DNA from: Microbacteriaceae bacterium
GTDB taxonomy: Bacteria; Actinomycetota; Actinomycetes; Actinomycetales; Microbacteriaceae
Reading direction: 5' to 3'
DNA: 33,397 nucleotides
NCBI GenBank assembly: GCA_947455435.1
Contig: CANGNZ010000010.1
Location: forward strand, 1 to 33,397
The translations under genes and the position numbers were made by a program. A model generated the notes under the pieces. It was not told where the DNA came from. It did not search any database and saw only the letters and a program-made list of their open reading frames with translations. The first letter of the stretch is position 1; every line of letters starts with the position of its first letter. Below, piece by piece: positions 1-33,397 of this stretch.

Positions 1-387
1 AGGTTCGTCGCCAACCTGCCATCCGGAAAGCATGTTTCTAATTGCGTTGCTCGCATCGAGCGCTTGGTAGCCAATAATTCCGTGCCCACCGGCCCTAAGA
101 CCCGTGCCGAAACTGGTAAGGCTAACCGCTGTGGTACTAGGGAAGCCGACCCGAATTGCCTGGTCACCCGATAGATTCAACAACCGCGCCAAGTTTCGCG
201 CATGGCCAAGGTGTTCCTTCAAATTTTGATAACCGAGACCATCAATCAGGACAACCAGGGCCGAATGAACTCTTGGCAATTTGAGCCGATTGTGGTCTCC
301 CCCAATAATTGCTCCGAGTGCACTGATAAACACGTCAGAGAGCCTCCCTACATCTTTTGGGGCAGGCGGTAGCATCGTCAGAGTCAT
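1..387 (-). CDS. Alkaline phosphatase family protein (nucleotide pyrophosphatase/phosphodiesterase-like), 5' part
   Basis: The first 129 codons are present, starting at ATG 387-385 and running off the window at base 1. The segment LVVLIDGLGYQNL (Asp49) matches the first metal-binding motif of the alkaline phosphatase/type I phosphodiesterase superfamily. The motif FPSTTAVSL (Thr85/Thr86) matches the nucleophile region, and GTGLRAGGHGIIGYQAL matches the conserved stretch that follows. No signal peptide is visible, so the product is probably cytoplasmic; its substrate is unknown. It is divergent from parC with a 27-base gap. A G-rich TTGGGGGG lies just before the ATG and may serve as ribosome binding site; ATG at codon 5 is an alternative start. 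The family call is solid, the substrate is not. Confidence 0.85.
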   Translation of the reverse strand, partial: MTLTMLPPAPKDVGRLSDVFISALGAIIGGDHNRLKLPRVHSALVVLIDGLGYQNLKEHLGHARNLARLLNLSGDQAIRVGFPSTTAVSLTSFGTGLRAGGHGIIGYQALDASNAIRNMLSGWQVGDEP

Positions 388-414
388 CCCCCCAAGTGTG
401 CCACAGAGTGAGAA

Positions 415-2826
415 ATGACTAGTCAGAAACCAGAAGAACGCATTGTAGACATCGACCTAAGAGTCGAGATGCAAGAGTCATTCCTGGAGTACTCATACTC
501 GGTTATTTACGCTCGCGCTCTCCCAGATGCACGAGACGGCTTGAAGCCAGTTCACAGACGAATCATCTATCAGATGGGCGAGATGGGTTTGCGGCCAGAG
601 CGCGGCCATGTTAAGTCTGCTCGCGTCACTGGCGAAGTCATGGGTAAATTGCACCCGCACGGCGACGGCGCGATCTACGACGCACTTGTGCGCATGTCCC
701 AGCCGTTTACCCTAAGAGTTCCCCTCATTGACGGCCACGGAAACTTCGGTTCGCTTGACGATGGACCGGCGGCGGCTAGGTACACCGAAGCACGTTTAGC
801 TCAAGCCGCGATGGCTATGAACGAAGGCCTGGATGAAGATGTCGTCGACTTCAAACCGAACTACGACGCCCAACTGACCGAACCCGAGGTACTGCCAGCT
901 GGATTCCCGAATCTTTTGGTAAACGGCTCGGCCGGTATCGCCGTTGGTATGGCCACAAACATGCCCCCTCACAATATGCGAGAAGTTGTTGCCGCGGCAA
1001 TTTTCTTGCTTGAGAACCCAGACGCCACTACAGCTCAACTTATGAAATACGTGCCAGGTCCAGATTTACCAACCGGTGGCATCATCGTTGGCCTAGACGG
1101 AGTCAGAGACGCATACGAATCGGGCCGCGGAGCCTTCAAAACAAGGGCGAGAGTCACTATCGAAAGCGTTTCGCCACGCAAACTCGGACTCGTCGTTACC
1201 GAACTCCCCTACCTGATTGGCCCAGAAAAGGTCATTGAAAAGATCAAGGAAGGCGTCAATAGCAAAAAGCTTCAGGGCATCGCAGATGTGACCGACCTTA
1301 CCGACCGCACCAACGGCCTAAAACTCGTTATCGAATTGAAGACCGGTTTTGATCCTCAGGTCGTACTAGATCTGCTGTATCGCTTCACGCCAATGGAAGA
1401 CTCATTCAGCATCAACAACGTCGCATTGGTTAACGGGCGCCCACAGGTTCTTGGACTCAAGGAACTCCTCGGCGTTTATCTGACCCACCGTGTCACAGTC
1501 ACCAGGCGACGCTCAAAGAATCGATTGGGTAAGCGCCAAGCGCGATTGCACCTCGTCGAAGGGTTGCTCGTCGCAATCCTTTCAATCGATGAAGTCATTC
1601 AGGTCATTCGCTCTAGCGACGAAGCCGATGACGCTCGAAGCAAACTCAAGCAAGTGTTCGATTTGTCAGACGAACAGGCCGAATACATTCTTGAGCTGCG
1701 ACTTCGACGTCTGACCAAGTTCTCGAAGATTGAACTCGAGGCCGAAGCCGACAAGCTCCGAACCGAGATAACTGAGCTCGAAAGAATTCTTGGAGATGAA
1801 GCAATCCTGCGCGCTTTGGTTTCGACAGAAATGGCTGAGGTAGCCAAGATCTACGGCGACGCTAGACGCACCGAACTGCGCACCGAAACCGAAGAAATCA
1901 AGCCAATTTCGGCCGCAAAGGCTGCAAACGTCGATGCCGAACTAGCTGACACAGAGTGCGTAATTACACTCACTGCTAGTGGCTTGTTGGCCCGATCGGA
2001 TTCTAGCGAAACAACAGCGGAAGGTTCGAAGCGTAAAAAGAACGACGCAGTTACCGTCCGCATCGCAACTTCAACACGAAAAGACCTAGGTTTCTTGACC
2101 TCCGACGGCAAAATTCACCGCATCCACGCTGGCGACATCCCTTCGAGCGGCGAAACGTTTGAGCCGGCTACTGCAATCAAGGTTTTGGAGTTCCTCGGCC
2201 TCAAAGGCGTTACCTTCGTTGGATTGTTCGACATATCAGGTGACGGGGAAATCCTCATCGGAACAAAGGATGGCGTGGTGAAGCGCGTTGTTGCGGATTA
2301 CCCATCGAAAGATGAATTCGAAGTTATCGCACTGAAGGATGGCGATGAAGTCATCGGTGCAGCTTCGGCTAACGGCGCAGTGGAATGTGTGTTCGTGTCA
2401 AGCGACGCCCAGCTGCTACGTTTTGACGCAAGCGGCTTGCGCGCTCAGGGCCGCGCGGCATCTGGCGTCGCCGGTATAAACCTAAGCTCAGGCGCGAAAG
2501 CGATCGAATTCGCCGTGGTAACAGAGCGGGATTCGGCAATAGTCGTAACGGCGGCAAACAGCTCGGATGCGCTAGCCGGAACCGATGCAGGTAGCGTAAA
2601 GGTCTCGAACCTAATGGAATTCCCACCCAAGGGCCGGGCAACCGGCGGTGTTCGCGCCCAAAAGTTCATCAGAAATGAAGACCAGCTTTACTTTGCATCA
2701 ATAACACAGGGGTCGGCACTCGCTATGAGCGTTGACGGCAAACCAATCGAGTTGCCAGAGCCAACCAGGCGCGACGCAAGCGGATCAGCCCTTGTAGCCG
2801 TAATCGGCGCCGTAGGCGTTCGCTAG
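415..2826 (+). CDS. parC: DNA topoisomerase IV subunit A (ParC; type IIA topoisomerase breakage-reunion subunit)
   Basis: An 803-residue type IIA topoisomerase A subunit that breaks and rejoins DNA as an A2B2 enzyme with ParE. The N-terminal winged-helix region carries ALPDARDGLKPVHRRI (residues 35-50) and the catalytic tyrosine Tyr123 in AARYTEARL. The C-terminal beta-pinwheel begins at about residue 500. I find no GyrA box (QRRGGKG-like), which argues for a topoisomerase IV-type decatenase rather than gyrase. In the quinolone-determining region the motif is HPHGDGAIYDA: the position of E. coli GyrA Ser83 is Gly85, while the Asp87 equivalent is kept as Asp89. ATG 415 is the first possible start because an in-frame TGA lies just upstream. 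It converges on parE with a 3-base gap. Confidence 0.93.
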   Translation: MTSQKPEERIVDIDLRVEMQESFLEYSYSVIYARALPDARDGLKPVHRRIIYQMGEMGLRPERGHVKSARVTGEVMGKLHPHGDGAIYDALVRMSQPFTLRVPLIDGHGNFGSLDDGPAAARYTEARLAQAAMAMNEGLDEDVVDFKPNYDAQLTEPEVLPAGFPNLLVNGSAGIAVGMATNMPPHNMREVVAAAIFLLENPDATTAQLMKYVPGPDLPTGGIIVGLDGVRDAYESGRGAFKTRARVTIESVSPRKLGLVVTELPYLIGPEKVIEKIKEGVNSKKLQGIADVTDLTDRTNGLKLVIELKTGFDPQVVLDLLYRFTPMEDSFSINNVALVNGRPQVLGLKELLGVYLTHRVTVTRRRSKNRLGKRQARLHLVEGLLVAILSIDEVIQVIRSSDEADDARSKLKQVFDLSDEQAEYILELRLRRLTKFSKIELEAEADKLRTEITELERILGDEAILRALVSTEMAEVAKIYGDARRTELRTETEEIKPISAAKAANVDAELADTECVITLTASGLLARSDSSETTAEGSKRKKNDAVTVRIATSTRKDLGFLTSDGKIHRIHAGDIPSSGETFEPATAIKVLEFLGLKGVTFVGLFDISGDGEILIGTKDGVVKRVVADYPSKDEFEVIALKDGDEVIGAASANGAVECVFVSSDAQLLRFDASGLRAQGRAASGVAGINLSSGAKAIEFAVVTERDSAIVVTAANSSDALAGTDAGSVKVSNLMEFPPKGRATGGVRAQKFIRNEDQLYFASITQGSALAMSVDGKPIELPEPTRRDASGSALVAVIGAVGVR

Positions 2827-2829
2827 AAA

Positions 2830-4911
2830 CTAAGCGTCAATTCTTTCGGTATCGAAGTCATCGGCTGAATCGATGATGAACTCGCGCCGCGGTGCGACCT
2901 CATTGCCCATAAGTAACTCGAAAACCTTCTCGACAGCCTCAGCGTCATCTACCGTGACCCTCCGAAGCACTCGGTGGTCGCGGTCCATTGTCGTCTCAGA
3001 TAACTGGTCTGCATCCATTTCACCAAGACCCTTATAGCGCTGGATTGGTTCCTGGTAGCGCTTGCCTTCGGCTTTCAATTTTGCCAAAAGCGTTTCAAGC
3101 TCCGCTTGCGAGTAAGTGTAGATGGGCTCATTTGGCTTACTGCCGTGGTTTATGACCATTACCCGGTGTAGGGGCGGAACAGCAGCGAAAACCCGCCCAG
3201 CCTCAACCAGAGGGCGCATGTATCTAAAAAACAGCGTGAGTAGCAGGGTTCGAATGTGTGCGCCGTCGACATCTGCGTCTGACATCAGAATCACCTTGCC
3301 ATAGCGCGCGGCATCGAGATCGAATGAACGACCTGAACCTGCACCGATGACCTGGATAATCGAAGCACACTCGGCGTTCGAGAGCATATCGCTCACAGAA
3401 GCTTTCTGCACGTTCAGGATCTTACCGCGAATAGGCAACAGAGCTTGGAACTCGCTGTTGCGAGCCAGTTTTGCTGTGCCAAGCGCCGAGTCACCCTCAA
3501 CGATGAAAAGCTCTGAAACTTCGGTCTCTTGCGTTCGACAATCGACAAGCTTTGTCGGTAAAGACGACGACTCAAGCGCGTTTTTGCGACGTTGCGTTTC
3601 TTTATGAGTTCTCGCACTGATTCGAGACTTCATTTCTGCAACCACTTTTTCAAGTAGCAGAGCAGACTGCGCCTTATCGTCCCTCTTACTGCTCGTCAGA
3701 CGCTCAGTCAGGGCCTTGGTAATCACGTTAGCCACAATATTTTTAACAGCTGGTGTACCAAGGATTTCCTTGGTCTGACCCTCGAATTGCGGCTCAGCAA
3801 GGCGCACTGACACCACCGCGGTGAGGCCGGCAAAGGCGTCCTCTTTTTCGACTTTGTCGTTACCCAGCTTGAGCTTGCGGCTGTTCGCTTCTATTTGCGA
3901 GCGAAGCACTTTTAGAACAGCTTGCTCGAAGCCTGCTAGGTGTGTGCCACCCTTTGGTGTCGAAATTATGTTTACGAAAGACCTGACTTCGGTTTCGTAG
4001 CCGATGCCCCAGCGCAGAGCGACTTCAACTTCACAGTTACGCTCAACTTCGCGAGATTCCATGTTGCCCGACTCATTGAGGACGGGGATCGTCTCGGTGA
4101 ATGCTCCCGTGCCATTTAGGCGCCAGGTAGAAGTTAGTGCGGCATCTTTGGCTAGGTATTCGGCGAATTCTAGAAGCCCGCCATCAAACTTGAATTGGTG
4201 AATTTGTGGCTCAGGTGTGCGTTCATCGGTGATGGTTAGCCCAAGACCTGGCACCAGGAACGCCGTCTGCCTCGCACGACCGAGAAGCTCCTCGACTACG
4301 AAGTTTGCGTCTTTGACGAAGATTTGTGGGTCAGCCCAGTAGCGAACTCGGGTACCAGAGATACCTTTGGCTACTTTGCCGACCTCGCGAAGAACGCTAG
4401 CGTCCTCAAAAGGTTTGAAGGGGTTGTTTGGCGCGATCCCGTTTGCATCGTCAAACATGCCGGGCTCGCCACGCCTAAATGACATCGCCCAGGTTTTGCC
4501 ATCGCGATCAACCTCGACGTCTAGTCGCTCTGAGAGTGCGTTTACAACTGAAGCACCAACACCGTGCAGTCCGCCCGATGCTGCATAAGACCCAGAGCCA
4601 AACTTGCCACCGGCGTGGAGCTTGGTGAAAACTACCTCTACACCGCTTAAGCCGGTCTTGGGTTCGATATCTACTGGAACGCCACGAGCCTTATCGCGTA
4701 CCTCAACGCTGCCATCCTTGTGAAGTTGAATCTCGATCGAGTTACCGAACCCGGCAAGGGCTTCGTCAACAGAGTTGTCGATAATCTCCCAGAGGCAGTG
4801 CATAAGACCGCGGGAGTCGGTTGAGCCAATGTACATGCCCGGGCGTTTGCGAACAGCCTCAAGTCCTTCTAGAACGCTGAGGTGTCGGGCTGAATAATCG
4901 GTGTTTGGCAC
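2830..4911 (-). CDS. parE: DNA topoisomerase IV subunit B (ParE; GHKL ATPase)
   Basis: A 693-residue ATPase subunit of the type IIA topoisomerase, partner of the ParC encoded tail to tail. The GHKL ATP site is visible as EIIDNSVDEALAG (catalytic Glu42, Mg-binding Asn46) and GGLHGVGASVVNALS. The TOPRIM domain shows FIVEGDSALG, LPIRGKILNV and MSDADVDGAHIRTLL, followed by the C-terminal YKGLGEMDADQL. Length is normal for actinobacterial ParE and there is no insertion of the kind seen in some GyrB proteins. The start is GTG 4911-4909: an in-frame TAG lies four codons upstream, so it is the first possible start. A TAGCAT hexamer ends 6 nt upstream of this GTG, suggesting a leaderless transcript. 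A gyrB paralogue elsewhere is expected; without it gyrase versus topo IV is not fully settled. Confidence 0.92.
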   Translation of the reverse strand: MPNTDYSARHLSVLEGLEAVRKRPGMYIGSTDSRGLMHCLWEIIDNSVDEALAGFGNSIEIQLHKDGSVEVRDKARGVPVDIEPKTGLSGVEVVFTKLHAGGKFGSGSYAASGGLHGVGASVVNALSERLDVEVDRDGKTWAMSFRRGEPGMFDDANGIAPNNPFKPFEDASVLREVGKVAKGISGTRVRYWADPQIFVKDANFVVEELLGRARQTAFLVPGLGLTITDERTPEPQIHQFKFDGGLLEFAEYLAKDAALTSTWRLNGTGAFTETIPVLNESGNMESREVERNCEVEVALRWGIGYETEVRSFVNIISTPKGGTHLAGFEQAVLKVLRSQIEANSRKLKLGNDKVEKEDAFAGLTAVVSVRLAEPQFEGQTKEILGTPAVKNIVANVITKALTERLTSSKRDDKAQSALLLEKVVAEMKSRISARTHKETQRRKNALESSSLPTKLVDCRTQETEVSELFIVEGDSALGTAKLARNSEFQALLPIRGKILNVQKASVSDMLSNAECASIIQVIGAGSGRSFDLDAARYGKVILMSDADVDGAHIRTLLLTLFFRYMRPLVEAGRVFAAVPPLHRVMVINHGSKPNEPIYTYSQAELETLLAKLKAEGKRYQEPIQRYKGLGEMDADQLSETTMDRDHRVLRRVTVDDAEAVEKVFELLMGNEVAPRREFIIDSADDFDTERIDA

Positions 4912-4917
4912 TTGGCT

Positions 4918-4923
4918 ATGCTA
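4918..4923 (-). promoter_or_regulatory. Putative -10 element of leaderless parE promoter
   Basis: On the minus strand TAGCAT is followed by six bases (AGCCAA) and the parE GTG start. The TANNNT hexamer and the 6-nt distance place the expected transcription start at or next to the start codon. No Shine-Dalgarno sequence fits in the gap. Inferred from sequence pattern only. Confidence 0.55.
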
Positions 4924-4989
4924 TTCGCCGATAGCGAAATAACGCCGTATCTAAGCCCCTATGTCGGATGTCTGTGGTTCGATAGAGTC

Positions 4990-5199
4990 ATGGAAGAAAC
5001 AGTAGTAGCACCAGAAACCACCACCGCACTGACAGCAGAGGACCGCTGCGACGTTTGTGGCGCCCAGGCCTACGTTCGAGTGAGCTTGGCAACTGGTGAG
5101 CTGCTTTTCTGCGGCCACCACGGCAAAGAGAACAAGCCAAAGCTTGAGGCAATTGCCCTCAAATGGCAAGACGAAACAGATCGCCTACTCGTTCGTTAG
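4990..5199 (+). CDS. DUF7455 family small zinc-binding-like protein
   Basis: A 69-residue protein with the typical actinobacterial DUF7455 layout: an N-terminal Thr/Ala/Val-rich tail (MEETVVAPETTTALTAEDR), then RCDVCGAQAYVRV and LLFCGHHGKE. The CxxC and CxxH pairs look like a single zinc-binding knuckle. The family has no established function, and in other actinobacteria it often lies beside the principal sigma factor and type IIA topoisomerase genes, as here. I chose ATG 4990 rather than an upstream in-frame ATG (4912) because it matches the family N-terminus and leaves room for the parE promoter. The TAG stop (5197-5199) interlocks with the TAA stop of the convergent gatD-like gene by 4 nt. 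Confidence 0.85.
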   Translation: MEETVVAPETTTALTAEDRCDVCGAQAYVRVSLATGELLFCGHHGKENKPKLEAIALKWQDETDRLLVR

Positions 5200-5789
5200 T
5201 GTGAACGCGCGCCTTCGGCGTATTTGTCAGCCTCAACTGAGTTTGCGTTAGGCGCAACTAAAACTCCAAGGCTAGTCAGCAATAAATCTGCCAGTTCTGG
5301 TGTTCTCGCCAAAACTGGGCCGTGAACCATGGTTGCAATAACCGAATCGCCTAGTCGAGAAATCGCCGGCAAATTCGTATCGGTGTTTATGTAGCCAAAA
5401 ACTCGGGGTAATCCGTCCTCTGCCGGCAGGTCGGCGTAATCACTAAGGCGTGGAGTTCGCTCGAAGTCTGGACAAACTAGTTCGTATCCACTGCCAACAA
5501 CTAAGCCAACACCCCCTGCCTGGGCAAAATCTAGGACACCCTGCCGAATCGCTTCGTGGTGATTGGCAAAACTTGTCACTGCAGCCTTTGAACCATGACC
5601 AACCATCAGGAACTTCGATTCAGGTGCTTCGATAATCCTGGCCGCCGCGGCTTCGAAATCCTCTGGAGCAATAGAAACAACCTTTGACTCGATGCCTAAC
5701 CACTCCAAACGCCGGCGAAGAACGAATACGTTCGCCTGATCGCCGTTGAGATTCATCCGCTCTGGGGCCAGGGTGTAAAACTCGATCAA
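5196..5789 (-). CDS. gatD: GatD-like class I glutamine amidotransferase homologue, catalytic Cys replaced
   Basis: A 197-residue homologue of GatD, the glutaminase half of lipid II isoglutaminyl synthase. Family features are MNLNGDQANVFVLRRRL near the N-terminus (usual form NxxGDxGN) and MVHGPVLARTPELAD (His156) near the C-terminus. At the nucleophile elbow, where GatD proteins carry a cysteine (for example AICGGYQL), this protein reads VVGSGYEL: the codon at 5493-5495 is GGC, giving Gly99. The usual GFENH segment is replaced by FGYINTDT, and the protein is shorter than typical GatD (about 240). It should therefore not hydrolyse glutamine in the normal way. Start is TTG 5789, whose TTGA overlaps the murT stop. 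It is probably co-expressed with the MurT-like ligase and may be a structural partner of it. Confidence 0.8.
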   Translation of the reverse strand: MIEFYTLAPERMNLNGDQANVFVLRRRLEWLGIESKVVSIAPEDFEAAAARIIEAPESKFLMVGHGSKAAVTSFANHHEAIRQGVLDFAQAGGVGLVVGSGYELVCPDFERTPRLSDYADLPAEDGLPRVFGYINTDTNLPAISRLGDSVIATMVHGPVLARTPELADLLLTSLGVLVAPNANSVEADKYAEGARSH

Positions 5790-7060
5790 CGTCCGACCTC
5801 CTCTGGCGACCAGAAGCCGAGTTCGCGTCGCATTCGTCGCATGGCGTCTGCAGAGAATATGACGGTCTTATGGCCACGCGCAGGCGTTGGCAGGTTGAAG
5901 AAAGTCTCAATTGCCTGGTCGAGTTCCTGAATAACTGAACCGATTGGAACATCGTGGTACTTGAGCAACAGTGCGGCCTGGTCAGCCTGCAACCCAGTGA
6001 CAACGTCTACGTGACTCAGGTTGGAATAGTCCACTGTCCACATCCATGACGGGTCATGAACATCTCTACCGATCGCAAACAGAATCTGCTCTGGGTCGCC
6101 TTCTAGATTGTCGATATTCAGCTGCATCGAGCCCGGATTCTGCACGAGAATGAACTCAACTTTTTGCCCGCGAACCTCGGTAATCTCGCCGCGAGCGAAA
6201 ACAGGTGGCAAGTTGTTCAAAGTTTCGGCTGCGAGCTCAAAGTCGAATTCTGGGCCCAGAAACTCTCGCGCACTTTGTATCGCTGCAATTGCGTCCACCG
6301 CGAAGTGAAGCCCGCGATTTGGTAGCAAAAGAGGCTGCATACCGACCTCTTGGAGCTCTGCATCGAAAGTCTTGCCGGCAAGATTGCGAACCTCGGCGAC
6401 GACAGTGGGTCTCGGGCCGACCTCTTGGTAAACCGGCGCAGTTGCAAGGCCGAACCGTTCGCTGGCCAGTGAAACCGCGTCTACACCAAACCACGACACC
6501 TTTGCCTCGGTTGGGTAACCCGCTAGCATGATCCGGAGATTGGGGTCGTCGGCGTTCAATATCAGAGCGTTTGTCGCCCTTGAACCGACCAAACCTAAAT
6601 CGTTTCGCACTAACGCGGGGTCAACGAAACGATCAAGTTGATCCTCCATGACATTCAAAATTGTCACTTGCCGTGGGGCTACATGTTTGGTTAGTTCAGC
6701 AGCGTGGGCCTCATCCATTTCGAGAATTGCCACTTCGCCCGGAAGTCGACCAGTCAAGCTTGACTGTTCGACAATTGCCGAAAAGAAGCCTTGCAGAATG
6801 TTGGCCGTTGAGGGGTTGGTGAAAACCTTGATCCCGTGCGCGCGGACAATTGCTACCAGCATTTTGGTGGTCGTCGATTTGCCGGCCGACCCTGTTACGA
6901 CAACTAGTCCGCTCGCAAACTTCCTAAGGCTCTTGGCGAGAAGCCCTGCGTCGATTTTGCTCACTACTAAACCCGGTAGAGCAGAGCCTCCGCCCTTGCG
7001 CACTAACCGAATCAAGACGCGCAAAACCCTACCGACCGCAAGGGCAAGTAGGGTTCGCAT
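5786..7060 (-). CDS. murT: MurT-like Mur ligase family protein (DUF1727 C-terminus), lacking the Cys4 zinc ribbon
   Basis: A 424-residue Mur-ligase-type protein. The ATP-binding loop is VVTGSAGKSTTTK (Lys61), followed by LEMDEAH (Asp116, Glu117), MEDQLDRF (residues 138-145) and LNADDPN. The C-terminal domain keeps VFARGEITEV and DPSWMWTVDY. In MurT-GatD this enzyme activates the D-Glu alpha-carboxyl of lipid II with ATP so that ammonia can form D-isoglutamine. Two changes are visible. The protein has no cysteine at all, so the four-Cys zinc ribbon normally inserted after the WxGV segment is absent. The usual SWxWDxDFE stretch has Thr342 in place of the first Asp. ATG 7060 follows the rpoD stop by 3 nt. 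Because the gatD-like partner also lacks its cysteine, a different acceptor than ammonia is likely. Confidence 0.82.
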   Translation of the reverse strand: MRTLLALAVGRVLRVLIRLVRKGGGSALPGLVVSKIDAGLLAKSLRKFASGLVVVTGSAGKSTTTKMLVAIVRAHGIKVFTNPSTANILQGFFSAIVEQSSLTGRLPGEVAILEMDEAHAAELTKHVAPRQVTILNVMEDQLDRFVDPALVRNDLGLVGSRATNALILNADDPNLRIMLAGYPTEAKVSWFGVDAVSLASERFGLATAPVYQEVGPRPTVVAEVRNLAGKTFDAELQEVGMQPLLLPNRGLHFAVDAIAAIQSAREFLGPEFDFELAAETLNNLPPVFARGEITEVRGQKVEFILVQNPGSMQLNIDNLEGDPEQILFAIGRDVHDPSWMWTVDYSNLSHVDVVTGLQADQAALLLKYHDVPIGSVIQELDQAIETFFNLPTPARGHKTVIFSADAMRRMRRELGFWSPEEVGR

Positions 7061-7063
7061 TGG

Positions 7064-8593
7064 CTAGTCCTCGCGGAATTCGCGAAGGGCGGGTGAGCGT
7101 GAAGGGTGGCGAAGCTTCGACATTGTCTTGGCTTCAATCTGGCGAATGCGCTCACGGGTAACCCCGAATTCTTCACCGATCTGGTCGAGAGTTTTCTGAA
7201 CACCGTCACCGAGACCGAATCGGCTGCGAATAACGCCAGCCTCACGAGGGTGAAGTGTTCCCAAAATTCGTTCGAGCTCACGCTTCAGCATCACCTGAGA
7301 AATAGCTTCGGCGGGAGCGATTGCATCGGTATCTTCGATCAGGTCGCCGAACTCACTATCGCCGTCTTCACCTAGAGGTGTCGAAAGCGAAATAGGTTCG
7401 CGCCCGTACTTTTGCACTTCGACAACCTTTTCAGGAGTCATGTCTAGTTCGCGGGCGAGCTCTTCTGGAGTTGGTTCGCGGCCAAGGTCTTGAAGCAACT
7501 GGCGCTGCACACGAGCAAGCTTGTTAATAACCTCAACCATGTGAACCGGGATGCGGATCGTGCGTGCCTGGTCGGCCATTGCACGGGTGATCGCTTGGCG
7601 AATCCACCAAGTTGCATAAGTGGAGAATTTGTAACCCTTGGTGTAGTCGAATTTCTCAACAGCGCGAATTAGGCCGAGGTTACCTTCTTGGATCAGATCC
7701 AAGAACTGCATTCCACGACCGGTGTAACGCTTTGCGAGGCTAACCACGAGACGAAGGTTGGCTTCGAGAAGGTGACTCTTTGCTCGTTCGCCGTCTTTCA
7801 TGACTCGCTTGAGGTCGAACTGCATCTCACGCGAAAGCTTTTTACCTTGTTCGAGTTTCTCTTGAGCGAAAAGACCAGCCTCGATGCGCTTCGCTAGCTC
7901 TACCTCGAGCTCTGCGTTAAGGAGCGCGACCTTGCCAATTTGCTTTAGGTAGTCCTTAACTGGGTCGGCAGTTGCACCGGTGATCGTTGTCGTCTGGACG
8001 GGGATGTCATCTTCGTCGGAGTGTGAAAGAACGAAACCACCGCTCGCCTCAACGGCCTTTTCAGTCTCCTTTGCAGAAGGATCTTCGTTGGAGTCCTCAT
8101 CGGCGCTGTCATCTTCAGCCGCAAGGTCAACAACCTCAGTAGCTTCGGCAACGATGTCGCTAACCGAAAGATCGACCTCATCATCAATCTCATCGATCGC
8201 GTCTTCATCTAGTTCGGTGGCCTTAGACGCCTTTGCAGCCTTTGGCTTAGCTTTGGCTGCGGGTTTTGCAGGAGTTTTTGAAGCTGGCTTAGTGGCAGGC
8301 TTCTCTGAAACCTTTGCCGCTGGCTTGGCAACTGGTTTAGCCGCTGGCTTAGCAACTGCTTTGGGTTCAGATTTCACGGCTGGCTTCGCAACCGGCTTGG
8401 CGACTGGCTTGGCGACTGGCTTAGCTTCAGGTTTAGCGGCAGCTTTAGCGACGGGTTTAGCGGCAGCTTTAGCGACGGGTTTAGCCTTCGGAGCAGGCTT
8501 TTCTGCAGGTGCCACCGGGGCGTCTGCGGGCTTGCGCGAACCGAATAGTCCACGTTTCTTAGCTGGAGTTTGCTCCGGCTTATCTTTCGCCAA
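7064..8593 (-). CDS. rpoD: RNA polymerase principal sigma factor (SigA/HrdB, RpoD family)
   Basis: A 509-residue group 1 sigma factor that directs RNA polymerase to housekeeping promoters. Region 1.2 begins at [11 protein letters not shown] (about residue 210). Region 2 includes [19 protein letters not shown] and [16 protein letters not shown] (residues 282-337), and region 4.2 includes [19 protein letters not shown] (residues 477-495). Residues 28-125 are a Lys/Ala/Pro-rich repeat resembling histone H1 tails, followed by an acidic stretch (about 127-172), an extension seen in many actinobacterial SigA proteins. The start is TTG 8593: the ATG 16 bases upstream is out of frame and hits a stop. 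murT and the gatD-like gene follow directly and may share its transcript. Core function is certain; the exact start is moderately sure. Confidence 0.95.
8436..8483 (-). repeat. Perfect 24-bp tandem duplication in the rpoD N-terminal coding region
   Basis: Bases 8436-8459 and 8460-8483 are identical 24-mers, encoding two copies of an eight-residue Lys/Ala/Pro unit (KPVAKAAA). They sit within a longer degenerate array (about 8230-8520) of KPAAKPVAK-type repeats, a likely site of length variation by slippage. Confidence 0.85.
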
Positions 8594-8729
8594 GTTGTCT
8601 CATTTCTCTAGCCGCTTCAGGGCAGAACTTAGACCCATGTCAAATCCACTGAATTGCGGAAGACTGGGTCCTTTTTTATTATGCCATTGGCTGGGACGAA
8701 ATGTTCGCAAGCGGCACCCTCTAAACAAC
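8594..8729 (-). promoter_or_regulatory. rpoD upstream region with candidate promoter elements
   Basis: These 136 bases separate the MFS gene stop from the rpoD TTG. On the minus strand there is a TGGCATAAT resembling an extended -10 and, further down, a TTGACA. Neither has a convincing partner at standard spacing, so the promoter cannot be fixed by eye. GACCCA and TGGGTC form a 6-bp inverted repeat across 27 bases in the putative leader. No strong terminator for the MFS gene is seen. Confidence 0.35.
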
Positions 8730-9968
8730 TTAACCTCGCAGTTTTTTATTCCTGAGTGCCCGGAGACTGAAGGTAAAACCCAAGAGGCCAAGCGCGGTCA
8801 CCGTCAGCTGTAGCAAGAAAGCCACCTTGAAGTGCGCCAAGGTGTAAAGCACAGCTCCGCCTTGCGAATCAAGACTCACACCGATGATCCACATCATGGT
8901 GAGCGAAGCTAGGAATCCGCCGACGTTGATTAGGCCGTTCGTTGCACCTAATTCGCTAGCCGGGAACGCTTCCTTCGAGTAATCGAAAGCCACCATTGAT
9001 GTTGGACCACCTACGCCAATCACCATAACTAGTAGAGCGAGCATCCAAGCGGGTGGAGCTCCAGGGTGCACAATCAGCAGTAACCATACAGCGATTATTG
9101 CGCCCACAACACCGAGCACAAAAATGTGCCTTCTTGCCGGAAATTTGGCGCAAAAGAGCCCAATCAGTGGCCCCATCGAGGCGTTGGTAATAACGAAGAG
9201 AGTCAAGAATCCACCGGCTACTCCCCTGTTGAGCGAAAGAGCCGAAACCATGAACGGAACACCCCAAAGCAAAGCAAAAGTCGTACCCGTGGATTGTGTG
9301 CTGAAGTGTGTAAAAAAAGCTAGCCAGGTAATTGGCTTGCGGATGTTCTTTTTCAGGTTCGAATACACGTCGACTAACCGCGTGGAATGATGAACTTCAC
9401 GAGCAGGGTTCTCTTTGGCGTAAAGCCATACCAAGGTGCCAACAAGTAGGGATAGCGCTGCAGCGCTAATGAACGCGGGCTCCCAGCCAGCTAGGTGAAG
9501 TAGAAAAGCAAAAGGGATGGCAGAAAGTATCTGCCCTGTTTGACCAATCGTGGCAAGCCACTGTTGCAAATGAGAGGCTATCCGGCCATTGAACCAAGAG
9601 TTTGACATTCTCATCATGCTGATAAACGTGCAGGCATCGCCAACACCAACAAGAATTCGACCAAGTACGGCTGTTGGTAACAGCGTCGACAAGCCAACGA
9701 CGACTTGTCCCGCTGCCATAAGCACAGCGCCGACGGCGAGAATGCGACGACTGCCGAAACGGTCGAGCATGATTCCAACAGGGATCTGCATTCCGGCATA
9801 GAAGAGCAACTGAAGCACGGCAAGGCTTGACAATTGCTGAGCGTTGGTATGAAACCACACAGAGGCGTCCAAAGCAACAGAACCCATTGTTGTTCGCTGA
9901 GTGACAGCGACCAAGTAAGCGAGACCGGCCAAGCCGACCGCTATAAAACGGCTATTTAGTTTCGTCAT
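8730..9968 (-). CDS. Major facilitator superfamily (MFS) transporter
   Basis: A 412-residue polytopic membrane protein with about 12 hydrophobic segments. The loop after the second helix, GIMLDRFGSRRILAVG, is the MFS signature (DRxGRR type) and lies about residues 62-77. It starts MTKLNSRFIAVGLAGLAYLVAVTQRTTMG, a form common in bacterial nitrate/hexuronate-like and multidrug-like MFS proteins, but the substrate cannot be named. The ATG (9968) lies inside the end of the PAC2 gene with a 17-base overlap in a different frame, so translation is probably coupled. It ends in a basic tail (RALRNKKLRG). Confidence is high for the superfamily and none is claimed for the substrate. Confidence 0.88.
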   Translation of the reverse strand: MTKLNSRFIAVGLAGLAYLVAVTQRTTMGSVALDASVWFHTNAQQLSSLAVLQLLFYAGMQIPVGIMLDRFGSRRILAVGAVLMAAGQVVVGLSTLLPTAVLGRILVGVGDACTFISMMRMSNSWFNGRIASHLQQWLATIGQTGQILSAIPFAFLLHLAGWEPAFISAAALSLLVGTLVWLYAKENPAREVHHSTRLVDVYSNLKKNIRKPITWLAFFTHFSTQSTGTTFALLWGVPFMVSALSLNRGVAGGFLTLFVITNASMGPLIGLFCAKFPARRHIFVLGVVGAIIAVWLLLIVHPGAPPAWMLALLVMVIGVGGPTSMVAFDYSKEAFPASELGATNGLINVGGFLASLTMMWIIGVSLDSQGGAVLYTLAHFKVAFLLQLTVTALGLLGFTFSLRALRNKKLRG

Positions 9969-10869
9969 CAGGGTTGTTCAGTCTGCGGCTCGCAAGAAAG
10001 TCTTCTAGCTCGGCTGCAATCTGATCAGCATCGGGCACGCTCTGGCCCCTGGGTGTCATTCGAGCACCGAAAGTGGTTCCTTTACCGGACTGGTAGCCCT
10101 GCTCCAAATTCGCGACCATCTTCGCAAGCTCTTGGTTTTCGGCAACCTTGTCTTCGATACGGCGCAAGAACGCAATCGACTCCTCGCGCAAAGCATCTGT
10201 CGGAAAAACAAGTGAGGTGGCCGCAGAAATCAACTCGAAGGCTTTGATACCAACCTCTGGGTACTCGCTCTCGGCGAGATAGTGCGGCACCAATAGAACG
10301 AAACCAGTGGTTGGCATGCCGATCTCACGCAAACGGAATTCAAGTAGGTGAACTATGGTGCCGGGTACTTGGGTGTCAGGGCGCCATTCGCTGAACTTCG
10401 CTATCACGTCCTGACGATTGCCAGAGACAGTTACACCAATTGGTCTGGTGTGCGGTGATGGGAACGGAATTGAGTGGATCCAAACGAATTCGCTAATTGC
10501 GAAGATGTCCATGATTTGTTCGACTGCCTCGGCGAAGGCCTCCCATTTGAAGTCCGGCTCGTAACCGTCAAGGTACAGAAAAGGTTGCCCAATCTCGTCT
10601 CTAACAAGGTAGATACCCAGAATCGGTGGCTCGAAGGTCTCTAGATGGTCTTTTTCGAAGTACACAACTGGGCGCCGCGAGCGATAGTCGAGTAGGTCGT
10701 CATTATTGAAACGAACTATCAAAGTTGAGTCGAGGTTTGCGAAAATGTGGCTGTTTATCTGCGCGACGCTGCCTCCCGCGTCGGTGAAACCAGTGATTGC
10801 GCCAACCATACGAAGACCCATCGGCACCTGAATATCGGTGTTGACTAGCGAATATAGGCCTTGGTTCAC
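9952..10869 (-). CDS. PAC2 family protein (proteasome assembly chaperone 2-like)
   Basis: A 305-residue soluble protein of the PAC2 family, typified in actinobacteria by M. tuberculosis Rv2125. Visible family features are GFTDAGGSVAQ near residue 27, LIVRFNNDDLLDYRSRRP (about residues 49-66), GYEPDFKWEAFA, and HYLAESEYP. The C-terminal 60 residues are charged and likely helical (FLRRIEDKVAENQELAKMVANLE). The biochemical role in bacteria is unknown; no proteasome gene is in the window. The start is GTG 10869, preceded by TAAAAT and a 6-nt gap, pointing to a leaderless transcript. It is divergent from the aminopeptidase gene and overlaps the downstream MFS gene by 17 bases. Confidence 0.85.
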   Translation of the reverse strand: MNQGLYSLVNTDIQVPMGLRMVGAITGFTDAGGSVAQINSHIFANLDSTLIVRFNNDDLLDYRSRRPVVYFEKDHLETFEPPILGIYLVRDEIGQPFLYLDGYEPDFKWEAFAEAVEQIMDIFAISEFVWIHSIPFPSPHTRPIGVTVSGNRQDVIAKFSEWRPDTQVPGTIVHLLEFRLREIGMPTTGFVLLVPHYLAESEYPEVGIKAFELISAATSLVFPTDALREESIAFLRRIEDKVAENQELAKMVANLEQGYQSGKGTTFGARMTPRGQSVPDADQIAAELEDFLASRRLNNPDDETK

Positions 10870-10875
10870 AAGACT

Positions 10876-10881
10876 ATTTTA
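10876..10881 (-). promoter_or_regulatory. Putative -10 element of leaderless PAC2 promoter
   Basis: Minus-strand TAAAAT, six bases (AGTCTT), then the GTG start at 10869. It lies only 8 bases from the opposing aminopeptidase -10 element, forming a very compact divergent promoter pair in a 33-base intergenic gap. Confidence 0.6.
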
Positions 10882-10889
10882 CCCCGCGT

Positions 10890-10895
10890 TAGGCT
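10890..10895 (+). promoter_or_regulatory. Putative -10 element of leaderless pepA promoter
   Basis: TAGGCT, seven bases (AGTGATT), then ATG 10903. The same TAGGCT hexamer at the same distance precedes the DUF4191, RDD and nadE starts in this window. No Shine-Dalgarno sequence is present. Confidence 0.6.
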
Positions 10896-10902
10896 AGTGA
10901 TT

Positions 10903-12378
10903 ATGACTAGTCCAAAGTTGAACATCGTCCCTAAATTCACCTCCTTTTCAAAGGGTGCTGCCTACGTCGTTGGCGTAGTAACTAAAAGCGAAAAGCCAGT
11001 GCTGGCGCAGACTCCGATTGAGCTTGCATCAATCGAACAAGTAGACCTTTCGAACCTGGGAATAAAGGCAACGGCCGAATCAACTGCTCGTTTGGCAGCG
11101 CCGAATGGAGCAATCTACCTGCTTGTTGGTTTAGGAAACAAGCCTTTAGATGCCTCAACGCTTCGCGCGCTGGGCGGAGTTGCAGCGCGATCGCTCACCG
11201 ACGTAAAAGAAATAGTCTTTGGCTTGCCAACCGAAGACAAAGAGCAAACCGAGGCGCTTCTAGAAGGTGCCCTACTTGGTCGTTACCAGTTCGGCACCTA
11301 TCGCGGAACAAACAAGATTCCAGCCAACGTGAACGCCAAGATCATTGCCATCTCGGAGCACAAACCAACTAATGCTTCTCTTGCCCGAATCGAAATCATC
11401 GCAGCGAGTGTCGCCGCCACCCAAGACCTCGTAAACACGCCCGCAAACGACCTTTACCCACAAAGCTTGGCTGCAGCCATTCAAAAGGCGGCTAAAGGCA
11501 CCGGCGTTACCGTCGAAATCTGGGATGAAAAGCGTCTTGCAGCCGATGGATTCGGTGGAATCCTAGGCGTCGGTCAGGGATCGTCGCGTCCGCCAAGACT
11601 GGTTCGCGTCGAGTACAAGCCGAAGAACGCGAAGGCGCACATTGCACTAGTCGGCAAGGGCATCACTTTTGACACCGGAGGCCTTTCAATCAAGCCTGCA
11701 GCTTCGATGGTTGGCATGAAATACGACATGACTGGCGCAGCAACGGTTGGCAATGCTGTTCTAGCAATTGCCAGGCTGCAGTTGCCAGTAAGAGTGACCG
11801 CATGGATGTGTATTGCGGAAAACATGGTTTCTGGCACCTCCACCAGACCGACCGACGTGATTAAGATTCGCAACGGGAAAACCGTTGAGGTTGTCAACAC
11901 AGATGCCGAGGGGCGTTTGGTCTTGGCAGATGGCCTCTCGATTGCCAGCGAATCGAAACCAGACCTAATCGTGGATGTCGCAACCCTTACCGGTGCAGCA
12001 TCAATCGCGCTGGGGAACCGTTACACGGGACTCATGGGCCACGGTGTCGGTGTAGAGAAGCTTCAAGCTGCCGCAGCGACCGCTGGGGAATTGGTTTGGC
12101 ACATGCCGCTCCCGGCTGACCTTCGCGTCTCACTGAACTCAGACATAGCTGATATCGCAAATGCGAAATTCGGCGCTACTGGAGGAATGCTCCTCGGCGG
12201 TTTGTTCTTGCAGGAGTTCATTGGCAAGAAAGCTAAGGGAGACGAGCCAATTGACTGGGCTCACCTAGACATTGCACCGACGGCAAACAACGATCTAGCT
12301 CCCTGGGGGTACACCGGCAAGGGTGCAACCGGAGTGATGCTCAGAACACTTGTGGCTCTAGCCGAGTCTTATAGCTAA
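10903..12378 (+). CDS. pepA: Leucyl aminopeptidase (M17 family)
   Basis: A 491-residue cytosolic metallo-aminopeptidase that releases N-terminal amino acids from peptides using two divalent metals. The catalytic C-terminal domain shows LVGKGITFDTGGLSIKP (metal-binding Lys and Asp, about residue 250), KYDMTGAATVG, and the family signature NTDAEGRLVLADGL (about residue 330, carrying Asp and Glu ligands and the catalytic Arg). The N-terminal half is the usual macrodomain-like region. I place the start at ATG 10903 rather than at the in-frame ATG 10861, because the latter would overlap the divergent PAC2 gene and its promoter, and because a TAGGCT element lies 7 nt upstream of 10903. lpd follows after 45 bases. 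Confidence 0.93.
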   Translation: MTSPKLNIVPKFTSFSKGAAYVVGVVTKSEKPVLAQTPIELASIEQVDLSNLGIKATAESTARLAAPNGAIYLLVGLGNKPLDASTLRALGGVAARSLTDVKEIVFGLPTEDKEQTEALLEGALLGRYQFGTYRGTNKIPANVNAKIIAISEHKPTNASLARIEIIAASVAATQDLVNTPANDLYPQSLAAAIQKAAKGTGVTVEIWDEKRLAADGFGGILGVGQGSSRPPRLVRVEYKPKNAKAHIALVGKGITFDTGGLSIKPAASMVGMKYDMTGAATVGNAVLAIARLQLPVRVTAWMCIAENMVSGTSTRPTDVIKIRNGKTVEVVNTDAEGRLVLADGLSIASESKPDLIVDVATLTGAASIALGNRYTGLMGHGVGVEKLQAAAATAGELVWHMPLPADLRVSLNSDIADIANAKFGATGGMLLGGLFLQEFIGKKAKGDEPIDWAHLDIAPTANNDLAPWGYTGKGATGVMLRTLVALAESYS

Positions 12379-12423
12379 ACCTGTAAAGTTGAAACGAACC
12401 CAAATAAAGCAGATGGAGTAACC

Positions 12424-13800
12424 ATGGCCGACTACAACTTCGATGTCGTAATTCTTGGCGGCGGCAGCGGCGGTTACGCCGCAGCACTGCGCTCGGCGCA
12501 GTTGGGTAAGCGTGTTGCGCTTATCGAGAAAGACAAGCTCGGCGGCACGTGCCTCCACCGCGGTTGCATCCCGACAAAGGCCCTCCTGCACTCGGCCGAG
12601 GTAGCCGATGTGACTCGCGAAGCCGCTGCATTCGGAGTTAATGCCACCTTCGGTTCAATCGACATGGCTCAGGTGAACAAATACCGCGACGGTATCGTAG
12701 ACCGCCTTTTCAAGGGTCTAACCGGCTTGGTTGGCAGCAAAGACATCACCGTTGTCTCAGGCGAAGGCCGACTAACCGGCCCTAAGACCGTTACCGTCAA
12801 CGGTGACAACTACACCGGCACGAACGTCGTCCTAGCAACCGGCTCATACAGCCGCAGCCTGCCCGGTCTGGAAATCGGTGGCCGAGTAATTACTTCTGAG
12901 CACGCACTCCAGCTCAACTTCGTTCCAAACAAGGTCATCGTTCTTGGTGGCGGCGTCATTGGTGTCGAGTTTGCGTCAGTGTGGAAGTCCTTCGGAACCG
13001 AAGTAACAATTGTTGAGGGCCTACCGCATCTAGTGCCAAATGAAGATGAAGCTCTTTCGAAGGGTCTTGAGCGCGCATTCCGCAAGCGTGGAATCGACTT
13101 CAAGTTGGGCGTTCGATTTGCAGGTGTCGAGCAAAACGAGCAAGGCGTAATCGTGAGCCTTGAAGACGGCACCAAGCTCGAAGCCGAGTTGCTTCTTGTC
13201 GCTGTTGGTCGCGGCCCAAACACTGTGGGCATGGGCTACGAAGAGCAAGGTGTCAACATGGACCGCGGTTTCGTGTTGACCAACGATCGTCTAGAAACCA
13301 ACCTGCCAGGTGTTTACGCAGCCGGTGACATTGTTCCTGGCCTACAACTTGCACACCGTGGCTTTGGCCAGGGAATCTTCATTGCCGAAGAAATTGCTGG
13401 CCTAAAGCCTGCCGTAATCGACGAAAATGGTATTCCAAAGGTGACTTACTGCGAGCCAGAGGTTGCCAGCGTTGGTCTAACCGAAGCCAAGGCTGCAGAG
13501 AAATTTGGCGCAGAGAACATTTCTACCTACGAATACAACCTCGGCGGAAACGGTAAAAGCCAGATTCTAGGCACAGCTGGTTTCATCAAGTTGGTTCGCC
13601 AAAACAACGGCCCTGTTGTCGGAATTCACATGATCGGTTCGCGCGTCGGCGAGCAAATCGGCGAGGGACAACTCATCGTCAACTGGGAGGCTTACCCGGA
13701 GGACGTTGCGTCATTGATTCACGCACACCCGACGATGAACGAAGCTATCGGCGAGGCTCACCTGGCTCTCGCCGGCAAGCCACTTCACGCACACGCCTAG
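12424..13800 (+). CDS. lpdA: Dihydrolipoyl dehydrogenase (E3)
   Basis: A 458-residue FAD flavoprotein that reoxidises dihydrolipoyl groups on 2-oxoacid dehydrogenase complexes with NAD+. The FAD-binding ILGGGSGGYAAA starts at about residue 10. The redox disulfide is GGTCLHRGCIP (Cys43, Cys48), the NAD-binding loop is VLGGGVIGVEFA, the second FAD motif is GVYAAGDIV, and the C-terminal active-site His/Glu pair sits in HAHPTMNEAI. GGAG lies 5 bases before ATG 12424. The E2 gene follows 35 bases downstream, consistent with an operon supplying E3 and E2 together. There is no N-terminal lipoyl domain. Confidence 0.95.
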   Translation: MADYNFDVVILGGGSGGYAAALRSAQLGKRVALIEKDKLGGTCLHRGCIPTKALLHSAEVADVTREAAAFGVNATFGSIDMAQVNKYRDGIVDRLFKGLTGLVGSKDITVVSGEGRLTGPKTVTVNGDNYTGTNVVLATGSYSRSLPGLEIGGRVITSEHALQLNFVPNKVIVLGGGVIGVEFASVWKSFGTEVTIVEGLPHLVPNEDEALSKGLERAFRKRGIDFKLGVRFAGVEQNEQGVIVSLEDGTKLEAELLLVAVGRGPNTVGMGYEEQGVNMDRGFVLTNDRLETNLPGVYAAGDIVPGLQLAHRGFGQGIFIAEEIAGLKPAVIDENGIPKVTYCEPEVASVGLTEAKAAEKFGAENISTYEYNLGGNGKSQILGTAGFIKLVRQNNGPVVGIHMIGSRVGEQIGEGQLIVNWEAYPEDVASLIHAHPTMNEAIGEAHLALAGKPLHAHA

Positions 13801-13835
13801 TATTGATTAGTACGCCTTCATAAGGAGCAGCAAAG

Positions 13836-15155
13836 ATGAGCGAAAACGTAACCCTCCCAGCACTTGGCGAGAGCGTAACCGAGGGAACAGTAACCCGATG
13901 GTTGAAGAAAGTTGGCGACAGCGTCGCGGTCGACGAGCCTCTGGTAGAGGTTTCAACCGACAAGGTTGACACCGAGATTCCTTCACCTTTTGCGGGTGTC
14001 GTTGAACAGATCCTTGTTCAGGAGGATGACACGATCGAAGTTGGCGGCGTCCTAGCGGTTATCGGCACTGGCGCAGCAACCTCATCAACCCCAGCTGCCC
14101 CAGCACCTGTCGCAGAGCCAGTGGCCGAGCCTATTGTTGAGGCACCCGTCGCAGCACCTGTCGCAGCACCCGTCGCTGCACCCGTCGCAGCACCCGTCGC
14201 TGCACCCGTCGCTGCACCGGTATCAGCCTCTGTTTCAAGCGACCCAACGTATGTGACGCCACTCGTTCGCAAATATGCCGCGGAGCATGGAATCGATCTT
14301 TCAAATGTCGCGGGCACCGGCGTTGGTGGACGCATCCGTAAGGAAGACGTCGTAACCTCGGCTAACCCAGTTGTCGCCACAACCGCTGCACCTGCCGCAG
14401 CACCTGCAATGAATGCTGCGCCTGTCGTGGCCTCGGCGCAGCGCGGAACTACCGAACCGATGTCTCGCCTGCGTAAGGTATTAGCCGAGCGCGCAGTTGC
14501 GTCTATGCAGCAAACCGCTCAGTTGACAACGGTTGTTGAGGTTGACGTAACAGCCATAGCGGCTATGCGCCAGCGTGTTCAGCCACAGTTCGTTGCTGCA
14601 ACGGGAGGCAAGCTGAACTTCATGCCTTTCTTCGCACTCGCAGCGGCCGAGGCGTTGAAAACCCACCCGAAGCTAAACGCATCAATCGAGGGTGACAACA
14701 TCGTGTTCCACCCGACCGAAAACATCTCTTTCGCAGTCGATACAGAACGTGGACTCCTAACCCCTGTAATTCGCGACGTTTCGACGCTGAGCATCGCTGA
14801 AATCGCCGGGCAGATCGCTGACCTAGCCGCTCGCACACGCGAGAACAAGCTAAAGCCGGACGAGCTCGGTGGCGGAACTTTCACACTGACCAACACTGGT
14901 TCGCGTGGTGCACTGTTCGACACCCCGGTCGTCTTCTTGCCTCAAGTAGCGATTCTGGGCACAGGAATCGTAACCAAGCGCCCGGTTGTAGTAACAGATG
15001 CCGCTGGTAACGACTCGATCGCAATCAGGAGCATGGTCTACCTTGCACTCAGCTACGACCACAGACTCGTCGATGGCGCAGATGCATCTCGCTTCTTGGT
15101 GGACGTTAAGTCGCGCCTCGAGGGCGCTGCGTTCGAAGCAAACCTAGGAATTTAG
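13836..15155 (+). CDS. sucB: Dihydrolipoamide acyltransferase E2 (2-oxoglutarate/pyruvate dehydrogenase complex)
   Basis: A 439-residue E2 acyltransferase. One lipoyl domain lies at residues 1-80 with the lipoylated Lys43 in VSTDKVDTEI. A linker of repeated APVA units follows, then a peripheral-subunit-binding domain (about 134-171, VTPLVRKYAAEHGIDL and GTGVGGRIRKEDV). The catalytic domain ends with LSYDHRLVDGADASRFL, carrying the active-site His at about residue 407. Actinobacterial genes of this type are usually annotated sucB, but the M. tuberculosis homologue Rv2215 (DlaT) serves pyruvate dehydrogenase, so acyl specificity is open. AAGGAG lies 9 bases before the ATG. A single lipoyl domain is fewer than in many actinobacterial homologues. 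Its stop codon interlocks with that of the opposing small ORF by 4 nt. Confidence 0.92.
   Translation: MSENVTLPALGESVTEGTVTRWLKKVGDSVAVDEPLVEVSTDKVDTEIPSPFAGVVEQILVQEDDTIEVGGVLAVIGTGAATSSTPAAPAPVAEPVAEPIVEAPVAAPVAAPVAAPVAAPVAAPVAAPVSASVSSDPTYVTPLVRKYAAEHGIDLSNVAGTGVGGRIRKEDVVTSANPVVATTAAPAAAPAMNAAPVVASAQRGTTEPMSRLRKVLAERAVASMQQTAQLTTVVEVDVTAIAAMRQRVQPQFVAATGGKLNFMPFFALAAAEALKTHPKLNASIEGDNIVFHPTENISFAVDTERGLLTPVIRDVSTLSIAEIAGQIADLAARTRENKLKPDELGGGTFTLTNTGSRGALFDTPVVFLPQVAILGTGIVTKRPVVVTDAAGNDSIAIRSMVYLALSYDHRLVDGADASRFLVDVKSRLEGAAFEANLGI
14142..14213 (+). repeat. Six tandem 12-bp units encoding the APVA linker of the E2 protein
   Basis: Six near-identical copies of GCACCCGTCGCA/T follow each other without gaps; variants differ only at the sixth base (one copy) and the last base. 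They encode the flexible Ala/Pro/Val swinging-arm linker. The repeat is coding and in frame, so copy-number change would lengthen or shorten the arm without a frameshift. Confidence 0.9.
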
Positions 15156-15379
15156 AACCGTTTCACTGCAACAACCTTGTGGTCACCAATTTTTTGGGTG
15201 ACTTGGTAAACGTTCTTTTCGCACGTTGCTCGGCGTACCCGCACTCCCCCGATCTCAATCGGTTTCTGAAGCCAGTTAATTCGCGGCGACTCGACGTCGA
15301 GGCTAAGCAACTGTTCACATGACTTAATCGCGATTAGGGGTGTCTTGACAGGCTCGGGGGCGATAAAGGCAAAACCCAA
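15152..15379 (-). CDS. Small single-pass membrane protein of unknown function; start unclear, possible 1-nt frameshift
   Basis: I do not recognise this protein. The TTG start given here yields 75 residues (C-terminal part ...VYQVTQKIGDHKVVAVKRF). The open frame extends upstream to a TGA at 15424-15422 and encodes TKGFWLIGLGFFVALGFAF, a clear membrane helix with a positive N-terminal flank that TTG 15379 would cut. CTG 15406 with AAGGGG 7 bases upstream is another possible start. Removing one A of the pair at 15421-15422 would join ATG 15425 to this frame, giving a normal 90-residue protein that begins MTKGFWLIG. A damaged or mis-sequenced start is therefore likely. The predicted extracytoplasmic part has two cysteines. 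The TAA stop interlocks with the E2 stop by 4 nt, as at other convergent pairs here, which favours a real gene. Confidence 0.5.
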   Translation of the reverse strand: MGFAFIAPEPVKTPLIAIKSCEQLLSLDVESPRINWLQKPIEIGGVRVRRATCEKNVYQVTQKIGDHKVVAVKRF

Positions 15380-15421
15380 GGCGACAAAGAAACCAAGACC
15401 GATCAGCCAAAACCCCTTAGT

Positions 15422-15637
15422 TCATGGTGGCTTGCGCGTTTGCAGAACAGGGATTGAGAACGTATTCGCACTCTGATTGAATCTGGCGTCTTTGTGACGA
15501 AGAACCAGTGGACCTATTCGAGGATTTTTTGGATTTACCGGGGCCTCCAGGTAGTTAGCACCCTGCGCAAAACGAATGCCAAAGTGTCTAACAGTTGCTC
15601 GATGCGCAACGGATTCAAGATGTTTTGCCATCAACAC
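15422..15637 (-). CDS. Small ORF of unknown function
   Basis: A 71-codon open frame on the minus strand, with GTG 15637 preceded by AAGGG at a 7-base spacing; TTG 15652 and ATG 15631 are alternatives. The product is basic (many Arg, His, Lys) and without obvious motifs, beginning MLMAKHLESVAHRATVRHFG. It ends in a TGA directly upstream of, and in the same frame as, the small membrane protein, so the two could be halves of one disrupted gene or a coupled pair. I cannot assign a family. It lies between two genes on the other strand, and its reality depends on conservation that I cannot test. Confidence 0.35.
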   Translation of the reverse strand: MLMAKHLESVAHRATVRHFGIRFAQGANYLEAPVNPKNPRIGPLVLRHKDARFNQSANTFSIPVLQTRKPP

Positions 15638-15700
15638 AGTCTTGCCCTTCAAGAAGAGGAATAAACAGTCGTTTCGGAACTGTTCACAACTTCATCAACT

Positions 15701-15706
15701 TAGAAT
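15701..15706 (+). promoter_or_regulatory. Putative -10 element of leaderless lipB promoter
   Basis: TAGAAT, six bases (TGAGCC), then ATG 15713 of lipB. No Shine-Dalgarno sequence is present in the gap. A TTGACA-like -35 is not evident. Confidence 0.6.
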
Positions 15707-15712
15707 TGAGCC

Positions 15713-16348
15713 ATGACCGAGTTCCTTTTAGCCGGCCTAGATCCCAAGTTCGTAGATTACGAAGAGGCGTGGGAGCTTCAGCGAACCATTCACGCTGAGG
15801 TCGCTTCTGGGACCCGCACGAATACTTGCATTTTGCTTGAACATGAGGCCGTTTACACGGCCGGAAAACGTACCGAAGCCGAGGAGCATCCTCAGGATGG
15901 CACGCCTGTTATCGCTGTCGATCGCGGCGGTAAAGTCACCTGGCACGGCCCTGGCCAACTGGTTGGTTACCCAATCATGCAATTGCCTAACCCAATCGAC
16001 GTCGTCGGGTATGTCCGTTGGCTGGAACAGATCCTTATTGACACGATTGCAGAGTTCGGGGTGGTTGGAGAACGCGTGGCCGGCCGCTCTGGAGTCTGGG
16101 TTATGAAAGACTTCGAATACGTCAAAGTTGCAGCGATCGGAATTCGCGTCGCGGACGCGACCACCATGCATGGTTTCGCATTGAATTGCAACAACTCATT
16201 GGAGCCTTACGAAACGATTATCGCTTGCGGCATCAAGGACGCAGCGACAAGCACGCTCAGCGAACTGGCTGGAACCGAAATCACCACCGCTATGGCTGCC
16301 GAAGTAGTCATGCGCCACCTAAAAGAGATAAGCAAAGTAGAGCTATGA
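15713..16348 (+). CDS. lipB: Lipoyl(octanoyl) transferase LipB
   Basis: A 211-residue octanoyltransferase that moves octanoate from acyl carrier protein to the lipoyl-domain lysine of E2 and related proteins. The motif [17 protein letters not shown] (residues 71-87) is the family signature. The catalytic pair is visible as Lys138 in [11 protein letters not shown] and Cys172 in IIACGI, matching the Cys/Lys dyad known from M. tuberculosis LipB. Length is normal. The ATG overlaps nothing upstream and carries a TAGAAT element 6 nt before it. The stop overlaps the lipA start as ATGA, so LipB and LipA are translationally coupled. Confidence 0.95.
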
Positions 16349-17340
16349 CAGACGCACCTGAGAGAAGACTCCTTCGCATCGAGGCTCGAAATGCTGAAGT
16401 GCCTATAGAACGCAAGCCTGAATGGATCAAAACTCGTGCGGTCATGGGGCCCGAGTACCAGGCGCTGCACAGCCTCGTTAAGACCGAAGGTTTGCACACT
16501 GTTTGCCAAGAGGCTGGCTGCCCGAACATCTACGAATGCTGGGAGGACCGCGAGGCAACCTTCTTGATCGGTGGTGCGCAGTGCACGCGTCGTTGTGACT
16601 TCTGCCAAATTGACACCGGCAAACCTTCACCACTTGACCGCGATGAGCCTCGGAGGGTCGGCGAATCGGTTGCGCAAATGCAACTTCGCTACGCCACCGT
16701 CACCGGCGTGGCTAGAGACGATCTCGAAGATGAAGGTTCGTGGCTTTACGCAGAAACCATTCGCCAGATTCACCAACAATCCCCCGGCACCGGCGTCGAG
16801 ATCCTTGTTCCGGATTTTTCGGGAAACCCTGAACATCTCCAGCTCGTTTTCGATGCAAAACCCCAAGTGTTCGCCCATAACCTCGAGACTGTGCCCCGAA
16901 TTTTCAAACAAATTCGCCCAGCATTCCGTTACGAACGCTCCCTCGACGTGATCACGCAAGGTCGAAACGCAGGATTGGTGACCAAGTCGAACCTGATTCT
17001 TGGAATGGGTGAAACCCGGGAGGAAATCACCGAAGCACTGGTTGATTTGCATGCAGCTGGTACTGACATCATCACCATCACCCAATATCTTCGCCCAACC
17101 AAACGCCATCACCCGGTTGAACGTTGGGTGAAGCCTCAGGAGTTTGTCGAATTGGCTCAGGAGGCAGAGGAAATCGGATTCCTTGGAGTTTTATCTGGGC
17201 CTCTTGTTCGCAGTTCTTACCGCGCTGGTCGGCTCTGGGCAGCTTCGATGATGAAGAAGGGCTTTGAGATCCCCGAAAACCTGCGACACTTAGCCGAAGC
17301 CGCTCAACGTGATGGCTTCGCGCAGGGTGTGCACGGGTAG
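16345..17340 (+). CDS. lipA: Lipoyl synthase LipA (radical SAM)
   Basis: A 331-residue radical SAM enzyme inserting two sulfurs into protein-bound octanoyl groups to make lipoate. The auxiliary-cluster cysteines are Cys54, Cys59 and Cys65 in [13 protein letters not shown]. The radical SAM cluster is [11 protein letters not shown] (Cys80, Cys84, Cys87). The C-terminal RSSYRAG supplies the serine ligand of the auxiliary cluster. I chose ATG 16345, which overlaps the lipB stop as ATGA; an in-frame ATG at 16186 would overlap lipB by over 160 bases and add a non-homologous extension. Its substrate E2 is encoded just upstream. Confidence 0.96.
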
Positions 17341-17343
17341 GCT
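17338..17343 (+). promoter_or_regulatory. Putative -10 element for leaderless DUF4191 transcript
   Basis: TAGGCT, six bases (ATTCGC), then ATG 17350. The first three bases of the hexamer are the lipA stop codon TAG, so stop and promoter element are superimposed. The gene may also be read through from lipBA. Confidence 0.55.
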
Positions 17344-17349
17344 ATTCGC

Positions 17350-18036
17350 ATGGCTAAAAAGACTTCTAAGGCACCGGGACGTTTTTCACAGATCGTCGAT
17401 GTTTTCAAGCGCACAATTGCAATCGACAAGTCGGCTCTTTGGCTGATCATTGCAGGTTTCGCAGTGCCCAACATTGCCGCTGTCGTTGTGGGAACTCTTT
17501 TCCCTGGCGGAATCCTTGGCTGGATCCTATGGATCCTTCTTGGTCTAACTACCGGACTTCTACTAGCCATGGTGATCCTTGGCCGACGCGCCGAAAAGGC
17601 CGCTTACCAATCTCTCGAGGGTAAGGCAGGCGCAGTGAGCGCCGTACTCGCAGCCCCGCTAAAACGAAACTTCCGCGGTACCGCAGAACCTATTTCTGTG
17701 AACCCGAGGTCGCTAACCGCTGTTTACCGAATTGTCGGTGCCCCTGGCATCGTTCTGATTGGTGAAGGTAACCGAACCGAAGCACAGCAGCTGCTCGAGG
17801 CGGAGAGAAAGCGCGCCAGTAAGGCCGCTGCGAATGTGCCGGTTCACGCGATTTGGGTAACAAACGATGGCAAGGGCACTCCCCTACCAGAGGTCGTAAA
17901 AACCCTAAACAAGATGAAGCGCACCTTGAGTCGCAATGAGGTTAAAGCAGTGCACGCAAGACTTTCTGCACTTACAAACGCGCTTCCAATACCCAAGGGA
18001 ATCGACCCACGCAAGATGCGCGCCGCCCGCCGCTAA
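17350..18036 (+). CDS. DUF4191 domain-containing membrane protein
   Basis: A 228-residue protein of the actinobacterial DUF4191 family (M. tuberculosis Rv2219 has the same position after lipA). Two hydrophobic segments, about residues 35-52 (WLIIAGFAVPNIAAVVVG) and 55-77, form a hairpin near the N-terminus. The remaining C-terminal region is cytoplasmic and basic, with AVYRIVGAPGIVLIGEG typical of the family. No catalytic motif is evident and the function is unknown. It ends with the lysine/arginine-rich GIDPRKMRAARR. It converges on the RDD gene with interlocked stop codons (4-nt overlap). Confidence 0.88.
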   Translation: MAKKTSKAPGRFSQIVDVFKRTIAIDKSALWLIIAGFAVPNIAAVVVGTLFPGGILGWILWILLGLTTGLLLAMVILGRRAEKAAYQSLEGKAGAVSAVLAAPLKRNFRGTAEPISVNPRSLTAVYRIVGAPGIVLIGEGNRTEAQQLLEAERKRASKAAANVPVHAIWVTNDGKGTPLPEVVKTLNKMKRTLSRNEVKAVHARLSALTNALPIPKGIDPRKMRAARR

Positions 18037-18380
18037 AGTCGAATGATTGCGGTACCGACCGCTTTGTCTTGCAACCCGCGACCATCGCGTACGTCCCAGA
18101 TAAAAGCGGGGATGACCAAGACAATCAGGCTCGTGCGGATCAATGACCGCCAAAGTCCTACTCTGCCGCCATCAATTCGAACAACGGCTAAGCCAAGAAA
18201 CCTGTGACCAACCGAATAACCCAGGGTCCCAACAAGTAAGACCTGCATCACTGAGTAAATGATCAGGGTTGCCGTTGAGTCCCAATGAAAAAAGCCAGCC
18301 GAAATCACCGACGCCATAGCCCAGTCGACGCATAGCGCAACGAGTCTTCTAGAAAATTTGGCGGTTTGGATTTTGCTCAT
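18033..18380 (-). CDS. RDD family membrane protein
   Basis: A 115-residue membrane protein. The N-terminal RRLVALCVDWAMASVISAG has the Arg and Asp that name the RDD family, followed by further hydrophobic segments (IIYSVMQVLLVGTLGYSVG and SLIVLVIPAFIW). Family members are small polytopic proteins of mostly unknown function; some have been linked to ion transport. The equivalent gene in M. tuberculosis (Rv2219A) also lies between the DUF4191 gene and glnA1. ATG 18380 has TAGGCT 6 nt upstream, suggesting a leaderless transcript. It is divergent from glnA. Confidence 0.87.
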   Translation of the reverse strand: MSKIQTAKFSRRLVALCVDWAMASVISAGFFHWDSTATLIIYSVMQVLLVGTLGYSVGHRFLGLAVVRIDGGRVGLWRSLIRTSLIVLVIPAFIWDVRDGRGLQDKAVGTAIIRL

Positions 18381-18386
18381 GCGATG

Positions 18387-18392
18387 AGCCTA
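18387..18392 (-). promoter_or_regulatory. Putative -10 element of leaderless RDD-gene promoter
   Basis: Minus-strand TAGGCT, six bases (CATCGC), then ATG 18380. It has the same hexamer as the pepA, DUF4191 and nadE promoters. Confidence 0.6.
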
Positions 18393-18432
18393 GCCAAAAG
18401 TTTTACATTGCCGAAACATTCCTTGGCGAGGG

Positions 18433-18508
18433 GTTGGCTAGCGCCCAACTAAACTAAAACCACAGGGCCTAAAGACGTGCTCAAAATCCATATAAAAATG
18501 TGAAGGGA
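18433..18508 (+). promoter_or_regulatory. glnA promoter region: inverted repeat, -10 and Shine-Dalgarno
   Basis: TATAAA (18491-18496) is a plausible -10, giving a short leader, and AAGGGA (18503-18508) is a good Shine-Dalgarno sequence 7 bases before ATG 18516. No clear -35 is seen. Upstream, GTTGG and CCAAC (18433-18449) form an inverted repeat with 7 bases between, a candidate operator for a nitrogen regulator; nothing identifies the regulator. Unlike many genes here, glnA has a leader and a ribosome binding site. Confidence 0.4.
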
Positions 18509-18515
18509 AACCCCC

Positions 18516-19976
18516 ATGCATAGCCACCTACCTCACCCAAAGTTCACGACCGCATCTGAGGTCGTCGCTTACATCAAGGAACATGGCATCAAGTTCCTAG
18601 ACGTTCGCTTCACCGACCTACCTGGTGTTCAGCAGCACTTCAACTTGCCTGCAGCAATGATCGACGAGCAGTTCTTTATCGACGGCCAGCTATTCGATGG
18701 CTCATCCATCCGCGGCTTCGCGTCGATTCACGAATCGGACATGCAGTTGATTCCAGACGTAACCACCGCTTACGTTGACAACTTCCGAATCGAGCCAACC
18801 CTGGTTGTGCTATTCGACATCTACAACCCTCGCAATGGTGAGATCTACCACCGCGACCCTCGCCAGACCGCCCGCAAGGCTGAGGCATACCTAGCCTCGA
18901 CCGGCATCGCAGACACCGCGTTCTTCGCTCCAGAGGCCGAATTCTTCATCTTCGATGACGTTCGTTACCACTATGGCCAGAACAGCTCGGGCCACTTCAT
19001 CGATTCAGACGAAGCTGCCTGGAACTCAGGCCGCGACGAGCGAATCGACGGTCAGGGTGGAAACCTCGCAAACAAGACTCCATACAAGGGCGGCTACTTC
19101 CCCGTCTCGCCAGTCGACCAGCACGCCGACATGCGCGACCAGATCGTTCTAAAGCTTGAGGCCGCAGGTCTAGCTGTTGAGCGCTCACACCACGAGGTTG
19201 GCACCGCCGGCCAGGGTGAAATCAACTACCGCTTCGACACCCTAGTCAAGGCAGCAGACGACATCTTGAAGTTCAAATACATCGTCAAGAACGTAGCTCG
19301 CGACTTCGGTAAGACCGCAACCTTTATGCCAAAGCCACTATTCGGTGACAACGGTTCGGGCATGCACGTTCACCAGTCGCTCTGGAAGGATGGCAAGCCA
19401 TTGTTCTACGACGAGTCTGGTTACGGCGGCCTGAGCGACCTAGCCCGCTGGTACATCGGTGGAATCCTGAAGCACGCCCCATCGCTTCTTGCCTGGACCA
19501 ACCCAACCGTGAACTCTTACCACCGCCTAGTGCCTGGTTTTGAGGCTCCAGTAAACCTTGTTTACTCGGCAGGTAACCGTTCGGCTGCAATCCGCATCCC
19601 AATGACCGGCACCAACCCGAAGGCTAAGCGCATTGAGTTCCGTGCTCCAGACGCGTCGGCCAACCCATACTTCGCATTCGCTGCGCAGCTAATGGCTGGT
19701 CTAGATGGCATCAAGAACCGTATCGAGCCACACGAGCCTGTCGACAAGGACCTCTACGAGCTTCCAGCCGAAGAGGCCAAGTTGATCCCTCAGGTTCCTG
19801 GCAACCTCGAAGCCGTTCTTCAGGCTCTAGAGGCAGACCACGAGTACCTGCTTGCAGGCGACGTGTTCACCAAGGACCTAATCGAAACCTGGATCGACTA
19901 CAAGCGTGAGAACGAGATCAAGCCACTTGCTCTTCGCCCTCACCCTTACGAGTTCGAGCTTTACTTCGGCGTCTAG
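18516..19976 (+). CDS. glnA: Glutamine synthetase type I-beta (adenylylation-regulated)
   Basis: A 486-residue class I glutamine synthetase forming glutamine from glutamate, ammonia and ATP, expected as a dodecamer. Seen are FDGSSIRGF (residues 60-68), the metal-site [10 protein letters not shown] (138-147), [11 protein letters not shown] (280-290) and the ATP-binding KRIEFRAPD stretch. The segment [15 protein letters not shown] carries Tyr414, matching the adenylylation tyrosine of I-beta enzymes; the adenylyltransferase GlnE is encoded convergently next door. It is the likely main ammonium-assimilating enzyme (GlnA1). Codon use appears strongly biased to C-ending codons, in keeping with high expression. 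A strong terminator follows. Confidence 0.96.
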
Positions 19977-19986
19977 TCGAAAAGGC

Positions 19987-20025
19987 AAAAAAATGGGCTC
20001 CGGTGCAAACCGGAGCCCATTTTTT
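19987..20025. terminator. Bidirectional intrinsic terminator between glnA and glnE
   Basis: A 14-bp perfect stem (19991-20004 with 20009-20022, GC-rich ATGGGCTCCGGT core) closes a GCAA tetraloop. It is flanked by an A-run on the left and a T-run on the right, so it can work on both strands. The right-hand T-run (20024-20025) also forms part of the glnE TAA stop codon. Confidence 0.93.
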
Positions 20026-22957
20026 ATGCTTCGTAGAAGATTCTGTCGAACACCATTCGGGATCGTCTGGTGAATGCCAGGTAATCCTGCTCGAGCGCGC
20101 TCGCACTGCCTCTCGGGTATTCGAGAATTCTGGCCATTCCGTCAAGCTGCCGCCTGTCTGTGGTTAGAACATCGCTTCGCTTATTTGCCCACAACACCGA
20201 GGCGCTACGCACTCGAGATGCAAGCAGCCAAGCCTCGCGAAGCACTCTGGCATCGTGTTCCGCGATCAATCCTTCTGCCACGCATGCGCTAAGCGCATCC
20301 AAGGTCTTGGGGGTCCTGATGGCGTGATGCTTTGAGCCATGTTTGAGCTGCAGCAACTGCACCAGCCATTCGACATCACTTAGCGAGCCGCGCCCCAGTT
20401 TGACGTGGCGCTTGGGGTCAGCCCCCTGAGGTAAACGCTCGGTCTCCATACGGGCTTTGATTCTGCGAATTTCAATTACCGCAGAATTGTCCAGCGCCTC
20501 TGGGTAACGGTATTGATTAATTAAGTCGAGGAAACGAGTCAGTAGTTCTGGTGAGCCAGCAATGGGCTGCGCGCGTAGCAGAGCTTGAGATTCCCAAGTA
20601 TTTGCCCAGCGTTTGTAATACGCCGCGTATGAGTCGAGAGAACGCGCCACCGGACCGTTCTTACCTTCGGGGCGTAGATCAAGATCGAGTTCGAACTCTA
20701 GCAGTGGATCGATTGCTAATCGCTTCAGATCTGAGATCACGGCCTCGGCTATCTTCTGCGCTGAGTCCACGTCGGTGTCGATTGGTTGATAAACGAACAT
20801 GACGTCGGCGTCTGAACCAAACCCGAGCTCTTCCCCACCAAACCTGCCCATCGCGATAATGCCTAGGTCGATTCGAGTTTCACCAATCAGACTGAGTAGC
20901 CCTCGCAAAAAAGCCGCCGTTACATCGCTTAGGCCCTGAGAAATCTGCCCGAGCGAAAGATCGCCCAGAACGGCGCCTATCGCGAGCCTTAGGGTTTCGC
21001 GGCGCCGAATCGTCTTGATGCTTGCTGCCGCGGTTTCTTGACTCTCATGTCGATCGATGATGGCTTGAATCTCGGTTTCGAGGTCTTCGCGACTGGTAGG
21101 AATCAGGTCTGTGGGGGCCTCGAACCAGGCCGCTGCTTCGGGCAGTTTTTCGAATAGTGAGGTTGCAAGGCGAGAGTTCGAGAGAACCTGGGTCATACGT
21201 TCGGCTGCGCCACTTGAATCACGCAACATCCGCAAATACCAGTGTGACTCCCCTAGGTCTTCTGAGAGCCTCCTGAAGGCCAATAAGGCCTGATCAGGGT
21301 CGGTCCCTTGTGCAAACCATTGAATTAGCACGGGCAAGAGTTGCTTTTGAATGGCCGCCCTGCGAGAGAGCCCAGAGGTTAGAGCGTTGATGTGAGTTAG
21401 TGCCGACTTAGGGTCGGCGAAACCGATGGCTGCGAGGCGGTCTTCGGCCTGTGCGCTTGTGAGTTCCACACCACCGTCAGCCAGCTTCGCCACGGCACTC
21501 AAGAGTGGGCGATAAAACACTTTCTGGTGCAGCGAACGAACCTCAAGCTTCACTTTCTCCCAGTGTGCCAACAATTGTTCAGCACTCCACTTGAGGTTTA
21601 TCGAGCGAGCCAACTGTCTTAGGGCAGAATCCCCAGTTGGCATCAAGTGAGTTCTTCTCAACTGACTCAACTGAATCCGATGTTCAAGCAACCGCAAGAA
21701 CCGATATTGCTTTGCGAACACCGACGCGTCTTGACGCGACATGTACCCGGCCTGAGCCAAAGTATCGATTGCGGTTAGTGTGTCGCGGACCCTGACGGAT
21801 TCGTCGGTTCGGCCGTGTACAAGTTGAAGAAGTTGAACTGTGAATTCGATGTCGCGCAGCCCACCTGGACCTAGCTTTATCTGGCGATCAACTTCGGAGG
21901 TTGGAATGTGTTCCATTACTCGCTCACGCATCTTCTGCGCAGACTCAACGAAGGAGTCTCTGCCGGAAGAAGCCCAAACAAATGGCTGCATTTTTTCTAC
22001 ATACGATTCGCCAAGCTCGGGGTCTCCTGCTAGATGCCTCGCCTTTAGGAGAGCCTGAAACTCCCAGTTTTCTGCCCAACGCTCGTAATAGGAAACGTGC
22101 GAATCCAGGGTTCTCACTAGCGCACCAGATTTTCCTTCTGGTCGAAGGTTGGGGTCAACCTGCCAAAGCGCTGGCTCCGGCGCATTTGCATCCATGGCAC
22201 GCATCATTCGAGTCGCGAGCCGAGTCGCAATCTCTAGCGCACGAGCCGTCTCAAGTTCGGCGCTGGGCTCGGCAACGAAAATGACGTCGACGTCGGAAAT
22301 GTAATTGAGTTCTCGGGCTCCGCACTTACCCATAGCAATCACCGCGAGTCTCGTTGCGGCGACTTCACCCGGCTCAAAATTGCCGTGCTCTTTCGAACTG
22401 ATCAACTCCGCACGAGCAACCGACAAACCAGCTTCAATGGCAGCGCCGGCAAGATCGGCCAGGTGAGCGGCAACAATTGGTAGGGCCTCTTCACCGTTGG
22501 ATGCAGTCAGATCATATGCCACTAGGCTCGCAAGTTGCTCACGATAGCAAACTCGAATCGCGACCCATGCCTTTTCAGCGGTTTCAAAGGCACCAACAGC
22601 GCTAGCGAAGAGCATGTCTAGCTCAGCCCTATTGGGGAGCACCAATTCTTTCTCGAAAACCTTCAACGCGGTGGGTCGCCGTCGCAAAAAATCTATCAAA
22701 GCACTCGACGCACCCAGAGTCATAACTAGGCGATCAGAGCTTGCCTCTTTGCCGAGTAACTTCTTCAGGTATTTCGCATCAACCTCGGCGAGGTCAAGCA
22801 AAGCGTTTAAGGCTTGATCCGGCGATGCCGACTTGGCAAGCGAGGCAAATGCCGAGCGGCCTGAATCGCCGACCTTGCTAACGAGTGAATCGAGTTTGCC
22901 GACGGTTCCTTCGAGGTCAACGAAGCCGAGCCTGGCTAACTCTGAGAGCGTAGCCAA
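20024..22957 (-). CDS. glnE: Bifunctional glutamine synthetase adenylyltransferase/adenylyl-removing enzyme
   Basis: A 977-residue GlnE that attaches AMP to, and removes it from, glutamine synthetase according to nitrogen status. Two nucleotidyltransferase domains are visible. The N-terminal adenylyl-removing domain has MGKCGARELNYISDVDVIFV (residues 209-228). The C-terminal adenylyltransferase domain has MGRFGGEELGFGSDADVMFV (about residue 700). Each is followed by the conserved DLRPEGK and LGxGxLxDxE motifs (KLGPGGLRDIEFTVQLLQL; KLGRGSLSDVEWLVQLLQL). The start is TTG 22957, 7 bases after the glnA2 stop; the next in-frame ATG (codon 79) is too far in. It probably forms an operon with glnA2, and its target GlnA is on the facing strand. 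Confidence 0.95.
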   Translation of the reverse strand: MATLSELARLGFVDLEGTVGKLDSLVSKVGDSGRSAFASLAKSASPDQALNALLDLAEVDAKYLKKLLGKEASSDRLVMTLGASSALIDFLRRRPTALKVFEKELVLPNRAELDMLFASAVGAFETAEKAWVAIRVCYREQLASLVAYDLTASNGEEALPIVAAHLADLAGAAIEAGLSVARAELISSKEHGNFEPGEVAATRLAVIAMGKCGARELNYISDVDVIFVAEPSAELETARALEIATRLATRMMRAMDANAPEPALWQVDPNLRPEGKSGALVRTLDSHVSYYERWAENWEFQALLKARHLAGDPELGESYVEKMQPFVWASSGRDSFVESAQKMRERVMEHIPTSEVDRQIKLGPGGLRDIEFTVQLLQLVHGRTDESVRVRDTLTAIDTLAQAGYMSRQDASVFAKQYRFLRLLEHRIQLSQLRRTHLMPTGDSALRQLARSINLKWSAEQLLAHWEKVKLEVRSLHQKVFYRPLLSAVAKLADGGVELTSAQAEDRLAAIGFADPKSALTHINALTSGLSRRAAIQKQLLPVLIQWFAQGTDPDQALLAFRRLSEDLGESHWYLRMLRDSSGAAERMTQVLSNSRLATSLFEKLPEAAAWFEAPTDLIPTSREDLETEIQAIIDRHESQETAAASIKTIRRRETLRLAIGAVLGDLSLGQISQGLSDVTAAFLRGLLSLIGETRIDLGIIAMGRFGGEELGFGSDADVMFVYQPIDTDVDSAQKIAEAVISDLKRLAIDPLLEFELDLDLRPEGKNGPVARSLDSYAAYYKRWANTWESQALLRAQPIAGSPELLTRFLDLINQYRYPEALDNSAVIEIRRIKARMETERLPQGADPKRHVKLGRGSLSDVEWLVQLLQLKHGSKHHAIRTPKTLDALSACVAEGLIAEHDARVLREAWLLASRVRSASVLWANKRSDVLTTDRRQLDGMARILEYPRGSASALEQDYLAFTRRSRMVFDRIFYEA

Positions 22958-22964
22958 TCGAAAC

Positions 22965-24305
22965 CTAGAGGGTTTCTAGGTTTTGCTGCAACTCGAAAGG
23001 AGTTACCTGAGCGCGGTATTCGCTCCACTCACGGCGCTTATTCGCCAAGACGTATGAGAAAACCTCTTCACCGAGGACCTCCGCAGCCAGCTCACTCTCT
23101 TCGAGCTTGCGAATAGCGTGATCAAGGCTCTGTGGCAGCGGCTGGATACCCATTGCTCGTCGTTCCGAGTCAGTTAGGTTCCAAACGTTGTCTTCGGTTT
23201 CAGCCGGCAACTCGTAGCCCTCTTCGATGCCCTTTAGACCAGCCGAAAGGATTAGTGCGTAGGCGAGGTAGGGGTTCGCAGCAGAGTCGATGGCTCGGTA
23301 CTCAATTCGCGATGAATTGGCCTTGTTTGGCTTGTAGAGCGGCACTCGAATTAGAGCCGAGCGGTTGTTGTGGCCCCAGCAGACGAACGAAGGAGCTTCG
23401 CCGCCACCCCAAAGACGCTTGTATGAGTTGACGTACTGATTCGTAACGGCGGTGATTTCTGGCGCGTGCTTCAGGACTCCCGCGATGAACTGCTTGCCGA
23501 TCTTCGACAGGTGATATTGCGAAGAAGGGTCGAAGAAAACGTTGTTATCGCCCTCGAAAAGTGACATGTGCGTGTGCATTCCCGAACCGGGGTGTTCGGT
23601 GAAAGGTTTCGGCATGAATGTTGCGTAAACGCCCTGTTCTATCGCCACCTCTTTGATCACAGTCCTGAAGGTCATGATGTTATCGGCCATGGTCAATGCG
23701 TCCGCATAGCGAAGATCAATCTCGTTTTGGCCTGGCCCACCCTCGTGATGGCTGAACTCGACCGAGATACCAAGCTGCTCGAGCATCGAAACCGCACGGC
23801 GTCTGAAATCGTGGGCTGTTCCACCAGGAACATTGTCGAAGTAGCCAGCGCGGTCTACGGGAATCGGACCTTCAGGACCAACTTGCGCCGACTTCAGAAG
23901 GTAAAACTCGATTTCTGGGTGGATGTAAAACGAAAAGCCCATGTCGCTGGCCTTTGCCAATGCGCGGCGAAGAACATTGCGCGGGTCGGCAGCGGCTGGC
24001 TGGTTGTCTGGGGTGCGAATGTCGCAGAACATTCGAGCAGTTGGGTCAATTTCGCCGCGCCAAGGGAGGATCTGGAAAGTGCTTGGGTCGGGCTGCGCGA
24101 GCATGTCTGCCTCGTAAGTGCGAGCAAGACCCTCAATTGCACTGCCATCGAAGCCAATGCCTTCGGCAAACGCACCCTCAACCTCGGCCGGAGCGATGGC
24201 AACAGACTTCAGGGTTCCGGCTACGTCGGTGAACCACAGTCGTACAAACTTTACGCCTCGCTCTTCGATCGTTCTCAAGACAAAGTCACGCTGTCTGTCG
24301 CTCAT
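22965..24305 (-). CDS. glnA2: Glutamine synthetase type I-alpha-like (GlnA2)
   Basis: A 446-residue class I glutamine synthetase, shorter than the neighbouring GlnA. FDGSAIEGLART (residues 53-64), HPEIEFYLL, HHEGGPGQNEIDLRY and GSGMHTHMSLFEG match the active-site segments. The C-terminal loop that carries the adenylylation tyrosine in I-beta enzymes reads DNVWNLTDSERRAMG with no tyrosine, so it should escape GlnE control. In M. tuberculosis the homologue GlnA2 (Rv2222c) is also beside glnE and is not essential; related proteins can have different substrates (for example polyamine glutamylation), so the reaction here is not certain. GAGGA lies 5 bases before ATG 24305. It is divergent from nadE with a 38-base gap. 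Confidence 0.92.
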   Translation of the reverse strand: MSDRQRDFVLRTIEERGVKFVRLWFTDVAGTLKSVAIAPAEVEGAFAEGIGFDGSAIEGLARTYEADMLAQPDPSTFQILPWRGEIDPTARMFCDIRTPDNQPAAADPRNVLRRALAKASDMGFSFYIHPEIEFYLLKSAQVGPEGPIPVDRAGYFDNVPGGTAHDFRRRAVSMLEQLGISVEFSHHEGGPGQNEIDLRYADALTMADNIMTFRTVIKEVAIEQGVYATFMPKPFTEHPGSGMHTHMSLFEGDNNVFFDPSSQYHLSKIGKQFIAGVLKHAPEITAVTNQYVNSYKRLWGGGEAPSFVCWGHNNRSALIRVPLYKPNKANSSRIEYRAIDSAANPYLAYALILSAGLKGIEEGYELPAETEDNVWNLTDSERRAMGIQPLPQSLDHAIRKLEESELAAEVLGEEVFSYVLANKRREWSEYRAQVTPFELQQNLETL

Positions 24306-24330
24306 TGGGGTCCTCTCTATAACCTGCTAC

Positions 24331-24336
24331 TAGGCT
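24331..24336 (+). promoter_or_regulatory. Putative -10 element of leaderless nadE promoter
   Basis: TAGGCT, seven bases (AGTCGTT), then the GTG start at 24344. On the other strand of the same 38-base gap, TTATAGA and GAGGA precede glnA2, so the two promoters are packed together. Confidence 0.6.
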
Positions 24337-24343
24337 AGTCGTT

Positions 24344-25987
24344 GTGCCTAAAATTCGCCTAGCCATGGTTCAAACAAACCCCGTCGTGGGCGACATTGAC
24401 GCAAACGTAGCGGCTGCAATTGAGCGAATCACGCAAGCCGTAGCCCTGGGTGCAAACTTGATTCAGTTCGGCGAAATGGCTGTAACCGGCTACCCGATCG
24501 AAGACCTTGCCACTCGCCCCACCTTCATCGCAACTGCCGAGGCTGCCGTTGGCAAACTTGCACAAGAATTGAAAGCCAAAGGGTTTGGTGATGTTCCGGT
24601 AGTTATCGGTCACCCAGCCTTCGCCACTAATCCAAGCGGTTGGGCCATCGCACACAACAGCGCCTCGGTACTTTTAGACGGAGCTATCGCTCATCGCTAC
24701 GATAAGCACCATTTGCCTAACTACAGCGTCTTCGACGAATACCGAAACTTCGTACCGGGCAATGAGCTTCTGACATTCACCTACCTCGAAAAAAGAATCT
24801 CGGTCGTAATTTGTGAGGACATTTGGCAGTCGGGTGGACCAGTTGCGCAAATTTCGACGAACCAAAGTGACTTAACACTTGTGCTGAACGGCTCACCGTT
24901 TGAGTCAGACAAAGACGACAGACGCCTAGCTTTGATTCGCGAACTTGCCGCGTCGCAGCAAACGCACGTTTCTTACGTCAACCTTGTTGGCGGGCAAGAC
25001 GACTTGGTATTCGATGGCGACAGCCTCTTCGTGGCTAAAGATGGCCGCGTAATCGGTCGAGCCGAACAGTTTGCCGAAGACATCGTCCTGGTTGATGTCG
25101 ATGACAAACCAACGCTCGCTTCGGAGCATCAGATCAACCGCTCGGACGACAACTGGCAGGTATGGAATGCACTGGTTCTCGGTCTTCGGGATTACGTTCG
25201 AAAGAACGGCTTCAAGTCGGTTGTTCTTGGACTCAGTGGCGGAATCGACTCGGCGGTAGTTGCCACAATCGCAAGCGATGCGATTGGAGCTGAGAACGTC
25301 TTTGGCGTTTCGATGCCGAGTCGCTACTCCTCTGACCACTCGAGGGGCGATGCCGAAGTCCTTGCGGCAAATCTGGGCTGTCACTACACCACAGTTGCCA
25401 TCGAGGGCATGGTCTCGTCTTTCGAAAGCGCTCTCGACTTGAGTGATCTCGCGTCAGAAAATCTCCAGGCACGTATGCGTGGCGTAATTTTGATGGCCGA
25501 GAGCAACACCAACGGCCACCTGACTCTGACCACAGGTAACAAATCTGAACTTGCCGTCGGCTACTCGACCATTTACGGTGACTCGGTTGGTGGCTTTGCC
25601 CCAATCAAAGACGTTGAAAAATCATTGGTTTGGCAGTTGGCCCGCTGGCGAAACGACTGGGCCATTAGTCGCGGCGAATTGGCACCGATACCAGAAAACT
25701 CTATTTCCAAGCCACCATCTGCAGAACTAAGACCAGATCAAACCGACCAAGACTCACTGCCTGAATACGACGTGCTGGACGCGATTCTTGACCGCTACGT
25801 CGAAAAGCGCCAAGGCGCCGCAGAAATCATCGCAGCGGGCTTCGATCATTCAGTCGTGGACCGCGTGCTATCACTGGTCGACCGCGCCGAATGGAAGCGT
25901 CGCCAGGGAGCTGTTGGCCCAAAAATCACCGGGATGGCATTTGGCCGTGACCGTCGACTACCAATTACAAACAAATACAAAGGGTAA
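24344..25987 (+). CDS. nadE: Glutamine-dependent NAD(+) synthetase
   Basis: A 547-residue two-domain enzyme making NAD+ from deamido-NAD+, ATP and glutamine. The N-terminal nitrilase-type glutaminase has the triad Glu44 (FGEMAVTGYP), Lys121 (YDKHHLPNYSVFDE) and Cys157 (VVICEDIW). The C-terminal synthetase domain has the pyrophosphatase loop LSGGIDSAVVA (about residue 290) and TGNKSELAVGYSTIYGD. It is shorter than the 679-residue M. tuberculosis form but usual for many bacteria. The GTG 24344 start is supported by TAGGCT 7 nt upstream. The RidA-like gene starts 2 bases after the stop and panB follows, so the three genes form one operon. Confidence 0.95.
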   Translation: MPKIRLAMVQTNPVVGDIDANVAAAIERITQAVALGANLIQFGEMAVTGYPIEDLATRPTFIATAEAAVGKLAQELKAKGFGDVPVVIGHPAFATNPSGWAIAHNSASVLLDGAIAHRYDKHHLPNYSVFDEYRNFVPGNELLTFTYLEKRISVVICEDIWQSGGPVAQISTNQSDLTLVLNGSPFESDKDDRRLALIRELAASQQTHVSYVNLVGGQDDLVFDGDSLFVAKDGRVIGRAEQFAEDIVLVDVDDKPTLASEHQINRSDDNWQVWNALVLGLRDYVRKNGFKSVVLGLSGGIDSAVVATIASDAIGAENVFGVSMPSRYSSDHSRGDAEVLAANLGCHYTTVAIEGMVSSFESALDLSDLASENLQARMRGVILMAESNTNGHLTLTTGNKSELAVGYSTIYGDSVGGFAPIKDVEKSLVWQLARWRNDWAISRGELAPIPENSISKPPSAELRPDQTDQDSLPEYDVLDAILDRYVEKRQGAAEIIAAGFDHSVVDRVLSLVDRAEWKRRQGAVGPKITGMAFGRDRRLPITNKYKG

Positions 25988-25989
25988 TA

Positions 25990-26376
25990 ATGACTGACCA
26001 AATTCTTATTTCTAGCGGTGGCCCATGGGAGGCCAAAATTGGCTACTCACGCGCAGTGAAAGCTGGCAACTACGTACATGTTTCGGGCTCTACCGCAACC
26101 GTGGGTGGTGAACTGCAGGGTGAGGGCGACGCCTACACGCAAACCAAGGTGGCTTTCGAAGTGATCGAAGCGGCGCTAGCGCAGGTTGGCTACGGACTCG
26201 AAAACGTAGTTCGAACTCGGGTGTACCTAGCAAACGCAGAAGACATGGACGCCGTTGGCAAGGCACACGGTGAATTGTTCGGCGAGATTCGCCCAGCCGC
26301 AACCATGCTTGCCGGTCTTAAGTTCATCAACCCAAAGATGCTGGTTGAAATCGAGGTTGATGCATGGAAGAACTAA
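25990..26376 (+). CDS. RidA family (YjgF/YER057c/UK114) protein
   Basis: A 128-residue Rid-family protein, a small trimeric enzyme type that commonly hydrolyses reactive enamine/imine intermediates from PLP enzymes. The C-terminal signature GEIRPAATMLAGL with Arg101, followed by LVEIEVDA (Glu120), matches the substrate-binding Arg/Glu of the family. The N-terminal part has YVHVSGSTAT where classic RidA proteins have an SGQ motif, so it may belong to a Rid subgroup rather than to RidA proper. It sits 2 bases after nadE, and its end overlaps the panB start by 13 bases, indicating coupled expression. No direct link to NAD or pantothenate synthesis is shown. Confidence 0.88.
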   Translation: MTDQILISSGGPWEAKIGYSRAVKAGNYVHVSGSTATVGGELQGEGDAYTQTKVAFEVIEAALAQVGYGLENVVRTRVYLANAEDMDAVGKAHGELFGEIRPAATMLAGLKFINPKMLVEIEVDAWKN

Positions 26377-27173
26377 CTCCGAAGCTGATTCGTACGTCTA
26401 CTTTGACCGAGTTCAAAACGTCTGGCAGAAAGTTTTCTTGCCTCACCAGCTATGACGCACTCACTTCTGGTGCTTTCGATGAGGCGGGCATCGAGGTCCT
26501 TCTCGTCGGTGATTCTGCTGCAGACAACGTTCTTGGTTACTCCAGCACGCTGCCCATCACCTTAGACGAGATGATTCCTTTCGGCCGTGCCGTTGCGTCT
26601 GCGACAAAGCGTGCGCTGGTAGTTGTCGATATGCCTTTCGGTAGTTATGAGACCAGCCCTGCAGAGGCCCTTGCCAACGGCATACGCATCATGAAACTGA
26701 CCGGGGCTGGAGCTGTCAAACTTGAGGGTGGCGAAAGATCAGCTGCCGCAATCGCAGCACTGGTAACCGCTGGAATCCCTGTAATGGGACACATCGGCTT
26801 CACACCCCAAAGCGTCCACGCGTTAGGCGGCTTCAAGGTTCAAGGCAGGGGCGATTCTCGTGAGCAGCTAATCGAAGATGCCCTCGCTGTTCAAAACGCA
26901 GGTGCCTTCGCAGTGGTTCTCGAGTTGGTGCCGGCAGAACTTGCAACAGAGGTCAGCAACCTTCTGAATATTCCGACAATCGGCATTGGCGCAGGGGCAG
27001 GGACTGACGGCCAAATTCTCGTGTGGACTGATTTCGCTGGTCTGCACGCGGGCAAGCCGAGAAAGTTTGTAAAGCGCTACCTCGAACTGCGAGCGGATCT
27101 CGTTGCTGCAGCTTCGAAGTACCGAGAAGAAATCGCCAACGGCGTTTTCCCGGCGCGCGAAAACGAGTTCTAG
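26364..27173 (+). CDS. panB: 3-methyl-2-oxobutanoate hydroxymethyltransferase (ketopantoate hydroxymethyltransferase)
   Basis: A 269-residue PanB, first step of pantothenate and coenzyme A synthesis: it adds a hydroxymethyl group from methylene-tetrahydrofolate to ketoisovalerate. Seen are the Mg ligand region LLVGDSAADNVLGY (Asp50), VVVDMPFGSYETSPAEAL (Asp89), VKLEGGE (Lys119, Glu121), GHIGFTPQSV and the catalytic-glutamate segment LELVPAELA. C-terminally GIGAGAGTDGQILVWTD is typical. ATG 26364 lies inside the RidA gene (13-base overlap) and matches the family N-terminus. The stop interlocks with that of the opposing SPOR gene. Confidence 0.95.
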   Translation: MEELTPKLIRTSTLTEFKTSGRKFSCLTSYDALTSGAFDEAGIEVLLVGDSAADNVLGYSSTLPITLDEMIPFGRAVASATKRALVVVDMPFGSYETSPAEALANGIRIMKLTGAGAVKLEGGERSAAAIAALVTAGIPVMGHIGFTPQSVHALGGFKVQGRGDSREQLIEDALAVQNAGAFAVVLELVPAELATEVSNLLNIPTIGIGAGAGTDGQILVWTDFAGLHAGKPRKFVKRYLELRADLVAAASKYREEIANGVFPARENEF

Positions 27174-27361
27174 GCTTCGCCTTCTTCTTCACTTCGCCAA
27201 GCGGTGGCGCGTTCACGAATGATTTTTAGCGCGTCCTTGGCTTCGCTTTCCGAGGAAAATGGACCGATTCGATCGAGCGCATGAGACAAGCGCCCAAACT
27301 CAACAGAGTTTGTTTTGGTGTTGAACCACCAAGCCTCTGGTTCGCCCTTTGAGTTTTGCAC
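27170..27361 (-). CDS. Small SPOR domain-containing protein
   Basis: A 63-residue protein beginning (V/M)QNSKGEPEAWWFNTKTNSVE, with GRLSHALDRIGPFSSESEA and a helical acidic C-terminus ending in EEEGEA. It matches the small stand-alone SPOR-type proteins encoded near panB and map in Microbacteriaceae and relatives. There is no signal peptide or membrane helix, so binding to septal peptidoglycan, the role of membrane-anchored SPOR domains, is doubtful for this cytoplasmic form. Start is GTG 27361 with AGGTGG 4 bases upstream. It is divergent from map (26-base gap) and shares a 4-nt stop overlap with panB. Confidence 0.75.
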   Translation of the reverse strand: MQNSKGEPEAWWFNTKTNSVEFGRLSHALDRIGPFSSESEAKDALKIIRERATAWRSEEEGEA

Positions 27362-27375
27362 TTGCCACCTATCAA

Positions 27376-27381
27376 TAAACT
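27376..27381 (+). promoter_or_regulatory. Putative -10 element of leaderless map promoter
   Basis: TAAACT, six bases (CGTTAC), then ATG 27388 of map, within the 26-base gap to the opposing SPOR gene. No Shine-Dalgarno sequence is present. Confidence 0.55.
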
Positions 27382-27387
27382 CGTTAC

Positions 27388-28254
27388 ATGCCTAAGGATA
27401 ACTCTGGTCAACTAATACCCGGTCGCGTGAGCCCGTTGCGTGGTCTGCCATCGAACATTCGCCGCCCTGAATACGTTGGCAAGCCCTCCCCTGCAAAAAA
27501 CACTTTCGGCGACGTTTGGCAACCCATCGACATTGAGAAGATCCGCGCAGCTGGGAAGATTGCGGCGCAGGCGGTTGAGCTGGTTGGTCAAAACATAAAA
27601 CCAGGCGTAACCACCGAGGAGCTTGATGTCATCGCGCACGATTTCATAATCTCACAAGGGGCGTACCCATCGACTCTCGGTTATCGGGGTTACCCGAAAT
27701 CAAGCTGCACCTCGCTCAACGAAGTCATCTGCCACGGGATACCAGACGACACTACTTTGCAAGACGGCGACATTGTCAACATAGACATAACGGCTTATCT
27801 CGACGGGTTTCACGGTGATCTCAATAAAACCTTCCTTGTTGGCGAAGTCAGACAGGACGTTGTCGACCTAGTAACCAGAACCGAAGAGGCCCTGCTGCGT
27901 GCGCTTTCAGTCGTTGCACCTGGGCGCCAAATTAACGTGATCGGTCGAGCTATCGAGTCCTATGCAAAGCGCTTCGGCTACGGTGTTGTTCGAGACTTCA
28001 CCGGGCACGGCATCGGCAGAAGCTTTCACTCAGGCTTGGTCGTGCCGCATTACGACGCCGCCCCAAACTATGCGACAGAGATGGTTGAAGGCATGGTGTT
28101 CACTATTGAGCCGATGCTAACGCTCGGCGGAATCGAATGGGACATGTGGCAAGACGGTTGGACTGTCACCACGAGAGACAAATCCTGGACAGCACAGTTT
28201 GAACACACTTTGGTTGTCACCGAGAGTGGCTACGAGCTCCTAACCCTCCCCTAG
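27388..28254 (+). CDS. map: Methionine aminopeptidase, type I
   Basis: A 288-residue type I methionine aminopeptidase that removes initiator methionine. The metal ligands are visible in [20 protein letters not shown] (two Asp), [11 protein letters not shown] (His), FTIEPML (Glu) and QFEHTLVVT (Glu). The N-terminal extension of about 35 residues, with [14 protein letters not shown], resembles the proline-rich extension of the longer actinobacterial enzyme (M. tuberculosis MapB), thought to contact the ribosome. ATG 27388 has TAAACT 6 nt upstream. ppgK follows after 14 bases. Confidence 0.95.
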
Positions 28255-28268
28255 GCGAGAATAAAGAC

Positions 28269-29018
28269 ATGGCTAAAAAGGCAATCGGCATTGACATCGG
28301 CGGGACCGGAATCAAAGGTGCCCTGGTAGACGTCAAGGAAGGCAAACTTCTTTCGGATCGAATCCGCATGGAGACCCCCGAAGGGGCACGACCAGATGAC
28401 ATGGCAGAAGTGGTCAAGTCAATTGTCCGTGAACTTCGTGCCGACAAAGATTCGCCGGTTGGAATCTGTTTTCCCGCCGTCGTTCAACACGGCGTCGCAA
28501 AGTCGGCCGCGAACGTGAGCGCGGAATGGATCGACTACGATGCCGACGCCCACTTCACCGAAGCTTTAGGTCGCTCAGTTCACATGCTAAACGACGCCGA
28601 TGCCGCCGGTTACGCCGAGGCCAAGTTTGGCGCAGCGAAAAAACAACAGGGTCTAAGTATCTTGACCACACTGGGCACTGGCATTGGTACCGCTCTGCTT
28701 TACAACGGTGTCCTGGTACCCAACAGCGAGCTCGGACACCTACCACTGGAAGGTTCTACGGCAGAAAAATTGGCTGCCTTCTCGGTCAAGGAGCGAGAAG
28801 AACTGAGCTGGGAACAGTGGGCTGAGCGTCTGCAAAAGTACTACACCTTGCTAGAAAACCTACTTGTCCCGGATCTCTTCATCGTTGGCGGCGGCGTCTC
28901 CAAGGAGCACGAACTCTTTTTGCCTCTACTAAAACTAAAAACGCCGATTGTCCCGGCTGAGCTCAAGAACGCTGCAGGAATCATTGGCGCGGCAACGCTC
29001 GCATACAAACACAACTAG
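28269..29018 (+). CDS. ppgK: Polyphosphate glucokinase
   Basis: A 249-residue ROK-family kinase. IGIDIGGTGIKGALVD (phosphate loop, residues 6-21) and MLNDADAAGYAEAKFG (catalytic Asp109) match polyphosphate/ATP-glucokinase, which phosphorylates glucose with inorganic polyphosphate or ATP. TTLGTGIGTALLYNGVL and NSELGHLPL complete the sugar-binding region; the ROK zinc-binding cysteine cluster is absent, as usual for this branch. GAGAAT lies 6 nt before the ATG and could act as a weak -10, but read-through from map is more likely. The 3' end lies 6 bases from the 3' end of the opposing RNase P RNA, with a 12-bp palindrome (29011-29022) over the stop codon. Confidence 0.93.
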   Translation: MAKKAIGIDIGGTGIKGALVDVKEGKLLSDRIRMETPEGARPDDMAEVVKSIVRELRADKDSPVGICFPAVVQHGVAKSAANVSAEWIDYDADAHFTEALGRSVHMLNDADAAGYAEAKFGAAKKQQGLSILTTLGTGIGTALLYNGVLVPNSELGHLPLEGSTAEKLAAFSVKEREELSWEQWAERLQKYYTLLENLLVPDLFIVGGGVSKEHELFLPLLKLKTPIVPAELKNAAGIIGAATLAYKHN

Positions 29019-29024
29019 TTGTTA

Positions 29025-29368
29025 GGACGGGTCGACCGATACGCCGGGTTCTGTACCCTTTCGGGTGGCGACCATCTATCTCGGAATACCGTTACCGGCA
29101 CTCTCTAGCGATCTACCCAAAGACTCGAGCGAGCAGCCCTCAAGCGTCTTCTGTCTGATCTTGCTTCAGGCGAGGTTTACATAGCCACCTCGATCACTCG
29201 AGGTGCTGGTGGCCTCTTACACCACCGTTTCACCCTTACCGCTTGCGCGGCGGTTTACTTTCTGTTGCACTTTCTCGCGGGTTTCCCCGGGTGGGTGTTA
29301 CCCACCACCTTGCTCTGTGAAGCCCGGACGTTCCTCGGCAATGCCGCGGCCGCCTGGTCGACCCATCC
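29025..29368 (-). ncRNA. rnpB: RNase P RNA, bacterial type A
   Basis: About 344 nt on the minus strand. The ends pair as helix P1: the 5' strand at 29368-29356 and the 3' strand at 29037-29025 form 13 pairs including one U-G. Conserved core segments are seen: GAGGAACGTCCGGGCTTC (CR I/P4; most bacteria have GAGGAAAGTCC), CAGAAAGTAAACCG, GGTAAGGGTGAAACGGTG, and AGAACCCGGCGTATCGG near the 3' end. It is the catalytic RNA that matures tRNA 5' ends together with RnpA. TAACCT lies 7 nt before the 5' end. Open frames across this stretch are not genes. Confidence 0.95.
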
Positions 29369-29375
29369 TAGGTAT

Positions 29376-29381
29376 AGGTTA
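29376..29381 (-). promoter_or_regulatory. Putative -10 element of rnpB
   Basis: Minus-strand TAACCT is followed by seven bases and then G29368, the first base of the 13-bp P1 helix. The spacing matches that of the leaderless mRNA promoters in this window. An overlapping TATACC (29371-29376) would instead start the RNA about 4 nt inside. The -35 would lie in the 3' end of the RNase H gene. Confidence 0.5.
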
Positions 29382-29384
29382 CCT

Positions 29385-30536
29385 TCAGCCGAGGTGTTGC
29401 GTATAGTTCACAAACTGGACCTCGGCCTCTTCTTCACCCCAGAAACGAATCGCGGTTATCGAGCAAGGTGAAATTTGTGTGCGCCAATAGGCAGCTGTTC
29501 CCGCCTCTAGAGCCTGCATTACGAAGCCTCTGATAGGCATCACGTGAGCGACAACGACGACACTTGCCCCCGAGTGTCGATCCAAAATAATGCTGCGTGC
29601 TCGCTTGACGCGGTCATCAAACACAGACAACGATTCGCCATTCGGAGGCGAAGCCTCCCACGAACCTTGCCAAGCGGCGAAGGCGTCGTGATCACGCGTG
29701 CGGACCTCTTCGTTGGTTAGCCCGTCCCAATCGCCAAAAGATATTTCACGAAGTTCTTCAATGATTTCGATTGAGGCACCGATTTGCGCTGCGATGATTT
29801 CTGCGGTTTGGCGTGTTCTTTGCATCGGCGAACAAACCACAACAACTGGGCTTTCGAGGTGCGCAAATGCACCTTGGCGCCCAATCGTCGAAATCTCGTG
29901 TGCTGCTGCCTGAGCGTCTTGAACACCGGCAGGTGAAAGCTCCGGGTCGGGCCCGCCGCCGCCAGAAATCCTACGAGCCTCGGTGAGCGCAGTGCGACCG
30001 TGACGAACAAGATACAACGTGGTAGCGGGCTCGCTTACCACTACTGGACTACGCAGCGAACTCGGCTTTTCGTGATTGAACTCGGTTGCCACAGTAGCAA
30101 CCGTGTGGGCCGGGATCATGATCTCGTCGTGGCCCTCGTCCATGGCCTTGTTGGCTAGCGCATCTGCACGCCAATTTTGTTCGCGTGGAATCCACTGCCA
30201 ACTAACGGGACGGCCCGCGATCACGCGATGCGCCTCAATTGCTAATTGCTGCATGTCTGGGTGTTTGATCTTCCAACCACCAGCCATTTGCTCGATAACT
30301 AGCTTGCTATCCATGCGCACGTCTATTTGAGCGGCTGGGTCGATTCGAAAAGCTTCTGCAAGACCAGCAATCAAAGCGTTGTATTCGGCAACGTTATTGG
30401 TGGCTAGACCGATGAACTTGGAGATTTCGGCAAGCAACTCACCTGTTTCTGCATCGATTACTACGGCGCCCGAACCCGAAGGGCCTGGATTACCTCGGGA
30501 GCCACCGTCGGCCTCGATTATGAGATGTCGACTCAT
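29385..30536 (-). CDS. Bifunctional RNase HI / histidine phosphatase (acid phosphatase) fusion
   Basis: A 383-residue two-domain protein matching M. tuberculosis Rv2228c. Residues 1-140 are RNase HI, with Asp10 (EADGGSRGNPG), Glu51 (NVAEYNAL), Asp76 (VRMDSKLVIEQ) and Asp125 (NWRADALANKAM) as the acidic active site that cuts RNA in RNA-DNA hybrids. A linker of about 30 residues leads to a phosphoglycerate mutase-like histidine phosphatase (172-383) with the phosphohistidine motif YLVRHGRTALTEARR (His179). In Rv2228c the second domain has alpha-ribazole phosphatase (CobC-like) activity; here the substrate is untested. The start overlaps the stop of the zinc-ribbon gene as ATGA. rnpB follows 16 bases after its stop. 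Confidence 0.93.
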   Translation of the reverse strand: MSRHLIIEADGGSRGNPGPSGSGAVVIDAETGELLAEISKFIGLATNNVAEYNALIAGLAEAFRIDPAAQIDVRMDSKLVIEQMAGGWKIKHPDMQQLAIEAHRVIAGRPVSWQWIPREQNWRADALANKAMDEGHDEIMIPAHTVATVATEFNHEKPSSLRSPVVVSEPATTLYLVRHGRTALTEARRISGGGGPDPELSPAGVQDAQAAAHEISTIGRQGAFAHLESPVVVVCSPMQRTRQTAEIIAAQIGASIEIIEELREISFGDWDGLTNEEVRTRDHDAFAAWQGSWEASPPNGESLSVFDDRVKRARSIILDRHSGASVVVVAHVMPIRGFVMQALEAGTAAYWRTQISPCSITAIRFWGEEEAEVQFVNYTQHLG

Positions 30537-31246
30537 CTAACCAGGAACGCTTCGCAGTTAGGGCAGGTAGGCAGCTCATCGGCTGAAGCTCCGGTTACCT
30601 CGCTGAACACAGCTGAAGTCAATGCGATGCGGCAAGCGCCGCAGTCGCGTTCGTCCAAGCGGCCAATGGGTACCCCTCGACTGGCTTTGCGTTCATAGGC
30701 CTCTAGCAGCTCCGCTGGTGCGCTCGCCTTCGTGATTCGAAGTTGCTCCTGCAGTGAAGAAACGGTCGATTGGAGTTTTCCTAATTCGACCGCAATAGAG
30801 GCTTCGATTGCAGATATTTTGTCACTAAGCTCCGCACGAAGCTTCTTAGACTCGGCCACTTCGAAGCCTGCTGCATCTCGGGTTTCGAGCAATTCCAGTT
30901 CACTGGTTTCGAGCAACGACTTTCGAGATTCGAGAGCCGCTAGTTCAGATTGAACACCGGCGATGTCCTTGGGGACAGTTGAGGTCGATAGACGGTCCAG
31001 GTCTCGTGAAATGCGTGAATCCACTAGTTCGAGATCGGTCAGTACGCGAGCGATGTCGACCTCGAGGTTTTCATAGCGGGCCTGAGCGGCGAGCATTAGC
31101 TCGCTAGAGGATCGAAGTTCATCTTGAAGTTCTCGAAGTGCAGAACCACTTTCAAGTTCCGTAAGAGCCTTCTTAGACCTGAGTAATACATTTTCAAGCT
31201 CATTGATTTTCAACAGAACCTGTTGTTGCCCTGGTGTTGCCTTCAT
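30533..31246 (-). CDS. Zinc-ribbon, coiled-coil protein (C4-type zinc ribbon domain, Rv2229c-like)
   Basis: A 237-residue protein: about 190 residues of long charged helices forming a coiled coil, then a C-terminal zinc ribbon with Cys202 and Cys205 (CGAC) and Cys228 and Cys231 (CPNC). It corresponds to M. tuberculosis Rv2229c and to the C4-type zinc ribbon family, which is thought to bind nucleic acid; the precise role is unknown. The order Nif3-like, zinc ribbon, RNase H/phosphatase is conserved widely in actinobacteria. The start ATG shares one base with the Nif3 stop (TAATG), and the stop overlaps the next start, so all three are translationally coupled. Confidence 0.9.
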   Translation of the reverse strand: MKATPGQQQVLLKINELENVLLRSKKALTELESGSALRELQDELRSSSELMLAAQARYENLEVDIARVLTDLELVDSRISRDLDRLSTSTVPKDIAGVQSELAALESRKSLLETSELELLETRDAAGFEVAESKKLRAELSDKISAIEASIAVELGKLQSTVSSLQEQLRITKASAPAELLEAYERKASRGVPIGRLDERDCGACRIALTSAVFSEVTGASADELPTCPNCEAFLVR

Positions 31247-32037
31247 TATTTAGTTCTTTCTTGATTGAAAACCCACGGGTCAGTGACCAGCTCGCTCACC
31301 GAAAACTCGACTTCGCTGCAGGCATTTGCCAACCTCTGACTGGCAACCTCGAGCCATAGCGATTCGCTAGCCCAGTGTGACACATCAACCAGTGGCAAAG
31401 GTGACTCCTGGGCTACATGGTGCCTTAGGTCGCTCGTGATGTAAACGTCCGCCCCGGCGGCGAAGGCTTGCTCGATAAACGCGTCGCCTGCGCCACCGCA
31501 CAACGCAACGCGACGAACGGGAGTGTCTGCACTTGCAGACGACGCTATGCCGCGCGCAGTGACCGGCAAAAGGTCACTCAAACGCTCCACGAGTTCACCT
31601 AGTCGCAGGTCAGTCGGCAACACTCCAATACGGCCGTGCCCTGCGCTCTCTGAAACCGGGACCAAAGGCACAACTTGTTCTAACCCAAGTCGCTTGGCGA
31701 ACACGTCAGAGACGCCATCGAAAACGATGTCTGCGTTCGTGTGAGCACTGAAAATTGCCAGATCGGCACGAATGGCTTTGGCTACTAAAGAGCCTTTCCT
31801 GCCATCTTCAGCCAGATAATTTACGCCTTTCAACAGCGGCGGATGGTGAGCGAATAGTACATTTGCACCCAAAGCGATTGCCTGGTCAACAACTTCTTCG
31901 GTCACATCAATAGAGAGAAGCACACGCTCAACATTTTGCGAAAGCGCACCGGTTACCAAACCGGGTTTGTCCCAGTCATCAGCGCCCGAAATAGGCCAAA
32001 GGCGATCGCATTCAGCGACGAAGTCTCTAAGCTGCAC
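31246..32037 (-). CDS. Nif3-like dinuclear metal centre hexameric protein
   Basis: A 263-residue Nif3/YbgI/DUF34 family protein. The metal-site motifs are VLFAHHPPLLKGV (His pair, about residues 62-74), IFSAHTNADIVFDGV, and the C-terminal DVSHWASESLWLE (His and Glu ligands). GAGDAFIEQAFAAGADVYITSDL is the family's central stretch. It is of standard short length without the PII-like insertion found in some homologues. The biochemical role is debated; it has been linked to GTP cyclohydrolase-like folds and metal handling. Start is GTG 32037, 2 bases after the permease stop, with GGAG upstream. Confidence 0.92.
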   Translation of the reverse strand: MQLRDFVAECDRLWPISGADDWDKPGLVTGALSQNVERVLLSIDVTEEVVDQAIALGANVLFAHHPPLLKGVNYLAEDGRKGSLVAKAIRADLAIFSAHTNADIVFDGVSDVFAKRLGLEQVVPLVPVSESAGHGRIGVLPTDLRLGELVERLSDLLPVTARGIASSASADTPVRRVALCGGAGDAFIEQAFAAGADVYITSDLRHHVAQESPLPLVDVSHWASESLWLEVASQRLANACSEVEFSVSELVTDPWVFNQERTK

Positions 32038-32039
32038 TG

Positions 32040-33397
32040 TTACTCCGTGAAACCGGAAAACTCGCTGAGGCTAGCCTTGCGAAGTTCAACTTCAGCAACC
32101 TCGCGTTGCTGCATAGCGACGCGAGGTGCGCCGGTAGCGAGATTCCACAACAAACCAGCCAGCAAGGCCAACGCCGGGATAAACAGAGGTGCTGGTCCGA
32201 AATAGCCCAGCCAAGGCGCGAAATCGTTGGGCGAGGTAAAACCCCAGCCAACCGCAACGATAGCTGCATAGCCGAGCAACCCGACCAGATTGAATTTGCC
32301 GTAAAAGCCATAGCCTCGAAGTAGCGAAGCCTCGTGGTAAAGACCTCGACGCATTATTGAATCCGCGACCGCGAAACCCGTCGATGCTGCTACCGGCACG
32401 AAAGCAATTGCGCCAAGGTCGAGCCACTTTGCGGTTGCCGGAAGCACGCACAGCGACGCCGAGAGAATTAGGCCGGCAAGCGGGTAGACCCAGCGAGGAA
32501 TATCGTTTGCTCCAAAACCACGAACGAGACCTACCGCCTGTTCGGCAAGATTTATGAGCAAAACAAAAAGCCCTGCGACGATCACCCAAACGATTGGCGA
32601 AATGATTTCTGTTTGTTGAACCAAACCTAGACTGCTCAGAATATTGAATTCACTCCATGGCCCGTGCTGTTCGATCACTAGCGAAAAGTGTGCGAAAACA
32701 GCCAAAGGCAGCACCACAGTGGCGCCCACAACTGCAGCCCAGCGCGCAGTCGTATTCGATTTACCATTGTGCGAACCGAGAACTCTTGGTGCTTTCCCGT
32801 AAGTCAGAACACCCAAGAACACAGCAATAATTGCACCGAGCAAGGCGGCCTGAGCAAGATCAACGTTCAGATCCAACTTCGCAAAGTCAATCTGGTCCCG
32901 GGTGAGCAAAGCCGCAACGACGAATGCGATGACCAAGAAACCTGCAGCGACCGCGTTGATCCAACCGAGGATCTGTTTAGCGAAGGCAGTGACCGAAACT
33001 GCGACAAATACCGCCCCCAGCGCAATCAGCTGTCCGAAGGTAATACCTGTCACCACCTGATCACCGGCACTGACACCAAAATCAAACGCTTGATTCGCGA
33101 TACCAGAGGAGGTCGTCGCTACCAGAATCAGTAACCCGACACTTAGAACTAGTAGAGCAGCCGTAGGAATCGCGGCGCCCAAGACGCCGAATGTTGCTCG
33201 TGATGCAACTACCGAAGATTCGGCTGTCCTTTGGGAAGTGAAGTGTGCTGAAACTGCGAAACCAAGGTTCAGCGCTAATGCAATTCCAAACGAGACGGCT
33301 GCGGTAGCGAATGTCACTTTTGCTGCAACTAGCAAGAATGCAACCAGGACGGGAGCAAAGACTCCGACTGAGACGACCCAGAATGCCGCGTTCTGCC
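32040..33397 (-). CDS. NCS1-type (purine/cytosine permease-like) transporter, 3' part
   Basis: The reading frame is open to the right edge, so the 5' end is missing; about 451 codons are present and begin in a membrane helix (QNAAFWVVSVGVFAPVLVAF). There are about 11 hydrophobic segments. VVASRATFGVLGAAIP resembles the NCS1 signature after helix 1-2 (SRxxFGxxGA), and FAVADSIMRRGLYHE resembles the ADxxxxR segment near the end of purine-cytosine permeases. I infer uptake of a nucleobase or related compound by cation symport, but a different APC-superfamily substrate is possible. The TTG at 33335 is internal and not the true start. The gene is directly upstream of, and probably co-transcribed with, the Nif3-like gene. 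Confidence 0.7.
   Translation of the reverse strand, partial: QNAAFWVVSVGVFAPVLVAFLLVAAKVTFATAAVSFGIALALNLGFAVSAHFTSQRTAESSVVASRATFGVLGAAIPTAALLVLSVGLLILVATTSSGIANQAFDFGVSAGDQVVTGITFGQLIALGAVFVAVSVTAFAKQILGWINAVAAGFLVIAFVVAALLTRDQIDFAKLDLNVDLAQAALLGAIIAVFLGVLTYGKAPRVLGSHNGKSNTTARWAAVVGATVVLPLAVFAHFSLVIEQHGPWSEFNILSSLGLVQQTEIISPIVWVIVAGLFVLLINLAEQAVGLVRGFGANDIPRWVYPLAGLILSASLCVLPATAKWLDLGAIAFVPVAASTGFAVADSIMRRGLYHEASLLRGYGFYGKFNLVGLLGYAAIVAVGWGFTSPNDFAPWLGYFGPAPLFIPALALLAGLLWNLATGAPRVAMQQREVAEVELRKASLSEFSGFTE

Follow-up and report, generated by a model that had tools for sequence, protein, structure and literature searches.

What does a lipid II isoglutaminyl synthase do once its glutaminase subunit no longer has a nucleophile cysteine? 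In its canonical form, MurT/GatD blocks one of the acid groups on the wall peptide at the expense of glutamine. Group-B walls have their interpeptide bridge on the alpha-carboxyl of D-Glu; such walls also occur in Firmicutes (Erysipelothrix, Eubacterium limosum), and Schleifer and Kandler are said to have sorted peptidoglycan into cross-linkage groups A and B in 1972. Searches of the open-access literature turned up no paper that names the enzyme joining the group-B bridge to D-Glu. The question is raised by a gene pair encoded on a 33,397-nucleotide stretch of a Microbacteriaceae genome (contig CANGNZ010000010.1 of assembly GCA_947455435.1; hereafter the window).

The initial annotation recognized two reading frames here with a 4-nt overlap, and both were found in place (Table 1). 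The larger product is MurT-like: it matches NCBIfam NF045635 at 88.7 bits (cut-off 800), with pMurC as the third-best NCBIfam match (60 bits), and the Pfam domains Mur_ligase_M (35.5 bits) and MurT_C (27.1 bits) are both over cut-off. The smaller is GatD-like by NCBIfam NF052463 (33.3 bits, E 4e-8), far below the cut-off of 450 bits, and the Pfam profile search gave no match over cut-off. GATase_3 is matched over cut-off by a GatD homolog of the same Cys-less branch (locus L043) but not by the window protein. Elsewhere in the window genome PF07685 matches loci L001-L003; it does not report the window GatD. A second canonical pair, named in the initial annotation as evidence against repurposing, did not appear: neither another MurT_C locus nor another GatD was found by profile search in the assembly, which is 88.6% complete, although PF08353 scores this branch weakly (23-30 bits) and cannot prove absence. 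The small convergent reading frame beyond gatD is presumably DUF7455-like.

Table 1. Positions of the gene pair, its neighbors and its diagnostic residues in the window.
Feature	Position	Strand	Basis
sigA-like sigma factor directly upstream of murT; left boundary of slot	7064..8593	-	neighborhood read
murT: MurT-like ATP-dependent ligase, 424 aa, ATG start, no Cys	5786..7060	-	ORF list, profile search, alignment
MurT Lys61 of ATP loop GSAGKST, kept	6878..6880	-	alignment; arithmetic
MurT Asp116-Glu117, equivalent to S. pneumoniae D112/E113, kept	6710..6715	-	alignment; arithmetic
MurT Glu139, where Cys-containing pairs have Arg (S. pneumoniae Arg135)	6644..6646	-	alignment; arithmetic
MurT Asp336, triad Asp equivalent (S. 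aureus D349, S. pneumoniae D355), kept	6053..6055	-	alignment; arithmetic
MurT Thr342, equivalent to S. pneumoniae gate residue Asp361	6035..6037	-	alignment; arithmetic
murT/gatD stop/start overlap, 4 nt, TTGA	5786..5789	-	sequence read
gatD: GatD-like protein, 197 aa, TTG start, without nucleophile Cys	5196..5789	-	ORF list, profile search, alignment
GatD Gly99, codon GGC, at position of S. aureus Cys94	5493..5495	-	alignment; codon read
GatD His156, equivalent to S. aureus His189, kept	5322..5324	-	alignment; codon position by arithmetic
69-aa ORF, CDVC...CGHH motif, convergent with gatD, overlaps gatD end	4990..5199	+	coordinates by arithmetic
GyrB/ParE-like topoisomerase subunit; right boundary of slot	2830..4911	-	neighborhood read

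We compared the pair with homologs from relatives, 80 of 201 of which were retained; MurT was read in 299 rows, GatD in 298 and both in 297. Duplicate removal differed between counts, leaving 213 Cys-less pairs for most residues and 208 distinct ones for the nucleophile Cys and the opening Arg; counts of Cys-less against Cys-containing pairs are raw and uncorrected for kinship.

Codon 99 of the window gatD encodes Gly in place of the nucleophile, as the initial annotation had read it. Mapping the position over homologs, a check proposed there, established that the loss is more than a chance event: the Cys is replaced by Gly, Ala, Ser, Asn or Thr in 208/208 distinct pairs of one tree branch, and the whole clade, a large branch of the family, shares its absence. 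The triad His of GatD is kept in 162/213 Cys-less pairs, including that of the window. The window GatD also lacks the GFENH-like segment and is about 40 residues short, as first described. This shortness is a trait of the window's lineage: GatD is 191-223 aa long in the 38 closest loci (L005-L042), none of which has the segment, and 116/213 Cys-less GatDs overall keep it.

The ligase side is conserved. All 213 Cys-less MurTs keep the ATP-loop Lys, Asn87, D116/E117 and Asp336 in the alignment, and the report on the S. pneumoniae structure (PMC6085368) ties the equivalent N85 and D112/E113 to the acceptor carboxylate and Mg2+. Thr342 had been taken for a lost glutaminase triad Asp, a reading that we reject. 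On printed alignments with S. aureus and S. pneumoniae MurT, on which the equivalences for both residues were counted, the triad Asp corresponds to D336, where an Asp is found in 213/213 Cys-less and 59/59 Cys-containing MurTs, and Thr342 falls on S. pneumoniae D361, described as one of three acidic residues round the MurT opening that faces GatD (PMC6085368). The same source places Arg135 beside this ammonia opening; its equivalent is present in 0/208 distinct Cys-less pairs versus 64/64 Cys-containing pairs (alignment counts uncorrected for kinship). The fold and opening of the window proteins are argued here from published structures and these alignments. MurT indeed has no Cys, as noted initially, but the missing Cys4 zinc ribbon is unremarkable: the pattern occurs in only 11 of the 59 Cys-containing pairs, and the zinc ribbon is reported from a subset of bacteria (PMC6113224). 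Being absent from 48/59 canonical pairs too, it was rejected as a mark of repurposing.

The pair shares with GatD/MurT of S. aureus and S. pneumoniae two overlapping genes, the Mur-ligase middle and C-terminal domains, the ATP loop, the equivalents of Asn85, D112/E113 and the triad Asp and, in the window, the GatD His. It differs in lacking the nucleophile Cys and equivalents of Arg135 and, in the window, of Asp361, in a GatD about 40 residues short, in scores far below the NCBIfam equivalog cut-offs, and in a fixed place behind sigA. In a MurT tree of 126 rows, the 53 Cys-less rows included (13 chosen and 40 random, from 217) all lie on one side of a single branch (SH-aLRT 100).

Setting the window aside, sigA was, among the genes sought, the one preceding 200/205 Cys-less pairs, or 194/206 with a 400-base limit; the five pairs away from sigA are L115, L117, L124, L125 and L288. 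It preceded 0/59 Cys-containing pairs; upstream of murT, 600 bases or more can be read in 46 of these and fewer in 13. In four genomes with such short upstream sequence (G014, G047, G059 and G083), a separate reading of the sigA locus showed no MurT. In the nine canonical-pair-only genomes whose sigA locus was read, the sigA-parE interval contained none of the genes sought.

Other genes are found in the sigA-parE slot of relatives as well: racemase-like and ATP-grasp genes and EctB (DAB aminotransferase), or, in place of the Cys-less pair, a gene resembling the F420 ligase CofE. Among the loci read, EctB occurs in three: next to gatD in L312, and next to CofE in L260 (624 bits to NF006733, over cut-off) and L271. 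Genome-wide profile searches scored part of the candidates first, so absences hold softly, among the matches listed. EctB over the family cut-off was identified in 6/40 genomes, one of which (G014) has only a canonical pair, and was not found in the window genome, where there is only one match to the Alr C-terminal domain. Split racemase-like pairs (AlrS/AlrL) occur in the slot with both kinds of ligase. Both EctB and AlrS/AlrL genes are absent from beside the ligase in the window's own slot and present in some relatives.

The Cys-less pair and the CofE-like gene were never found together. Among 199 genomes of the family, the Cys-less pair occurs in 129, a close CofE-like gene in 27 and the two together in none; in 18 the only pair is canonical, and 11 possess a third class of pair in which the Arg is kept. 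Twelve fall outside the classes, six of them at least 99% complete (G019, G049, G051, G119, G121 and G174); among the twelve, G038 has a MurT behind sigA (L355; GatD unread), G005 has a MurT_C match, and G032 was left out of the fetched set. In two of the 27 CofE-like genomes (G094 and G156) the gene lies elsewhere than at sigA (L358 and L359), and the reading of a third (G044) is limited by its contig end. A draw from the order gave, in the four families with CofE-like genes (61 genomes), 36 with MurT, 24 with the CofE-like gene, none with both and one with neither. CofE (F420-0:gamma-glutamyl ligase, PF01996) belongs, like MurT, to an amide-bond ligase family and sits in the same slot or where MurT is missing, but it has no Pfam family in common with MurT/GatD.

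Synteny, the Cys-loss branch and the exclusion of CofE-like genes lend indirect support to what the initial annotation had proposed, a repurposed D-Glu alpha-carboxyl ligase tied to B-type peptidoglycan, a proposal that also withstood those of its own refuting conditions that were checked. We predict that this Cys-less offshoot of lipid II isoglutaminyl synthase does not hydrolyze glutamine and probably ligates the first residue of the group-B bridge to the alpha-carboxyl of D-Glu. MurT would keep Mur-ligase chemistry, with ATP and Mg2+ activating the carboxyl, the presumed acceptor site, on the peptidoglycan precursor. An amino acid, rather than ammonia, would then attack the activated carboxyl, an identity and order of steps that we infer from context. 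GatD, its hydrolytic function presumably lost, would serve as a structural partner whose old glutamine pocket possibly accommodates a different amine. A dead GatD can still be needed: in the report on S. aureus GatD C94G (PMC3266927), glutamine use is lost, NH3-dependent activity is kept at pH 8.5, and MurT alone is inactive. That mutant carries the window's residue change at the same position, but it is a point mutant with an unchanged MurT, whereas the natural branch has an altered MurT opening too. Archaeal MurT-like ligases (PMC11915815) are likewise described as MurT-type enzymes of cell-wall pathways without glutaminase, but have no GatD gene at all and form a basal branch of the MurT clan.

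As to walls, one genome with a Cys-less pair is presumably of the genus Clavibacter. Published wall types could be tied to the Cys-less pair for two taxa only, Clavibacter and, its genus being matched by inference, Rhodoluna lacicola. R. lacicola peptidoglycan is reported as type B2-beta (B10) with Dab and the peptides Gly-D-Glu and D-Ala-D-Dab (PMC4156110), and its genus is apparently that of the window. By analogy, the residue installed in Rhodoluna-type B2-beta walls would be D-Dab.

It is unlikely, although likelier than the other alternatives, that the pair continues to form D-isoglutamine on lipid II, a dead GatD leaving it to take ammonia from solution. The bridge by definition occupies the alpha-carboxyl in group-B walls; loss of the opening Arg in every one of the 208 distinct pairs would be needless if ammonia were still handled; and EctB or racemase-like genes share the slot in some relatives. 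The C94G activity at pH 8.5 speaks for such an amidase, and the Clavibacter muropeptide report (PMC9603630) describes some D-Glu amidation, but the same S. aureus complex is described as using neither NH3 nor NH4Cl at pH 7.5 (PMC3266927). Less probable still is that MurT joins an amino acid or amine to some different carboxyl or acceptor, for instance 3-hydroxy-Glu, a residue further along the bridge or a substrate outside the wall. The D-Glu alpha-carboxyl is itself a deduced acceptor, five Cys-less pairs lie away from sigA, and the superfamily includes ligases with different substrates, pMurC among the profile matches being an example; against this, the residues linked to the acceptor carboxylate and Mg2+ (PMC6085368) are invariant, and the mutual replacement of MurT and CofE-like genes in four families points to one shared chemical site. 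A pseudoenzyme, or a remnant in decay, that acts only as a scaffold or regulator is very improbable: GatD does evolve faster than MurT and has lost its Cys, in some lineages the His, and in the window's lineage about 40 residues, but dN/dS is low (0.05-0.11 for murT and 0.09-0.16 for gatD in the three of eight species pairs with unsaturated dS in both genes, dS being above 1 or not computable in five), ligase residues are invariant, pairing and position are conserved and the distribution is wide, so that simple decay, already doubted in the initial annotation, is rejected.

Returning to the bridge-ligase reading, we tentatively extend it to the whole sigA-parE interval of Microbacteriaceae, which might be an exchangeable cassette that builds group-B cross-bridges. 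Such a cassette would contain a D-Glu alpha-carboxyl ligase, either Cys-less MurT/GatD, its dead glutaminase pocket now binding the diamino acid to be attached, or a CofE-like ligase unrelated to it. In some lineages EctB, an ATP-grasp ligase and a split pair resembling alanine racemase would be present too, making and adding D-Dab, D-Orn or Lys.

If the Cys-less pair is the group-B bridge ligase, a single purified pair would suffice for a direct test of how the bridge is attached. The pair would also clearly exemplify the conversion of a glutamine amidotransferase to an amino-acid ligase through loss of the nucleophile and remodeling of the ammonia opening, and wall type would be readable from genomes. 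If the cassette reading is also true, swaps of modules would explain the many group-B subtypes inside single genera.

The MurT-like and GatD-like genes of the window lie in a minus-strand series in the order sigA, murT, gatD and parE, with 3 bases between sigA and murT. The coupled 4-nt overlap of the pair is confirmed (TTGA), as is codon 99 of gatD (GGC, Gly), opposite Cys94 of S. aureus GatD. The sigma factor starts with a long low-complexity stretch rich in Ala, Lys and Pro. The closest solved relatives of the MurT-like protein are MurT of S. pneumoniae (6fqb, E 2.6e-26) and of S. aureus (7q8e, E 1.4e-23). Residue counts along the printed alignments place S. pneumoniae MurT D112/E113 at window D116/E117, K321-N322 at Q307-N308, W360 at W341, and R135 (at the ammonia opening facing GatD) at E139. 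The initial annotation took Thr342 for a lost triad Asp, but this residue pairs with S. pneumoniae D361; because S. aureus D349 and S. pneumoniae D355 both fall on window D336, the triad Asp is retained. In S. aureus, GatD C94S is reported to abolish activity, and MurT D349N to abolish or severely reduce it (PMC6113224).

Features of the window and of the sigA-parE interval in relatives (L numbers are loci fetched from other genomes)
Feature	Location	Strand	Basis or remark
sigA-like sigma factor	7064-8593	-	first of minus-strand gene series
MurT-like gene	5786-7060	-	Pfam Mur_ligase_M and MurT_C over cut-off
GatD-like gene	5196-5789	-	NCBIfam GatD models; weak phmmer matches to S. aureus GatD
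GyrB/ParE-like gene	2830-4911	-	last of minus-strand gene series
69-aa ORF	between gatD and parE	+	ORF reading
CofE-like and ATP-grasp genes in sigA-parE interval	L235 904-2667, L260 980-4138, L271, L356, others		some with AlrS/AlrL or EctB
Tandem racemase-like genes	L272 2842-4451, L261 2832-4558		short (alanine racemase C-terminal part), then full-length

A scan of named genomes (Rhodoluna, Cryobacterium, Leifsonia, Agromyces, Plantibacter, Galbitalea, Microterricola, Glaciihabitans and MAGs) retained 80 of 201 loci, and a second draw added 30. A GatD-like ORF adjoins MurT in all 110 and none has the Cys; the nucleophile site in 111 rows (window and its own copy L085 counted) is Gly in 78, Ser in 15, Ala in 14 and Asn in 4. 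L035 and L037, from MAGs titled Auritidibacter sp. (probably wrongly), have the identical gene order and a MurT 53-54% identical to that of the window. Fetching more loci brought the set to 297 rows in which MurT and GatD were both read. Merging identical pairs left 208 Cys-less pairs (Gly 145, Ala 32, Ser 22, Asn 6, Thr 3), 64 Cys-containing (canonical) pairs, 11 of a divergent THN class and 2 of a VFGTS class. The Arg135 equivalent is present in none of the 208 Cys-less pairs, whereas all 64 Cys-containing pairs have it. In a second clean-up, which differs from the merge (213 Cys-less, 59 Cys-containing), every MurT of both groups has the ATP-loop Lys, Asn87, D116, E117 and D336, and the D361 equivalent is Asp in 55/213 versus 59/59. 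The GatD catalytic His is present in 162 of the 213 Cys-less pairs. Loss of the MurT zinc ribbon holds throughout the Cys-less pairs (pattern in 0/213) but is a poor distinguishing mark, as just 11/59 Cys-containing pairs have the pattern; the ribbon is described as confined to a subset of bacteria (PMC6113224).

The most reduced GatD-like proteins seen (L342, L348 and L140, of genomes G081, G196 and G144) have about 185-194 aa, without either Cys or His at the catalytic positions. The THN class (L214-L219, L221-L224, L226) is a very divergent third MurT/GatD class in which His (THN) stands at the nucleophile position; it is without the GatD His, has Asn for the triad Asp and retains the Arg135 equivalent, and sigA precedes 9 of 11 (short upstream stretches). 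In the VFGTS class (L364 of G123, L220, L227), that motif fills the GatD site, and Ala replaces an acidic residue in MurT.

All 37 loci fetched from other families in an order-level sample are Cys-containing. Among the best 30 GatD loci of a class survey, the 8 Cys-less loci are all from the window's family, Microbacteriaceae, and 21 of the 22 others are Cys-containing; the last, L375, is unreadable in the alignment, and its place is that of L155, which has Cys. In a MurT tree of 126 rows a single branch, with SH-aLRT 100, has all 53 Cys-less rows to one side (there are warnings on some long branches), and the Cys-containing pairs of the family are intermixed with those of other families. dN/dS is 0.05-0.11 for murT and 0.09-0.16 for gatD in the 3 of 8 species pairs with dS < 1 in both genes (in the other 5, dS is saturated or not computable).

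Among the genes sought, sigA is the preceding gene in 200/205 Cys-less pairs (194/206 at a 400-base limit) and in 0/59 Cys-containing pairs; at least 600 bases upstream are readable in 46 of these 59. The five Cys-less pairs off sigA are the second copies L115 and L117, L124 and L125 of the contaminated genome G113, and L288; L115 (G122), L117 (G159) and L288 (G185) were not seen adjoining sigA. In G122 and G159 a further Cys-less pair does adjoin sigA (L106, L116), and their second pairs perhaps serve a second bridge residue. G034 (genus code g34) also has its Cys-less pair behind sigA (L306). Alr-like genes lie inside the stretch fetched in 42/205 Cys-less loci, and a gene for EctB (diaminobutyrate aminotransferase) adjoins gatD in L312. 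In nine genomes in which only a Cys-containing pair was found, the sigA-parE gap is 26-899 bases and holds none of the genes sought (L242-L244, L247-L250, L269, L274).

We read the sigA locus in 31 family genomes that have no canonical pair and no ordinary Cys-less pair. A CofE-like (F420-ligase-like) gene is present in 24 (PF01996, 49.2 bits, above the cut-off). In most of these an ATP-grasp gene (PF14397, ATPgrasp_ST, 142.5 bits) accompanies it, and a racemase-like pair, AlrS (C-terminal domain only) and AlrL (both domains), is often present too. EctB is encoded in such slots of G020 and G057 (L260, L271; L260 over the NF006733 cut-off). G053 has AlrS/AlrL only, G127 a THN-class pair and ATP-grasp, and five genomes (G049, G119, G174, G019, G051) none of the genes sought. 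These genes take the place that murT and gatD have in the window and may serve to produce diamino acids of the bridge and join them to the wall, and the tandem racemase-like genes of L272 and L261 may form a split or heterodimeric racemase.

With a close CofE-like gene defined by E below 1e-70, the 199 family genomes comprise 125 with Cys-less pairs only, 4 with Cys-less and Cys-containing pairs, 18 with Cys-containing only, 27 with close CofE-like only, 11 THN, 2 VFGTS and 12 unassigned. No genome combines a Cys-less pair with a close CofE-like gene (Fisher p 1e-14, uncorrected for kinship). In the 27, the CofE-like gene is beside sigA in 24 and elsewhere in 2 (G094, G156); in G044 its position could not be seen. 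Weaker matches (E near 1e-30) occur in G053, G123 and G147, the last of which also has a Cys-less pair; in G123 the distant CofE-like gene, the VFGTS-class pair (L364) and AlrS/AlrL lie side by side between sigA and parE. Different species of nine genus codes (g7, g9, g12, g57, g74, g76, g79, g84, g85) hold the two kinds, and therefore the swap happened repeatedly. An order draw found CofE-like genes in three other families, f6, f12 and f18. Genome counts for MurT and CofE-like are 14 and 1 in f6, 3 and 12 in f12, 10 and 4 in f18 (1 with neither), and 9 and 7 of 16 in f1, with no co-occurrence in these 61 genomes (families chosen for holding CofE). In 202 genomes of other families, MurT was found in 73, CofE-like in 17, both in 0 and neither in 112 at these thresholds (Fisher p 4e-4). 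The 17 CofE-like genomes of f6, f12 and f18 (G209, G242, G288, G333 and 13 more) all lack a MurT match; in them the CofE-like sequence lies within an open frame of 809-1016 aa. The mutual exclusion suggests that two unrelated ligases, MurT and CofE-like, serve one chemical site.

In group B peptidoglycan the bridge by definition starts at the D-Glu alpha-carboxyl. Rhodoluna lacicola, apparently of the window's genus, is reported to have type B2-beta (B10) with Dab, giving Gly-D-Glu and D-Ala-D-Dab on partial hydrolysis (PMC4156110), and Subtercola vilae B2-gamma with DAB (PMC5945732). The window genome and G010 share genus code g1. In Intrasporangium calvum the D-Glu alpha-carboxyl bears a glycine (PMC3035309), so amino-acid substitution of this carboxyl is not confined to group B. 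Our search of the open-access PMC literature found no paper naming an enzyme that ligates the bridge residue there.

S. aureus GatD C94G is reported to lose glutamine use and to leave NH3-dependent activity at pH 8.5, and MurT without GatD to be inactive (PMC3266927). By this precedent, the Cys-less pairs have very likely lost glutaminase activity, and natural Cys-less GatD is expected to be needed yet non-hydrolytic, i.e., it would be a required partner of MurT. Were ammonia still the nucleophile, as in C94G, nothing evident would explain why every member lost the Arg at the opening. With an amino acid as the incoming nucleophile, the opening and the old glutamine pocket would have to change. 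Counting against ligation of a bridge residue, EctB is over cut-off in 6/40 genomes, including G014 with a canonical pair only, and the window genome yielded no second racemase and no EctB match above its cut-off. Bridge-residue ligation is nevertheless the most economical reading, because the hosts are probably group B, DAB and racemase-like genes occupy the slot in some relatives and the alternative ligase does not co-occur; the Cys-less pair of these bacteria thus probably ligates a bridge residue to the alpha-carboxyl of D-Glu.
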